Shown: positions 1-64,000 of the stretch, piece after piece
How positions within the stretch are numbered: the first letter of the stretch is position 1
How the letters are laid out: each line of letters starts with the position of its first letter
Source: Sinorhizobium garamanticum
GTDB taxonomy: Bacteria; Pseudomonadota; Alphaproteobacteria; Rhizobiales; Rhizobiaceae
NCBI RefSeq assembly: GCF_029892065.1
Contig: NZ_CP120373.1
Span: 3,541,001-3,605,000 of the forward strand
Length of the DNA stretch: 64,000 bases
Direction: 5' to 3'
The notes under the pieces: generated by a model
The model's input: only the letters and a program-made list of their open reading frames with translations
Database searches by the model: none
Told to the model about the DNA's origin: nothing
Made by a program: the position numbers and the translations under genes

Positions 1-40
1 GATAACTGTTACCGGGACGAAATTCTCAGGGAGTTTATCG

Positions 41-355
41 ATGACCACGATGCAGGATCGCGAGAAGGGTTTTGAGGCGAAGTTTGCGCTGGACGAAGAG
101 CTGAGGTTCAAGGCAGTGGCGCGACGCAACAAGCTGCTCGGTCTTTGGGCGGCTGGTCTCTTGAACAAGGCCGACCCGGACGCCTATGCAAGGGAAGTCA
201 TCACCGCCGACCTCGCAGAAATTGGCCACGAGGACGTGGTGCGCAAGATTAAGGCAGATTTCGACGCCGCCGGCATCGCACAGTCGGAAGACGAAATCCG
301 CTTGCGGATGCTGGAATTTCTGGCCCAAGCGATAGAGCAGCTTCAGAACAACTGA
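41..355 (+). CDS. DUF1476 protein, F1-ATPase zeta-type inhibitor
   Basis: The 104-residue product is a small, all-helical, highly charged protein that matches the alphaproteobacterial DUF1476 family throughout. It opens with the family-typical MTTMQDREKGFEAKFALDEE and has the conserved KAVARRNKLLGLWAA segment at about residues 29-43. In Paracoccus the family member (zeta subunit) binds F1-ATPase and blocks ATP hydrolysis in one direction, so this is expected to be a cytoplasmic regulator of ATP synthase. Length is normal for the family. The start has a GGGAG ribosome site about 8 bases upstream, and a strong terminator follows directly. The function in this organism is inferred from the family. 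Confidence 0.9.
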   Translation: MTTMQDREKGFEAKFALDEELRFKAVARRNKLLGLWAAGLLNKADPDAYAREVITADLAEIGHEDVVRKIKADFDAAGIAQSEDEIRLRMLEFLAQAIEQLQNN

Positions 356-386
356 TCTCGCAGCCAGCGAAAAGAGACATGGTGGC

Positions 387-418
387 GCCGCCCGGCAGCA
401 GAATCGGGCGGCTTTTTT
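387..418 (+). terminator. Rho-independent terminator after the DUF1476 gene
   Basis: An 8-bp GC-only stem (GCCGCCCG / CGGGCGGC) is followed by six T residues, 32 bases after the stop codon. It lies between this gene and the convergent GGDEF-EAL gene. Confidence 0.85.
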
Positions 419-461
419 GTATCGAGCGAAGCTTCACCCGGATTTTGCGGCGCCTCGATGC

Positions 462-3005
462 TCAGCGCATCCTGCGCGCCTCTGAAAAGCTCCGCGGCAC
501 ATCGAAACCTTCCCGGGCAAACGTCTCGAAATCCTGCCGGCTCATTGGTTTCGCCAGCGCATAGCCTTGCAGGATGTCGCAGCCAAGATCGGCGAGAAGT
601 GCGGCGTGGGCCCAGGTTTCGACGCCTTCGGCGACAACTTCGATGTTCAGCGAATGGCCGATGTCGATAATCGCGCGCACCAGCTTTTGCTGTTTGCTGC
701 TTTCCGTGACCGGCCCTACCAGTGCGCGATCGATCTTGAGGCGCGCCGGATTGAGTTTGAGGAGCCCGATGATCGACGCGTGACCGGTTCCAAAATCATC
801 GATCTCGATATCTATGCCGAGCTCGTTCAAGGCCGCGATCGTCTCCGCAACTTCATCCTCGAACTCGTCGAGAAAGATCGATTCGAGCAGTTCGAACGAC
901 ATGACGCCGTGCGGGATGTTCATTTCCCGCAGATCGGCCACGAGTTGAGGGTCGCGCAAACGGCGCGAGGAAATATTGACCGAGATCTTGGGGATGGCGA
1001 GCCCCTGCCGCTGCCAAGCGCGGAAGTCGGCATAGGCCATATCGACCACCATCCGGTCTATTGCTGCGAGCAGATTGATGTCTTCGGCGACCTTAAGGAA
1101 TTGCACGGGCGCCAGGACCCCGCGTTCCGGGTGGTTCCAGCGCACCAGCGTCTCGACCCCCGTGATCTCCAGAGTGCGGGCGTCGAACTGGGGTTGGTAG
1201 AAGGGAACGAACTGTCTCTTTTCGAGTGCTTCGCGCAGCTCGTCGCCGATCCGCTTCGCAGTCAGGATCTCGTTCTGCATCTCGTCGGAAAAGAGTTCAA
1301 AACGGTCGCGGCCAAGGCTCTTGGCGCGATAAAGCGCGATGTCGGCGTCCATCAGAAGCTGCCTGGGATCGGTGAGCCTGCCTTCATCCAGCGAAACGCC
1401 AATGCTTGCGCCAAGGCGGCACAATTGCCCGCCGTAGGGGACGGGACGGCGGAAGGCCTGAATGATGCGTGCGGCAAGCTCTGCCAGTTGCGTCGAATCC
1501 CGACCGCTGCGGCATACGATGACGAATTCGTCGCCACCGATGCGCGCGATGAAATCGTCCCGCTCGGAGTGCGACCTCAGCACGGTCGCGGCATGCACGA
1601 GCATTGCGTCGCCAGCCTGATGACCGAGCGTGTCGTTGATCTGCTTGAAGCGATCCAGGTCGATATGAAGTATGGCGTTGACGACACGCGCTTCCGTCAG
1701 GATCCGATCGAGATAGCGGCGGTTCGGCAAATCCGTCAGATGATCGTGCAGCGCGTTGTACTCGATGCTGACACGCGCCGCTTCGAGTTCGCAGTTGCGC
1801 GCCTCGGCAAAGGATTTTGCCCGCCTCAACTCCTCCTGCAGGGCGATATCATCGGTCACGTCCCAATTGGCGCCAACGAGCCTCCCTGCACCATCCAGGT
1901 CGGTATGGAACGCGGCGTTGGACCGGATGTGGCGGACGACCCCATCGGGCCTGATGATGCGGAACGCGTTGGTGAAAGGCGTGCCGCTGGCGATCGCGTC
2001 ATTGACGCGTTTAATCGCAGCAGCCTTGTCCTCCGGATGCAGAAAGTTCTCCCAACCGGCCGAGGAGGGCGCTTTGCCGGCAGGGTCCAGGCCATACATC
2101 CTCAACATGGCTTCGTCCCAGAGCGAGACGCCAGTGTCGAGATTGTGTTCGAAGACGCCAATCCTCGAAATATCGAGCGCCAGTTGCAGGCGGCGCGAAA
2201 CTTCTTCGAGCCGGGCCTCCGCTTCCTTGCGCGCGGTTATGTCGGTATCGGTGCCGATGATGCGGCACGGCTTGCCGTCAGGGCCATAAGCGACCGATGC
2301 GCCCCGGCTCTCGATCCAGATCCAGCGTCCGTCGGCATGGCGCTCACGATACTCGAATGTGTTGAACTGAGCCTCGCCCGAATCTTGGCGTTCGATGCAC
2401 GCGAGAACGTGCGCTCGGTCATCCGGATGGACGTTTTCGATCCATTTCTCCAGCGTGCCATCGACCTCCGCGTCATCCGCCAGTCCTCGTAGACGTCGCC
2501 AGGTTGAGGAATAGAATAGATTGCCGCTTTCGTAGTCGTGATCCCAGACACCTTCCAACGCGCTTTCAAGGGCATACTTCCAGCGTGTCTCGTCCTTGCG
2601 CAGGTTAGCGATTTGCGAAACCACGCTATCGGCCGGAAGCATCGCCAGCATCCTCTTCGCCTCGGCTCCTTGTGCAGCAGGAAGAGGCGCCAGCGAAACG
2701 AGCATGGAACGAGAGGCGGATGCGCCGAGAAAGCGCACGACCGCCGGCTCCGCCGATCGCTGCGTTTCCGGGATAGGCACAACTGCCGGAAGATCTTCGT
2801 CATCCACGAATGCGGCGATCGGTGTGCCGATGAGTTCGTCGGAGGTTCGCCCAAGCATCTCGAGTGCGAGGGCATTGGCGGCGCATATGACATCGTCCGC
2901 ATCAATAAGAATGATGCCCGCCGGGATTTGATCCATTGCGCCCGCCAAGCTGTCTTGTGTCGTCGGCTCATTGCCGGTGTCGATTGGTTCCCGCGGTTCG
3001 GTCAC
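462..3005 (-). CDS. PAS-PAS-PAS-GGDEF-EAL cyclic-di-GMP signalling protein
   Basis: 847 residues with no membrane segment, so probably cytoplasmic. Three PAS-type sensor domains lie at about residues 20-120, 140-262 (ending in the PAC-like GTDTDITARKEAEARLEE) and 270-395. They are followed by a GGDEF domain (about 425-585) with an intact RIGGDEF motif and an EAL domain (about 595-835). The EAL signature reads VETLVRW (ETL rather than EAL), but other phosphodiesterase residues are visible: NIS, ELLES, the DDFGTG loop, KIDRALV and EGVET. The RxxD inhibitory site before GGDEF is not in the canonical position. It is convergent with the DUF1476 gene. It could be a cyclase, a phosphodiesterase or both; sequence alone does not decide. 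Confidence 0.93.
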   Translation of the reverse strand: MTEPREPIDTGNEPTTQDSLAGAMDQIPAGIILIDADDVICAANALALEMLGRTSDELIGTPIAAFVDDEDLPAVVPIPETQRSAEPAVVRFLGASASRSMLVSLAPLPAAQGAEAKRMLAMLPADSVVSQIANLRKDETRWKYALESALEGVWDHDYESGNLFYSSTWRRLRGLADDAEVDGTLEKWIENVHPDDRAHVLACIERQDSGEAQFNTFEYRERHADGRWIWIESRGASVAYGPDGKPCRIIGTDTDITARKEAEARLEEVSRRLQLALDISRIGVFEHNLDTGVSLWDEAMLRMYGLDPAGKAPSSAGWENFLHPEDKAAAIKRVNDAIASGTPFTNAFRIIRPDGVVRHIRSNAAFHTDLDGAGRLVGANWDVTDDIALQEELRRAKSFAEARNCELEAARVSIEYNALHDHLTDLPNRRYLDRILTEARVVNAILHIDLDRFKQINDTLGHQAGDAMLVHAATVLRSHSERDDFIARIGGDEFVIVCRSGRDSTQLAELAARIIQAFRRPVPYGGQLCRLGASIGVSLDEGRLTDPRQLLMDADIALYRAKSLGRDRFELFSDEMQNEILTAKRIGDELREALEKRQFVPFYQPQFDARTLEITGVETLVRWNHPERGVLAPVQFLKVAEDINLLAAIDRMVVDMAYADFRAWQRQGLAIPKISVNISSRRLRDPQLVADLREMNIPHGVMSFELLESIFLDEFEDEVAETIAALNELGIDIEIDDFGTGHASIIGLLKLNPARLKIDRALVGPVTESSKQQKLVRAIIDIGHSLNIEVVAEGVETWAHAALLADLGCDILQGYALAKPMSRQDFETFAREGFDVPRSFSEARRMR

Positions 3006-3092
3006 TTATCCCGGATCCTGAGAGTTGCCAGCCTATCATGATCTCCTAGCAATGAAATTCAGATTAATGGTGCGCGGTTCCGCCGATAACCA

Positions 3093-3653
3093 TTATGACC
3101 GCAGGCGGCTGAGGAACTGGGCAAAAACCATCGTGCCCTCGGGCCACGGGCCGTGGCCGGATTCGGTATTGATGTGACCGGCTTCGCCGGCATCGACCAA
3201 CAACGAGCCCCACGCGTTGGCGATGTCTCCGGCGTGCTCATAGGATCCGAAGGGATCGTTGCGGCTTGCCACCATCAGCGACGGGAAGGGTAGAGGATCG
3301 CGTGGGTACGGGCCGAAGGTCATCAGATGCTTCGGTCGGATCTTGGGATTGGCGACGTCCGGCGGCGCGACCAGGAAAGCGCCTGCGATCTTCTTCGCGT
3401 TCGCGCAATGGGGCAGGGCATGGATCGCCGTGGCGACCCCCAGCGAATGTGCGACGATGACGACCGGCTTTTGCGCGGCATTGACGGCCCCGACCATCCG
3501 CGCCACCCAATCCTCGCGCACAGGCTTCGACCACTCAGCCTGTTCGACGCGGCGCGCGGTCGACAGCTTTCGCTCCCAACGGCTTTGCCAATGGGCCGGG
3601 CCGGAATTGGTGTAGCCCGGCACGATCAGGATGTCAGCTTCTGAAACCTTCAT
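3093..3653 (-). CDS. RBBP9/YdeN-type alpha/beta hydrolase
   Basis: 186 residues from the ATG at 3653, chosen because MKVSEADILIVPGYTNSG gives the family N-terminus. A longer frame reaching 3944 adds about 97 unrelated residues and runs into the next gene's start. The serine nucleophile lies in VAHSLGVA (about residues 70-77), an acidic residue in NDPFGSY and the histidine in GEAGHIN, giving a complete catalytic triad. The motif PGYTNSGPAHWQ near the start is typical of the RBBP9/YdeN family of small serine hydrolases. Substrate is unknown. It is divergent from the DUF2189 gene, with about 160 bases between starts. Confidence 0.85.
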   Translation of the reverse strand: MKVSEADILIVPGYTNSGPAHWQSRWERKLSTARRVEQAEWSKPVREDWVARMVGAVNAAQKPVVIVAHSLGVATAIHALPHCANAKKIAGAFLVAPPDVANPKIRPKHLMTFGPYPRDPLPFPSLMVASRNDPFGSYEHAGDIANAWGSLLVDAGEAGHINTESGHGPWPEGTMVFAQFLSRLRS

Positions 3654-3812
3654 GATTGCGGCGATTTGGAGGTGAAAAGCGCCGAAGTCAAGGCACAGGC
3701 GACAGAGGCCGCATTTTCTGTATAATCCAAGACGCCGGTCGCGGTTGACAGCGGCGAGTTTTATCGCTGTCGCGAGTCCGTGGCCGCTCTGGTTCGTTGA
3801 GGAGTGTGAGCC

Positions 3813-4628
3813 ATGACAACCTTCCATGTCCTGTCGGGGGCGAATGCGAGAGCCTCGCATCCCGGTATACGAAAGATTGGCATTGCGGATGTGTTTGATG
3901 CGTTGCGTCTCGGGTTCAATGATTTTCGCGAGAAGCCGTCGCATTATGTTTTCTTGTGCTTGATATACCCTATCGCCGGTGCAGTACTGATAACCTGGAG
4001 CGCGGGCGCGAATATGCTGCCGCTACTCTATCCGCTTGCGTCCGGCTTCGCCCTCATCGGTCCTGTCGCGGCAATCGGCCTCTATGAGATCAGCCGGCGC
4101 CGTGAATTGGGCATGGATGCGTCATGGCCGCACGCTTTGCGGCTCTACCGTTCACCAGCGCTGCCTTCCATTTTGGCGGTCGCCGCCGTGCTGTTCGTTA
4201 TCTTCATCGCCTGGCTTCTGGTTGCACAGGCGCTTTACGTCAGAATTTTCGGAACGACGCCGCCGAATTCGATTTCGGCCTTCTGGAACGGCATTATCGG
4301 CACGCCAGAGGGTTGGAATCTCATCGTTATCGGCAACGCCGTCGGCTTTGTCTTCGCCGTCATCGTGCTCTCGATCAGCGTGGTTACATTCCCGTTGCTG
4401 CTTGACCGCGATGTCGGCGCCGTCGTGGCCGTCGAGACCTCGATCCGGGCGACGCTTACCAATCCGGTGCCGGTCGCCTGCTGGGGCCTCATCATAGCAG
4501 CGGGACTGGTGATCGGCTCGATTCCGGTCTTCGTCGGCCTGGCCGTTATCATGCCGATCTTTGGCCACGCCACGTGGCATCTCTATCGCAAGATCGTGGA
4601 GCCAGAGCCGGCCGGCCGCAAAAGCTGA
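3813..4628 (+). CDS. DUF2189 integral membrane protein
   Basis: 271 residues with about six hydrophobic segments beginning near residue 45 (YVFLCLIYPIAGAVLITW). The N-terminal part has the DUF2189 features DVFDALRLGFNDFREKPSHY and GLYEISRRRELG. This is an inner-membrane family common in alphaproteobacteria, without an established biochemical role. A GAGG-like ribosome site precedes the ATG, and a strong terminator follows 21 bases after the stop. It is convergent with the PilZ gene and appears monocistronic. Confidence 0.85.
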   Translation: MTTFHVLSGANARASHPGIRKIGIADVFDALRLGFNDFREKPSHYVFLCLIYPIAGAVLITWSAGANMLPLLYPLASGFALIGPVAAIGLYEISRRRELGMDASWPHALRLYRSPALPSILAVAAVLFVIFIAWLLVAQALYVRIFGTTPPNSISAFWNGIIGTPEGWNLIVIGNAVGFVFAVIVLSISVVTFPLLLDRDVGAVVAVETSIRATLTNPVPVACWGLIIAAGLVIGSIPVFVGLAVIMPIFGHATWHLYRKIVEPEPAGRKS

Positions 4629-4649
4629 ACGGCAGGTCCTCCAATGACA

Positions 4650-4693
4650 TCGCGGCGATCTTGAATGACCCAAGATCGCCGCGATTGTTTTTG
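4650..4693 (+). terminator. Terminator after the DUF2189 gene
   Basis: A perfect 14-bp inverted repeat (ATCGCGGCGATCTT / AAGATCGCCGCGAT) with a 9-base loop is followed by TGTTTTT. It may also serve the convergent PilZ gene. Confidence 0.85.
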
Positions 4694-4730
4694 CGAGAGT
4701 TCACCGGTTCGCCGCCCGACAACGGCGCGG

Positions 4731-5039
4731 TTATTGGCGGAAGAACTTATAGTAGGATGATATCTGCGCTGCGGTGTTCGACGAAAGCTTGAGCTTGATG
4801 CCGATCTTGTCGCCGCGATACCAGCGCACTATCCCCGTCAGATAGCCGAGCTCTTCACTTTGAATGGTGACTTCCTGTCCCGTTTGCGCCCCGATATCGA
4901 ACAGGAGCTGGAAACAGATACCCTCGTCGGAAAGGTCCCTGACAACCCCGTTGCTGGACCCGAATTTGCAGGTAACCTTACCTGTTATTTTCGTCTGCGT
5001 GCGCGGTGATCCGCGCTGAACACTGTCCCTGTAAGTCAT
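4731..5039 (-). CDS. PilZ-domain protein
   Basis: 102 residues consisting of a single PilZ domain. The two c-di-GMP-binding motifs are visible: RGSPR (RxxxR) at about residues 9-13 and DLSDEG (D/NxSxxG) near residue 37. The rest predicts a beta barrel with a hydrophobic core (VTIQSEELGYLTGIVRWYRG). Binding of c-di-GMP is expected from these motifs, and the output partner is unknown. It stands alone, followed upstream by a RIME1-like repeat region. A GGDEF-EAL protein and a diguanylate cyclase are encoded in the same window but not adjacent. Confidence 0.88.
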   Translation of the reverse strand: MTYRDSVQRGSPRTQTKITGKVTCKFGSSNGVVRDLSDEGICFQLLFDIGAQTGQEVTIQSEELGYLTGIVRWYRGDKIGIKLKLSSNTAAQISSYYKFFRQ

Positions 5040-5186
5040 GGCTTCCTCGAAACCTGATTAGACAGTTCTGGAAGCTCTCACACCACTTCTAAACAACTTG
5101 CTAATAAGCTCGCCCGCACTCGAACAAAATGCACCGAATGCGAGCGTTTGTATTCATGGACAACGTCATCATGTCCCGCAGCGAGA

Positions 5187-5292
5187 CTACAGCGCCGCGC
5201 GTCTAATTAGACGCGCAAAGGTCGCTGTAGCACTTTGATTTGCTGCATGTTTTTGTCCTTAAATCGGATACGATTTAAGGAAACATGCAGCA
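5187..5292 (+). repeat. RIME1-like intergenic mosaic element, complete copy
   Basis: 106 bases made of two palindromes. The first (5187-5230) runs from CTACAGCG to CGCTGTAG around GCGCGTCTAATTAGACGCGC. The second (5241-5292) runs from TGCTGCATGTTT to AAACATGCAGCA around CCTTAAATCG...CGATTTAAGG. The same unit recurs at 45061, 45736 and 59774. Size, two-palindrome architecture and intergenic location match the Rhizobium-specific intergenic mosaic element RIME1; the name is assigned from memory of that description. Confidence 0.85.
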
Positions 5293-5308
5293 GGCTGTCT
5301 TATTCCTG

Positions 5309-6610
5309 TCAGCCAAAGACGCGCTTAAAGATCGTGTCGACGTGCTTGGTGTGATACCCGAGATCGAACTTCTCGCGAATTTCCTCTTCCGAAAGTGCGG
5401 CCCGCACCTCAGTGTCGGCCAGCAGCTCCTCCAGGAAATCCTTGCCCTGTTCCCAGACCTTCATGGCATTGCGCTGAACGAGCCGGTAGGCGTCCTCTCG
5501 TGAAGCGCCGGCCTGGGTGAGCGCAAGCAGCACGCGCTGCGAGTGAACAAGACCGCGGAACTTGTTCAAGTTCTTCATCATGTTCTCGGGATAGACGAGC
5601 AACTTGTCGATCACGACGGTAAGCCGCGCCAGTGCGAAATCGAGCGTCACCGTCGCGTCCGGTCCGATCATGCGTTCGACCGAGGAGTGCGAAATATCGC
5701 GTTCATGCCAAAGTGCCACGTTTTCCATTGCTGGCACGACGAAGGCGCGGACCATTCGGGCGAGACCGGTGAGGTTTTCCGTCAGCACCGGATTGCGCTT
5801 GTGCGGCATGGCCGAAGAGCCCTTCTGGCCCGGGGAGAAATATTCCTCGGCTTCCAGCACCTCGGTGCGCTGCAGATGGCGGATTTCCGTCGCAAGACGC
5901 TCGATCGAGGAGGCGATGACGCCGAGCGTCGCGAAATACATGGCGTGGCGGTCGCGCGGGATGACCTGCGTCGAGACCGGTTCCGGCTTCAGGCCGAGAG
6001 CCTTTGCGACATGCTCCTCGACTCGTGGATCGATATTGGCAAAGGTGCCGACAGCACCGGAAATGGCGCCGGTCGCAACCTCTTCGCGGGCGGCCAGGAG
6101 GCGCTGCTTACAGCGATCGAATTCCGCATAGGCAAGCGCCAGCTTGATGCCGAAGGTGGTGGGCTCGGCGTGGATGCCGTGCGAACGGCCGATGGTGACC
6201 GTATCCTTGTGCTCGAAAGCACGGCGCTTCAGGGCTTCAAGCAGCTTGTCGAGGTCGGCGAGCAAGAGGTCCGTCGCGCGAACGAGCTGCACGTTGAAGC
6301 AGGTATCGAGCACGTCCGACGAGGTCATGCCCTGATGGACGAAACGGCTGTCCGGCCCGACGAATTCCGCAAGATGAGTGAGAAAAGCGATGACGTCGTG
6401 CTTGGTGACGGCCTCGATCTCGTCGATCCGGGCAACGTCGAACTTTGCCGCGCCGCCCTTTTCCCAGATCGTCTTCGCCGCTTCCTTGGGGATGACGCCG
6501 ATTTCGGCGAGAGCATCGCAGGCATGCGCCTCGATCTCGAACCAGATACGGAATTTCGTTTCCGGCGACCAGATGGCCACCATTTCCGGCCGGGAGTAAC
6601 GGGGGATCAT
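5309..6610 (-). CDS. purB: Adenylosuccinate lyase
   Basis: 433 residues, the normal PurB length. It catalyses two fumarate-releasing steps of purine synthesis (SAICAR to AICAR and adenylosuccinate to AMP). The fumarase/aspartase superfamily signature GSSAMPHKRNP is present at about residues 263-273, with the helical-bundle motifs TSSDVLDTCFN and GRSHGIHAEP containing catalytic histidines. The start MIPRYSRPEM is the family N-terminus. It lies 62 bases downstream of a membrane-protein gene and may be the last gene of the rpe-DUF2259 transcript. A RIME1-like element sits 16 bases beyond its stop. Confidence 0.97.
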   Translation of the reverse strand: MIPRYSRPEMVAIWSPETKFRIWFEIEAHACDALAEIGVIPKEAAKTIWEKGGAAKFDVARIDEIEAVTKHDVIAFLTHLAEFVGPDSRFVHQGMTSSDVLDTCFNVQLVRATDLLLADLDKLLEALKRRAFEHKDTVTIGRSHGIHAEPTTFGIKLALAYAEFDRCKQRLLAAREEVATGAISGAVGTFANIDPRVEEHVAKALGLKPEPVSTQVIPRDRHAMYFATLGVIASSIERLATEIRHLQRTEVLEAEEYFSPGQKGSSAMPHKRNPVLTENLTGLARMVRAFVVPAMENVALWHERDISHSSVERMIGPDATVTLDFALARLTVVIDKLLVYPENMMKNLNKFRGLVHSQRVLLALTQAGASREDAYRLVQRNAMKVWEQGKDFLEELLADTEVRAALSEEEIREKFDLGYHTKHVDTIFKRVFG

Positions 6611-6672
6611 GGGCTTAAGCTTTCGTCATCAGTGAAGGATGGCTGTGCCTCTATCAAAGATGTTGGTCAAGC

Positions 6673-7233
6673 TCAACGCCGTTGGTGCATGTCCGATCGC
6701 GCAAGCCAAAGGCTGGCGGCGACAAGGACGGCAAGTCCGAGCGGCAGGTAGAGCCGAACGCCCAGGACCAGAAACTGGTAGAGCGCGGCGAGCGACGTGA
6801 ACAGGAACTGGAAGAGCCATATGCGCGTGCCCGTGGCCGCATGCCACTGCGCATAGAATATCCGGTAGTCAAAGGCGAAGAGACACGCCGTCGTACCGAC
6901 CGTGCCTGCGATGAGGCACAGGAAAAAGGCCGAGAAGCGGGTCTCGGCCACTCGCTCCTGTGCTGCAAACCGCGCCGCAAACAGTGAAATCGGCCACGCC
7001 AACAGGCCGCCGAGCGCGTAGAGCAGCAAGATGTCCCTGATGTGGAAGGCCGCCTCGTCGCCACGCAGCCAAAGCGCCAGCCAGGCAGATGTCGCCATTG
7101 CCCCGGCCCAACTGGGGGCACCGATCAGCACTTCATGCGGCTTGGGAAGGGAACGCACTAAGCGGGATCGTTTTGACGGTGCGACATCCGAAGGGAGCAC
7201 TGGCGATTTGGCGGCCTGCTCGTCACTTGTCAT
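6673..7233 (-). CDS. Hypothetical inner-membrane protein
   Basis: 186 residues with a basic cytoplasmic N-terminus (SKRSRLVRSLPKPHEVL) and four likely membrane helices starting near residue 42 (WAGAMATSAWLALWL), then about 68-86, 101-123 and 139-178. I do not recognise the family. Its ATG overlaps the stop of the upstream DUF2259 gene by 4 bases (ATGA), indicating translational coupling, and the DUF2259 gene is coupled to rpe in the same way. No enzyme motif is visible. Confidence 0.75.
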   Translation of the reverse strand: MTSDEQAAKSPVLPSDVAPSKRSRLVRSLPKPHEVLIGAPSWAGAMATSAWLALWLRGDEAAFHIRDILLLYALGGLLAWPISLFAARFAAQERVAETRFSAFFLCLIAGTVGTTACLFAFDYRIFYAQWHAATGTRIWLFQFLFTSLAALYQFLVLGVRLYLPLGLAVLVAASLWLARSDMHQRR

Positions 7234-7970
7234 TTGGGAAGCCGGACCGGTAGCGCAATCCAGCGGCCATCGGTTGAACCCTCGAAACCGAGCGATTTGA
7301 CCAGGATCATCACCACGTGGACTTCGGATCCGTCATTATTGATGCGGGTTACGACGCCGCCAATGCGATAACCCGTCGGGCAGCGACGGCTTTCAGGGAT
7401 GCGCGTGTCCTCCTGCAGCAGCTCCGCCGCAGGTTTCCCGGCCTTCTCCGTCATCACCAGCCGGAAGCCCTTCACCTCCTTCAAGAAGCTGCTGCACACG
7501 CCCTGAGGCTCGAAGCTCTTCTCCTCGAGCTTCAGCGCGTAACTCTTGCGGAACGGCTCATTGGCCGGAAAGGCATCATAGCTCAGCGTGTGCGCCGCGC
7601 TGCTTCTTTCAGTTACAGGATTGTACGCGACCAGTATCCCAGGCGTGTCCGCCAAGCGGTAAGCATCGATCAGTGGTGCGGCACGGCTGTGCGCCTCGCG
7701 GCGCGCTTCGTGCTGTGCGCCACCATCTTTCTCGATGACGGCGCGGACAGGTGCGCCAGGGAGGAAGGTGTCTTTGCGCGTGTCGAGGACATAAATCGTC
7801 GAATAGGGAAAGCCGGAGCCGTCCTGGACGCCATATTCCTCGAACGCGAAGACGTTGCCATCAGACGAAAATCCGATCGGCTGCAGGGCGGCAAAGTCTC
7901 CAGCACGCACCTCAGCGGCCGCAATCGTCGCCGCCAGAAGCGTTGTGGTGACTACCGTCCGCATGCTCAT
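7230..7970 (-). CDS. DUF2259 periplasmic protein
   Basis: 246 residues with a Sec-type signal peptide ([23 protein letters not shown], cleavage near residue 23). The mature protein begins [24 protein letters not shown], the hallmark of DUF2259, a family of predicted secreted proteins in rhizobia. Two cysteines (VCSSF and RRCPTG) could form a disulfide. The start overlaps the rpe stop by 4 bases and the stop overlaps the next gene by 4 bases. No function is established for the family; export to the periplasm is the only safe inference. Confidence 0.85.
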
Positions 7971-8644
7971 TCGCGCGCCTTTTCCGCGGATTTGCGGATC
8001 GCCTCGATGGCAGTGCGATAGGTCTCGACGGAACCGCCCTTGAAGACGGCCGAGCCCGCGACCAGCACGTTGGCACCGGCCTTGACAGGCAGCGCGGCTG
8101 TCTCCGGCGTGATACCGCCATCGACCTCGATCTCGATCGGCCGGTCGCCGACCATGGCCTTGATCCGCCGGATCTTCTCTTCGGTGGCGTGGATGAATTT
8201 CTGTCCGCCGAAGCCAGGATTGACCGTCATCACCAGGATCAGATCGACCATGTCCAGCACATATTCGATTGCGCTTTCCGGGGTTGCCGGATTAAGCGAG
8301 ACGCCGGCCTTCTTGCCAAGCGACTTCACGGTCTGCAGCGACCGGTGCAAATGCGGGCCGGCCTCGGCGTGCACCGTCATGATGTCGCAGCCGGCCCTGG
8401 CGAAAGCTTCGAGATAGGGATCGGCGGGCGAAATCATCAGATGACAGTCGAAAGTCGCGTCCGTATGCGGACGCAGCGACTTGATGACGTCCGGGCCGAA
8501 AGTGATGTTTGGCACGAAATGACCATCCATGACGTCGAGATGGATCCAGTCGGCGCCGGCTTCGACGACATCGCGAACCTCCTGGCCGAGCTTGGAGAAG
8601 TTGGACGCCAGGATCGACGGGGCAATGCGAATGGGATGGGTCAT
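7967..8644 (-). CDS. rpe: Ribulose-phosphate 3-epimerase
   Basis: 225 residues from the ATG at 8644 ([20 protein letters not shown]), the usual Rpe length. A longer frame to 8806 adds a non-homologous extension. It interconverts ribulose-5-phosphate and xylulose-5-phosphate in the pentose phosphate pathway. The TIM-barrel metal and acid-base residues are visible in [36 protein letters not shown] and the phosphate loop VDGGITPE. First gene of a likely operon with the DUF2259 gene, the membrane protein and perhaps purB. Confidence 0.96.
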
Positions 8645-8812
8645 GACAGGCTCCGATGTTTCCCGCGCCATAGCATTCCGCCGACGCGCAAACAACATCC
8701 GAAGCAAGCCTGCGGCCCAACGCCTGGATCGCGATGATTTCAGGTTAAATCGATTCCAATAGATTAGAGGGGATGCAGGCGGAAAACCGCGCACCCTTTT
8801 CCTCATCCCGCT

Positions 8813-9811
8813 CTATTGCGACCAGGACGGCCTCGTATCGTTGTCGGCCGCAACAGCATCGTGAACGCCGCGTGCGATCGCGCGCGCCATCGTAGAGGCC
8901 GCGGCAGCGCTAAGATCGATGAAATCTTCGAGCAGGGGCGCCTTGCCGCTCGCTCCGGTCGCCAGCGCGAAGACAAGGTCGCCGTCGAGCGGCGTATGCG
9001 ACGGCCATAGCGCGCGAGAAAAGCCGTCATGGGCGGCGATGGCCAGCCGTTTCGCCTCAGCCTTACTGAGCACCGCATCGGTCGCGATGACGGCGATCGT
9101 CGTATTCGCAGCGGCCGATTGCCTCTCACGGAACTTGAGGCGCGGCAGCGCCGCATCCGGCGGCATGGGGGCCGGATATCCGAGCCCGCCGAACTCGTCG
9201 TCAAGCTCGAAGGGCGCGGCCCAGAAATGGCGTGTGCTGCCGATCGTGGCCGAGCCGAGCGCATTGACGGCGACGAGCGCGCCGACCGTGATGCCATTGG
9301 CGAGCACCGTCGACGCCGAGCCCAGGCCGCCTTTGAAGGTAGCCGTCAGTGCGCCCGTACCGGCACCGGCGGTCCCGGTCAGAAATGTGGCACCAGCAGC
9401 CCGCACGGCGTCGTAACCGAGGTCGCGATAGGGCGAAAAGCGTCCCCAATCCTTGTCGCCACCATTGACGAGATCAAACAGAATTGCCGCCGGAACGATC
9501 GGAATGCGGTGGGGGCCGACCTCGAAACCGCGTCCCATCTCCCGAAGGGCCGCCTGTACCCCGGAGGCGGCGTCCAGACCGAAGGCCGAACCGCCGGAAA
9601 GCACAATGGCGTCCACCGTCTGGACGGTATTTTCCGGCGCGAGCAGATCCGTCTCCCGCGTGCCCGGCGCGCCGCCGAGAACCTGAACCGCTGCCGTTGC
9701 CGGCTGTTCGCAAAGCACGACCGAGACACCGGACTTCAGTCGGTGGTCTTCGGCGTTGCCGACCAAAAGGCCCGCGACATCGGTAATCAGATTGTTCGGC
9801 CCCTTGCGCAT
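8813..9811 (-). CDS. P1/S58 (DmpA-like) self-processing aminopeptidase family protein
   Basis: 332 residues from the ATG at 9811 (MRKGPNNLITDVAGLLVGNAE); upstream in-frame ATGs lie inside the preceding gene. Family features are ITDVAGLLVGN, the glycine-rich VLSGGSAFGLDAASGV (about residues 74-89) and AANTTIAVIATDA. In the S58 family an Asn/Gly-Ser/Thr bond in the last region is cut autocatalytically to expose the nucleophile, and the Asn-Thr pair here is the likely site. Members are aminopeptidases or D-esterases acting on small peptides. The start overlaps the stop of the upstream binding-protein gene by one base (TGATG), so the two are translationally coupled. Confidence 0.88.
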   Translation of the reverse strand: MRKGPNNLITDVAGLLVGNAEDHRLKSGVSVVLCEQPATAAVQVLGGAPGTRETDLLAPENTVQTVDAIVLSGGSAFGLDAASGVQAALREMGRGFEVGPHRIPIVPAAILFDLVNGGDKDWGRFSPYRDLGYDAVRAAGATFLTGTAGAGTGALTATFKGGLGSASTVLANGITVGALVAVNALGSATIGSTRHFWAAPFELDDEFGGLGYPAPMPPDAALPRLKFRERQSAAANTTIAVIATDAVLSKAEAKRLAIAAHDGFSRALWPSHTPLDGDLVFALATGASGKAPLLEDFIDLSAAAASTMARAIARGVHDAVAADNDTRPSWSQ

Positions 9812-10899
9812 CAGTCCGCACCGCCCGCGCCCGTGGCCGCGACGAATCGGCCGTCCCGCCATTCCATCAGCCGGTAGGGCGTATCGGTTCTTTCGTGGCT
9901 GTCGTTGAACTTTATTGGCCCGAGGATTGTTGCATAAGGCCCCTTCAGCAGGGCTTCGGGAAGCGCGCTCCCGTCCTTGGCAGCCTGGTCCTTCGCCTGT
10001 TCGAGCAGCGACATGGCGACGAAGGCCGGCAGGACATAACCCTCCGGTTCGATTCCGCTCGCGCGCATCGCCTTGACGACGGCTCCAGCTTCGTTCGACC
10101 GAGACGCCTCCGGAACCGTCACGGCGAGCACTCCGCTCTCGAGCGGCACATCAATGTCGGCGGCATTCAGTACGTCGCCGCCAAGCAGGGTTATCGAGAC
10201 CTTCTCAGCCTTCGCATCACGCGCGATCACGGCGGTGTCGTAGCGGTCGCCTCCGGTAAAGATGTGGGTGGCGCCGCTCTTCGCCAGTCGACGGACGAGG
10301 CCAACCTGCTGTTCCTGCGCCGGGCGATAGGTGTCGGTGAACACGGGTGTCACGCCGATCTCGGCAAGCGCGTTTCGAACGCTTTCGACAAGCTCCCGGC
10401 TATGGATCGTGCCGTCGTCGATGAGCGCGAGCGGTTTGCCCTTCCAGTTCGCGACGATGACGTCGGTGATTGCCGCGGCTTCGGCCTTTCCGTTTGGCGC
10501 CAGCCGGAAAAACGGCCAATTCTTCTTGAGTGCGTCCTCCATCAGAATGTTGGAGCGGACGCTAAGTGTGATGGCGGGAATGCGAGCCTCGGCAAGGGCG
10601 GGCAGGGCAGCTTCGAGGCTCTCCGTGCAGAGAAAGCCGATCGCTGCCTCCGCCCCGCTCGCCAGAAGCGCCTTCTTCAGCGCCTCGCCGCCTGCGGGAT
10701 CACAGCTTTCGGCGATCGGGATAATCTGACTTCCACGCTCGTCCGCCTGAAAGGCGGCGCCGTCCACCATCTGCTTTCCAAGCGTGGCGAAAGGTCCGTC
10801 CATGGGAGCCACGACGGCAACTTTCAGGCCTGCGGCAAAGGCAGGGGAGGCCGATATCAATCCGACGACGACGATGCTCTTAATAATCAATCTAAACAT
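9811..10899 (-). CDS. Periplasmic type I binding protein, amino-acid ABC transporter-like
   Basis: 362 residues from the ATG at 10899. This start places a good signal peptide (MFRLIIKSIVVVGLISASPAFA, cleavage after AFA near residue 22) at the N-terminus; a start 24 bases upstream would add charged residues in front. The mature part begins GLKVAVVAPMDGPFATLGKQM and has the two-lobed Leu/Ile/Val-binding-protein fold (ESCDPAGGEALKKALL, GGDRYDTAVIARDAK). No permease or ATPase gene is adjacent; instead the next gene is an S58 peptidase overlapping by one base. Ligand unknown; a branched-chain amino acid or small peptide is possible. Confidence 0.85.
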   Translation of the reverse strand: MFRLIIKSIVVVGLISASPAFAAGLKVAVVAPMDGPFATLGKQMVDGAAFQADERGSQIIPIAESCDPAGGEALKKALLASGAEAAIGFLCTESLEAALPALAEARIPAITLSVRSNILMEDALKKNWPFFRLAPNGKAEAAAITDVIVANWKGKPLALIDDGTIHSRELVESVRNALAEIGVTPVFTDTYRPAQEQQVGLVRRLAKSGATHIFTGGDRYDTAVIARDAKAEKVSITLLGGDVLNAADIDVPLESGVLAVTVPEASRSNEAGAVVKAMRASGIEPEGYVLPAFVAMSLLEQAKDQAAKDGSALPEALLKGPYATILGPIKFNDSHERTDTPYRLMEWRDGRFVAATGAGGAD

Positions 10900-11058
10900 G
10901 TATTTTTCCCGCAACGACGCCATGTTTTAAGCATGTGTCTCTCTCCGTCAAAGGAAAAGATCGCACCGCAAGAGCTCGTCATTCTGAACACGCCATGACT
11001 ATGCCGCTGCCTCGCAAGAATCTCGCGCCGCCGGGTTTCATATTTTCCGTGAGAGTCT

Positions 11059-11586
11059 ATGTATGTGCAAGACATCGATCCGGAGAGAGATGTGTTGGAG
11101 AAGACCCGACTGGACCCGATAAGTTACCGCGACGCGATGAGCCGCATGTCTGCTCATGTGCAACTCATCACCACGGCCGATGGGCGGGCGCGGCGCGGCG
11201 TCACGATTACGGCGTCCTGCTCCGTGTCCGATGATCCTCCGACGATCCTTGCATGCCTCAATGCCGCAAATCCTCGCAATGATATCTTCGCTCGCTCTGG
11301 TGCTTTCGCGCTTAACGTGCTTGGCGAGCCGCACAGGGCGCTCGCCCATGCCTTCTCCGGTCGCGATCAGCTCGACATGGACCGGCGCTTCGCGCTCGGC
11401 CAATGGACGCAGCTTGCCACCGGCGCGCCCATCCTAGCCGACGCCGTTGTCGCCTTCGACTGCCGCCTCATCGAGGTCAAGATCATGGCGACCCATCTCA
11501 TCCTCTTCGGCGAAGTCGTCGACCTGCACCTCGGGAAGAAGCAGCCGCCGCTCATTTATGTGGACCGGGGATATCACACGCTATAA
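11059..11586 (+). CDS. Flavin reductase-like FMN-binding protein
   Basis: 175 residues matching the short-chain flavin reductase family (RutF/HpaC type): DAMSRMSAHVQLITTADG, RRGVTITASCSVSDDPPTILACLNA (FMN-contact region, about residues 46-70), FALNVLG and an HLILFGEVVDLHLG strand near the C-terminus. Such proteins reduce FMN or FAD with NAD(P)H for a partner monooxygenase, but none is visible here. It lies 24 bases upstream of the MoxR-type ATPase on the same strand, so it probably heads the molybdoenzyme-maturation operon. It is divergent from the binding-protein gene. Confidence 0.85.
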   Translation: MYVQDIDPERDVLEKTRLDPISYRDAMSRMSAHVQLITTADGRARRGVTITASCSVSDDPPTILACLNAANPRNDIFARSGAFALNVLGEPHRALAHAFSGRDQLDMDRRFALGQWTQLATGAPILADAVVAFDCRLIEVKIMATHLILFGEVVDLHLGKKQPPLIYVDRGYHTL

Positions 11587-11610
11587 GTTTTCTCGGGCCA
11601 CGGAGGAAAC

Positions 11611-12540
11611 ATGGCGAAGCACGAGACGGGAAAGCTGCCGCAATCCATCGATGAGACCCTGGCAATGCTGGAGGCGCAGAATTACCTCGCCGGAACTCAG
11701 CTTGCGACGGTGCTTTTCCTGGCCCTGAAAATGAAGCGCCCGCTGTTTCTGGAAGGCGAAGCGGGCGTCGGCAAGACCGAGATCGCCAAGGTCCTTGCCC
11801 GTTCGCTCGATCGCCCCCTGATCCGGCTGCAATGTTACGAAGGGCTAGACGTCTCCTCGGCCGTTTATGAATGGAACTACCCGGCGCAGATGCTGGAGAT
11901 ACGCCTTTCGGAGGCGGCCGGCATGGTCGACCGCCAAAGGATCGAAGGCGACATCTTCTCCGAACGCTTTCTCATCCGCCGCCCGGTGCTGCAGGCGATA
12001 TCCGCCAGCACGGGGCGGGCTCCAGTATTCTTGATCGACGAGCTCGACCGCACCGACGAAGCTTTCGAGGCTTTCCTTCTGGAAGTGCTTTCCGATTTTC
12101 AGGTCACCATCCCCGAACTCGGGACGATCAGGGCGGACGAGCCGCCCATCGTCATCATCACGACCAACCGCACCCGCGAAATTCATGACGCCCTGAAGCG
12201 ACGCTGCCTTTATCACTGGGTCGACTATCCGAGGGCGGCGCAGGAACTGGAGATCATTCGGCGCAAGGTGCCCGGCTGCAACGCCACTCTATCGCGGGAA
12301 ATCGTCGCCTATGTCCAAAGACTGCGGGCGATCGACCTTTTCAAGAACCCCGGCGTGGCGGAGACGATCGACTGGGCGACGGCGCTCACCGAACTTGACC
12401 GGTTAGCGCTTGATCCGGAAACGATCGCCGACACGCTCGGTACTTTGCTCAAATACCAGGACGATATCGCCCGGATCGAGGGCACGGAGGGGCGCAAGCT
12501 GCTTGCCGACGTCAAGGCCGACCTCCTGGCGCAGGGCTGA
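11611..12540 (+). CDS. CoxD-like MoxR-family AAA+ ATPase
   Basis: 309 residues forming one AAA+ module. Walker A is GEAGVGKTEIAK at about residues 49-60, Walker B is VFLIDELDRTDEAFEAF near 140, and a sensor-1 TTNRTREIHDAL follows. The MoxR-type start SIDETLAMLEAQNYLAGTQLATVLFLALKM agrees with CoxD of carbon-monoxide dehydrogenase clusters. There, CoxD works with the VWA protein CoxE in building the CuSMoO2 site. The next gene is exactly that kind of VWA protein, 5 bases downstream. A GGAGG ribosome site precedes the ATG. The target enzyme is not in the window. Confidence 0.9.
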   Translation: MAKHETGKLPQSIDETLAMLEAQNYLAGTQLATVLFLALKMKRPLFLEGEAGVGKTEIAKVLARSLDRPLIRLQCYEGLDVSSAVYEWNYPAQMLEIRLSEAAGMVDRQRIEGDIFSERFLIRRPVLQAISASTGRAPVFLIDELDRTDEAFEAFLLEVLSDFQVTIPELGTIRADEPPIVIITTNRTREIHDALKRRCLYHWVDYPRAAQELEIIRRKVPGCNATLSREIVAYVQRLRAIDLFKNPGVAETIDWATALTELDRLALDPETIADTLGTLLKYQDDIARIEGTEGRKLLADVKADLLAQG

Positions 12541-12545
12541 CCGTC

Positions 12546-13802
12546 ATGGTGGACGAGCAGGTTGATCGCACGACAGTTTCTCCAATCGCGCTTGGCGACG
12601 GCAAACTTGCTGACAACATCGTCTTCTTTGCCCGCGCGCTTCGAAGAGCGGGAATGAGAATTGGTCCGGCGGCCATTGCCGACGCCATCAACGCCGTTGC
12701 CTTGATCGGGATCGGTTCCCGCAGCGAGTTCTACGCCGCCCTTCAATGCACCTTCGTCAAGCGTCATGAAGATCAGGTTCTATTCGACGAAGCGTTCAAC
12801 CTGTTTTGGCGCTCGCGCGACCTCGTCGAGAAGATGATCGCGCTTCTGTCGCCGACTGCGCCGGAGCGTCGGGGTGAAGATCGGACCAGGCGCGCCGGCG
12901 AGGAGCGACTCCGCGAGGCACTCCTCGACGGAAGGGACGACGCCCGTTCGCCGCGCGACGAACCGGAAATCGAGGTCGATGCCCGCTACACGGGCTCCGG
13001 TCGCGAGCTTTTCCGCAAGGCGGATTTCGCGCAGATGACCGCAGCGGAGATCGCCGAGGCCAGGAAGGCATTGTCATCGCTGATATTGCCGCTCGATCGT
13101 GTGCGGACCCGACGCTTTCGAGCCGCCCATCGGCCGGCACGGATCGATCCACGCGCCACCATGCGCGATGCGATGCGCTTTGGCGGCGAGTTGATCCTGC
13201 CGCGCTTTCGCGAACCGCGGCTTGTTCATCCACCGCTCGTCGTGCTTGCCGATATTTCCGGATCGATGAGCCAGTACACGCGGATTTTCCTGCATTTCCT
13301 GCACGCGCTGACGGAACAGCGACAACGCGTTCACATTTTTCTTTTCGGGACGCGGCTGACGAATGTCACTCGCCAAATGCGCAATCGCGATCCCGACGAA
13401 GCGCTGGACGAATGCGTGGCGGCGGTCAAGGATTGGTCTGGCGGCACCCGCATCGGAGAAACACTTCGCGAATTCAACCGGCGTTGGTCGCGCCGGGTGC
13501 TCGGTCAGGGTGCCATCGTCCTCCTGATCACCGACGGCCTTGAGCGCGATGATACAGCGGAACTCGAGGTCGAGGTCGATCGCTTGCATCGCTCCTGCCG
13601 GCGCCTCATCTGGCTCAACCCGCTGCTGCGGTTCGACGGATTTGAGGCGCGCGCCCGGGGCGTGCGAGCCATGCTGCCGCATGTTGACGAATTCCGGGCG
13701 GTGCACAATCTTGAATCTGTGGCCGAGCTGGTGAAATCGCTGTCCGGTCATGGCGCGCAAGACGCCGATCCGCGGCGCTTCCTGCACACGCGAGCGGCAT
13801 GA
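12546..13802 (+). CDS. CoxE-like VWA-domain protein
   Basis: 418 residues. The N-terminal half (VFFARALRRAGMRIGPAAIADA) is typical of the CoxE/YehP VWA family. The C-terminal VWA domain has a MIDAS motif DISGSMS at about residues 238-244, followed by WSGGTRIGETLREFN with the MIDAS threonine and ITDGLERDD with the third acidic group. It is the usual partner of the preceding MoxR-type ATPase, a chaperone-like pair for metalloenzyme maturation. The stop overlaps the next start (ATGA at 13799-13802), so the operon is translationally coupled. Confidence 0.9.
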   Translation: MVDEQVDRTTVSPIALGDGKLADNIVFFARALRRAGMRIGPAAIADAINAVALIGIGSRSEFYAALQCTFVKRHEDQVLFDEAFNLFWRSRDLVEKMIALLSPTAPERRGEDRTRRAGEERLREALLDGRDDARSPRDEPEIEVDARYTGSGRELFRKADFAQMTAAEIAEARKALSSLILPLDRVRTRRFRAAHRPARIDPRATMRDAMRFGGELILPRFREPRLVHPPLVVLADISGSMSQYTRIFLHFLHALTEQRQRVHIFLFGTRLTNVTRQMRNRDPDEALDECVAAVKDWSGGTRIGETLREFNRRWSRRVLGQGAIVLLITDGLERDDTAELEVEVDRLHRSCRRLIWLNPLLRFDGFEARARGVRAMLPHVDEFRAVHNLESVAELVKSLSGHGAQDADPRRFLHTRAA

Positions 13803-14158
13803 GACACAAAAAACTGGTAGGCAACATGTCGAAAGAGCCCAATATCCTCGACCCGCTGGAGGTCGCCGAAACCTGGTGCAGTGACGGACGCAAAGTGGCG
13901 CTTGCGACGGTCATTGAGACCTGGGGCTCCGCGCCGCGACCGATCGGCAGCCATCTGGTGATCGATGAGGAGGGAAATTTCCAGGGGTCCGTCTCCGGCG
14001 GATGCGTCGAAGGCGCCGTCATCGCCGAGGCAATGGAGATTATCGACTCAGGAACACCCAAGATCCTCGAATTCGGCGTTGCCGACGAGACTGCCTGGCG
14101 CGTCGGCCTTTCCTGCGGCGGCCGCATTCGGGTCTATGTCGAAAGAATTGATGGCTGA
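13799..14158 (+). CDS. XdhC/CoxI-family N-terminal domain protein
   Basis: 119 residues, or 110 if translation starts at the ATG at 13826 (MSKEPNILDPLEVAE), which looks like the conserved N-terminus. The upstream ATG overlaps the previous stop. The protein has the XdhC N-terminal features ATVIETWGSAPRPIGSHLVI and the cysteine motif SVSGGCVEGAVIAEA at about residues 66-80, then LSCGGRIRVYVE. XdhC proteins bind molybdenum cofactor and catalyse or guide sulfuration before insertion into xanthine dehydrogenase-type enzymes. The second XdhC half is encoded by a separate gene two bases downstream. Confidence 0.88.
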   Translation: MRHKKLVGNMSKEPNILDPLEVAETWCSDGRKVALATVIETWGSAPRPIGSHLVIDEEGNFQGSVSGGCVEGAVIAEAMEIIDSGTPKILEFGVADETAWRVGLSCGGRIRVYVERIDG

Positions 14159-14160
14159 CG

Positions 14161-14868
14161 ATGAAAAGCTCCACCCTTCAGGCAATCAATGCGGCGCGAG
14201 CCGCGCGACGGGCAGCTGTGGTCGTTACCGATCTTTCGGACGGCGCCAGTGAGGTCTTTCTTGAAGGCGCGAGCTTTCCGCCGGAATGGGATAACCTGAT
14301 CGTCGAAGCGTTGCGTTCAGGACGCGCCGGCGTTGCGGCGGTAGAAGGACGATCGCTCTTCGTCAATGTCCATCTGCCACCACCGCGCATCGTTGCGATC
14401 GGTGCCGTTCATATTTCCCAAGCGCTTGCCGAATTAGCGGCGGTTGCCGGATTCGACATGACGATCATAGATCCGCGCACGGCGTTCGCGACAGCGGAGC
14501 GGTTCGGCGCTATCGAACTCCTCGCTGAATGGCCGGAAGACATTCTGCCCTCGAGGCCACTGGACCGCTACACGGCACTCGCCGCGCTCACGCATGATCC
14601 GAAGATCGACGATTATCCGATCCGGGCGGCCCTGGAAGCGGGATGCTTCTATGTGGGCGCGCTCGGTAGCCGCAAGACGCATGCGGCACGCGTGGAAAGG
14701 TTGGAACAAGCAGGTGTGCCTGCTGACGCCATCGGCCGGATCAAAGCCCCGATCGGCCTCAACATCGGCGCAGCGAGCCCCGCCGAAATCGCCATCGCCA
14801 TCCTGGCTGAAATCATCGAATCCTTGCGCCGCCGTGATCCGAGTGGCCGGGAGGGAGGTGCAAAATGA
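14161..14868 (+). CDS. XdhC-family Rossmann-domain protein
   Basis: 235 residues, starting two bases after the previous stop. It carries the C-terminal Rossmann part of XdhC: ARIVAIGAVHIS-like nucleotide motif PPRIVAIGAVHISQALAELA (about residues 77-96), the acidic strand MTIIDPRTAFA, LTHDPKIDDYPIRAALE, and the hallmark YVGALGSRKTHAARVERL, then APIGLNIGAASPAEIAIAI. Together with the preceding short protein it would make one complete XdhC. The stop overlaps the next start by 4 bases. A role in maturing a molybdenum hydroxylase is inferred from family and context. Confidence 0.9.
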   Translation: MKSSTLQAINAARAARRAAVVVTDLSDGASEVFLEGASFPPEWDNLIVEALRSGRAGVAAVEGRSLFVNVHLPPPRIVAIGAVHISQALAELAAVAGFDMTIIDPRTAFATAERFGAIELLAEWPEDILPSRPLDRYTALAALTHDPKIDDYPIRAALEAGCFYVGALGSRKTHAARVERLEQAGVPADAIGRIKAPIGLNIGAASPAEIAIAILAEIIESLRRRDPSGREGGAK

Positions 14869-16481
14869 AGTTCGGTCCCGTACGGCTCGCCGATGCCGAG
14901 GGCGCTGTTCTTGCGCATGCAATGAAAACCGGAGCGCAGCGATTGCCGAAAGGACATCTGCTGAGCCGAACGGACATCGCGACACTTGCCGAAGCCGGTG
15001 TGGAGGAGGTCATTGTCGCGCGGCTCGATGCGGATGACCTGCTCGAAAACGAGGCGGCGGCGCGCATCGCCGCGGCGATCGCTCCCGACCACTTGCGCTT
15101 TTCACAAGCAGCTACCGGCCGGGTGAACGTCCACGCCACCATCTCTGGCCTTTTCGTCGCAAACCGCGCCGCCGTCGACCGGGTGAACCGGATCGATCCG
15201 GCGATCACGCTCGCCTGCCTCGCCGATCATACGGCGGTCGCAACGGGCGACATGGTAGCGACGATCAAGATCATTCCGCTGGCGGTGCCGGAGCGGTTCG
15301 TCGCGCAGGCGGAGAATATGCTGCTGGCGGAGGCAGCCTTCGAGGTAAAGCCCTTTGTGCCGCACCGCGCGGCCCTTATCGCAACCGAGTTGCCGTCGCT
15401 CAAGCGGCAGGTCATGGACAAGACACATACGGTTCTCGCTGCCCGGCTCTTGCGCTCCGGAAGCCATCTCGTTACGGAACGTCGCGTGGCACATTCGGAA
15501 GGCTCCGTCACCGCAGCCATCGCCGATCTCAAGCCGACCCATGACCTGATCATCATCTTTGGCGCATCGGCAGTCGCCGATCCGGACGACGTAATTCCGG
15601 CGGCAATCAGGCGGGCCGGCGGAGTCGTCGAACATGTCGGAATGCCGGTCGATCCAGGCAATCTTCTGGTCCTGGGTCGAATTGCCGAACTGCCCGTCGT
15701 CGGGGCGCCGGGTTGCGCACGCAGTCCCAAAGAGAACGGCTTCGACTGGATACTCGACCGCCTGCTTGCCGGCGAATGGCCGAATTCTGAAGATATAACC
15801 GGCCTCGGTGTCGGCGGCCTGCTTAAGGAAATTCCGACGCGGCCGCAACCGCGTGAGCAAACCGTCAGTCCACCGCGAGATCCGGCACGAATCGTCGTCC
15901 TGGCTGCGGGGCGGGCAAGCAGGATGGGTGAGAGCGGCGGTCACAAGCTCTTGGCCGAGTTCGACGGCGTCCCACTGGTCCGGCGGTCGGTCGAAACGGC
16001 ACTCGCCACTAATGCCGGGAAGGTGGTGGTGGTAACCGGGTACCGCGAAGCGGATATTCGCGGCGCGCTCGCAGGCCTGCCCGTTGAGTTTGTCTCGAAT
16101 CCGGATTATGCGGCCGGCATGGGCTCTTCGCTGGTGGCCGGCGTGAACGCACTCGGAACCGAGGCGGGCGGCGTTCTCGTGATGCTGGCCGATATGCCGG
16201 GTATTACCGCCAATCACCTGCGAAAGATGATCGAAGTCTTCGACAACGAGGGACGCCAAGCGGTCGTGCGCGCGGTCTCGGAAGGCCAGCGCGGCAATCC
16301 GGTCATTCTGCCGAAAGCGACCTTCGCCGCGGTCCGGCAGCTCGTCGGCGATGTCGGAGCACGACATATCATCGAGCGGTGCGGGCTCCCGGTCATCGAC
16401 GTCGAGCTCGGTGAAGCAGCGCGCCTCGACCTCGACACCCCGGAAGCGATCATCGCCGCGGGCGGCGTACTGAAGGAGTGA
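14865..16481 (+). CDS. MoeA-like / MobA-like (MocA) fusion protein
   Basis: 538 residues in two parts. Residues about 1-330 form a molybdopterin-binding (MoCF/MoeA-like) region: FGPVRLADAEGAVLAHAMKT, LKRQVMDKTHTVLAARLL, IIIFGASAVADPDDVIPAAI, then PGCARSPKENGFDWILDRLL. Residues about 345-530 form a nucleotidyltransferase of the MobA/MocA type, with the loop LAAGRASRMGESGGHKLL, NPDYAAGMGSSL and VMLADMPGIT. Such fusions belong to cytidylyl- or guanylyl-molybdopterin supply for molybdenum hydroxylases. It overlaps the upstream XdhC gene by 4 bases and is followed 3 bases later by a TfoX-N gene. Confidence 0.88.
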   Translation: MKFGPVRLADAEGAVLAHAMKTGAQRLPKGHLLSRTDIATLAEAGVEEVIVARLDADDLLENEAAARIAAAIAPDHLRFSQAATGRVNVHATISGLFVANRAAVDRVNRIDPAITLACLADHTAVATGDMVATIKIIPLAVPERFVAQAENMLLAEAAFEVKPFVPHRAALIATELPSLKRQVMDKTHTVLAARLLRSGSHLVTERRVAHSEGSVTAAIADLKPTHDLIIIFGASAVADPDDVIPAAIRRAGGVVEHVGMPVDPGNLLVLGRIAELPVVGAPGCARSPKENGFDWILDRLLAGEWPNSEDITGLGVGGLLKEIPTRPQPREQTVSPPRDPARIVVLAAGRASRMGESGGHKLLAEFDGVPLVRRSVETALATNAGKVVVVTGYREADIRGALAGLPVEFVSNPDYAAGMGSSLVAGVNALGTEAGGVLVMLADMPGITANHLRKMIEVFDNEGRQAVVRAVSEGQRGNPVILPKATFAAVRQLVGDVGARHIIERCGLPVIDVELGEAARLDLDTPEAIIAAGGVLKE

Positions 16482-16484
16482 AGA

Positions 16485-16802
16485 ATGGACAATGCTGCGA
16501 TCGAAGAGATGTTCGAAACGCTGGGACCGGTGACGATACGCCGCATGTTCGGTGGCAAAGGCATCTATTTCGAAGGCGTCATTTTCGCGCTCGAGGTCGA
16601 CGGCGAAATCCTACTCAAGGGGGATGCCGAATCGGCACCGGAATACGAGCAGGCGGGCTGCCGCCAATGGGCGTACGACGGAAAAGGCAAGCTGGTGAAG
16701 ATGCCCTATTGGAGCATTCCGGATCCGGCACTCGACGATCCGGACGAGATGGCCCGCTGGGTGAGGATTGCCTATGCGGCAGCGCTCAGGACAAGAAAAT
16801 AG
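16485..16802 (+). CDS. TfoX N-terminal domain protein
   Basis: 105 residues consisting of only the TfoX/Sxy N-terminal domain: LGPVTIRRMFGGKGIYFEGV at about residues 14-33, then FALEVDGEILLKGD. The C-terminal TfoX domain is absent, as is common for alphaproteobacterial members. The start lies three bases after the previous stop, with a GAAGGAGTGAAG ribosome region. In gammaproteobacteria TfoX controls competence, but no such role should be assumed for single-domain forms. It could be a hitch-hiker in the operon rather than part of molybdoenzyme maturation. Confidence 0.85.
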   Translation: MDNAAIEEMFETLGPVTIRRMFGGKGIYFEGVIFALEVDGEILLKGDAESAPEYEQAGCRQWAYDGKGKLVKMPYWSIPDPALDDPDEMARWVRIAYAAALRTRK

Positions 16803-16834
16803 AGTGGCGCGGCCGAACCGGCGGGGCTACCGAC

Positions 16835-17242
16835 TTAGCCAAGAGCCCGAACGGCATCGGCGGCGAACCGCGACAGCGGCTGGGGTAGGGCGGAGAGATC
16901 GAACCAGCCGATGTCGGATAGCTTGTCCGGTTCGGTGAGGCGCGGCTCGCCTGAAAAATCATCCGTTACATAGATCAGCGAAACCCAGTGCTGCTGGTCG
17001 GTTTCGATCACCTGTTCGCTGATGCAGAGAAAGCGGGTCGAATGGATGGAAAGACCGCTTTCCTCCTCCGCCTCCCGGCGCGCCGCATTCTCGGCGCGCT
17101 CCATATGGTCGACCTTGCCCCCGACGATGTTCCAGTGACCCGCTTCTGGCGCCTTGAGGCGGCGGCAAAGCAGGATCTTGCCGTCGCGCATGATCGCGAG
17201 ACCGCAACCAACACCGGGAAAATCGATGCCGGGGAGAGCCAT
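16835..17242 (-). CDS. NUDIX hydrolase
   Basis: 135 residues with a complete Nudix box (G-x5-E-x7-REUxEExGU). It spans GGKVDHMERAENAARREA and the following EEESGL at about residues 41-64. The N-terminal GVGCGLAIMRDGKILLCRRL is the usual first strand pair. The family hydrolyses nucleoside diphosphates linked to other groups; the substrate cannot be read from sequence. It is 11 bases downstream of rhlE on the same strand, so probably cotranscribed, and convergent with the TfoX-N gene. Confidence 0.92.
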   Translation of the reverse strand: MALPGIDFPGVGCGLAIMRDGKILLCRRLKAPEAGHWNIVGGKVDHMERAENAARREAEEESGLSIHSTRFLCISEQVIETDQQHWVSLIYVTDDFSGEPRLTEPDKLSDIGWFDLSALPQPLSRFAADAVRALG

Positions 17243-17253
17243 GGGGCCGAGTG

Positions 17254-18762
17254 TCAGGCCTTGCCGGCGATCAGCATGAAGGCCGGAATCTCATCGCCAA
17301 AACCGACCGGCGTCGGACCGTCGTCATGATCGCGACGATGCCGGTTGCGGCGGTCGCGATTGTCGTCATTGGCGGCATTCTGCGTCCGGCCCGGCCGATC
17401 GTTGCGGCCGGCGTGGCCGCGCCCGTTGTCTGCATTGCGTTCCGGTTTCACCGCTTCCGCCCTTTCTGCGACTGGTTCAAGTTCAGCCGCACTATCGGCA
17501 TAGGCGGTATCAGTTCTATGATCGGAACGGCCTCTGCCGGAGCGTTCCACATCTTTTTTGCGGTCCTTGTGACGATCGCGGCCACGATCCTTGCGGCCGG
17601 TGTCATGGCTTTCCATTGGTTCCGGAAGCTCGGAAAGATCGCCGTTCAGCCATTCGACCTTCTGGCCGATGAGCTTCTCGATGGCGTCGGCGAACTTCGT
17701 GTCGCGCTTCGTGACGAGCGTGAAGGAGGCGCCGGAACGGCCGGCGCGACCGGTGCGGCCGATGCGGTGAACATAGTCTTCCGCGTGAATCGGGACGTCG
17801 AAATTGAAGACATGGCTGACATCCGGAATGTCCAGCCCGCGAGCGGCAACGTCCGAAGCGACGAGCAGCTTGATGTTGCCGTCCTTGAAACTGGCGAGCA
17901 TCGCCATGCGGGAGCGCTGATCCATGTCGCCATGCAGTGCGCCGACGGAGAAGCCGTGGCGGTCGAGCGAACGGAAGAGATCGGCAACATCCTTCTTGCG
18001 GTTGCAGAAGATAATTGCGTTCTTCAATTCGTCCTGGGAACGGATCAGATCGCGCAGGGCGGCGCGTTTTTCATAGTCCTTGGCGTGCGCGGCAACGAAA
18101 CGCTGGGTAACGGTGGTCGCCGTTGAGGAGCGGCGAGCCACTTCCACACGCTCCGGATTCTGCAGGAAGCGATCTGCGAGCTTCTGGATTTCCGGCGGCA
18201 TCGTCGCCGAGAAGAACAGCGTCTGGCGGGTAAAGGGAATAAGCTTCGCGATGCGCTCGATGTCGGGAATGAAGCCCATGTCGAGCATACGGTCCGCTTC
18301 GTCGATGACGAGGATCTCGACGCCTGACATCAAAAGCTTGCCACGCTCGAAATGGTCCAGCAGACGGCCGGGGGTGCAGATCAGCACATCGGCTCCGCGC
18401 TCGAGCTTGCGGTCCTGATCCTCAAAGGAAACACCACCAATCAAAAGCGCGATGTTGAGCTTGTGGTTCTTGCCGTACTTGTCAAAGTTCTCCGCGACCT
18501 GCGCGGCGAGCTCGCGCGTCGGCTCGAGGATCAGCGTGCGCGGCATGCGGGCGCGGGCGCGCCCCTTTTCCAGCAGCGTCAACATCGGCAGAACGAAGGA
18601 CGCCGTCTTGCCGGTTCCGGTCTGTGCAGTACCCAGAATGTCACGGCGCTGCAGCGCCGGAGGGATGGCCCCGACCTGGATCGGTGTAGGAGTTGTGTAG
18701 CCCGCATCGGTAACGGCGGAGAGAACTTTTTGGCTCAGGCCAAGGTCAGCAAAATTGGTCAA
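17254..18762 (-). CDS. rhlE: DEAD-box ATP-dependent RNA helicase, RhlE type
   Basis: 502 residues with all DEAD-box motifs in order: Q motif (FADLGLSQKVLSAVTDAGYT, then TPTPIQ), Walker A AQTGTGKT, PTRELAAQV, the DEAD box VIDEADRMLDMGF, SAT, and HRIGRTGRAGR in the second RecA domain. After about residue 375 comes a long low-complexity, Arg/Asp-rich tail (DRGRDRHKDRKKD) typical of RhlE proteins and likely to bind RNA. The expected role is ribosome assembly or RNA remodelling in the cytoplasm. The start MTNFADLGLSQK is the family N-terminus. Confidence 0.95.
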   Translation of the reverse strand: MTNFADLGLSQKVLSAVTDAGYTTPTPIQVGAIPPALQRRDILGTAQTGTGKTASFVLPMLTLLEKGRARARMPRTLILEPTRELAAQVAENFDKYGKNHKLNIALLIGGVSFEDQDRKLERGADVLICTPGRLLDHFERGKLLMSGVEILVIDEADRMLDMGFIPDIERIAKLIPFTRQTLFFSATMPPEIQKLADRFLQNPERVEVARRSSTATTVTQRFVAAHAKDYEKRAALRDLIRSQDELKNAIIFCNRKKDVADLFRSLDRHGFSVGALHGDMDQRSRMAMLASFKDGNIKLLVASDVAARGLDIPDVSHVFNFDVPIHAEDYVHRIGRTGRAGRSGASFTLVTKRDTKFADAIEKLIGQKVEWLNGDLSELPEPMESHDTGRKDRGRDRHKDRKKDVERSGRGRSDHRTDTAYADSAAELEPVAERAEAVKPERNADNGRGHAGRNDRPGRTQNAANDDNRDRRNRHRRDHDDGPTPVGFGDEIPAFMLIAGKA

Positions 18763-18813
18763 AGGGGAAACTGTTTCCGTTCCGGTTCAATAGAACTCTG
18801 ATCGATCGATGGA

Positions 18814-18838
18814 AAATGCGCCACCACGTGGCGGCGCT
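18814..18838 (-). terminator. Terminator-like hairpin after the M23 peptidase gene
   Basis: On the minus strand a 10-bp stem GCGCCGCCAC / GTGGTGGCGC with one G-T wobble is followed by ATTTTCC. It lies between the M23 gene and the rhlE start, consistent with separate transcripts. Confidence 0.6.
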
Positions 18839-18959
18839 CTTAAGCCGAAAGGCGCCGAAAGTCAAGAAATCCAGCACGTTGAAGCGGTGAAAGGTAAACG
18901 ACTGCGAATCTACCCATTTCTTGTCAAGCGGAAGGAGACAATGCTGGCGTCCGTAAACG

Positions 18960-20285
18960 TCAGTTCATCAAGCCCGCAAGCTTCGTGCCGGCACGAAGAA
19001 AAAGCACCGGATCGACGGCGCGGCCGTTCAAGCGAACTTCATAGTGCAGGTGCGGACCCGTTGACCGCCCCGTGCTTCCCGACTTGGCGATGACGTCATA
19101 TGCTCGCACATGGTCACCTTCATTGACGAGAATGACCGACAGGTGGGCATAACGCGTCACGACGCCGTTGCCATGATCGATCTCGACCATATTGCCGTAT
19201 CCGCCTGTCGGTCCGGCGGTTGTGACGGTCCCAGCGGCAGCAGAGCGAATCCGTGTGCCGATCGGTGCCCGAAAATCGATGCCCGCGTGGAGCGCCAGTC
19301 GCCCAAGAAACGGATCCAGTCGATTGCCGAAATTGCTGGTGACGTCGCTGGTGGGCGCAGGACTTTGGAGCGGCAGCTTGCGGGCGGCGTCGCGGGTTTC
19401 CTCCAGTTCCAGAAGCGCGCTATCGAGTGCTGCAAGCGACTTTCCGAAGGGATCCTCATTCTGTGGTTCGACGAACGGCCCACCGATCGCGTTTCCATCG
19501 GTCTCGTTCGCAGAAGCCTCCTGCTTTCCGGCCGATAGCGTGACGCCGGTCCATTCGACGATCGTCCTGATCGCTTCGGTCGCCCGGGTCGCGCTGCTCG
19601 TCAGATGCGCCATGCGCGCCATCTGATCGCGTTCGACATCTTTGAGTGAATGCGTAACTTTGGAAAAAATTCGGTCCGCTCGATCCGAGAGGATTTCCCT
19701 TTCGCGGCCCTCGGGCAGGGCAGGTGCGTAGGCGAGGGCGCCGAGGCGCGTCGGCGTCGCGCCGGCTTGCCCGTTCAAGCCCATGATTTCTTCAATTGCC
19801 TCCACCCCACCATTCCCATCCTCGGGCTTTTCGAAAGCGAGGGGATCGACCACAGGAGATGTGTCCTCACCGAGGCCGTCGGAAGCATCGGCACTTGCCG
19901 CCAAGGCGCCAAGCTTGCCGCTGCGCGACCATAGCGCCGATTGCTGCTGCAGGAGTTTCTCGACTTTCTCCTCGACGACCTGCTGGTCCAGCAATTGCCG
20001 GCTCGTCACCCGGTCTACCTGCGCCCTAAGCGCGGTGATTCGGTCTTCGTATTCATGCTGCATGCGAGCCTGGCGAGCGATCGTGCCGCCGATCAGGTCG
20101 TCTCTCAGGACCAGATAGGTCGTGGCCGCCAGATAGCCGATGCTGAAGACCCCGACGACAGATGTAACAAGCGCCGCCATCCACGGGCGAACGGTCATGT
20201 GCCGCACCTTGTCGCCGCTCGCCAGGATAAGCACGTGGCTTTGCCTGCGCTTGCGAAAGGCGCCGTTTGCCGAACGAACAGACAC
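18960..20285 (-). CDS. M23-family metallopeptidase (LytM/NlpD-like), membrane-anchored
   Basis: About 441 residues from a GTG at 20285, chosen because GGGGG lies 7 bases upstream on the coding strand; frames starting as far as 20357 are possible. One membrane helix follows a basic segment (MTVRPWMAALVTSVVGVFSIG), then a coiled-coil region (EYEDRITALRAQVDRVTSRQLLDQQ). The C-terminal LytM domain has zinc ligands in HAGIDFRAP (HxxxD) and HLHYEVRLNG (HxH). It is predicted to act in the periplasm on peptidoglycan, or as an amidase activator; the zinc ligands here appear intact, favouring an active endopeptidase. Confidence 0.9.
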   Translation of the reverse strand: MSVRSANGAFRKRRQSHVLILASGDKVRHMTVRPWMAALVTSVVGVFSIGYLAATTYLVLRDDLIGGTIARQARMQHEYEDRITALRAQVDRVTSRQLLDQQVVEEKVEKLLQQQSALWSRSGKLGALAASADASDGLGEDTSPVVDPLAFEKPEDGNGGVEAIEEIMGLNGQAGATPTRLGALAYAPALPEGREREILSDRADRIFSKVTHSLKDVERDQMARMAHLTSSATRATEAIRTIVEWTGVTLSAGKQEASANETDGNAIGGPFVEPQNEDPFGKSLAALDSALLELEETRDAARKLPLQSPAPTSDVTSNFGNRLDPFLGRLALHAGIDFRAPIGTRIRSAAAGTVTTAGPTGGYGNMVEIDHGNGVVTRYAHLSVILVNEGDHVRAYDVIAKSGSTGRSTGPHLHYEVRLNGRAVDPVLFLRAGTKLAGLMN

Positions 20286-20378
20286 CACATCACCCCCAGC
20301 CGGATGCGAACTAGCTCGCGTTGCCCGGGAGCGATTACACTTTATTAGGGTTAACAAACCATTGAGTGAGGATCGGCG

Positions 20379-21206
20379 TCAGATGTTGGTGGACGCCGTC
20401 ATCGAGCGGTAGAAGGACGGCGTCAAACCGGCTTCCGCACGCGCAATGTCATTGAACGGAGCCTTCAGCGGTCCGCGAAAATTCGCCCGCACGAGTGCCT
20501 GAAAGGTTGCGGCCGGATCCTTCTTTTGCCGTGCGCAAAGGAAGCGGAACCATTTTGCGCCGACGGCGACGTGACCCTTTTCGTCCTCGTAGATCACATC
20601 GAGAACGGCGGCACTCTCGTGATCGCCGGTTTCGCGCATTTTCGCCTGCAAAGCCGGCGTGACGTCAAGACCGCGGGCTTCGAGTATGAGCGGCACGACG
20701 GCAAGGCGCGCGGTCAAGTCGTTCCGTGTGTCGTGCGCGGCCTGCCACAGCCCGTCATGCGCGGGCAGGTCGCCATAGTCCGCACCAAGGTCGTTCAGCC
20801 GTCGCCGGATCATCCGAAAGTGTTTCGCCTCCTCGAAGGCGACCTGCATCCATCCGTCGAAGAACGAATTGGGCACCGGTTCCGAGGCAAAGCGGGCAAC
20901 GATATCGAGCGCCAGGTCTACGGCGTTCAATTCGATATGGGCGATCGCATGGAGCAGGGCGATGCGCCCCTTCAATGAGCCGAGCGAGCGCCGCTTGACC
21001 TGAGTCGGCGGTGTGAGCACAGGCTTCGCCGGACGTCCCGGCCGCTCGGGAACCGAGCGATCCAGCGGGGAGCGCAGCGACAGCTTTCTGCCCTGCCAAC
21101 GTCGCGCCGCCTCCTGTGCGAGCTCGGTCTTTTGGTGGAGGTCCGGTGAGCGAATCGCCTCGACGGCAGCGCCTCGCAAGCTGTGGAACTGCGGAAGGTC
21201 GGTCAT
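20379..21206 (-). CDS. DUF455 ferritin-like protein
   Basis: 275 residues from the ATG at 21206 (MTDLPQFHSLRGAAVEAI); a longer frame adds 27 unlikely residues. This is the DUF455 branch of the ferritin-like superfamily, with paired helices carrying metal-binding Glu/His residues: HIELNAVDLALDIVARF at about 99-115, FEEAKHFRMIRRRL near 130, and VIYEDEKGHVAVG near 215. Di-iron or manganese binding is suggested by these residues. It lies 17 bases downstream of the bcp-like gene and is likely cotranscribed with it, hinting at an oxidative-stress setting. Biochemical function unknown. Confidence 0.88.
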   Translation of the reverse strand: MTDLPQFHSLRGAAVEAIRSPDLHQKTELAQEAARRWQGRKLSLRSPLDRSVPERPGRPAKPVLTPPTQVKRRSLGSLKGRIALLHAIAHIELNAVDLALDIVARFASEPVPNSFFDGWMQVAFEEAKHFRMIRRRLNDLGADYGDLPAHDGLWQAAHDTRNDLTARLAVVPLILEARGLDVTPALQAKMRETGDHESAAVLDVIYEDEKGHVAVGAKWFRFLCARQKKDPAATFQALVRANFRGPLKAPFNDIARAEAGLTPSFYRSMTASTNI

Positions 21207-21223
21207 CTCTGGCCCCTTTCGGT

Positions 21224-21691
21224 TCAAAGCGTCTTTGCGGCCGCCAGAACCTCGCTCGCATGGCCTGCAACCCTGACCTTTTCCCAAACCCGGTTGATGG
21301 TCCCATCGGGGTTTATCAGGAATGTCGTGCGTTCGACCCCCATGTATTTGCGCCCGTACAGGCTCTTCTCCACCCAGACGCCATAGGCATTGACGACGTT
21401 CTTTTCTTCGTCCGCCGCCAGAGCGACGGTTAGATTGTGCTTCTTGGCGAAGCGGTCGTGCCGCTTGACCGAATCGGGCGAGAGACCGATCAGAGCAATG
21501 CCGGCGGCTTCAAATTCGTCGGCAAGGCCGGAGAAGGAGATCGCCTCCTCGGTGCAGGCCTTGGTATCGTCCTTGGGATAGAAAAAGAGCACCACCGGCT
21601 TGCCGCGAAGGGCAGAGAGCGAGATCGAACCACCACCGTCGCGAGGAAGCTCAAAATCCGGGGCGACATCACCTGGTCCCAATCGTGCCAT
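21224..21691 (-). CDS. bcp: Peroxiredoxin, Bcp/PrxQ family
   Basis: 155 residues with the thioredoxin fold. The peroxidatic cysteine sits in FYPKDDTKACTEEA at about residue 46. The second cysteine found five residues later in E. coli Bcp is replaced (EEAISF), so this appears to be a one-cysteine form or one using a different resolving partner. The motif GVERTTFLINPDG is characteristic of the family. It reduces hydroperoxides in the cytoplasm. First gene of a probable two-gene operon with the DUF455 gene, and divergent from the AsmA-like gene. Confidence 0.93.
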   Translation of the reverse strand: MARLGPGDVAPDFELPRDGGGSISLSALRGKPVVLFFYPKDDTKACTEEAISFSGLADEFEAAGIALIGLSPDSVKRHDRFAKKHNLTVALAADEEKNVVNAYGVWVEKSLYGRKYMGVERTTFLINPDGTINRVWEKVRVAGHASEVLAAAKTL

Positions 21692-22007
21692 GATTTAACC
21701 TTTCTTACGCCAAGTTTTGCAGACATTCGGCAGGTAGGGCATACCGAAAATCGGCGACAGCCGTCCAGCGGATTTGTGATAGACAGGTTGCGGACGGCTT
21801 TGTTGGCTAGGAGTCTGGTCGGCGTTTCGTCGTGCAAAAAACCGGGGCGACAGCGAGCCTTTCCACAGCATCGGTAGGGACGCGTGGTGACGTGGCTCGA
21901 CAAATTGTGATCTACATGGGTGAACAAAAGGTCCGGCCCTCGCGCGCGGCGACTGGCCTTACAAGGAAATATGCAATGCCGCACTTAGGTGGAGGGCGCC
22001 GGCACCG
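21692..22007. other. Gene-free divergent promoter region with one GC hairpin
   Basis: 316 bases between the divergent bcp-like and AsmA-like genes, with no convincing ORF. The most visible structure is GCCGTCC / GGACGGC at 21760-21798 with a 25-base loop, followed by TTTGTTGG on the plus strand. Promoters of both genes are expected here, but I cannot place them with confidence. Confidence 0.45.
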
Positions 22008-25000
22008 ATGAGCGACATCCGCGGCGAAAGGGTTTGCTTTCGCAAGGAAGACATCATCGCACTGCACGAACTGCCTTCGGCGCAAGCCCATGACCCGGTC
22101 ATCGTGCATGCGCCTCGGCCGGGCGGCGCCCTGCGTTTTCTCGGCAAGATCATACTGTGCTGCGCGTTGCTCACATTTGTCGTCGTGGCGTCCCTTGTCG
22201 CCATCATCGAAACCGGCCTGGTCGACGGGCCGCTCAATTCGCGTGCGCGCACGGCGCTGAACGCCGCGCTTGGCGAAAACTACAATGCCGATGTCGAGAG
22301 CACGGTGCTCCGCATGACGAGCGGCGGCGCGCTTGCGCTGAAGGCGCGCGGGGTGACGCTTAAGGAAAGCGGGTCGGGCCGCCACCTTGCCAAGCTCGGC
22401 GCAATTTCGATAGCGCTAGATCCCTTCGCCCTGATGACCGGACGCATAGCCGTGTCGCGGCTCGAGGCAGAAGAAGGCGAACTCGATACGGGACTGCTGC
22501 CACGCGGCGAACCGATCGACCTCACCACAATCCGAATCGCGGATGTCGGCGATGCGCTCGAGATGTTGTTCGCGCAGGCGGACCGCATGTCAAGGCTGAC
22601 CGCGGGCAGGGCGACACAAACGGTGCTGCTCTCGGATTTCAGCCTGTCGGTCACAGGGTCACGCGGTCGCGTCGTTCCCGTCGAAGTGAAAACGCTGGAG
22701 TTCACCCACGACCCCAATAGCTCCATGCGCATCGATGGAGTTGTCGCGATCGACGGCATCGAAGCGCAATTGACCGCCAAAGCTCTCGGTGAGAACGGCC
22801 GGATCGGCGGTTTCGAAGGGACGGTCAGCGCTTTGCCGCTCTCCCCCTTTCTCTATCACGGCAAGTCGGGAAGCGAGGAAGCCTTCGGTGTCGAGGCGGC
22901 GGCGGACGTCAGCCTGAGGGCCACCCGTGCGGCTGACGGCCAGAAGCCGGAGTTGGAAGTCGGCGTCAGGACATCGCAAGGTTCGTTCCATGCCGGTGGC
23001 CTTGTTTCCGCTCTCAATCCGTCCGAACTGAACGTCTCCTATGATTTTGGCCGCGCCTCGGTCGAGATATTGCCGTCCGTCGTCAAGATCGGACGCTCGA
23101 GCTTTCCTTTTACGGGCGCCCTCATCGATCTCGACAAGGTTGCGGAGGCGAGCGAAACGGGCTTCGCCGTCGACCTTCTCTTGAAGAACGCAAGCACGGA
23201 CCCTGAAGATATCCAGGAGAAACCGCTTGCCTTCGACGCCAAGGCAAGCGGACGGTTCGAGGCCGGCAGCCACCGGCTTATTTTCGACCAACTGGCGATA
23301 TCGAGCCCGCTTGGCTCCATGGCTGGTTCGCTTTCGGTCGCCTTCGGCAAGACGTCGCCGCAGATCAGCTTCGTCGCGCTCAGCGAGCAGATGCATTCCA
23401 CCGCCGTCAAGCAATTGTGGCCCTGGTGGCTCGCCAAGGGAGCGAGACGCTGGGCGATCGGCAATCTCTTCGGCGGCACGGTGACCGACGCGCGGATCGA
23501 GGTTTCGATTGCCGAGGGACGGATCGCCAACAACCAGGGCGAACTAAGGCTCGACGAGCATGAGCTCAACATCAGCTTCGCCATCGACGACACCCGTATC
23601 AACATCGCCGGGGAGATCCCACCGCTTCGTGACACCTCGGGGCGTTTCAAGCTCAGCGGCGAGCGCATGGTCGTCGACGTCGGAAAGGGTGCCGCCTATT
23701 TCCCGTCCGGCCGCTCGGTCGCGTTGAAAGGCGGCGACTTTATCATTCCCGACGTCTACAAGAAGCCGCTGATGGCGGAAATGAAGATCGAAGTCGGCGG
23801 GCAAGCCGACGCGATTGCCGAGCTTGTCGCCTATAAGCCGATCCGTGCCCTCCAGAAGACGCCATTCGTGCCGGAGGATTTCACCGGGCCGATGACCGCC
23901 CTGGTAGGCGCGCGGTTCGGCCTGGTTTCGGATCAGAAGCCGCCGTCGCCTCTCTGGCAAGCGGAGATGCAGCTTCAGGACGTGACGATCAACCGACCCA
24001 TCTCCGGTCGTTCCATCGCCAATCTGGCGGGCACAATGCGGATCGACAACGCCCAGGCGGTGCTTGCGGCCGATGCACTGATCGACGGTTCCAAGATGCG
24101 GATCGCACTCACCGAGCCGGTGGACAGCAAGGCAAACGTGAAGCGAACACGCGAGATCTCGGGGACGCTCGACGACGCCGCGCGGCGGAAGATCGCTCCG
24201 GCCTTGTCGGGCATCGTCAGCGGGCCGGTCGGCGTCGACGTTTCGATGGCGGAAGACGGCAGCCAATCGGTCAAGGCGGACCTCGGCAAGGCTTCGCTGT
24301 CGCTGCCCTGGATCGGCTGGAGCAAGGGGGCTGGTATTCCCGCAAAAGCCCAATTCACTATCAAGGCAACCGAGGGCGTGACGGAGATCGGCGATTTCGA
24401 TATCGCGGGCGACGGGTTCGGGGCTGCAGGTCGCCTGCGTGTCGATGACGCGGGCCTCGCATCGGCCGAGTTGAACGGTGTGCGCCTTGCCAACGGAGAC
24501 GATTTCGCCGTCACGATCGATCGCAGCAAGGGCGGTTATTCTGTTGGTCTGACCGGTGGGGCCGCGGACATCAGGCCGGCGCTGGTGCGAGCGAAATCCG
24601 GATCCGGTTCGGCTGACAGCGGCAATATCACGCTCAACGCCCGGCTTGACCGGGTCACGGGCTTCAACGGCGAAGTCTTGTCCAATGTGCGTTTCGCCTA
24701 TTCGGCCCGCGGGCAACAGATCGACGACATCGACCTCTCTGCCGTGACCAGGAGTGGGCAAGCGGTTGTGGCCAAGATGGCCAAATCCGGCGTCGACAAC
24801 ATACTGGAACTGACGACCGGCGACGCGGGCTCGCTGGCGCGCTTTGCCGATATCTATCGCAACATGAGCGGCGGTCTGATGCATCTGAGATTGCGCGATC
24901 GTGGCGCACGTTCCTGGCGCGGTGCTGTGGATGTGCGGAAATTCTCGCTCGTCGGCGAACAGCGGTTGCAATCCATGGTCTCGACGCCGGCGGGACAGGA

Positions 25001-25394
25001 TGGCCGCAGCCTCAACCAGGCGGTTCGGCGTGACATCGACGTGAGCACGGCGCAGTTCGACCGCGGCTTCGCTCAACTCTTCCTCGATCAGGGCACGATC
25101 CGCGTCGAAAGCGGCGTCCTGCGCGGCGTCGACGTCGGGGCGACATTTCAGGGCACCGTCCGCGACGCACGGGACCGGATGGACATGACGGGTACCTTCA
25201 TGCCGGCCTACGGGCTGAACCGGCTGTTCGGCGAACTGCCGCTGATCGGAGTCCTGCTCGGCAACGGTCGTGATCGCGGCCTGCTGGGCATCACCTTCAA
25301 GCTGACAGGCCAATTCACGCAGCCGCAGCTTACGATCAACCCATTGTCGATCATCGCGCCGGGCGTGTTCCGCAACATCTTCGAGTTTCAGTGA
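22008..25394 (+). CDS. Large AsmA-like (DUF3971/YhdP-type) envelope protein
   Basis: 1128 residues. A short cytoplasmic N-terminus is followed by one membrane helix (IILCCALLTFVVVASLVAII, about residues 48-67). A very long beta-rich region without cysteine clusters comes next. The C-terminal part (AQFDRGFAQLFLDQGTIRVE, GTFMPAYGLNRLFGELPLIG) is the AsmA-like C-terminal domain found in YhdP-type proteins. This group is implicated in lipid movement between inner and outer membranes. The start has a GGTGGAG site about 13 bases upstream. It appears monocistronic and converges on tyrS. Confidence 0.85.
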   Translation: MSDIRGERVCFRKEDIIALHELPSAQAHDPVIVHAPRPGGALRFLGKIILCCALLTFVVVASLVAIIETGLVDGPLNSRARTALNAALGENYNADVESTVLRMTSGGALALKARGVTLKESGSGRHLAKLGAISIALDPFALMTGRIAVSRLEAEEGELDTGLLPRGEPIDLTTIRIADVGDALEMLFAQADRMSRLTAGRATQTVLLSDFSLSVTGSRGRVVPVEVKTLEFTHDPNSSMRIDGVVAIDGIEAQLTAKALGENGRIGGFEGTVSALPLSPFLYHGKSGSEEAFGVEAAADVSLRATRAADGQKPELEVGVRTSQGSFHAGGLVSALNPSELNVSYDFGRASVEILPSVVKIGRSSFPFTGALIDLDKVAEASETGFAVDLLLKNASTDPEDIQEKPLAFDAKASGRFEAGSHRLIFDQLAISSPLGSMAGSLSVAFGKTSPQISFVALSEQMHSTAVKQLWPWWLAKGARRWAIGNLFGGTVTDARIEVSIAEGRIANNQGELRLDEHELNISFAIDDTRINIAGEIPPLRDTSGRFKLSGERMVVDVGKGAAYFPSGRSVALKGGDFIIPDVYKKPLMAEMKIEVGGQADAIAELVAYKPIRALQKTPFVPEDFTGPMTALVGARFGLVSDQKPPSPLWQAEMQLQDVTINRPISGRSIANLAGTMRIDNAQAVLAADALIDGSKMRIALTEPVDSKANVKRTREISGTLDDAARRKIAPALSGIVSGPVGVDVSMAEDGSQSVKADLGKASLSLPWIGWSKGAGIPAKAQFTIKATEGVTEIGDFDIAGDGFGAAGRLRVDDAGLASAELNGVRLANGDDFAVTIDRSKGGYSVGLTGGAADIRPALVRAKSGSGSADSGNITLNARLDRVTGFNGEVLSNVRFAYSARGQQIDDIDLSAVTRSGQAVVAKMAKSGVDNILELTTGDAGSLARFADIYRNMSGGLMHLRLRDRGARSWRGAVDVRKFSLVGEQRLQSMVSTPAGQDGRSLNQAVRRDIDVSTAQFDRGFAQLFLDQGTIRVESGVLRGVDVGATFQGTVRDARDRMDMTGTFMPAYGLNRLFGELPLIGVLLGNGRDRGLLGITFKLTGQFTQPQLTINPLSIIAPGVFRNIFEFQ

Positions 25395-25468
25395 GACGAT
25401 CGGCCCCGATCCCGGCACTCCTGCCATGGATCCACCGAGGCGCTGTCGTCCACGGCAGATTCAAGCGC

Positions 25469-25505
25469 GAACGGGATGGGAAACTACACGCTTCCCATCC
25501 CGTTC
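25469..25505. terminator. Long hairpin between convergent genes
   Basis: A perfect 14-bp inverted repeat (GAACGGGATGGGAA / TTCCCATCCCGTTC) with a 9-base loop lies between the AsmA-like gene and tyrS. There is no clear T-run, so it is a probable bidirectional terminator or mRNA end structure. Confidence 0.6.
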
Positions 25506-25535
25506 ATGAATGCTTTGACTTCACTCCGATGCGGC

Positions 25536-26786
25536 TCAGGCCGGCCGCACGAGGATATGCTTCTTCTTGCCGAGCGACAGCTTGATGACGCCGCCGGCTA
25601 TGTCGTCATCGGCAACGACCCGACGTTCGTCGCTGATCGCTTCGTCGTTGATTCTCACAGCACCGCCCTGGACGTGACGTCGCGCTTCGCCGTTCGAAGC
25701 CGCAAGGCCGGCGCGCACGATGAGCGTCAGCAACCCGACGCCGGCTTCGAGTTCAGCGGCGGGGACCTCGATCGACGGCAGGTTATCGGCAAGGGCGCCT
25801 TCCTCGAAGGTCTTGCGCGCCGTTTCCGCTGCATTTTCCGCAGCTTCCCGCCCATGTAGGATCGCGGTCACTTCGGTGGCGAGGATTTTCTTAGCTTCAT
25901 TGATCTCCGAACCACCGAGGGCAGCAAGTCGGTCGATTTCCGCCATCGGCAGGGTGGTGAAGAGCTTCATAAAGCGGATGACGTCAGCGTCCTCTGTGTT
26001 TCGCCAGTATTGCCAGAAATCGTATACCGAAAGCAGTTCAGCGTTCAGCCAGACGGCACCAGACGCGGACTTGCCCATCTTGGCCCCGGAAGCAGTCGTC
26101 AACAGTGGAGAGGTGAGGGCGTACAGTTGCGGCGTTCCCATGCGATGGCCAAGGTCAATACCATTGACGATGTTGCCCCACTGATCCGAACCGCCCATCT
26201 GCAAGCGGCAGTCGTAGCGCTTGCAGAGCTCCACGAAATCGTAGGCCTGGAGGATCATGTAATTGAACTCGAGGAAAGAAAGCGAGTGCTCGCGATCGAG
26301 CCTCGTCTTCACGCTGTCGAAGGAGAGCATGCGGTTCACTGAGAAATGGCGGCCGACATCGCGCAGGAATTCAAGGTAGTTGAGCGAGCGCAGCCATTCG
26401 GCATTGTTGACCATCAATGCACGATTGGCACCCTTGTCGTATTCCAAGTAGTTGGCGAACACGCGCTTGATCGAGGCTATGTTGCTTTCGATGGTCTCGA
26501 CAGTCATCAGTTGCCGTGCTTCGTCCTTGAAGGAGGGGTCTCCCACCATTCCGGTCCCCCCACCCATCAGCGAGATCGGTCGATGTCCTGTCGCCTGGAA
26601 CCAGTGCAGAAGCATGATCTGCGTCAAGTGACCAACATGGAGGCTCGATGCCGTGGGGTCGTAGCCGATGTAGGCAGTGACGGTTTCCTTCCGCAGCAGG
26701 TCGTCGAGGCCCGTTTCATCGGAAATCTGATGGATGAAACCGCGCTCGCTGAGCGTATGGAGGAAATCGGACTTGAACTCGGACAT
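25536..26786 (-). CDS. tyrS: Tyrosyl-tRNA synthetase
   Basis: 416 residues, normal for bacterial TyrRS. The class I signatures are present: HIGH-like [13 protein letters not shown] at about residues 43-55 and KMSKS-like [11 protein letters not shown] near 230. The tyrosine-binding segment [20 protein letters not shown] and SDQWGN are also visible. A C-terminal S4 RNA-binding domain begins near residue 350 ([20 protein letters not shown]). It charges tRNA-Tyr in the cytoplasm. It is divergent from anmK, with 170 bases between starts. Confidence 0.97.
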
Positions 26787-26956
26787 GACCTGTTTCTTTC
26801 GGCTGGGTAGGACGTCTGCGGCCGGCGTTTATCATTGTTTTATCGAAAGTGCACGTTTTTGGTTGGCGGACATTTTGTTATGAAGGCGGTCGGCGGGACG
26901 AGGAAGAATGCCTGGTTTCTGTCGCATCGATCGAGGCAACCCGCGCGGAGGAATCA

Positions 26957-28132
26957 ATGGGAAAGCTCTTGACGGCAATTGGCCTGATGAGCGGCACGAG
27001 CATGGACGGCATCGACGTCGCGCTGCTCCAAACCGACGGCGAGAACGTCGTGCAAAGGGGCCCTTCGGCTGGATACGCCTACGATGCGCGTTTTCGGGCG
27101 CGCCTGAAACAGGGACTCGAAGATGCCAAATCGATCGCGGTGCGGACGGAAAGGCCGGGGACACTCGCCCAACTGGAGCGAGACCTGACGCTGCGCCATG
27201 CGGAGGCAGTGGGATCATTCCTGCATGAAAACAATCTGTTACCGGAAAATATTGATGTAATCGGTTTCCATGGGCAAACAGTCCTGCACCGCCCAGACGA
27301 GGCGTTGACGGTGCAGATCGGCGATGGAGACTTGCTGGCGCGCGAAACACAAATCGACGTCGTCTACGATATGCGGGCCAACGACATGGTCCATGGCGGC
27401 CAGGGAGCGCCGCTCATCCCGGCCTACCACGCCGCGCTGGCGAACGGCTTGTCGCAAAAGCAGGAGATCGACGCGCCGGCTGTCTTCGTCAATATCGGCG
27501 GCATCTCCAACCTCACTTTCGTTGGCGCCGACCGGCGAATCGTCGCCTATGACAGCGGTCCCGGCAATACGCTGATCGACCAATGGGTGGAGGCCCATGC
27601 CGGTGTGCCCTACGACCAGGGCGGCATGATCGCAAGCGAAGGCACGATCGTGCCGGAACTCGCGGATCGGTATCTTTCTCATGCGTTTTTCACCGGGGAG
27701 AAACGCCGCTCGCTCGACAGAAACGACTTCGCGCCACCCACGGACGCCGACGCAAGCCTGGAAGACGGCGCTCGCACGCTCGCCTACGTCACCGCCGCGG
27801 CCATTCTCAAATCGGCAGGGCATCTTCCGGAAGCCCCGGCGACCTATGTCATCTGTGGCGGCGGCCGCCTCAACCCGATCATCATGAAGGATCTGACGAA
27901 GCTCGCCGGCGCGGCGCGCGGCCGGGTGCTGGCCGCCGAAGCGCTGGAACTGAATGGCGATTCGATGGAGGCTGAAGCCTGGGCCTATCTGGCGGTGAGA
28001 TCGCTGCGCGGCTTGCCGTTGAGCTATCCGGAAACGACTGGTGTCGATCGACCTGTGAGCGGTGGTCGATTTGCATCGAAGTCGGTGGATGCCGAAGCTG
28101 AGCAAGCGACAAGGCAGGTCGAGCGGCCTTGA
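26957..28132 (+). CDS. anmK: Anhydro-N-acetylmuramic acid kinase
   Basis: 391 residues from the ATG at 26957, which has a GGAGGA ribosome site and the family start [21 protein letters not shown] longer frame from 26849 is unlikely. The ATP-binding motif [12 protein letters not shown], the catalytic-base region [26 protein letters not shown] and [13 protein letters not shown] are all present. AnmK phosphorylates and opens 1,6-anhydro-MurNAc, feeding peptidoglycan fragments back into central metabolism. The C-terminal 30 residues ([18 protein letters not shown]) are a low-complexity tail beyond the usual fold. Confidence 0.95.
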
Positions 28133-28200
28133 CAGCGCACTTTTCCTTGTCTTGCTCTAATTGTTTCTTTGCACTCCGCCGGTAGGATAGCTTTCGGTGT

Positions 28201-29454
28201 GTGAGAATTATGCGGATCCGTGATTCGCAATGGGGACTCTTCGGAAGCTGTCGAATGGGTGGTGCGATTTCCCTTCTGGCCGTGAATTTCATCGTCGCCC
28301 AGATCTTTGCGGTCGCATTTCTCATTGTCGCGGCGAAGAGTCGCTCGGGCCGGCCAGCAATCTGGATCGCCGGCTGTTTCGTTGTCGCCTCTTTGTCTGC
28401 GGTGTTTGAAGCCGTTCTGCCCTTCAGCGCTTTTCCCCGCCTGTTCGCGATAGCCGCATTCGCCAGCGTCCTCGCAGGCTTCAGCCTGCTTCGCGTCGGG
28501 CTTGGGCTGCATTATCAGGTGCCGGTGCAGCCGGCGCTGCTTGCCGCTTTCTTCGTCGCATCGGTCATCGTCGACCTCCTGATCTACGACCTTCCGCGCG
28601 GCACCTTGCAGCATGCCTTCTTTTACCAGATGCCGTTCTTCCTGATTCAGGCGTGGTGCGCCTCGACGATCGTCCGGTCGCGGCGGCAAAATTACGCCGA
28701 CCGGACTCTGCTCTGTCTTCTGGTACTGAGCGCGGCCTACTATCTTGCGAAGATCTACGCCGCGATAGCGGCAGGCTCTGGAAGAACGGCAGCTGATTAT
28801 GTTTCCAGCCCGTTCGCGCTGATTTCTCAGGCTCTTGGCGCCATGCTGATCGTCGGAACCGGCCTGGCGATGCTCGGCGTCATGGTCAAGGACATCATCG
28901 ATGACGCGCGGGCGAGCTCCGAAATCGACGCCCTCTCTGGCCTCTACAATCGCCGGGGCTTCGTGGAGCGTCTTGCTCCGATGCTGGAAAGACGCGGCGC
29001 GGGCAATCCCGGCGCGCTCGTTCTTACCGACCTCGACCATTTCAAGCGTGTGAACGACAGTTATGGCCATCATGCCGGGGACGAGGTGATCCGGCGGTTT
29101 TCCAGCCTCCTTCGCGAACTGATGCCGAGCCGAGCCGTTGCCGGACGCCTCGGAGGCGAGGAATTTGCCGTATTTCTACCCCTGACGGACCTATCGGAGG
29201 CACGTGTGCTCGCCCACGGCATACGCGCGGCGATGGCATCGATGCAAATTGATGGCCTGCCTGAAAAGGCGACGGTTACCGCCAGCTTCGGGGTCGCAGC
29301 GGTTGTCGCAAATGAGCCGCTCGAATTGGCCATGCAGCGAGCGGACAAGGCGCTTTATGCCGCCAAGGCCGCTGGACGCAACAGGGTGGAGTGCGCCGAA
29401 ACGCCGGAACATGTCGTCAAGCCTGCAGTCCCACACTGGGTAGGACGAAGCTAG
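28201..29454 (+). CDS. Membrane-anchored diguanylate cyclase (GGDEF)
   Basis: 417 residues. The N-terminal half has about six membrane helices (LLAVNFIVAQIFAVAFLIVA through ALGAMLIVGTGLAMLGVMV), and a C-terminal GGDEF domain begins near residue 240 (IDALSGLYNRRGFVERL). The active-site motif is RLGGEEF, with the metal-binding TDLDHFKRVNDSYGHHAGDE. The RxxD product-inhibition site is missing (PSRA at that position). It makes c-di-GMP at the inner membrane. The start is GTG at 28201 or ATG at 28210. It stands 68 bases after anmK and may share its transcript. Confidence 0.9.
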   Translation: MRIMRIRDSQWGLFGSCRMGGAISLLAVNFIVAQIFAVAFLIVAAKSRSGRPAIWIAGCFVVASLSAVFEAVLPFSAFPRLFAIAAFASVLAGFSLLRVGLGLHYQVPVQPALLAAFFVASVIVDLLIYDLPRGTLQHAFFYQMPFFLIQAWCASTIVRSRRQNYADRTLLCLLVLSAAYYLAKIYAAIAAGSGRTAADYVSSPFALISQALGAMLIVGTGLAMLGVMVKDIIDDARASSEIDALSGLYNRRGFVERLAPMLERRGAGNPGALVLTDLDHFKRVNDSYGHHAGDEVIRRFSSLLRELMPSRAVAGRLGGEEFAVFLPLTDLSEARVLAHGIRAAMASMQIDGLPEKATVTASFGVAAVVANEPLELAMQRADKALYAAKAAGRNRVECAETPEHVVKPAVPHWVGRS

Positions 29455-29471
29455 ACGCTACGTCTCAGTGT

Positions 29472-29501
29472 GTCCTCGCCTGCTGAACTGCACGCGAGGA
29501 C
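29472..29501. terminator. Hairpin between convergent genes
   Basis: An 8-bp stem (GTCCTCGC / GCGAGGAC) lies between the convergent diguanylate cyclase and alpha/beta hydrolase genes. There is no T-run, so terminator function is only likely. Confidence 0.4.
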
Positions 29502-29520
29502 GGCGTGGCCAGTCGATATG

Positions 29521-30198
29521 TCAGCGGATGCGCTTGGCGGCCGGCTCCGGCGTCAGTTCACCGTTGAGACGGCGATCGAGATAGTCCTCACACTCGGCCA
29601 TCAGAGTCTCGATCTGGCCGTTGAAGAAATGGTTCGCGCCGGGCACGGTCTTGTGTGTGATCAGGATGCCTTTCTGCGCCTTGAGCTTGTCAACGAGACC
29701 GTTGACATCCTTCTCGGGCGCCACCTTGTCGGCATCGCCGTTGATGATCAGGCCGGACGAGGGGCAAGGGGCGAGGAACGAGAAGTCATAGATGTTCGGC
29801 TGCGGCGCGACCGCCATGAAGCCTTCGATTTCCGGGCGGCGCATCAAGAGTTGCATGCCGATCCAGGCGCCGAAGGAGTAACCGGCAACCCAGCAGCTCT
29901 TCGAATCGGGATGCAGGCTCTGCACCCAGTCGAGCGCAGAGGCCGCGTCGGAAAGCTCGCCGGCGCCATGATCGAACTCACCCTGGCTGCGCCCGATGCC
30001 GCGGAAATTGAACCGGAGCGTCGTGAAACCGCGCTTCTGAAACATGTAGAAAAGCTGGTAGACGATCTGGTTGTTCATCGTGCCGCCGAACTGGGGGTGC
30101 GGATGCAGGATGATGGCGATCGGGGCGCTCTTCTGCTTCGAAGGCTGGTAACGACCTTCCAGTCGACCGGCTGGTCCGTTGAAGATAATCTCGGGCAT
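29521..30198 (-). CDS. Alpha/beta hydrolase (dienelactone-hydrolase-like)
   Basis: 225 residues from the ATG at 30198 (MPEIIFNGPAGRLEGRYQ), which has a CGGAGAG ribosome site; a longer frame to 30339 crosses the suf promoter boxes. The nucleophile serine is in GYSFGAWIG (about residue 109), the acid in NGDADKVAP and the histidine in PGANHFFNG. HPHPQFGGTMNN near the start is a family signature. Substrate unknown. It is divergent from the suf operon; the RirA- and Irr-like sites lie 56-105 bases upstream of its start. Confidence 0.87.
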   Translation of the reverse strand: MPEIIFNGPAGRLEGRYQPSKQKSAPIAIILHPHPQFGGTMNNQIVYQLFYMFQKRGFTTLRFNFRGIGRSQGEFDHGAGELSDAASALDWVQSLHPDSKSCWVAGYSFGAWIGMQLLMRRPEIEGFMAVAPQPNIYDFSFLAPCPSSGLIINGDADKVAPEKDVNGLVDKLKAQKGILITHKTVPGANHFFNGQIETLMAECEDYLDRRLNGELTPEPAAKRIR

Positions 30199-30253
30199 TG
30201 GCTCTCCGGGAATGTTTCTGGTTCGAATTGCGGTTTCAGTGCCGATCTTGTCT

Positions 30254-30268
30254 TGACGAAAGCAGTCA
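30254..30268 (+). promoter_or_regulatory. RirA/IRO-like box upstream of the suf operon
   Basis: The sequence TGACGAAAGCAGTCA fits the TGA-N9-TCA iron-responsive operator described for rhizobial RirA. It overlaps a good -35 hexamer (CTTGAC at 30252-30257) pointing toward the suf genes. Confidence 0.55.
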
Positions 30269-30284
30269 GCTTTTCTAAAACCTA

Positions 30285-30303
30285 GTTTAGAACCGTTCAA
30301 AAC
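30285..30303 (+). promoter_or_regulatory. Irr/ICE-like palindrome upstream of the suf operon
   Basis: GTTTAGAA-CCG-TTCAAAAC is an inverted repeat with one mismatch, resembling the iron control element bound by Irr (TTTAGAA-N3-TTCTAAA type). A third half-site, TTCTAAAAC, begins at 30273. Distance to the first suf gene is about 120 bases. Confidence 0.55.
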
Positions 30304-30422
30304 TTCGGTGCGGGCATTCCGCCTTGTGCTTCGTCTCATAAGGCAAGCGACGCGGAAAATTCAAGGAAAATGCAACGGCACCGATTGTAACGGCCGAGCC
30401 GCTTGTCCTAACGAAAGAAACG

Positions 30423-31589
30423 ATGTCGGGATCGCGCATTTATATGGACTGGAACGCCACGGCGCCGCTTCGCACTGAAGCGCGCGAGGCCTTCCTGTCG
30501 GCGCTTGATCAGGTCGGCAATCCGTCGTCGGTTCACGGCGAGGGCAGGGCGGTGCGCGCGCTTGTCGAAAGCGCGCGACGTGATGTCGCTGCGCTTTGCG
30601 GCGCGCAAGCCGCCTCGGTCACCTTCACCAGCGGCGCGACCGAGGCCGCCAATATGGTGCTGACCCCGGATTTCCGCATGGGGCGCACGCCGCTCAGGAT
30701 CGCCAAGCTCTACGCGTCGGCGATCGAACATCCGGCAGTGCGCGAGGGCGGTCGCTTCGCGCGTGAAGACGTTTGCGAGGTGCCGGTGACGGCTGCCGGC
30801 GTCGTCGATTGTGCGGCGCTGGAAGCGCTGCTTGCTGCCCATGATCGTCAGGCCGGACTGCCGATGGTCGCCGTGATGCTTGCCAATAACGAGACAGGCA
30901 TCGTCCAGCCTATCGCCGAGGTTGCCGCCATCGTTCGCGCCCACGGCGGCCTTCTGGTCGTCGATGCCGTACAGGCGGCGGGACGTCTGCCTTTGTCGAT
31001 CGAGGCGCTTGGCGCGGATTTCCTCATCGTCTCTTCGCACAAGATCGGCGGGCCGAAAGGTGCGGGCGCGCTCGTCGCGCGAGGCGAAGTCATGATGCCT
31101 TCGGCGCTGATCCACGGCGGTGGACAGGAGAAAGGTCACCGTTCGGGTACGGAAAATGCGCCTGCACTTACCGGCTTTGGAGCAGCGGCCCGTGTGGTCG
31201 CCGGCAATATAGACGGACGTATGGCTGCCATTGCCGCGTTGCGCGATCGGCTCGAGGCCGAAATGCAGTCGTCTGCGCCGGATGTGGTGATCCATGGACG
31301 CGATGTTTCACGCATCGGCAACACGACCTATTTCACGCTTCCGGGCCTGAAAGCTGAAACCGGCCAGATCGCCTTCGACCTCGAAGGCGTGGCGCTTTCG
31401 GCGGGATCGGCCTGCTCCTCTGGCAAGGTCGGGCAGAGCCATGTGCTGACGGCGATGGGTTACGATCCTCGCCAGGGTGCATTGCGTATTTCGATCGGCG
31501 AGGCAACGACGGAGGCCGAAATCGAGCGTTGTGCGACCGTGTTTGCGAAAGTGGCGGCCCGCCGTCGCTCAACCGGAAAGGCCGCATGA
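30423..31589 (+). CDS. sufS2: Cysteine desulfurase, NifS/IscS type, first gene of the suf operon
   Basis: 388 residues. It is a group I (NifS/IscS-like) PLP enzyme: SGATEAANMVLTPDF, SSHKIGGPKGAGALV with the PLP-binding lysine at about residue 203, RSGTENAPALTGFG, and the active-site cysteine in SAGSACSSGK near residue 329. It supplies sulfur from cysteine for Fe-S clusters. A second, SufS-type desulfurase occurs later in the same operon. This matches the sufS2-B-C-D-S1-X-A order I recall for Agrobacterium, from which the symbol is borrowed. Iron-responsive boxes lie upstream. Confidence 0.92.
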   Translation: MSGSRIYMDWNATAPLRTEAREAFLSALDQVGNPSSVHGEGRAVRALVESARRDVAALCGAQAASVTFTSGATEAANMVLTPDFRMGRTPLRIAKLYASAIEHPAVREGGRFAREDVCEVPVTAAGVVDCAALEALLAAHDRQAGLPMVAVMLANNETGIVQPIAEVAAIVRAHGGLLVVDAVQAAGRLPLSIEALGADFLIVSSHKIGGPKGAGALVARGEVMMPSALIHGGGQEKGHRSGTENAPALTGFGAAARVVAGNIDGRMAAIAALRDRLEAEMQSSAPDVVIHGRDVSRIGNTTYFTLPGLKAETGQIAFDLEGVALSAGSACSSGKVGQSHVLTAMGYDPRQGALRISIGEATTEAEIERCATVFAKVAARRRSTGKAA

Positions 31590-31741
31590 GGCAAAACGAT
31601 TGAATGAATTTGCGGAAAAGCAAATTTCCGCTTGGCAAATGGGGTGAAAAGCGCCTTTTAGCCATTACATAAGCGGTGCGCAAAGTTCGCATCGTGTTGA
31701 CAAGCTACCGGACCTTGGATCCGGCAAGATTGGAGAACGAC

Positions 31742-33211
<1,470 letters not shown>

Positions 33212-33226
33212 TCCGAGGCAAACCGC

Positions 33227-33451
33227 TTGGCCGAGCAGAAGGAGTTGTCGGCGGGGACGAAAGTGATGGTGATGACCATCCTCGTTTCCGTCGCCGGTCT
33301 TTTCCTTGGCGTCGTTGGCCTGATCGCAGAGTGGCCAGTGGCAAAGGGGATAGGCATTTGTTCCGGACTGCTTTTGGCTCTCGTTTTTTGGCTCAGCGCC
33401 AACGTCAAGAGTGACACATTGGACCGTTTCCTGTTTGGAAGAAGAGATTGA
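33227..33451 (+). CDS. Small two-helix membrane protein between sufB and sufC
   Basis: 74 residues from a TTG codon at 33227, with GAGG about 9 bases upstream. It has two hydrophobic helices, at about residues 13-36 (VMVMTILVSVAGLFLGVVGL) and 39-59 (AKGIGICSGLLLALVFWLSA), and a charged tail KSDTLDRFLFGRRD. I do not recognise the family. Its frame ends 10 bases before sufC, and spacing on both sides is operon-like. If the TTG is not used, an internal ATG at about residue 14 would truncate helix 1. Probably real, but the start is uncertain. Confidence 0.62.
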   Translation: MAEQKELSAGTKVMVMTILVSVAGLFLGVVGLIAEWPVAKGIGICSGLLLALVFWLSANVKSDTLDRFLFGRRD

Positions 33452-33461
33452 GAGACACTAA

Positions 33462-34217
33462 ATGCTTGAAATCAAGAACCTGCATGCACGCATCGCCGAA
33501 GACGGCACCGAGATCATCCGCGGCCTGAACCTCACCGTGAAGGCGGGCGAAGTCGCCGCCATCATGGGACCGAACGGCTCCGGCAAGTCGACGCTGTCCT
33601 ATGTGCTTTCCGGCCGCGAAGACTATGAAGTGACCGAAGGCGACATCCTCTATAACGGCGAGAGCATTCTGGAGCTCGACGCTTCCGAGCGTGCGGCAAA
33701 GGGCATCTTCCTCGCCTTCCAGTATCCGGTTGAGATTCCCGGCGTTGCCACCATGCAGTTCCTGAAGGTGGCGATGAATGAACAGCGCAAATATCGTGGT
33801 GAACAGGAACTGACGACACCGGAATTCATGCGCCTCGTCAAGGAAGCGGCCGGTGACCTCAAGATCGCGCCGGAAATGCTGCGCCGTCCGCTGAACGTCG
33901 GCTTCTCCGGTGGCGAGAAGAAGCGCGCGGAAATCCTGCAGATGGCGTTGCTCCAGCCGAAGCTTTGCGTTCTCGACGAGACCGACTCGGGCCTCGACAT
34001 TGATGCGCTCAAGGTCGTCGCCGACGGCGTCAATGCGCTGCGTTCGCCGGATCGCGCTGTTGTCGTGATCACGCACTACCAGCGCCTGCTCGACTATATC
34101 GTTCCGGATACCGTTCACGTCCTCTACAAGGGCCAGGTTATCAAGTCGGGCGACAAGACGCTGGCGCATGAACTCGAAGCCAAGGGTTATGCGGATCTCA
34201 TCGAGGCGGCAGCCTGA
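33462..34217 (+). CDS. sufC: Fe-S assembly ATPase SufC
   Basis: 251 residues, an ABC-type ATPase without membrane domains. Walker A is GPNGSGKSTL at about residues 34-43. The signature region is GFSGGEKKRAEILQMALL, Walker B is LCVLDETDSGLDID, and VVVITHYQRLLDYI carries the H-loop. SufC powers the SufBCD scaffold. The ABC signature reads FSGGE, as usual for SufC. It is followed 22 bases later by sufD. Confidence 0.97.
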   Translation: MLEIKNLHARIAEDGTEIIRGLNLTVKAGEVAAIMGPNGSGKSTLSYVLSGREDYEVTEGDILYNGESILELDASERAAKGIFLAFQYPVEIPGVATMQFLKVAMNEQRKYRGEQELTTPEFMRLVKEAAGDLKIAPEMLRRPLNVGFSGGEKKRAEILQMALLQPKLCVLDETDSGLDIDALKVVADGVNALRSPDRAVVVITHYQRLLDYIVPDTVHVLYKGQVIKSGDKTLAHELEAKGYADLIEAAA

Positions 34218-34239
34218 CGCCTGTTGAAGGAGTGTTCGA

Positions 34240-35517
34240 ATGAATATGCAACAGGCCATCAAGATGACGGCCGCCGAAACGGCGCTGGTCGATGCCTATA
34301 CCGCGCAGATCGGTGATCTGCCTGGCGACGGAGCCGTGCTGTCGCTCCGCGACACGCTTGTCCACGAACTCAGGACGGCGGGGTTGCCGACGCGTCGTGT
34401 CGAGTCCTGGCACTATACGGACCTGCGCACCTTGCTGCGCGCGGTGCCTGCCGCTGATCCGTCGGCCTTTGCCGAGAGGGTCGAAGCTGTCGTTCCGGGA
34501 TCGTCCGTGCTTGCTGTTCGCAGCGGCCAGGCCGACCTCAAGAGCCTCCCCAAGGGTGTGACGGCGCGCTCCTATACCGAGAGCCTGCTTGACGGTTCGG
34601 CGGTAGCCGGTCTCGCCGTCCTCGGTTCGGATGACGCAATCGGCCGGATCAATGGCGGGCTCGTTCGCGGCGGTCTCGAAATCGAGATTGCGGACGGTGC
34701 CGAGCTGGAAGCACCGCTCGAGATCCAGGTCGTCCAGAGCCACGGCCAGGCGCACACGCGCTTTCCCGTGTCCTTCGGCGCTGGCTCCAAGGCGACGGTG
34801 ATCGAACGGCATCTGTCGATGAACGCGGAAGCGAGCTTCGTTTCTTCGGTGAGCGATGTCACGCTCGCCGAGGGTGCCGACGTGATCTGGATCATTCTCC
34901 AGCAGCAAGGTTCGGCCGATACGCATCTCGGCCAGATCCGCTTCGACCTCGGCAAGAACGCGAAGCTGCACCTCTTTATCATCAATGCCGGTGGCAAGCT
35001 GGTGCGCCAGGAAATCCACGGCAAAACGAGCGGCGAGGGCGCTGACCTCACGTTGCGCGGAATTAACCTGCTCGGCGGCGAGAGCCACACGGACGTGACG
35101 TTCACGCTTGGGCACGACGTGCCACATACGACGTCGACGGAGATCATCCGCAACGTCGTTTTCGACCGCGCGAGAGGTGTTTTCCAGGGCAAGATCCTGG
35201 TCGCTAAGGACGCGCAGAAGACCGACGCGAAGATGTCGTGCAACACTTTGCTCCTGTCCGACGACGCCGATTTTTCGTCAAAGCCCGAGCTGGAAATCTT
35301 CGCTGACGACGTCCAGTGCGGTCATGGCGCGACGGTAACGGATATCGACCATACCCAACTCTTTTACATGCTGGCGCGCGGCATCCCGGAGAAGAAGGCG
35401 CGCGCGATGCTCGTCAACGCTTTTGTTGCGGAGATCGTTGAGGAGCTGGAAGACGACGAGGATCTGGTCGAGGCGCTCGAGGGCGTAATCTCGGCCTGGC
35501 TCGAAAAACACACCTGA
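34240..35517 (+). CDS. sufD: Fe-S assembly protein SufD
   Basis: 425 residues, partner of SufB in the SufBC2D complex. The N-terminal helical region contains RVESWHYTDLRTLLRAVP at about residues 52-69, a SufD hallmark. The C-terminal beta-helix ends with SCNTLLLSDDADFSSKPELE, ADDVQCGHGATVTDIDHTQL (conserved CGHG) and MLARGIPEKKARAMLVNAF. The start has AAGGAG 10 bases upstream. The next gene begins within 12 bases of its stop. Confidence 0.96.
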   Translation: MNMQQAIKMTAAETALVDAYTAQIGDLPGDGAVLSLRDTLVHELRTAGLPTRRVESWHYTDLRTLLRAVPAADPSAFAERVEAVVPGSSVLAVRSGQADLKSLPKGVTARSYTESLLDGSAVAGLAVLGSDDAIGRINGGLVRGGLEIEIADGAELEAPLEIQVVQSHGQAHTRFPVSFGAGSKATVIERHLSMNAEASFVSSVSDVTLAEGADVIWIILQQQGSADTHLGQIRFDLGKNAKLHLFIINAGGKLVRQEIHGKTSGEGADLTLRGINLLGGESHTDVTFTLGHDVPHTTSTEIIRNVVFDRARGVFQGKILVAKDAQKTDAKMSCNTLLLSDDADFSSKPELEIFADDVQCGHGATVTDIDHTQLFYMLARGIPEKKARAMLVNAFVAEIVEELEDDEDLVEALEGVISAWLEKHT

Positions 35518-35529
35518 TTGGATAACGAG

Positions 35530-36771
35530 ATGGAACATACTGTGCCGGTTCCGGCCTACGACGTAGAGACGATCAGAAAGGATTTCCCGATCCTTTCGCG
35601 GACGGTCTATGGCAAGCCGCTTGTCTATCTCGACAACGGCGCATCGGCACAGAAGCCCCAGCTTGTTATCGACGCTGTGGCCCACGCATATGCCAATGAA
35701 TATGCCAACGTCCATCGCGGTCTGCATTTCCTGTCGAACGCCGCGACGGAAGCCTATGAGGCGGCGCGCGAGAAGGTTCGCCGCTTCCTGAATGCGCCAT
35801 CAGCCGACAACATCGTCTTCACGAAGTCCTCGACCGAGGCGATCAATGCGGTCGCCCACGGCTACGGCATGCCGAAACTCGGGGAGGGCGACGAGATCGT
35901 GCTCTCGATCATGGAGCACCACTCCAACATCGTTCCCTGGCATTTCATCCGTGAACGCCAGGGTGCAAAGCTCGTCTGGGCGCCCGTCGATGACGACGGC
36001 GCGTTTCACATCGAGGATTTTGTCAAGTGCCTGACGGAACGGACAAAGCTCATTGCCATTACCCACATGTCGAACGCGCTCGGTACGGTCGTGCCGGTGA
36101 AGGAAATCTGCCGCATCGCCCGTGAGCGCGGCATTCCGGTCATCGTCGACGGCAGCCAAGGCGCTGTGCATATGCCGGTCGATGTTCAAGACATCGACTG
36201 CGACTGGTACGTGATGACCGGCCATAAGCTTTATGGTCCGTCCGGCGTCGGCGTGCTCTACGGCAAGATGGATCGCCTGAAGGAGATGCGCCCCTTCATG
36301 GGTGGCGGCGAGATGATCGAGGTGGTGACCGAAGATGAGGTCACCTACAACGACCCGCCGCACCGCTTCGAGGCTGGCACACCGCCGATCGTTCAAGCGA
36401 TCGGTCTCGGCTATGCGCTCGACTACATGGAAAAGGTCGGTCGCGAAGCGATACGCGCACATGAGGCGGATCTCACGGCCTACGCCCGCGAGCGGCTGTC
36501 GTCGATCAATTCGCTCAGGGTCTTCGGCGATGCGCCCGGCAAGGGCAGCATCTTCTCCTTCGAAATCGCCGGCATTCACTCACATGATGTTTCGATGGTG
36601 ATCGACCGTGCCGGCGTTGCTGTCAGGGCCGGGACACATTGCGCGCAGCCGCTCTTGAAACGCTTCGGCGTCACCTCCACATGCCGTGCGTCCTTCGGCC
36701 TCTACAACACGCGGGCCGAGGTCGATGCGCTTGCCGATGCGCTGGAGCACGCTCGGAAGTTCTTTGCGTGA
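35530..36771 (+). CDS. sufS: Cysteine desulfurase SufS (group II)
   Basis: 413 residues from the ATG at 35530; a TTG at 35518 directly after the sufD stop is an alternative. This is the SufS/CsdA group: YLDNGASAQKPQLVIDA, FTKSSTEAINAVAHGYG, MEHHSNIVPWHF, MTGHKLYGPSGVGVLYGK with the PLP lysine at about residue 229, and the active-site cysteine in AVRAGTHCAQPLL near residue 371. It passes persulfide sulfur to the SUF scaffold; no separate sufE is visible in this operon. A hairpin (GAACAGAC / GTCTGTTC) overlaps the stop codon. Confidence 0.96.
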   Translation: MEHTVPVPAYDVETIRKDFPILSRTVYGKPLVYLDNGASAQKPQLVIDAVAHAYANEYANVHRGLHFLSNAATEAYEAAREKVRRFLNAPSADNIVFTKSSTEAINAVAHGYGMPKLGEGDEIVLSIMEHHSNIVPWHFIRERQGAKLVWAPVDDDGAFHIEDFVKCLTERTKLIAITHMSNALGTVVPVKEICRIARERGIPVIVDGSQGAVHMPVDVQDIDCDWYVMTGHKLYGPSGVGVLYGKMDRLKEMRPFMGGGEMIEVVTEDEVTYNDPPHRFEAGTPPIVQAIGLGYALDYMEKVGREAIRAHEADLTAYARERLSSINSLRVFGDAPGKGSIFSFEIAGIHSHDVSMVIDRAGVAVRAGTHCAQPLLKRFGVTSTCRASFGLYNTRAEVDALADALEHARKFFA

Positions 36772-36869
36772 ACAGACACTGCCAAGCGTCTGTTCAAAAT
36801 ATGGTTTGTCGCAGGTTCTTGCCGTAAAGGTGTGGCACACTTTCGCGGAGCCTGCTCAGGGAGACGGAT

Positions 36870-37250
36870 ATGAGTCTCGGTGCAACGGAAGAAAAGATCG
36901 ATGTCCGCGAAGGCATCGTGCATTCGGCCATTCCGGCCGAAGAACTGGCGCGTCTTAGCGATGACATCATTGCTGCCTTGAAGACCGTTTACGACCCGGA
37001 AATCCCAGCCGACATCTTCGAACTCGGCCTCATATACAAGATCGACATCGAAGACGATCGGATGGTGAAGATCGAGATGACGCTAACCGCTCCGGGCTGC
37101 CCCGTTGCGGGTGAGATGCCGGGCTGGGTCGAGAACGCCGTCGGCGCCGTCGAGGGTGTTTCCGGCGTCGAGGTGACGATGACCTTCGATCCGCCGTGGA
37201 CGCCGGACCGTATGTCGGAAGAGGCGCAGGTCGCGCTCGGCTGGTACTGA
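36870..37250 (+). CDS. sufT: SUF-associated MIP18/DUF59 protein (SufT-like)
   Basis: 126 residues. It has the MIP18/DUF59 fold: DDIIAALKTVYDPEIPADIF at about 31-50, ELGLIYKIDIEDD, MTLTAPGCPVAGEMPGWVEN with the conserved cysteine near residue 79, and VTMTFDPPWTPDRMSEEA. Proteins of this group help insert Fe-S clusters into targets. The gap of 98 bases from sufS contains a hairpin but no clear terminator, so it is likely still in the operon. The start has a CAGGGAG site about 9 bases upstream. Confidence 0.92.
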   Translation: MSLGATEEKIDVREGIVHSAIPAEELARLSDDIIAALKTVYDPEIPADIFELGLIYKIDIEDDRMVKIEMTLTAPGCPVAGEMPGWVENAVGAVEGVSGVEVTMTFDPPWTPDRMSEEAQVALGWY

Positions 37251-37347
37251 GGTTCGGCCTGATATTGATCCATTAAGACGCGGGCATTACATTAGATTCT
37301 GGAAAGCGCCGGGCCTTTACCCCGGTGATATGAAGGAGAAGAAGCCG

Positions 37348-37740
37348 ATGGGCTTTGCCGTGATGAGCTTGACCGATGCGGCCGCAGGCCGCGTGCGGAC
37401 GATCGTCGAGAATGCGGGAGGCGATGCCAAGGGCATCCGCTTGAGCATCAAGAAGGGCGGCTGCGCCGGCATGGAATATGCCGTCGATTTGGTGAGCGAG
37501 CCCAATAGTAAGGACGATCTGATCGAGCATCTCGATGCCAAGGTCTGGGTCGCGCCCGAGGCGGTGCTCTACCTGCTCGGCACTCAGATGGATTTCGAAG
37601 TGACGCCGCTGCGCTCCGGCTTCACCTTCCATAACCCCAATCAGACGTCCGCCTGCGGTTGCGGCGAGTCTGTCGAACTGAAGCCGGCCGATCTTGCTGC
37701 GCTGGCCGACCGCGGCGATGCCGTCGTTCGCGCGAACTGA
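37348..37740 (+). CDS. sufA: A-type Fe-S carrier protein (SufA/IscA family)
   Basis: 130 residues from the ATG at 37348, preferred because AAGGAGA lies about 10 bases upstream; an ATG at 37330 is possible. The three conserved cysteines are present: KKGGCAGMEYAVD (about residue 34) and QTSACGCGESVEL (near 106 and 108). It carries assembled clusters to apo-proteins. Last gene of the suf operon; its terminator has been split by the inserted cassette that begins at 37783. Confidence 0.95.
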   Translation: MGFAVMSLTDAAAGRVRTIVENAGGDAKGIRLSIKKGGCAGMEYAVDLVSEPNSKDDLIEHLDAKVWVAPEAVLYLLGTQMDFEVTPLRSGFTFHNPNQTSACGCGESVELKPADLAALADRGDAVVRAN

Positions 37741-37764
37741 CCGCTTCGCACACCGAGTGGATTC

Positions 37765-37782
37765 AAAAAAGCCCGGTTTCAA
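37765..37782 (+). terminator. Left half of an interrupted bidirectional terminator
   Basis: AAAAAAGCCCGGTTTCAA is the left arm. Its complementary arm, AACCGGGCTTTTT, is now at 39049-39061, 1.27 kb away. Removing the cassette and one TTTCAA copy rebuilds a perfect stem GCCCGGTT / AACCGGGC with A- and T-runs on both sides, serving sufA and gcvP. Confidence 0.8.
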
Positions 37783-37812
37783 CCCCAGCCCCTAACCGAA
37801 ATGTGGAATACT
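37783..37812 (+). repeat. Left terminal inverted repeat of the cassette
   Basis: Begins CCCCAGCCCCTAACCGAAAT and continues GTGGAATACT. It matches the reverse complement of 39015-39044 at 28 of 30 positions, with differences at positions 22 and 28. Confidence 0.9.
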
Positions 37813-37831
37813 TCCAGTCGCAGATATCTCT

Positions 37832-37867
37832 CGCGAAACTCCGACTTTTGCGAGTGGATTTTGCGAC
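37832..37867 (+). repeat. Subterminal direct repeat, left copy
   Basis: Pattern CGCGAAAC-T-CC...AGTGG..TTTTGCGAC. It recurs in the same orientation at 38848-38881 on the other side of the epimerase gene, with the first 8 and last 9 bases identical. A further TTTTGCGA lies inside at 37846. Confidence 0.6.
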
Positions 37868-37932
37868 GGGAACTGACAGGAAAGTTCGATGCTGGCGGTT
37901 TTATCGCGGAAGTTAGGATTTCTGTGAAATCC

Positions 37933-38823
37933 TTACTCCGCTTTCCTGCTGACATGCGAGCCGGGGGGCAAGACCTCCAGGCTGCGCCGATCCATTTGCG
38001 CCAGCACCTCACTAAAGCCAAAGCGGGGATGCCACCCAAGCGTGCGCTCGGCTCGTCCAGAGTCATATATGCGGTCGATGGAGTTTGGGAGGTACCATCC
38101 TCTCCGTTCAAACTCGGTCGCAAGGGCTGGTGCCCGCAGCCTGATAAGGGAAGCCGCGTCCATTGCCAGATTATGACAGTCCCGCTTCGTGAAAGGGGTC
38201 GCGGCCGAGATGATATAGCGCTGAAAATATGGCCCACTATTCGCCAACGCTGCCAGATGGGCATCGGCCACATCGCGAACGTCAACACCGCGATGCAGCC
38301 TGTAGGTGGCCATCACATCGCCCGGTTCCGGGAAGCTTCGCGACATGCGCAAAACCCGCACGGCCAATTCAGAGCAGGCCATGCCTTCCAGAAGATGCTC
38401 GGCTTCGAGTTTCGTCCGATGATAGATGCTCTTCGGCAAAGGAGCCGTATTTTCGTCTATCCACACACAGGAGCCGGGAGAAACGGCGTATCCATACAAG
38501 GCTGTGGTGCTGGTGAAGATCAGCCGTTTCACGCCAGCGGCAATCGCTGTCTTTGCGAGAAGGCGGACTCCCTCCACGTTGATGCGTTGAAATTCTTCAT
38601 CTGGAATCGTGCTGACATGGGGAGCATGGAGTGAAGCCGTGTGGATGACCGCATCCGCTTCCTTCAAAACAGAGCTTAACAGCGCTTCACTGACGAAGTC
38701 TCCGACGACATGGGTGGTTGAAAAGGGAGAGCGATCGATCCCGACCACCTCATATCGTTCTGCCAAGGCGCTGAAAATGGCACGCCCGACACGCCCGGAA
38801 CTGCCCGTAAGCACTATACGCAT
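37933..38823 (-). CDS. NAD-dependent epimerase/dehydratase (extended SDR), cassette passenger
   Basis: 296 residues. A Rossmann nucleotide motif TGSSGRVG is at residues 6-13. The catalytic Ser region is FTSTTALYG and the active-site YHRTK (YxxxK) lies near residue 133. VDVRDVADAHLAAL is another extended-SDR hallmark. Substrate is probably a nucleotide sugar or similar, but cannot be read. The gene reads as less GC-rich than its neighbours and lies wholly inside the inverted-repeat cassette, so it was probably acquired by transfer. It is codirectional with gcvP, whose terminator is split, so readthrough from the glycine operon is possible. Confidence 0.88.
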   Translation of the reverse strand: MRIVLTGSSGRVGRAIFSALAERYEVVGIDRSPFSTTHVVGDFVSEALLSSVLKEADAVIHTASLHAPHVSTIPDEEFQRINVEGVRLLAKTAIAAGVKRLIFTSTTALYGYAVSPGSCVWIDENTAPLPKSIYHRTKLEAEHLLEGMACSELAVRVLRMSRSFPEPGDVMATYRLHRGVDVRDVADAHLAALANSGPYFQRYIISAATPFTKRDCHNLAMDAASLIRLRAPALATEFERRGWYLPNSIDRIYDSGRAERTLGWHPRFGFSEVLAQMDRRSLEVLPPGSHVSRKAE

Positions 38824-38847
38824 GTGGAGCTTTCAAAAATCCGTTGC

Positions 38848-38881
38848 CGCGAAACGCCAATGAAAGTGGCAGTTTTGCGAC
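38848..38881 (+). repeat. Subterminal direct repeat, right copy
   Basis: CGCGAAAC-G-CC...AGTGG...TTTTGCGAC, matching 37832-37867. An inverted GTCGCAAAA follows at 38895 and a variant TTCTGCGAC at 38911. These could be transposase-binding or recombination sites. Confidence 0.6.
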
Positions 38882-39014
38882 TAAATTCTACCACGTCGCA
38901 AAAACCAATGTTCTGCGACAGGTGAGTGCGCAGAATGCTTCACGAAGATATTTCCAGCAAGATAAACCGCCCCAAACACCCATGCCAAAAGGGGATTCGC
39001 CATCAATATCAACT

Positions 39015-39044
39015 AGGATTCCGCATTTCGGTTAGGGGCTGGGG
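39015..39044 (-). repeat. Right terminal inverted repeat of the cassette
   Basis: The reverse complement begins CCCCAGCCCCTAACCGAAAT and continues GCGGAATCCT. It is followed on the plus strand by the TTTCAA duplication at 39045-39050. Confidence 0.9.
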
Positions 39045-39061
39045 TTTCAACCGGGCTTTTT
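39045..39061 (-). terminator. Right half of the interrupted bidirectional terminator
   Basis: TTTCAACCGGGCTTTTT, the partner arm of 37765-37782. It lies 45 bases beyond the gcvP stop, but on its own it can no longer form the original hairpin. Confidence 0.75.
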
Positions 39062-39106
39062 CGTTCTGCCGGCGGGCGTGCACGAGGCACGCTCCGCCGC
39101 CTCACA

Positions 39107-41971
39107 TCATTCTGCCGCTTCCGCGTAGCTTTCGATCGGCGGGCAGGTGCAGACGAGGTTGCGGTCGCCGTACACGTTGTCGACGCGGTTGACCGGCGAC
39201 CAGTATTTGTCGACACGGAAGGCGCCGGGCGGGAAGCAAGCCTGCTCACGCGAATAGGGCCGGTCCCAGTCGCCGACGAGATCTTCGACCGTATGCGGCG
39301 CGTTCTTCAGCGGATTGTTGACCTTGTCCATCCGGCCTTCCTCGATGGCGCGAGCCTCCTCGCGGATAGCCAGCATCGCATCGCAGAAGCGGTCGAGTTC
39401 GGCTTTGGTTTCCGACTCGGTTGGCTCGATCATCAGCGTGCCGGCAACCGGCCAGCTCATGGTCGGCGCATGGAAGCCGCAGTCGATCAGACGCTTGGCG
39501 ACATCGTCGACGGTCACGCCGGCGCTGTCGACGAGCGGACGCGTGTCGATGATGCATTCATGCGCGACACGGCCCTTGGCCGACTTGTAGAGCACATCGT
39601 AAGCGCCCTTCAGCCGCGCTGCGATATAGTTGGCGTTGAGAATTGCCACCTTGGTCGCCTGGGTCAGACCTTCACCACCCATCATCAGGCAGTAGCTCCA
39701 GGAGATCGGCAGGATCGAGGCCGAACCGAAAGGAGCTGCGGACACCGCGCCTTCATGACCGTCCGTTTCCGGATGGCCCGGAAGGAAGGGCGCAAGATGC
39801 GCCTTCACGCCGATTGGTCCCATGCCCGGGCCACCACCGCCGTGCGGAATGCAGAAGGTCTTGTGCAGGTTCAGGTGACTGACGTCGGAGCCGATGTCGC
39901 CGGGCCGGGCGAGCCCGACCATGGCGTTCATGTTGGCGCCATCCAAATAGACTTGCCCGCCGTGCTGGTGGACGATCTCGCAGACTTCCCGCACATTTTC
40001 CTCGAACACGCCATGCGTTGACGGGTACGTGATCATGCAGCAGGAGAGATTGTCGGCATATTGCTCGGCTTTGGCGCGGAAATCGTCCATGTCGATTTCG
40101 CCGATATCGCTGACCTTGACGACCACTACCTTCATGCCGGCCATCTGCGCGGAGGCCGGGTTGGTGCCGTGCGCCGACGTCGGAATGAGGCAGACGTCGC
40201 GATGGCCGTTGCCATTGGCGATGTGATAGGCGCGAATCGTCAGAAGACCGGCGTATTCACCTTGCGCACCCGAGTTCGGCTGCATCGAAATCGCGTCATA
40301 GCCGGTGATGGCGCAAAGTTTTTGCGACAGATCCTCGATCATGTGGCGATAACCGAGCGCCTGGTCCGCCGGAGCGAAGGGATGAATTTCGGAAAATTCC
40401 GGCCAGCTGATCGGCAGCATTTCCGCCGTGGCGTTGAGCTTCATCGTGCAGGAGCCGAGCGGAATCATCGCCCGGTCGAGCGCGAGGTCGCGGTCCGCGA
40501 GGCGGCGGATGTAGCGCGTCATCTCGCTTTCGGCGCGGTTCATGTGGAAGATCGGGTGGGTCAGGTATTCGCTGGTGCGCAGCAGCGGCTGCGGTAGGCG
40601 ATAGCCCGGCTCGAACTCTTCCACCTTGAAATCGCCGCCGAAGGCGCGCCAGACGGCTTCGAGCGTCACCGGCCGCGAGCGCTCGTCGAGGCTGATGCCG
40701 ATCTTCGTGTCGCCGATCTTGCGAAGGTTCACTTCCTCGGCCACCGCCGTCTTCAGGATGATGCCCTGCAGCTTGCCAACCTCGACCGTGATCGTATCGA
40801 AGAAGACATCCGGCTCAACGGTGTAGCCAAGCTTTTCCAGCCCCATGGCGAGACGGACCGTCTTCTGGTGGACGCTCTGCGCAATCGCCTTGATGCCCTT
40901 CGGGCCGTGGAAAACGGCATACATCGACGCCATCACCGCAAGCAGCACCTGCGCCGTGCAAATGTTGGACGTCGCCTTTTCGCGGCGAATGTGCTGTTCG
41001 CGCGTCTGCAGCGACAGACGGTAGGCGCGGTTGCCGCGCGAATCGACCGAAACGCCGACAAGCCGACCCGGCATCGAGCGCTTGTAGGCATCCTTGACCG
41101 CCATATAGGCCGCGTGCGGACCGCCATAGCCAACCGGCACGCCGAAGCGCTGTGTCGAGCCGATCGCTATATCGGCGCCCATTTCACCAGGCGACTTGAG
41201 CAGCGCCAGCGCCAGCGGGTCGGCCGCGACAGCGGCGATCGCACCCTGTTCGTGCAGCTTGGCGATCACCGCAGTGAAGTCGCGAACATGGCCATAGGTG
41301 CCCGGATACTGGAAAATCGCACCAAAGACATTGGCGGCATCGAGCTCGGTGAAGGGATCGCCGACGACCACCTGCCACCCGAGCGGCGCAGCGCGCGTCT
41401 TCAGCAGCGCGATCGTCTGGGGATGACAATTCTCGTCGACGAAGAACGTCTTCATCTTCGACTTCGCAACGCGCTCCGCCATGGCCATGGCTTCCGCGGC
41501 CGCCGTCGCCTCATCGAGCAGCGAAGCATTCGCGACATCGAGGCCGGTCAGGTCGCAGACCATGGTCTGGTAATTGAGCAGGGCCTCGAGCCGGCCTTGG
41601 CTGATTTCGGGCTGATAGGGCGTGTAGGCCGTGTACCAGGCCGGATTTTCCAGGATGTTGCGCTGGATGACCGGCGGCGTGATCGTGCCGTAATAGCCTT
41701 GGCCGATCAACGAGACGAGTTTCTGGTTGCGGTTCGCCGTTTCGCGCAGCTTGTCGAGCGCCTCGCGCTCGGTCATCGGCGTACCCCAGACGAGCGGCGT
41801 CTTTTGACGGATCGCCGGCGGAACCGTATCGTCGATGAGGGCGTCGAGGCTCGGATAGCCGACGACTTTCAGCATTTCCACCATTTCCGCGGGCGAGGGG
41901 CCAATGTGACGCCGATTGGCGAAGTCGTAAGGCTTGTAGTCGGTAAACGTGAAGTCCTTGGGCATGCTCAT
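39107..41971 (-). CDS. gcvP: Glycine dehydrogenase (decarboxylating), P protein
   Basis: 954 residues, the full-length single-chain P protein with two aminotransferase-like halves. N-terminal features are [20 protein letters not shown] and [20 protein letters not shown]. The PLP lysine lies in the C-terminal half in [20 protein letters not shown], near residue 705. It decarboxylates glycine and transfers the aminomethyl group to lipoyl-GcvH. The start overlaps the gcvH stop by one base (TGATG), indicating coupling. Third gene of the riboswitch-controlled gcvTHP operon. Confidence 0.97.
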
Positions 41972-42333
41972 CAGGCGACGAGCTCCTTGTAGGCCGCTTC
42001 GTCAAGAAGGGCGTTGGCGGCGCTCGGATCGGCGAGCTTCAGCTTGAAGAACCAGGCGGCACCCTGCGGATCGCTGTTGACGAGCGACGGGTCGTCGACG
42101 ATCGCCTGGTTGACCTCGATGATCTCGCCGTCGAGCGGACAATAGACGTCGGAGGCCGCCTTGACGGATTCGACGGTCGCGGCCGAATCGCCCTTGGCGA
42201 AGGAGGCGCCGGCTTCCGGCAGTTCCACGAAGACGAGATCGCCGAGCTGCCCGGCTGCGTGCTCGGTGATGCCGACGGTCGCGACGTCACCTTCGATCTT
42301 CAGCCACTCGTGTTCCTCGGTGAATTTCAGCAT
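41971..42333 (-). CDS. gcvH: Glycine cleavage H protein
   Basis: 120 residues. The start [20 protein letters not shown] is the family N-terminus. The lipoyl-lysine lies in [20 protein letters not shown], at about residue 58, and [18 protein letters not shown] forms the hybrid motif region. It shuttles the aminomethyl and dihydrolipoyl groups among the P, T and L proteins. It lies 16 bases downstream of gcvT and overlaps gcvP by one base. Confidence 0.97.
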
Positions 42334-42349
42334 TGGCGCTCTCTCCTGA

Positions 42350-43489
42350 TCAGCGTTTGTAGGTTTGTTTCACAAAGGGCAGGGCGGTCACGGTAAGCGG
42401 CAGATATTTGCCCCGCACCTCCGCGTAAAGTTTCGTGCCGTTTCCGGCCTGGGCGGCGTCGACATAGCCCATGGCAACGGGGCCATCGACGCTCGGGCCG
42501 AAGCCGCCGGAGGTGACGGTGCCTACGGCCACATTACCTTCGGCATCCGCGTAAACCTTGGCGCCGCCACGAACCGGCGCACGGCCTTCAGGCTTCAACC
42601 CGACACGGCGGCGCTTGGCTCCATTGGCGAATTCGGCGAGGATGCGCTCGGCACCCGGGAAACCGCCGGCGCGATCGCCGCCCGAACGGCGGCTCTTCTG
42701 GATTGCCCATTCGAGCGCAGCCTCGACCGGCGTCGTGTCGGCGTCGATGTCGTTGCCGTAAAGACAAAGACCCGCCTCGAGGCGAAGCGAATCGCGCGCG
42801 CCGAGCCCGATCGGCATGACGTCCGGATGCTCGAGCAGGCGCTGGGTGACGTCGACAGCCGATGTGACTGGAATGGAGATCTCGAAACCGTCCTCGCCGG
42901 TATAGCCGGAACGGGAGATGATGCAGGTCACGTCGTGGAGGTCGGCTTCTGCCACATCCATGAAGCGCATGGAGGCGACATCCGCCCAGAGTTCGCAAAG
43001 CACCGCTTCTGCGCGCGGCCCCTGCAGCGCAACCAGGGCGCGGTCATCCAGCATCTTGACGTCGCAGGTGTCGCCGAGACCCCTCTTCAAGTGCTCGAAA
43101 TCCGCATCCTTGCAGGCGGCATTGACCACGAGGAAGAGATGATCGCCGCGATTGGTGATCATCAGATCGTCCAGGATGCCGCCTTCGTCGTTGGTGAACA
43201 GGCCATAGCGCTGGCGGCCCTCCGCCAGGCCAAGGATATCGACGGGCACCAGTTTTTCGAGCGCCAGCGCCGCATCCTCGATGCGACCGGATTTCGGCCG
43301 GACGATGATCTGGCCCATGTGCGAGACGTCGAAGACGCCCGCTGCGGCGCGGGTGTGCAGGTGTTCCTTGAGCACGCCTTCCGGGTATTGCACCGGCATG
43401 TCGTAGCCGGCAAAGGGCACCATGCGCGCACCGAGCGAAAGGTGCAACGCGTGCAGCGGCGTGTGCTTCAAATGGGAAATATCTTCCAA
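42350..43489 (-). CDS. gcvT: Glycine cleavage T protein (aminomethyltransferase)
   Basis: 379 residues from a TTG at 43489, which has GGAGG 6 bases upstream and gives the conserved start [21 protein letters not shown] longer frame reads through the riboswitch and is rejected. Folate- and substrate-binding motifs are visible: [47 protein letters not shown] and [20 protein letters not shown]. It releases ammonia and makes 5,10-methylene-THF. First gene of gcvTHP; expression is expected to rise with glycine through the upstream riboswitch. Confidence 0.96.
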
Positions 43490-43560
43490 ATCCGGCCTCC
43501 AGGTCTGGCGCATCCCGCGCCGGCTCACACTACCGGCGTCAAGCGCCGAGAAATTTGAGC

Positions 43561-43709
43561 CCCCTCTGTCCCTTTGCCTGAGATTGTTATCCCTTCGGCG
43601 AGCGTAACCGCTTCTCTCCAGAGTCCTACCGGCACCTTGCTGGTCCTTTGGCCTGAGAGTTTCCGGGGCGGTTGCTCCTTCGGCACCGGATTGAACCGGT
43701 TTCTCCCAA
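43561..43709 (-). ncRNA. Tandem glycine riboswitch upstream of gcvT
   Basis: Read on the minus strand, two glycine aptamers occur in a row. The first has GGGAGAAACC, GCCGAAGGAGCAA and CTCTCAGGCCAAAGGACC. The second has TCTGGAGAGA, GCCGAAGGGATAA and ATCTCAGGCAAAGGGACAGA. Both carry the conserved GCCGAAGG and CTCAGGcAAAGG cores. A TGAGCC / GGCTCA pair (43522-43527 with 43556-43561) downstream of aptamer 2 could couple binding to the expression platform. The distance to the gcvT TTG start is about 72 bases. Confidence 0.93.
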
Positions 43710-43879
43710 CAAGATCGTCTCCAGATAACGGCGAAGGCCGGAACTTGGCAAGAGCCTATGTCGCGACCGAACATATTTTTGTCGCGGTGGCTTCATCACG
43801 CCGCCAGAAGCGTGCGGCAATTCAGCCTTTGCAATTCTGGTCGGCTGGGGATAACGAATTGGCTGACCAAGAGGGAACC

Positions 43880-44287
43880 ATGGCAAGGCGCGTGGATAAA
43901 TGGCGGATTGCGGTGCGGGTGCTCGCCGCCTTTGCGCTCGTTTTCCTGTCTTTCGCCCACAAGCCGGCTTTCTCGAAAACGCTGGGTCCAGCCGCTGCTG
44001 CCGACTATCTGCTGCCCGACGGCACATTCGCGGACATCTGCTTCGGCACGGACGGTGTCGATCATGATGCCGGACAGGACGAAGCGCCCAAGATCGCCCC
44101 CATTTGTGAAGCCTGCCGCCTGTCCGGATCGGTGCTGCTGCCGGAGCCGCCCCAAGAAAGCACCCCCGCCGAAAACGGCAGTTGGCTTGCTAAGGCAACG
44201 GTCATCAAGATCGAAGTGGCGCTTGCCCCGCTGCGGCTGCTGCCGCCGTCACGCGGTCCACCAACATCTCTCGTAACCTTCTCCTGA
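43880..44287 (+). CDS. Putative exported DUF2946-like protein
   Basis: 135 residues from the ATG at 43880, with GAGGGAA upstream. The N-terminus has a basic start followed by a hydrophobic helix (IAVRVLAAFALVFLSFAHKP), a signal peptide or anchor. The middle contains DICFGTDGVDHDAGQDEA and PICEACRLSG with a CxxC pair, and the C-terminal helix IKIEVALAPLRLLPPSRGP follows. This resembles DUF2946-type proteins that often sit beside copper genes, and the next gene is a copper-chaperone fusion. Function unknown; metal binding by the Cys/His-rich middle is a guess. Confidence 0.7.
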   Translation: MARRVDKWRIAVRVLAAFALVFLSFAHKPAFSKTLGPAAAADYLLPDGTFADICFGTDGVDHDAGQDEAPKIAPICEACRLSGSVLLPEPPQESTPAENGSWLAKATVIKIEVALAPLRLLPPSRGPPTSLVTFS

Positions 44288-44366
44288 CGCATTCCATTTT
44301 TCATTCAGCCGCCAATGCGGTGTTGACCACAAAGGTCCGAGACCTGCGTGGTTCGGAGATTACGAC

Positions 44367-45047
44367 ATGACCAAGACCAAATTCACCCTGCTTGCCGCCG
44401 GCTTAAGCCTTACCGTCGCCACCATGGCGCATGCGCACGCCACTTTCGAAACCAACAGTGCGCCCGCCGAAACGACATTCAAGGCCGTTCTCCAGGTACC
44501 CCACGACACCGACGATAAAGTGGCCTGGGACCAGGTGGCGGCCGCGGGCCAGAGCGCCCATGATCTCAAGGGCCCGGCGCCGACCGTAACGCCCGCAAGC
44601 AGCACGCAGGGACACGGCGAGCATGGCAGTCACCAGACGGCTGGCAGTCCGGTCGAAGCCGGCGACCTCGAAATCTCCGGCGGTGCCGTCAAGGCAATGC
44701 TGCCCGGTGCGAAGGTCGGCGGTGGCGGCTTTGTCGTCAAAAACACCGGCAGCGTCGACGATCGACTTCTGGCCGTCGAAAGCCCGGCCGCAGGGCGAGT
44801 GGAGCTGCATGAAATGAAGATGGAAAACGAAGTCATGAAGATGCGCAAGCTCGAGGACGGCGTCGTCATTCCTGCAGGCGCGACCGTCGAACTCAAGAGC
44901 GGCGGCCTGCACCTGATGTTCATGGAAGTGAAGAAGCCCTTTGCCGAGGGCGAGACCGTGCCCGTGACCCTCACCTTCGAGAAGTCCGGCAAGGTCGATT
45001 ATGTGCTGCCAGTCGGCGCCGCCGTCGGTGGACACAAGCACAATTAG
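44367..45047 (+). CDS. Collapsed YcnI (DUF1775)-PCuAC copper chaperone fusion
   Basis: 226 residues with a signal peptide ending ATMAHA, so the mature protein starts HATFETNSAPAETTFKAVLQ, the YcnI/DUF1775 N-terminus whose first histidine binds copper in family members. After VPH the text jumps to KVAWDQVAAAGQSAHDLKGPAP, which is the normal C-terminal end of DUF1775; roughly 90-100 residues of that domain are missing in frame. A linker rich in His and Gly leads to a complete PCuAC domain (AMLPGAKVGGGGFVVKNTG, ELHEMKMENEVMKMRKL, LHLMFMEVKKPF) with the H-M copper ligands. A periplasmic copper-delivery role is likely. Confidence 0.85.
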   Translation: MTKTKFTLLAAGLSLTVATMAHAHATFETNSAPAETTFKAVLQVPHDTDDKVAWDQVAAAGQSAHDLKGPAPTVTPASSTQGHGEHGSHQTAGSPVEAGDLEISGGAVKAMLPGAKVGGGGFVVKNTGSVDDRLLAVESPAAGRVELHEMKMENEVMKMRKLEDGVVIPAGATVELKSGGLHLMFMEVKKPFAEGETVPVTLTFEKSGKVDYVLPVGAAVGGHKHN

Positions 45048-45060
45048 GATCGGTCTACCG

Positions 45061-45135
45061 TATGGTTCCTTAAATCGGCATCGATTTAAGGACAAAATCA
45101 TGCTTGCGCGTCTGATTAGACGCGCGACGCTGTAG
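45061..45135 (-). repeat. RIME1-like element, internally deleted copy
   Basis: Contains TTCCTTAAATCGGCATCGATTTAAGG and GCGCGTCTGATTAGACGCGC (each part of one palindrome), and ends CGCTGTAG. About 25 bases joining the two palindromes are missing compared with 45736-45841. Orientation is opposite to the copy at 5187. Confidence 0.75.
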
Positions 45136-45137
45136 CG

Positions 45138-45662
45138 TTATGATCCCTGGATGAACTGGTCGAGGATCGCGGCGATTTCGTCATCGCCTTCCTTCTCATC
45201 GCCGGCAGGTTCCTCCTGCCGGCCTCGCTGGTTCTCGCCGCGTTCATCGTCCTGCATGTATTCGAGATAACGGCGCAGCGCCTCGGCCTGTGTCTCTTGC
45301 GGCGGGCGGCCATCGGCACTGATCAGCATCAGTCCGAGGGGCAGGGCACCCTTGACCTTCGCACTTGGCGCTGGTGCGGCCTGTTCCTGCCTGCGCACCG
45401 AAAGCAGCGTGATCGCCTCGTCGGTCGGGCCGTCGCCACGCACGCGCGCCGATGGCTTGACGGCTTCCGCCGCGCATGCCGCCGTTGTCGCGGAGATGGA
45501 GACGACCTGGGTCAAATATCCCGCCTCGTCGGCGCCAAGCGCCCTTTTCGAACCTCTACAATCCCTTTTCTGTGCCAGATTTCGCTTGCGAGCTGGTGAA
45601 ATCAGGCGGCCGGATTTTATGCAAATCTTAACGTTTGCTGCGACGGGAACGGCGTGCGGCAA
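45138..45662 (-). CDS. Hypothetical protein bracketed by RIME1-like repeats
   Basis: Open frame of 174 residues from a TTG at 45662, with GGCGGA upstream. No ATG is available before the middle of the frame, so the start is uncertain. The more protein-like part runs from GYLTQVVSISATTAACAAEA to the end. It includes LPLGLMLISADGRPPQETQA and a strongly acidic C-terminus (DEKEGDDEIAAILDQFIQGS). I do not recognise a family. The stop codon lies only 3 bases from one RIME1-like element, and another lies 74 bases upstream of the start. It may be a real small protein of the genus or a non-coding frame. Confidence 0.42.
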   Translation of the reverse strand: MPHAVPVAANVKICIKSGRLISPARKRNLAQKRDCRGSKRALGADEAGYLTQVVSISATTAACAAEAVKPSARVRGDGPTDEAITLLSVRRQEQAAPAPSAKVKGALPLGLMLISADGRPPQETQAEALRRYLEYMQDDERGENQRGRQEEPAGDEKEGDDEIAAILDQFIQGS

Positions 45663-45735
45663 AAATTTCCGCCGCGGTGTCGGCAGGTTATCCGCCGGGC
45701 CGTCCTTGAGGCATGACCCGTCGCGATGGCGGCCC

Positions 45736-45841
45736 TACTGCATGATTCCTTAAATCGGAATCGATTTAAGGACAAAATCATGCAGCAATTCAAAGTGTTA
45801 CAGCGACCTTAGCGCGTCCGATTGGACGCGCGGCGCTGTAG
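45736..45841 (-). repeat. RIME1-like element, complete copy
   Basis: 106 bases, the same two palindromes as at 5187 in reverse order: CATGATTCCTTAAATCGGAA...CAAAATCATG, then TTACAGCGACC...GCGCGTCCGATTGGACGCGC...GCTGTAG. It ends 13 bases before the ATG of the secreted hydrolase. Confidence 0.85.
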
Positions 45842-45854
45842 TGGAGGATGAGAC

Positions 45855-46796
45855 ATGCTGAAAACAACCCTGATCACCCTGATCGTCGCGGCGATAGGCG
45901 CATTTTGCACGCCCGCGACAAGCGCCGCCGAGCAGGCGATAACGAAACAGGCGGCAACCCCGGCGCCGGCGAAGAGCGGGCACCTCACCGTCAACGGCAT
46001 CAACTACTATTACCAGGTCTATGGCGAGGGCGAGCCTGTGCTCCTCCTCCATGGCGGTCTGGGGATCATCGAAATGTTCGGCCCGAATCTCGCAAAACTT
46101 GCCGAGGGTCGCCAAGTGATCGGCGTCGATCTCCAGGGACACGGCCGTACGCCGCTCGGCGACCGCCCGATCGATCTCGCGGCGATGGGCGCGGACATGG
46201 GCGCGCTCGTAAAGGAGCTCGGCTACGAACAGGTCGATGTGCTCGGCTATTCGATGGGCGGCGGCGTCGCTCTGCAGATGGCAGCGCAGGCGCCCAAGAG
46301 CGTGCGGCGACTGGTGCTGGTCTCGACGCCTTATGCCAAGGATGGCTTTTATCCGGAAATAATCGCGGCGCAGGCCCAGGTGGGCGCCGGCGCGGCCGAG
46401 ATGATGAAGGAAACGCCGATGTACAAGTCCTACGCCGCCGTCGCGCCGGACGTATCGGAATTCCCGAAACTGCTCGACGCGATGGGCGAACTGATGCGAC
46501 GCGACTATGACGGATCCGCAGCCGTGGCCAAGCTCACCATGCCGGTGATGCTTATTTACGGCGACAGCGATATGTTCCGGCTGGAGCACGTCGTCGATTT
46601 CTATCACAAGCTCGGCGGTGGCCTGAAGGATGCCGGCTGGACGCGCGAGAACATGTCGAAGAACCGGCTGGCGATCCTGCCCGATCTCACGCACTACGAC
46701 ATCTTCCTCTCGCCAAAGCTCCTGGAAACGGCCTTGCCCTTCCTTAACGGCGAGAGCGGCGCGAAGAGTTGGGCGGAGGAGGTGGAGGAAAAATAG
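45855..46796 (+). CDS. Secreted alpha/beta hydrolase
   Basis: 313 residues with a signal peptide (MLKTTLITLIVAAIGAFCTP, cleavage near TSA-AEQ). The hydrolase core has the oxyanion motif LLLHGGLG, the nucleophile in LGYSMGGGVALQ (about residue 133), the acid in IYGDSDMFRLEH, and the histidine in LPDLTHYDIF. This resembles the epoxide-hydrolase/haloperoxidase type, acting in the periplasm or outside the cell; the substrate is unknown. A GGAGG ribosome site is followed by the ATG, and a complete RIME1-like element ends only 13 bases upstream of the start. Confidence 0.88.
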   Translation: MLKTTLITLIVAAIGAFCTPATSAAEQAITKQAATPAPAKSGHLTVNGINYYYQVYGEGEPVLLLHGGLGIIEMFGPNLAKLAEGRQVIGVDLQGHGRTPLGDRPIDLAAMGADMGALVKELGYEQVDVLGYSMGGGVALQMAAQAPKSVRRLVLVSTPYAKDGFYPEIIAAQAQVGAGAAEMMKETPMYKSYAAVAPDVSEFPKLLDAMGELMRRDYDGSAAVAKLTMPVMLIYGDSDMFRLEHVVDFYHKLGGGLKDAGWTRENMSKNRLAILPDLTHYDIFLSPKLLETALPFLNGESGAKSWAEEVEEK

Positions 46797-46973
46797 GCCG
46801 CCACAGTCGCGCGGGCCGCAGCAGCGGTCCGCCTCATTGGGCCACAAATATTTCTATACCCTTGGTTGAGCAACATAGTACAATCACAGTCGCAACCAAG
46901 AAAAGGCCGCCAGATCCTGCGCAAATGCAAGAGCATCGGGGGACGTCACTCAGCCAGGAAAGGACGAAGGTCT

Positions 46974-47111
46974 ATGCGCGTGATCGTGTTGTTGGTAGCG
47001 CTTTCTGCACTATGCGCGTGCTCACAAACCTCGAGGTCGACCATGGTCGACCGGTACGAACGTGGGGAAGGGGACTACTATCCGGGCATCGTACCGCCGA
47101 CCCCATTCTAG
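46974..47111 (+). CDS. Tiny lipoprotein, copy 1 of a tandem pair
   Basis: 45 residues from the ATG at 46974, with AAGG upstream. A signal segment MRVIVLLVALSALCAC ends in a lipobox-like LCAC, then SQT and a short mature part ending GEGDYYPGIVPPTPF. The gene is followed about 255 bases later by a shorter relative with the same ends (ACSQT and GEGEYYQGIVPP), so selection on the protein is likely. Predicted to be a small envelope lipoprotein (entericidin-like in size, not in sequence). Function unknown. Confidence 0.65.
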   Translation: MRVIVLLVALSALCACSQTSRSTMVDRYERGEGDYYPGIVPPTPF

Positions 47112-47366
47112 GACGCTGCCAGTATTCACGTTAGGGAAGTAACGATGCAGGAGCCCTCATCGGCCAGACTTCCTGCCCCGTTTGTCGCGTCTGTTGAATG
47201 GACGCGCTCCGTTTGCCGCAGGGGTAATGCCTCGCAGGCCAATCTTCGCTTCGCCTATAGCCGAGCACATATGAAAGAATGGTTGCGATCACCGGTAGGG
47301 AATTGATCCCGCGCCAATGCCGGAATATCAATGATCGTCAATCCGTTAGCAAAAAGTACGAGGCCT

Positions 47367-47477
47367 ATGCGCAAGATCCTATTGTTGCTCGCAGTCGCCA
47401 CTCTCGCTGCGTGCTCGCAAACCGTCCACGTCGGAGGGGAAGGGGAGTATTACCAGGGTATCGTTCCGCCGCGGTGA
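47367..47477 (+). CDS. Tiny lipoprotein, copy 2 of a tandem pair
   Basis: 36 residues, found by reading the sequence: MRKILLLLAVATLAACSQTV, then HVGGEGEYYQGIVPPR and a TGA stop at 47475. The lipobox is LAAC, a better match than in copy 1. The region around the start (TACGAGGCCTATGCGC) also resembles that of copy 1 (GACGAAGGTCTATGCGC), indicating a duplication that included the ribosome site. The mature part would be only 21 residues. Function unknown. Confidence 0.65.
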   Translation: MRKILLLLAVATLAACSQTVHVGGEGEYYQGIVPPR

Positions 47478-47737
47478 TTGTTGGGACGCCGCATAAGGCC
47501 CGACCGCTGTCGTCGGCGGCTCCTCACGACATTCCCAAGTGCCTGCGGAGCATATTCCCGGTATCTAGATCAATAGCGATGTGCGCGCGAGCAAACACCA
47601 ACGCCAGGACCTACGCGCCAGCATCTTGTGCCCATATCGCTCGTTCAGCGTCCTCCTTGCCACCTTGACGACCGTACTCTCAAGCCGCTCGCTCCGAGGG
47701 AACGAATGTTCGGCGGATTAGTAGGTCCGGAGCGGGC
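47478..47737. other. Gene-free spacer before the amidase
   Basis: 260 bases with no convincing ORF or hairpin terminator. It lies between the tiny lipoprotein gene and the amidase and should hold the amidase promoter, which I cannot place. Confidence 0.4.
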
Positions 47738-49303
47738 GTGCTACGTTCCCGGGAAATCGGTGTTTTCGACACTGTAGGGGGGGCCTTGTCGTTGATCGCT
47801 GAGTACGACGATCTGGATGGTCTCGGACTGGCCGAGTTGGTCAGGACGCGCGCAGTTTCACCACAGGAACTCGTGGAGACCGCAATAGACAGGATCGTGA
47901 CGAGGAACACGAGTTTGAACGCGGTCATCCTGACCATGTTCGATGAAGCGAGAAAGGCGGCGCTTGCAGTCGACTTCAGCGCCTCGTTTGCGGGCGTTCC
48001 TTTCCTGTTGAAGGACTTGCTCTCCACTGTCGCGGGCGTCCCAACCTCGAACGGTAACCGGCTTCTGGCGAAGCTGCCGGCGCCGGGCGACTCCGAACTC
48101 GTTACACGTTGGAAAAAAGCTGGTCTCATCGTCCTTGGGAAAACCAACACCCCGGAATTCGGGCTGACCCCCTACACTGAGCCGGGTGCCTTCGGCCCGA
48201 CGCGAAACCCGTGGGATCTGACGCGTACGCCCGGCGGCTCGAGCGGGGGCTCGGGAGCCGCCGTAGCTTCGCGTATGGTCCCGCTTGCCTCGGCCGGTGA
48301 CGGCGGCGGTTCCATCCGCATCCCGGCATCGGCATGCGGGCTTTTCGGCCTCAAGCCAACCCGCGGCCGCACGCCCGCCGGCCCGTTTGCCGGGGAGCCT
48401 TGGGCGGGCTTTGCCGTCGAACATGTTCTTACGAGGTCTGTGCGCGATTCAGCCGCCCTGCTCGACATCGTCCAAGGAGCGGATGTCGGCGCACCCCACT
48501 ATCTACCCCCGTATTCCGACTCTTTTCTCGAGGCAGTTGCGCGGACGCCAAAGAAGTTGCGAATTGCCGTATCTGCGACACCGATGCTCGGCGGCGTCGT
48601 GGAACCGGAGGTGCTGCGCGCTTTCGCCGACGCGACCAAGCTGCTCGAAGAACTGGGACATGAGGTGGTCGAGACAGCACCGTCAGTCGAAGCGGAGGCA
48701 TTCTCCCTGTCGTTTCTGACCGTTCTCGCTGCGGAGCTGAGGGTTGATATCGAAGAAGCGGCCAAGGCGGCGGGCGTCAAGATTCGCGTCGAGGATTTCG
48801 ATGAATCGACGTTCGGAATGGGTCTGCTCGGACAAGCATGCTCGGCAGGCGAACTCGCATCTGCGCTACGCTATCTCAAGCTGGCAGCCAGAGGCGTATC
48901 GGCATTCTTCGAATCGCACGATGTGCTTATGACACCCGTCCTGTCCCAAATCCCTCCGTCAATAGGCGCGCTCCAGCCATCGACGATCGAGAAGAAACTA
49001 ATTCGGGCGATCGGCCGCATGAAAGCAGCATGGCTTTTCAAAAGGCTGGGCATCGCGAAACGCCTCGCGAGCGAAACGTTCAGTTTCATACCATGGACGC
49101 CTGTATTCAATGTAACCGGACAGCCTGCGATGTCGGTGCCCCTCTTCTGGTCGGATCGCAGTCTGCCCATCGGCATGCACTTCGTCGGACGCTTCGCCGA
49201 TGAGGCGACTTTGTTTCAGCTGGCTGGCCAACTCGAAATGGCGCGACCTTGGCAGAGCAGGAAGCCACCGATGCGCGTGCCGGGGCAAGCGTCTCCCGCG
49301 TGA
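47738..49303 (+). CDS. Amidase-signature family protein
   Basis: Up to 521 residues from a GTG at 47738 with GGAG upstream. A TTG at 47786 preceded by GGGGGG is an equally good start and would begin nearer the conserved LDGLGLAELVRTRAVSPQEL. The Ser-cisSer-Lys triad is visible: the lysine in PFLLKDLLST (about residue 92) and the serines in TPGGSSGGSGAAVASRM (near 170), followed by DGGGSIRIPASACGLFGLKP. The enzyme hydrolyses a carboxylic amide; the substrate is unknown. It is not a GatA, as no gatB or gatC lies nearby and the C-terminal half differs. Appears monocistronic. Confidence 0.9.
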   Translation: MLRSREIGVFDTVGGALSLIAEYDDLDGLGLAELVRTRAVSPQELVETAIDRIVTRNTSLNAVILTMFDEARKAALAVDFSASFAGVPFLLKDLLSTVAGVPTSNGNRLLAKLPAPGDSELVTRWKKAGLIVLGKTNTPEFGLTPYTEPGAFGPTRNPWDLTRTPGGSSGGSGAAVASRMVPLASAGDGGGSIRIPASACGLFGLKPTRGRTPAGPFAGEPWAGFAVEHVLTRSVRDSAALLDIVQGADVGAPHYLPPYSDSFLEAVARTPKKLRIAVSATPMLGGVVEPEVLRAFADATKLLEELGHEVVETAPSVEAEAFSLSFLTVLAAELRVDIEEAAKAAGVKIRVEDFDESTFGMGLLGQACSAGELASALRYLKLAARGVSAFFESHDVLMTPVLSQIPPSIGALQPSTIEKKLIRAIGRMKAAWLFKRLGIAKRLASETFSFIPWTPVFNVTGQPAMSVPLFWSDRSLPIGMHFVGRFADEATLFQLAGQLEMARPWQSRKPPMRVPGQASPA

Positions 49304-49488
49304 TGTCGCCCACATTTGGTCAGCCCCGCAGAGTTTGCAGTTGAGCCTTTCATGGAGGGACCGTGTCTGGTGGAAGTCGATATGCCGATCCGCACGCTGA
49401 CAGGCCGCGTGCCGCCTCGACACGAGATTGTCACCCATGTCTTAGGGACAAAATGTTACCTATGTCTCCGGGTCGGACAAGAGAGGTT

Positions 49489-49564
49489 TGGTGGAGTCGA
49501 AGGGATTCGAACCCTCGACCTCCGCAGTGCGATTGCGGCGCTCTCCCAACTGAGCTACGACCCC
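49489..49564 (-). tRNA. tRNA-Ala (anticodon CGC)
   Basis: 76 bases including encoded CCA. The acceptor stem GGGGTCG / CGACTCC contains the G3-U70 pair that marks tRNA-Ala. The D arm is AGCTCAGTTGGGAGAGC, and the anticodon stem CCGCA / TGCGG holds the loop ATCGCAC (anticodon CGC, reading GCG). The T arm is GAGGGTTCGAATCCCTTC. Confidence 0.95.
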
Positions 49565-49711
49565 ATTAGCTGACGTGTATAAGAGAAATCCGGCGGCCAC
49601 GCCAGTGCCCGTGCACGCATCAAGGCTGTGAATCTTGGTGTCGTGCTTCGGAAGTGGTGCGGCCGCCCTCAGGTTGAGATCTCGAAAACACGGCGTTTCG
49701 CGATGCGAGCG

Positions 49712-50176
49712 TCACTTGGGCGAGGGCCAATCCGAGAGCAAGGTGATGCCGAACCTTGGCGAAGCCTCGCGCAGACGCTCGATCTCCTTGGGTGTCGGCG
49801 GTCCTGCGACTTCGCCCGGTTGAAGTTCGTGGCCGGCTTCCTTGAGAAACCGATCGAACAGAGCGGGGGTCCCGATCAAGATGTATCTGCAAGGATTACC
49901 GCTCGTGTTCATAAGCTGGTGCGGAATGCCGCGCGGCAGGAAGATACTCTCGCCCGCTGTCACGCGTTGAGGCTGGCCGTCGATCACCGCAGTCATTTCG
50001 CCTTCGATGATGTAAACCGTCTCGTCGTCGTTGGCGTGGACGTGGATCGGCGTCCTTGTGTCCCCGTCGCTCTTGTTCTCGAAGAGGCAAAACTGCCCCG
50101 CTGTCTGTTCTCCGGACAGCAGGCGTTTCATCACGACTCCTGCAAGGACAAACTCTTTGCCGTCGATATCGCTCAT
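49712..50176 (-). CDS. Cupin-domain protein
   Basis: 154 residues from the ATG at 50176 (MSDIDGKEFVLAGVVMKRLL); another ATG lies two codons upstream, and both follow GGAAAGGA. The single cupin barrel shows motif 1 (HVHANDDETVYIIEGEM at about residues 48-64, with metal-binding His, His and Glu) and motif 2 (LPRGIPHQLMNTSGNPC with His). Such proteins range from dioxygenases to sugar-binding regulators; the activity cannot be assigned. It stands alone between tRNA-Ala and nrdJ. Confidence 0.85.
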   Translation of the reverse strand: MSDIDGKEFVLAGVVMKRLLSGEQTAGQFCLFENKSDGDTRTPIHVHANDDETVYIIEGEMTAVIDGQPQRVTAGESIFLPRGIPHQLMNTSGNPCRYILIGTPALFDRFLKEAGHELQPGEVAGPPTPKEIERLREASPRFGITLLSDWPSPK

Positions 50177-50346
50177 GGTCATTTCCTTTCCACGGCTCGT
50201 GCGGATGAAGCGGGCGGGGGACCTCCATTCAGAGAGATTGGGATAAGGAACCATTCGTTGCCGCGCAGGCGGTGCAAGTCCCTTCCCGGAGCCGCCCGAT
50301 ATTCGGCGTAGCGATTAATCTGCACCAGACATGCGATACAACGCAC

Positions 50347-50370
50347 AAGAGCGGCCAACTGGCCGCTCTT
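50347..50370. terminator. Strong hairpin downstream of nrdJ
   Basis: An 11-bp perfect stem AAGAGCGGCCA / TGGCCGCTCTT with a 2-base loop lies about 50 bases after the nrdJ stop on the minus strand. The run on that side is only TCTTG, so it is a weak intrinsic terminator or 3' end structure. Confidence 0.55.
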
Positions 50371-50418
50371 TGACTTTACTTTTTTTCTGCGGCGAGGCTC
50401 ACCAACAAGCAGTGGGAC

Positions 50419-53400
50419 TCAGCTGCACCCGCTCGTCGCACCGCACGTATCGCACTTCTCACAGGTGCCATTCCTCACCATCGTGAAGTTCTGGCACTCG
50501 GAGCACATGTTGCCAGTGTAGCCCTGCATGATCGAGCGGGCGCGGCGCTCTGCCTCGACCTTCTTGGCGTCGGCCTTTGCTGAAGCGGCTTCGGCGGCGG
50601 CCTTGTCGGAGAAGAGGGCGGTTACCTCCTGCTCGACTTCTTCGGCGATCTCCTCGGCAAGCTCGGCGGCCCGCTCCTCATAATCTCGCTTGAACGCTAA
50701 GACTTCCGATGCAGCGGCCGCTATAGCCGGTTCCAGCTTGCGGGCGGTGTTGCCGGCGATCGAGGTGACCGTGGCACCACCGGATGCGCGCGCCGGTGCG
50801 GCGGTCGAGGCGCCCTTCGGCTCGGAGAGCTGGCGATCGGCCGTGCCGCCGACGATGGTCGGCTTGTAGCCCCGGGTCCAGCCGGTCGACACAAGGTTGG
50901 TCTTGCCTTCCTGGATGCCACGGCCGAGTGCGGTGTTGCTGAAGTCGGACGTGTCGACGTGGGCGAGGTCGTGGCGGCCGAGATAGGAGACGGCAAGTTC
51001 GCGGAAAACATAGTCGAGGATCGACGTCGCGTTCTTGATCGCGTCATTGCCCTGGACCATGCCGGCCGGCTCGAACTTGGTGAAGGTGAAGGCCTCCACA
51101 TATTCTTCGAGCGGCACGCCATATTGCAGGCCGAGCGAGATGGCGATGGCGAAGTTGTTCATCATCGCGCGGAAGGCGGCGCCTTCCTTGTGCATGTCGA
51201 TGAAGATCTCGCCCAAGCGGCCATCGCCGAATTCGCCGGTGCGGAGATAGACCTTGTGGCCGCCGACGATCGCCTTCTGGGTGTAGCCCTGGCGGCGATT
51301 CGGCAGTTTTTCACGGGCGCGGATGACCTTCTCGATGACGCGCTCGACGATTTTCTCGGTGACGGCGACTGCCTGGGCGGCCGCCGGCGCCTGCATCAGT
51401 TCTTCGATTGCTTCCTCTTCCTCATCGTCCTCAATCAGGGACGCGTTCAGCGGCTGCGACAGCTTGGAACCGTCGCGATAAAGCGCGTTCGCCTTCAGCG
51501 CGAGCTTCCAGGACAGCATGTAGGCGTTCTTGCAATCCTCGACGGTCGCCTCGTTCGGCATATTGATCGTCTTGGAGATCGCGCCCGAGATGAACGGCTG
51601 TGCGGCCGCCATCATGCGGATGTGGCTTTCGACCGAAAGGTAACGCTTACCGATCTTGCCGCATGGGTTGGCGCAATCGAACACCGGCAGGTGCTCGGCC
51701 TTGAGGAACGGCGCGCCTTCGAGCGTCATCGCGCCGCATACATGGATATTGGCGGCTTCGATGTCCTTCCTGGAGAAGCCCAGGTGCTCGAGCAGGTTGA
51801 AGTCGATCGAGGCGAGTTGCTCGTCGGTGACCTTCAGCGTGCCCTTGAGGAAATCGGCGCCAAGCGTCCACTGGTTGAAGACGAACTTGATGTCGAAGGC
51901 GGCCTTCAGCGCAGCGTTGACGGCCTCGATTTTCTCATCGGTGAAGCCCTTGGCCTTGAGCGTCGTCGGGTTGATTGCCGGCGCCTGGTTAAGGTTGCCA
52001 TGGCCGACGGCATAAGCCTCGATCTCGGCGATCTGGCTTTCCGAGTAACCGAGGGTGCGCAGCGCTTCCGGCACTGCGCGGTTGATGATCTTGAAGTAGC
52101 CGCCGCCGGCGAGCTTCTTGAACTTGACCAGCGCGAAGTCGGGCTCGATGCCGGTAGTGTCGCAATCCATGACGAGGCCGATCGTGCCGGTCGGCGCGAT
52201 AACGGTTGCCTGGGCATTGCGGTAGCCATGCTTCTCGCCGAGCTCAACGGCCTTGTCCCAGGCGCTCTTGGCGTGAGCGATCAGCTCCTGGTCCGGGCAA
52301 TCGGCATGAACGAGCGCGACCGGGTTGACGGACAGGCTCTCATAGCCCTTGGCTTCGCCATAGGCGGCGCGGCGATGGTTGCGCATGACGCGCAGCATGT
52401 TGTCGCGGTTGGGGGCAAAGCCCGGGAAGGGGCCAAGCTTGGCCGATATTTCGGCCGAGGTGGCATAGGCAATGCCGGTCATGATGGCGGTCAGCGCACC
52501 GGCGATGGCGCGGCCTTCGGCCGAGTCATAGGGAATGCCGGACGACATCAGCAGGCCGCCGATGTTGGCGTAGCCGAGGCCGAGCGTCCGATATTCATAG
52601 GAGAGCTCGGCGATCTCGCGGGACGGGAACTGCGCCATCATCACCGAGACTTCGAGAACAATCGTCCAGAGGCGGACGGCATGCTCATAGTCGCCGATAT
52701 TGATCCGCTTGTTCGCGGCGTCCTTGAACTGCATCAGGTTGAGCGAGGCGAGGTTGCAGGCCGTGTCGTCGAGGAACATGTATTCCGAGCACGGGTTCGA
52801 CGCGCGGATCGGGCCGGCGGCCGGGCAGGTGTGCCAGTCGTTCATCGTCGTGTTGAAGTGCAGGCCCGGATCGGCCGACGCCCAGGCGGCGTGGGAAATC
52901 GATTCCCAAAGATCGCGAGCCTTCAAGGTCTTCATCACGCGACCGTCCTTGCGGGCGGTGAGATTCCAGTCGCCATCGGCTTCGACGGCGCGCAGGAAGT
53001 CGTCCTTGATCGAAACGGAGTTGTTGGAGTTCTGGCCGGAGACGGTGAGATAGGCCTCCGAATCCCAATCCGTGTCATAGGTCTTGAACTGGATATCCTT
53101 GTAGCCCTGCCGTGCGAACTGGATGACGCGCTTGACGTAGTTTTCCGGAACCAGCGACTGCTTGGCAGCACGGATCTCGCGCTTCAGCGCCGGGTTCTGC
53201 TTCGGGTCGAAGCAGGCGTCGTCGCTGCCGTCACAATTGACGCAGGCCTTCATGATCGCCTTCAGGTGCTTCGCGACGATCTTGGAGCCGGTGACGAGGG
53301 CGGCAACCTTCTGCTCTTCCTTGACCTTCCAGTTGATGTATTCCTCGATATCCGGATGGTCGATGTCGACGACCACCATCTTGGCCGCGCGGCGAGTCGT

Positions 53401-54216
53401 GCCGCCCGACTTGATGGCGCCGGCGGCGCGGTCGCCGATCTTCAGGAAGCTCATGAGGCCGGAGGACTTGCCGCCGCCCGAGAGCTTTTCGCCTTCGCCG
53501 CGCAGGTGCGAGAAGTTGGAGCCGGTGCCGGAGCCGTATTTGAACAGGCGCGCCTCACGCACCCAGAGGTCCATGATGCCGCCCTCGTTGACGAGGTCGT
53601 CGGCAACGGACTGGATGAAGCAGGCATGCGGCTGCGGGTGCTCGTAAGCGGATTTCGACTTCGTCAGCTTGCCGGTGAAGGGATCGACATAGAAGTGGCC
53701 CTGGCCGGGGCCGTCGATGCCGTAGGCCCAGTGCAGGCCGGTGTTGAACCATTGCGGCGAGTTCGGCGCGACGCGCTGGGTGGCGAGCATATAGGCGAGT
53801 TCGTCACGGAAAGCGGCTGCATCTTCCTCCGTGTCAAAATAGCCGCCCTTCCAGCCCCAATAGGTCCAGGTGCCAGCCAGGCGATCGAAAACCTGGCGCG
53901 CATCCGTTTCGGAGCCGTACTGCTCATCCTTCGGCAGTGCCTTCAGCGCATCCGTATCGGGCACCGAGCGCCACAGGAAGGAGGGCACGTCGTTTTCCTC
54001 GACGCGCTTCAGCTTGGCCGGTACGCCCGCCTTGCGGAAATACTTCTGCGCGAGAATGTCGGCGGCGACCTGGGAGAATTGCGCGGGAACATCGATGTTC
54101 TCGAGGCGGAACACGATCGACCCATCCGGGTTCTTGATCTCACTCGTCGCCTTGCGGAAATCGATCTCGGCGTAGGCGGATTGCCCGGCCTTTGTGAAAC
54201 GGCGTTCGATCTTCAT
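50419..54216 (-). CDS. nrdJ: Adenosylcobalamin-dependent ribonucleotide reductase (class II)
   Basis: 1265 residues, the long alphaproteobacterial NrdJ. The N-terminal half has [20 protein letters not shown]. Motifs [20 protein letters not shown] near residue 480 and [20 protein letters not shown] further on match the active-site region. The C-terminal tail carries paired cysteines ([20 protein letters not shown], then CGATSGC), used for redox relay or zinc binding. It reduces ribonucleotides to deoxyribonucleotides using coenzyme B12, with no oxygen requirement. Two NrdR boxes lie upstream. No cobalamin riboswitch is visible, so control appears to be by NrdR. Confidence 0.97.
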
Positions 54217-54328
54217 TGTCCCGTGTCCTTTGTTGCCATGCGCCTAGGCGCAAATATCCCCGCCCGGCCGCGAGGTTCCGCAGCCAGCTCCAGCTTCCGT
54301 CATTTGAAGGAAACCCATGCCCTGGGTG

Positions 54329-54344
54329 ACCCTGTATCTTGTGA
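54329..54344 (-). promoter_or_regulatory. NrdR box, proximal copy
   Basis: ACCCTGTATCTTGTGA matches the NrdR consensus (acaCwAtATaTwGtgt) at 12 of 16 positions. It lies 113 bases upstream of the nrdJ start. Its partner begins exactly 31 bases further on. Confidence 0.65.
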
Positions 54345-54359
54345 TGATGCTGGCTGCAA

Positions 54360-54375
54360 ACACTAAATATAGTAT
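54360..54375 (-). promoter_or_regulatory. NrdR box, distal copy
   Basis: ACACTAAATATAGTAT matches the NrdR consensus at 14 of 16 positions. The 31-bp phase with the first box (three helical turns) is the arrangement known for NrdR-controlled ribonucleotide reductase operons. Confidence 0.75.
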
Positions 54376-54942
54376 TAACAAGTCATTTATGCCAGCCTGA
54401 ATGTTGCCCCAGCGGCCCAAAAATCGCGCAAAACCCTCCCGCCGCGGCCGCACGGATCATCCGTGCCGATCGCATGCCAGGACCGACGATTTGGGGAGAT
54501 GAACCGGCCTCTTAATTTCCGGTCCGCCGCCGTCGCAACGTGAAATCCATTAACCGTGAATCGGCTCGGGGCGTCAAGGGGTGGTTTGTGACGGAAGTTT
54601 GAGCGCTATATGTTGTGTGGATCGACTGTGGAAAACGGGGACATCGGTCAAGCCGTTGAAAATCAGGGACTTCAGCAGATTGCCTGCGACGATGCCGCAA
54701 CGGCAGGCGCTGGATCAAAATTTTCAAGGGTAAAAAAGCAGATGAAGGCCATACCGTAGCGCTACCCGCGATTGCAAAGACGATCTGGATGTGACGCGTA
54801 CGTGGTGATTCGGCTGCGCAGCGACATCGATGAGGCCGCACCGTGGCGATTTGAGAAAGCGCCACTACATCTGGCGTCACCGCGGCGACCACGAATCTAC
54901 CTATGCTCGGCGCTACGCCGCTCGAGATCCCGGCGGAGTGGG
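54376..54942. other. 567-bp gene-free region with an extended inverted repeat
   Basis: No convincing ORF lies between the nrdJ regulatory boxes and the DUF72 gene. At 54656-54727 TTGAAAAT pairs with ATTTTCAA around inner GCCTGC / GCAGGC, which could fold as an RNA. At 54603 GCGCTATATGTTGTGT looks like a degenerate NrdR box, and TGTGG occurs twice just after it. The nrdJ promoter should lie in the first part. Confidence 0.4.
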
Positions 54943-55746
54943 CTAGCCCACCCGCTTCTGCAACTCCCTTGCGCCATTCGGTGCGTTGACCTTGCCTGAG
55001 GTAATGAAGAAGGCAAAAACGTCGCGCGGCGTCTTATCCGCCTTGCGATCCGGCGCACTCTTTTCAAGCCCTTCCGGCTCGCCGCCTGCCGCAAAGGTTT
55101 TCAGCCGCTCGGCCCAGAGATCCAGGCCCGCGGGCGGATAACACGTCTTTATGTCATCGCTGCCTGTCTGCAGCCTTGCATAAACGAAGTCCGCCGTGAC
55201 GTCGGCGATCATCGGATAGTCGGCATGTTCGGCGAGCACGACCGCCACGTTGTATTTGTTCAAAAGCTCGATGAAGTCGGGTGCCTGGAAGGACGGATTG
55301 CGGACCTCGACCACATGGCGAAGCTTCAGCCCGTCCTGCTTTTCAGGAAGGAGCTTGAGAAATCCTTCGAAATCGTCCGGCTCGAATTTCTTTGTCGGCG
55401 CGAACTGCCAGAGAATAGGGCCGAGGTGGTCGCCCAGTTCCGTCAGGCCCTGGGTCAGGAATCTCTCCATCGATTCACCGGCTTCCGCGAGGACCTTACG
55501 ATTCGTCACGAAGCGGCTGGCCTTCAGCGAGAAGATAAAATCGTCCGGGACCTCTGCCGCCCACCGGGCAAAGGTTTCCGGTTTCTGCGAGCTGTAATAG
55601 GTGCCGTTGATCTCGATCGTGCGCAGCTCCTTGCCGGCGAATTCGAGCTGCCGCTTCTTCGGAAGGTTGGAAGGATAGAACGTGCCTTCCCAGGGCTCGA
55701 AGGTCCAGCCGCCGATGCCGACGCGGATTTTACCGGATTGTGTCAT
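54943..55746 (-). CDS. DUF72 protein (YecE-like TIM barrel)
   Basis: 267 residues matching DUF72: IRVGIGGWTFEPWEGTFYPS at about residues 7-26, TIEINGTYYSSQKPETFARW, FSLKASRFVTNRK, ILWQFAPTKKFEPDDFEGFL, VEVRNPSF and FVYARLQTG. The fold is a TIM barrel related to sugar-phosphate and endonuclease IV-like proteins; the biochemical role is unknown. It lies 190 bases downstream of uvrA on the same strand, so cotranscription is possible. Confidence 0.9.
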   Translation of the reverse strand: MTQSGKIRVGIGGWTFEPWEGTFYPSNLPKKRQLEFAGKELRTIEINGTYYSSQKPETFARWAAEVPDDFIFSLKASRFVTNRKVLAEAGESMERFLTQGLTELGDHLGPILWQFAPTKKFEPDDFEGFLKLLPEKQDGLKLRHVVEVRNPSFQAPDFIELLNKYNVAVVLAEHADYPMIADVTADFVYARLQTGSDDIKTCYPPAGLDLWAERLKTFAAGGEPEGLEKSAPDRKADKTPRDVFAFFITSGKVNAPNGARELQKRVG

Positions 55747-55936
55747 CGTCTCCTCCTCAAGGCCCTTCCGGGCGATTCATCTCGCTTACCGCGAATCCGT
55801 TCGACCACTCCGCGCAATCAGCGTCGCCGGTCCTAGTCAGCACGGCCACCCGTTTCCGGGCGAACATTGGTCCGAAAGGAGCGCCGCATTCCGCACTCCC
55901 GGCAATTGTCGGAGATCCGGATCGGCCGCGAGTCGG

Positions 55937-58858
55937 TCACTCCGCCGCCTCGACCTTCTTGACCGGCCGGCGCTCCAACAGCTCTTTCAGGAAATGGCCG
56001 GTATAGGAGCGGGGCTCCTTCACGACGTCTTCCGGCGTACCTTTGGCGATCACTTCGCCGCCGCCGTCGCCGCCTTCGGGGCCGAAGTCGATGATCCAGT
56101 CAGCGGTTTTGATGACTTCCAGATTGTGCTCGATGACCACGACGGAATTTCCCTGGTTGACGAGCTCATGCAGAACTTCAAGAAGTTTCGCTACGTCGTG
56201 GAAATGCAATCCTGTTGTCGGCTCGTCGAGAATATAGAGCGTGCGGCCGGTGGAGCGTTTGGACAGTTCCTTGGCGAGCTTCACGCGCTGCGCCTCGCCA
56301 CCCGAAAGCGTATTCGCCTGCTGGCCGACCTTGATATAACCGAGACCCACCTGGTTCAGCGTCACGAGCTTGTCGCGCACGGAAGGCACGGCCGAAAAGA
56401 ACTCGACGCCTTCCTCGACAGTCATGTCGAGCACGTCGGCGATCGACTTGCCCTTGAAATGCACGTCGAGCGTTTCGCGATTGTAGCGCTTGCCGTGGCA
56501 GACGTCGCAGGTGACATAGACGTCCGGAAGGAAGTGCATCTCGATCTTGATGACGCCGTCGCCCTGGCAGGCCTCGCAGCGACCGCCCTTGACGTTGAAG
56601 GAGAAGCGCCCCGGCTGATAGCCGCGCGCCTTCGCCTCGGGAAGTCCCGCGAACCAGTCGCGAATCGGCGTGAAGGCACCGGTATAGGTCGCCGGGTTCG
56701 AGCGCGGCGTGCGGCCGATCGGCGACTGGTCGATATCAATCACCTTGTCGATATGCTCGAAGCCGTCGATCCGGTCGTGTTCTGCCGGGTTTTCGCGTGC
56801 GCCCATGATGCGGCGTGCGGCCGCCTTGTAGAGCGTTTCGACGAGGAAGGTCGACTTGCCGCCGCCGGAAACGCCTGTGACCGCGGTGAAGACACCGAGC
56901 GGGATCGAGGCCGTAACATCCTTCAGGTTGTTAGCTCGCGCGCCTACGACGGTGATTTCCTTCTTCTTTTTCGGCTTCCGCCGCTCGCTCGGAACGGCAA
57001 CGGCGAGTTCGCCGGAGAGGTATTTTCCGGTGAGCGATTTCGGATTGGCCATGATGTCGGACGGAGCGCCCTCTGCGACGATCTCGCCGCCGTGGATGCC
57101 GGCCGCCGGACCGATATCGACGACGTAGTCGGCCGTCAGGATCGCGTCCTCGTCATGCTCCACGACAATGACCGTGTTGCCGATGTCGCGCAGATGCCGG
57201 AGCGTGTCGAGCAGGCGGGCATTGTCGCGCTGATGCAGACCGATCGAGGGCTCGTCGAGCACATAGAGCACGCCGGTCAGCCCGGAACCGATCTGGGAGG
57301 CAAGCCGGATGCGCTGGCTTTCGCCACCGGAGAGCGTCCCGGAACTGCGCGAGAGGCTGAGATATTCAAGCCCGACGTCGTTGAGGAAGCGCAGCCGCTC
57401 GCGAATCTCCTTGAGGATGCGCACGGCAATCTCGTTCTGCTTGGCGTTGAGGTGTTCGGGCAAGGCATCGAACCAGTCGCGGGCGATGCGGATCGACATC
57501 TCCGTAACTTCGCCGATGTGCAACTTGTTGATCTTGACGGCAAGCGCCTCCGGTTTCAGTCGATAACCGGCACAGGCCGGGCAGGGCGCTGCCGACATGA
57601 AGCGCTCGATCTCCTCGCGCGCCCAGGCGCTGTCGGTCTCCTTCCAACGGCGCTCGAGATTGGGCACGATGCCTTCGAAGGTCTTCGTGGTGTTGTAGGA
57701 ACGCGCACCGTCCACATAGTGGAAGACGATCTTTTCCTCCGTGCCATGCAGGATGGCCCGCTGCGCCTCCTCTGAGAGCTCGCTCCAGCGGCTGCTGAGC
57801 TTGAAATCGAAGGCCTTGCCCAGCGCCTCCAGCGTTTGATTGTAGTAAGGCGAGGACGATTTTGCCCAGGGCGCAATCGCGCCGTCGCGCAAGGTGCGGT
57901 TCGGCTCGGGGACGATCAACGCTTCGTCGATCTTCTGTTGACTGCCGAGCCCATCGCAGGTCGGGCAGGCGCCGAAGGGATTGTTGAAGGAAAAGAGGCG
58001 CGGCTCGATCTCCGGAATGGTGAAACCGGAGACCGGGCAGGCGAATTTTTCCGAAAACAGCACCCGCTCGTGCGTCTCGTTCAACGATTTGTTGGCGGAG
58101 CCGCCAGCCGCGGTTTCCCCCGGCGGCAGCGGCTTGTCAGCGAATTCGGCGATCGCGAGGCCATCGGCAAGCGTCAGGCAGGTTTCGAGGCTGTCGGCAA
58201 GACGCGTGGAAAGATCGGGCCTCACCACGACGCGGTCGACGACCACATCGATATCGTGCTTGTACTTCTTGTCGAGCGCCGGCACGTCGGCGATTTCATA
58301 AAACTGGCCATCCACCTTGACGCGCTGGAAGCCCTTCTTCATCAGCTCGGCGAGTTCTTTCTTGTACTCGCCCTTACGGCCGCGCACGAGCGGCGCGAGG
58401 ATATAGAGACGCGTACCCTCGCCGAATTCCAGCACGCGATCGACCATCTGACTGACAGTCTGGCTCTCGATCGGCAGGCCGGTGGCCGGCGAATAGGGCA
58501 CGCCGACGCGCGCGAAAAGCAGGCGCATATAATCGTAGATCTCTGTGACAGTGCCGACCGTCGAGCGCGGGTTGCGCGAAGTCGTCTTCTGCTCAATCGA
58601 GATCGCCGGCGACAGGCCGTCGATCTGGTCGACATCCGGCTTCTGCATCATTTCGAGGAACTGGCGGGCATAGGCCGAAAGACTCTCGACATAACGACGC
58701 TGGCCTTCGGCGTAGATCGTATCGAAGGCGAGTGAGGATTTTCCGGATCCGGAAAGCCCGGTCATCACGATGAGCTTGTTGCGCGGCAGATCAAGGTCGA
58801 TGCCCTTGAGATTGTGCTCACGCGCACCGCGAATGGAGATGGTCTTGAGTTCGCTCAT
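55937..58858 (-). CDS. uvrA: Excinuclease ABC subunit A
   Basis: 973 residues, normal UvrA length. It has two ABC ATPase modules. Walker A motifs are [12 protein letters not shown] (about residue 34) and [15 protein letters not shown] (near 665), and signatures are [12 protein letters not shown] and [15 protein letters not shown]. Zinc-binding cysteine pairs ([30 protein letters not shown]) are intact. It finds DNA damage with UvrB in nucleotide excision repair. An SOS box lies in the divergent promoter region shared with ssb, 126 bases upstream of the start. Confidence 0.98.
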
Positions 58859-58983
58859 CGGAAGTCAGCTTTGCATGTCGTTGAAAGCCTCCTATTTAAT
58901 GACGACAACGCCCATGTCGAGGCGCAATCGGCAAAGAGGCGGCTCAATTGCGATTCGGTTGACAGGATAATAGGGAAATACTA

Positions 58984-58998
58984 GAACAAAAAAAGAAC
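58984..58998. promoter_or_regulatory. LexA (SOS) box in the uvrA-ssb intergenic region
   Basis: GAACAAAAAAAGAAC is a perfect GAAC-N7-GAAC direct repeat, the alphaproteobacterial LexA operator. It lies between the divergent uvrA and ssb genes and could control both. Confidence 0.85.
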
Positions 58999-59141
58999 AA
59001 ATGTCAGATGTAATCTCACAAATCAGCTGTGGATTATGCGCGATGCGGGGCGTATCGATGGCGGCAGGACGCTAAGATGCGCGTTCTTGATATATTGGAG
59101 AGCCGGGCCGGCGGTTCGGCGGAAAGCACGGGAAAAGCGAT

Positions 59142-59669
59142 ATGGCTGGTAGCGTCAACAAGGTGATCTTGATCGGAAATGTCGGGGCCGACCCGGAAAT
59201 CCGGCGCACGCAGGATGGCCGCCCGATCGCCAACCTGCGCATCGCCACCTCCGAAACCTGGCGCGACCGCAACAGCGGAGAGCGCCGCGAGAAGACGGAA
59301 TGGCATAATGTCGTCGTCTTCAACGAGGGCCTCTGCAAGGTTGTCGAGCAATATGTGAAGAAGGGCGCCAAGCTCTACATCGAGGGCCAGTTGCAGACCC
59401 GCAAGTGGCAGGACCAGAACGGCAACGACCGCTACACGACCGAGGTCGTGCTGCAAGGCTTCAACTCGACGTTGACGATGCTCGACGGTCGCGGCGAGGG
59501 CGGCGGCTCCGGTGTCAGCCGTGGCGGCGGCGACTTCGGTGGCGGCTACGAGGACTACGATCAGTCGCGCCAGTCTTCGGGTGGACGCTCTGGCGGCCAA
59601 GGTGGCCAGAGTGGCGGTCAGACCGGCGGCAATTTCTCGCGCGATCTCGACGACGACATTCCGTTCTGA
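59142..59669 (+). CDS. ssb: Single-stranded DNA-binding protein
   Basis: 175 residues. The OB-fold occupies about residues 1-110: [20 protein letters not shown], then [20 protein letters not shown] and [21 protein letters not shown] glycine-, serine- and glutamine-rich linker follows, and the protein ends with the acidic tip DLDDDIPF that recruits DNA-repair and replication partners. The length is typical. A good SOS box lies upstream and a strong terminator downstream. Confidence 0.98.
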
Positions 59670-59717
59670 TGTGTTGCCGCTCGCAAGAACGGCTCCCGAA
59701 AAGCGTTGAGAGTTGGA

Positions 59718-59747
59718 AAAGCCGGTCGCAATAGGACCGGCTTTTTG
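59718..59747 (+). terminator. Terminator after ssb
   Basis: The stem AGCCGGTC / GACCGGCT, extended by A-T pairs, with a 7-base loop is followed by TTTTT, 48 bases after the stop. Confidence 0.88.
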
Positions 59748-59773
59748 ACGCTTTGACTGTCCCACGATTGCAC

Positions 59774-59832
59774 CTATAGCGCCGCGCGTCAGACGCGCAA
59801 AGAACGCTGTAATCCTTTGAATTGCTGCATGT
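59774..59832 (+). repeat. RIME1-like element, truncated copy
   Basis: The first palindrome CTATAGCGCCGCGCGTCAGA...ACGCTGTAA is present, followed by TTGAATTGCTGCATG, the left arm of the second palindrome. The rest of the second palindrome is lost. Orientation as at 5187. Confidence 0.75.
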
Positions 59833-59915
59833 TCTTATCGATACGACGGACGAGCGCCGTTGTCGGTGACACGATGCATGGCGCTGCTGATCTCCGGTTC
59901 TTCCGGCGAGATGCG

Positions 59916-60545
59916 TTAGGCCAGGAAGGCCGAGCGCACGCCGTCGAGGACGAACTGCACTGCCAGTGCCGCCAGAATGACACCAAGGAGGCGCGTGAGG
60001 ATCGCCCGTCCCGTGACCCCGAGAAAACGGTCGATGCGTTCGGAGATCACGAGTGCCAGAAACAAGAGCACCATCGACGCGGCGATGACAACGAGGAGTT
60101 GGACACGGTCGGTAACCGAGGGAAACGAACTGCCAAGCAGGATGGTGGCCGAAATCGCACCTGGACCCGCGATCAGGGGCAGGGCGAGGGGAAAGACCGC
60201 GATGTTGTGAATATGGTCCTTGGTCACCGCGACTTCGCCGGTCTTTTCCTTCCGTTCCTGACGCCTTTCGAAGATCATTTCGAACGAGATCCAAAAGAGC
60301 AGCAGACCGCCGGCAATGCGGAAGGCGCCGATCGAGATGCCAAGCAACCCGAGAATTCCGTCACCGAAGAGGGCGAAAGCGGCAAGGATGAAGAACGCGA
60401 TCATCGAGCCGCGGGTGGCGACTTGAAAACGCTCCTGGCGGCTCAGACCCACGGTGAGACTTAAGAAGATCGGCGCAAGGCCCGGCGGATCGAGCGTGAC
60501 AAGCAGCGTCGTCAGTGCATTGATCAAAAGATCGGCATTGAACAT
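59916..60545 (-). CDS. MarC-family integral membrane protein
   Basis: 209 residues with six predicted membrane helices. Family motifs are LVTLDPPGLAPIFLSLTVGL (about residues 16-35), IAFFILAAFALFGDGILGLLG, GGLLLFWISFEMIF, and PLALPLIAGPGAISATILL near 120. The MarC family was once linked to antibiotic resistance through the mar locus, but no transport activity is established. It is convergent with ssb and divergent from gyrA. Confidence 0.92.
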   Translation of the reverse strand: MFNADLLINALTTLLVTLDPPGLAPIFLSLTVGLSRQERFQVATRGSMIAFFILAAFALFGDGILGLLGISIGAFRIAGGLLLFWISFEMIFERRQERKEKTGEVAVTKDHIHNIAVFPLALPLIAGPGAISATILLGSSFPSVTDRVQLLVVIAASMVLLFLALVISERIDRFLGVTGRAILTRLLGVILAALAVQFVLDGVRSAFLA

Positions 60546-60873
60546 CCGTATCCCCTTCCGGATTGCTACCCCAGGTTTCCCGGTGGCGTGGACGCATTGT
60601 TAGGCAAGCGCGGCGAGCTTGGAAAGGGGCGGCTAGCCAAAGGCCGATCAATGACTTAAACGAGCTTGGACGCGCGGATTGTGGTCTTGATCGTCAGGGA
60701 CATAGGCGCGCGTAGGCGGCGTATGCGGATCTCATCAGATTTCCGGGCGAATGCCCTAGAAAAGCCTGTTCTGGCGGCAAAAGACTGTTCACAACCAACT
60801 GCAAAAATTGGCGCTTAGAGCCGCATTCGGCTATAAAAAACCGACTGATTCTGAACAAAGATCGTGATCAACA
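60546..60873. other. Divergent marC-gyrA promoter region
   Basis: 328 bases without a convincing ORF. An AT-richer stretch (60770-60860) just upstream of gyrA probably holds its promoter. No SOS box, riboswitch or terminator is visible. Confidence 0.4.
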
Positions 60874-63651
<2,778 letters not shown>

Positions 63652-63671
63652 TCACACTACCTGAGAGACTG

Positions 63672-63700
63672 AAAAGCCCGCCCTTACCGGCGGGCTTTTT
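63672..63700 (+). terminator. Terminator after gyrA
   Basis: The stem AAAAGCCCGCC / GGCGGGCTTTT with a short loop is followed by T residues, 20 bases after the gyrA stop. Confidence 0.88.
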
Positions 63701-63721
63701 GTTGGCCTCCATCGGTTGGCG

Positions 63722-64000
63722 TTATTGCCGGATATAGGCTTTGAGTCCCTTGGCCAAAGCGTCAAAGGTGACACGGCAGCGCGGGCTCGCGCGCAAGTTT
63801 TCGTGCATCACGAGCCAGGTTTCGAGCTTCATCTCGAAGGTGTCGGCAAGCACATGGACAAGCTGAGGATCGCGGGTTGCAAGGGCGTTCTGGCAGATGC
63901 CGATGCCGAAGCCGGCACGGATCGCCGCGAGCTGCGCGACATTGCTGTCGGTTTTCAACGCAAATCGCGCTGACGGCAAGTTCGGCGTCCTTGCCATTAT
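63722..64000 (-). CDS. LysR-type transcriptional regulator, C-terminal part (cut by the window end)
   Basis: The frame runs off the window edge at 64000 with its stop at 63722, leaving about 92 C-terminal residues. They match the substrate-binding domain of LysR regulators: FALKTDSNVAQLAAIRAGFG, IGICQNALATRDPQLVHVLA and ETWLVMHENLRASPRCRVTF. The DNA-binding N-terminus lies outside the window. It is convergent with gyrA. Confidence 0.85.
   Translation of the reverse strand: MMARTPNLPSARFALKTDSNVAQLAAIRAGFGIGICQNALATRDPQLVHVLADTFEMKLETWLVMHENLRASPRCRVTFDALAKGLKAYIRQ

Follow-up and report, generated by a model that had tools for sequence, protein, structure and literature searches.

A cargo-carrying cassette in the sufA-gcvP terminator of Sinorhizobium garamanticum, probably a mobile-insertion-cassette-like member of a previously undescribed hairpin-targeting insertion sequence family

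We analyzed a stretch of 64,000 nucleotides (the window) of Sinorhizobium garamanticum, which belongs to a root-nodule genus, and found that the gap between its sufA and gcvP genes holds an insertion, in which inverted ends, a target duplication and both arms of a terminator are visible. Judging from sequence comparisons, the inserted element is probably a non-autonomous, cargo-carrying transposable cassette, similar to mobile insertion cassettes (MICs), that belongs to a previously undescribed, hairpin-targeting insertion sequence (IS) family. This reading is based on conserved ends, hairpin targets, a full-length relative in Rhizobium phaseoli, and homologues that lie between repeats and duplications. 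Flanking inverted repeats, a passenger gene and the lack of an internal transposase, which are features of a MIC, were all found in the element; its sole gene codes for an SDR/epimerase-like protein and, in agreement with the original prediction, no transposase is encoded.

The positions of all parts are listed in Table 1. Comparison with other insertions set the direct repeat at 10 bp and the core as running from CCAGCC through GGCTGG. The 30-bp inverted repeats originally predicted are present, with the correction that their outermost bases belong to the target. Similarly, the target is duplicated as proposed, but the proposed 6-bp duplication was dropped because TTTCAA is only the middle of the 10-bp repeat. 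The claim that the insertion split a terminator was borne out: both arms flank the element, and the flanks rejoined around one 10-bp copy read AAAAAAGCCCGG-TTTCAA-CCGGGCTTTTT, reach a ten-position stem score of 10/10 and fold into a hairpin with a 12-bp stem. Deletion of the element thus restores the hairpin, as had been claimed, with the borders of Table 1 and one 10-bp copy instead of 37783-39044 and one TTTCAA.

Table 1 Features of the element at the sufA-gcvP terminator (positions in the window)
Feature	Position	Strand	Remarks
Left arm of split intrinsic terminator, AAAAAAGCCC	37765..37774		Stem continued by outer GG of target repeat; uninterrupted in relatives
Target-site duplication, left copy, GGTTTCAACC (10 bp)	37775..37784		
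Non-autonomous element CCAGCC...GGCTGG, 1258 bp	37785..39042		
Left terminal inverted repeat, CCAGCCCCTAACCGAAATGTGGAATA	37785..37810	+	
Conserved left end (LE)	37785..37918	+	LE HMM 1-134, E 3.8e-38; profile from 15 copies including this one, score not independent
Palindromic 'L-type' site, GTCGC/TTTTGCGAC, inward of left repeat	about 37817-37931	+	Folds as hairpins
Cargo gene, 296-aa SDR/NAD-dependent epimerase-dehydratase-like protein	37933..38823	-	Pfam PF01370, E 3e-23
Inner 'R-type' GTCGC site, upstream of cargo gene	38857..38915	-	About where homology between cassettes with differing cargo stops
Conserved right end (RE)	38856..39042	-	RE HMM 1-187, E 7e-57; profile from 14 copies including this one, score not independent
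Right terminal inverted repeat	39017..39042	-	
Target-site duplication, right copy, GGTTTCAACC	39043..39052		
Right arm of split terminator, GGGCTTTTT	39053..39061		

The cargo gene points away from the right end, and no NCBIfam model matched its protein above the cut-off. Since a relative of this SDR gene in Agrobacterium salinitolerans (L110, 1500-3907) has as its neighbors a gene of the recombinase family and a Tn3-family transposase gene, the window's gene may have had more than one route of travel.

To characterize the terminator in relatives, 33 genomes of the genus were surveyed; the sufA end was matched in 32 of them, and 30 loci were available, including that of the window. In 21 of the 30 loci gcvP follows sufA, namely in the window genome, in three loci with another cassette and in 17 with an uninterrupted inverted repeat (three of the 17 with one stem mismatch, and one, L140, with about 600 extra bases behind the repeat); gcvP was not found near sufA in the other nine. 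An exact empty site was identified in genome G005 (L118), which has one copy of GGTTTCAACC within AAAAAGCCCGGTTTCAACCGGGCTTTTT. Three of the four genomes closest by sufA identity (G025, G026 and G027; 92-94%) carry a cassette at the same terminator, which has the same kind of ends in the opposite orientation, contains a kinase-like gene and has lost the right terminator arm; we read it as an older, independent insertion in the same hairpin. In the fourth closest genome (G015; sufA 92%), the terminator is uninterrupted.

The occurrence of the ends was examined in larger genome sets. A 25-base end with up to three mismatches was found in 17 of 394 Rhizobiaceae genomes, compared with none of the 394 for a reversed control pattern, and in two of 397 genomes of an order-wide sample, both of them Rhizobiaceae. 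An exact end pattern occurred in 12 stretches of GTDB contigs, with plasmid matches in addition. Viral contigs gave no match to the end pattern or to the candidate transposase described below. Profiles of the RE (∼187 bp) and LE (∼134 bp) built from known copies picked up more copies. By our own tally, about 34 Rhizobiaceae loci have at least one such end, several of them recognized by a 25-27-base end alone. The window genome itself has a second cassette with an RE and a VOC/glyoxalase gene (L008 7085 to ∼7780; G000:C1 ∼3,204,084), for which a left end was not found.

The cargo is diverse. Besides SDR, it comprises GNAT genes (L015, L054 and L066), VOC/glyoxalase genes (L008 and L072), a PCMT-type methyltransferase with a nitrilase (L019) or with VOC (L045 and L067), another methyltransferase (L046), PhyH (L060), a lipocalin-like protein (L069), LysE with GNAT and EamA with LysR (L059), GST with MarR (L068), kinase-like genes (L020, and L114 by reading) and PIN-like/antitoxin-like pairs (L057, with PIN below the cut-off, and L056, by reading only); one copy of 221 bp (L058) has no cargo. 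Pfam was searched with 25 proteins, of which 23 were cargo candidates and the others an antisense ORF from the window and an IS1182 transposase, and no match was obtained for three of the 23 cargo candidates (L055, L056 and L062) and for the antisense ORF. With regard to orientation, 19 elements with 23 genes were considered, and 20 of these genes point away from the RE (P=0.0005), in a hand-listed count in which the GNAT gene enters with five related cassettes and from which L048, L056, L057, L062, L067, L068 and one-ended copies were set aside.

We then considered the sites of insertion. A partner test on 36 ends gave an accepted partner for 16 of them (15 distinct ones, as L016 is a near copy of L015) and no trusted partner for the other 20. 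A perfect 10-bp duplication flanks seven of the 15 two-ended elements (the window, L015, L054, L055, L057, L060 and L069), and the other eight have one to three mismatches, in pairs picked partly by their repeats; a further perfect 10-bp duplication, outside the 15, is present in G208. Targets of the 15 elements were reconstructed by joining the outer flanks around one duplication, and the stem scores were 10, 5, 9, 6, 9, 6, 9, 4, 8, 4, 7, 9, 5, 8 and 7. A score of at least 7 was reached at nine of the 15 sites and at 2% of 1500 random positions, and a score of at least 6 at 11 sites and 13% of these positions, which were drawn across the same loci and not restricted to intergenic regions. The mean folding energy of 40-mers was -15.2 at the sites and -9.7 in the control. 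L015, L017, L048 and L059b scored just 4-5 and are unconvincing as hairpins. The target is a hairpin or terminator loop at most reconstructed sites.

A candidate for the mobilizing protein was found from fragments. Directly inside an element end, L062 has 52 C-terminal residues of this protein, and a C-terminal piece is likewise present in G208, where an assembly gap splits the element and the pieces on the two contig ends look like the beginning and the end of a single reading frame; the missing interior was not found in G208 or its genus. A tblastn search with the C-terminal fragment led to the full gene on plasmid pRphaN261c of R. phaseoli, within a 1886-bp element (L144, 2338-4223) that encodes a 578-aa 'hypothetical protein' (WP_064820039.1). 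This element has CCAGCCACTTACTTAAATGTGGAATC at each end (repeats 16/16) and a perfect 10-bp duplication, GCTGATCCCC. Its repeat agrees with each of the two window repeats in 21 of 26 positions (counted by eye); CCAGCC is common to all three, and AAATGTGGAAT is shared with the left repeat of the window. It therefore supplies a further feature of a MIC, that is, ends in common with an autonomous IS. The target hairpin of the R. phaseoli copy is weak, and no GTCGC-type inner ends were seen in it. The original prediction had noted a resemblance to mobile insertion cassettes, and had suggested a search for an uninterrupted terminator in relatives and for a full-length relative of the repeats with a transposase. 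Both were found, the latter with a candidate transposase, and the comparison with MICs fits.

The family of the 578-aa protein extends to other proteobacterial classes. Homologues from Pseudomonas aeruginosa (L146) and Marinobacter (L150), 36% and 31% identical to it, lie between inverted repeats (16/16) that start with CAAGCC and are flanked by 9-bp duplications. The P. aeruginosa element splits AAAGGCCCTGTA-TCGC-TACAGGGCCTTT, a strong terminator-like hairpin, and the Marinobacter target hairpin is weaker. For the homologues of Polaromonas (L147) and Acidovorax (L149), repeats with duplications were not found. No curated family accepts the 578-aa protein. The best NCBIfam model was that of IS1 transposases (NF033558), with which three homologues scored 35.9 (the candidate), 25.9 and 23.6 bits, all under the cut-off of 100; Pfam gave a sub-threshold InsA zinc ribbon and nothing else, and comparison of the sequence with those of solved structures gave a best E-value of 0.27. 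The InsA-like zinc ribbon and the weak model match are a likeness to the IS1 family, in which duplications of about 9 bp are typical and the transposase has about 230 aa; the candidate differs in its length (578-614 aa), in a score far under the cut-off and in other ends. Invariant acidic residues in six aligned homologues include D223, D263, D364, D475 and E511, and we would guess from this conservation that they have a catalytic role. We infer that the protein is a candidate DDE-type transposase. It is rare: the window genome had no match at E⩽1e-20, and among 394 Rhizobiaceae genomes a single one had a match, which was a fragment. Among plasmids, it matched 125 records (90 of Enterococcus and 9 of Staphylococcus), with about 22% identity among the 40 matches listed, and some of these relatives on Enterococcus plasmids are annotated as 'insertion element protein'. 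One of them, a 650-aa protein of Enterococcus faecium (L151, 357-2309), aligns with the candidate over 98% of its length at 22% identity.

Considering the preference for hairpins, the movers of the CCAGCC cassettes might instead be IS1182-family transposases. Members of this family target stem-loops, and IS1182 genes are found inside two cassettes with CCAGCC ends (L048, with a transposase of 390 bits against a cut-off of 270, and L068, with a broken one). IS1272, a relative with an IS1182-type transposase that moves TnSha1, targets inverted repeats (PMC5678879), and several of the hairpins entered by TnSha1 are confirmed terminators (PMC4923244); the targeted hairpins have no sequence consensus (PMC4923244, PMC5678879). 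TnSha1/IS1272 is the closest behavioral parallel to our element: it enters terminator hairpins, one of them independently in both orientations (PMC4923244), and carries a metabolic gene (PMC4923244, PMC5678879). However, it is described there as making no target duplication and partly deleting the stem-loop (PMC4923244, PMC5678879), whereas the window element has a 10-bp duplication, as made by CCAGCC cassettes, a terminator kept whole and different ends. The 'pathway c' loop-duplication route in PMC5678879 is how a loop-targeting element with a duplication might look, although the duplications of the present cassettes are always 10 bp long. In addition, the nested IS1182 units have ends of their own (GCAGACCGTCT...), not CCAGCC. 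Two copies that share 1661 of 1662 positions differ in their outer flanks, three of the four having an exact GTCGC, and such units therefore look inserted into GTCGC palindromes. On these grounds we rejected IS1182 as the mover, which is quite unlikely. Exact GTCGC was found in 14 of 21 IS1182 flanks, compared with 4.0% of 4000 random 24-mers; seven flanks lack it, two of them even at one mismatch. The IS1182 clade found in GTCGC palindromes occurs in L048, L068, L088-L096, L098 and L099, and a divergent passenger gene (for GNAT, NIPSNAP or a deaminase) is present in several of these copies.

A transposase of the IS4/IS231 type, as for the classical MIC231, is highly improbable as the mover. 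The MIC concept was founded on IS231 (PMC3913671), and duplications of 10-12 bp for IS231 and 10 bp for ISH8 are given in PMC2266710, so that the duplication length alone fits. The IS4 ends tabulated there, on the other hand, start with CA, CT, YT or -AAT, or CW for IS50, and never with CC, as the cassette ends do instead of CAT; furthermore, the full-length element with CCAGCC-type ends encodes another protein, which no IS4 model matches. We prefer the undescribed family represented by the R. phaseoli element. In this mechanism, the 578-aa protein would bind the CMAGCC ends, recognize a hairpin, either as an extruded DNA cruciform or by its shape, make a staggered cut about 10 bp apart across the hairpin loop, and move its own element as well as the cassettes in trans. 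Recombination at the GTCGC palindromes, which lie a short way inward of the ends, would probably be the route by which cargo is gained or swapped.

Several observations bear on this last step. Homology among cassettes with differing cargo stops at GTCGC-rich stretches near gene ends. Modules also recombine: the VOC gene that stands alone in L008 of the window genome is 86% identical to that of L045 over 373 bp, and the methyltransferase genes of L045 and L019 are 86% identical over 912 bp; gene combinations differ among cassettes. The GNAT cargo of Rhizobium and S. fredii cassettes also occurs in the window genome without transposon ends. This free copy (gene at ∼3,197,706-3,198,152; L008 640-1185, that is, G000:C1 ∼3,197,639-3,198,184) has a GTCGC R-type site upstream and 95.6-97.3% DNA identity to the L015 and L054 cassettes over 518-527 bp. 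The match starts inside the upstream site and stops 17-29 bp past the stop codon, and no L-type site was seen downstream. The occurrence of the same gene without ends suggests that cargo is swapped at the GTCGC palindromes that lie inward of the element ends. The cargo could also have been varied only by homologous recombination after insertion, the cassettes being dead relics: the end regions offer 100-190 bp of common sequence, sufficient for homologous exchange, and several family copies have decayed ends. Yet the perfect duplications and uninterrupted sites indicate that whole units transposed, and the breakpoints lie at the GTCGC site beside the start codon even in the copy without the vehicle, which makes this explanation improbable. 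Homologous exchange is nevertheless the default for the cargo-swap step itself, where it is compatible with the transposable-cassette reading.

A broader proposal is that Rhizobiaceae plasmids have an integron-like cassette system without a known integrase, for which the GTCGC palindromes serve as exchange sites and in which single genes with GTCGC borders move between plasmid arrays, the chromosome and the CCAGCC transposon, the latter being the vehicle into terminator loops via a new hairpin-targeting transposase family; we regard this as possible but doubtful. On pTi-SAKURA (L109, NC_002147 58000-107000), GTCGC motifs lie in many gaps of the accessory region and in few among the tra genes; 62 matches were counted, compared with 9.0 in a weak control made by mononucleotide shuffling. 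The accessory region in L109 has a cassette-array-like build. One ∼80-bp palindrome was found in 82 plasmid records, of which many are near-copies; among the 40 matches listed it touches unrelated genes, for DMT transporters, NUDIX proteins, HAD phosphatases, GNAT and methyltransferases. L-type sites with 74-76% identity are also present on plasmids of Citrobacter, Paracoccus and Pseudomonas (L103, L104 and L106), which suggests transfer outside Rhizobiaceae. Like integron cassettes, the CCAGCC cassettes have single accessory genes, mostly in one orientation, palindromic border sites, and varied combinations and places. The attC core consensus of integrons is RYYYAAC/GTTRRRY. In contrast to integron cassettes, attC core motifs are absent from all nine GTCGC sites searched, and the vehicle has transposon ends. 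In an Rfam search of seven loci at the gathering threshold, the GTCGC sites matched no family, the single match being an unrelated sRNA. No gene annotated as an integron integrase lies within the stretches examined; L105 has a 'recombinase family protein'.

Known MICs, such as MIC231 of Bacillus cereus and mic-qnrD of Proteeae, are described in PMC3913671 as having IS-like ends, a target duplication and a passenger gene without a transposase. The window element resembles them in its IS-like ends and duplication around a passenger, with no internal transposase. The CCAGCC elements differ in belonging to another IS family, in being loop-targeted at most reconstructed sites, in having more than 10 cargo types and in inner GTCGC borders common to unrelated cargo. 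Among the top results of literature searches outside subscription papers and ISfinder, there was no description of CCAGCC ends, of the GTCGC sites as repeats or of the candidate protein as a transposase. Beyond the original prediction, our data support a 10-bp duplication, hairpin targeting at most reconstructed sites, cargo exchange at GTCGC and a candidate transposase outside curated families.

Thus, a testable candidate can now be named for an unannotated transposase family. The insertion gives the host a self-contained gene and breaks no coding sequence here, its cost being a split terminator, and it is a clean case of structure-guided insertion. In this family, one kind of ends is combined with many genes unrelated to one another; their borders fall on GTCGC palindromes, which are also present in the accessory region of a Ti plasmid.
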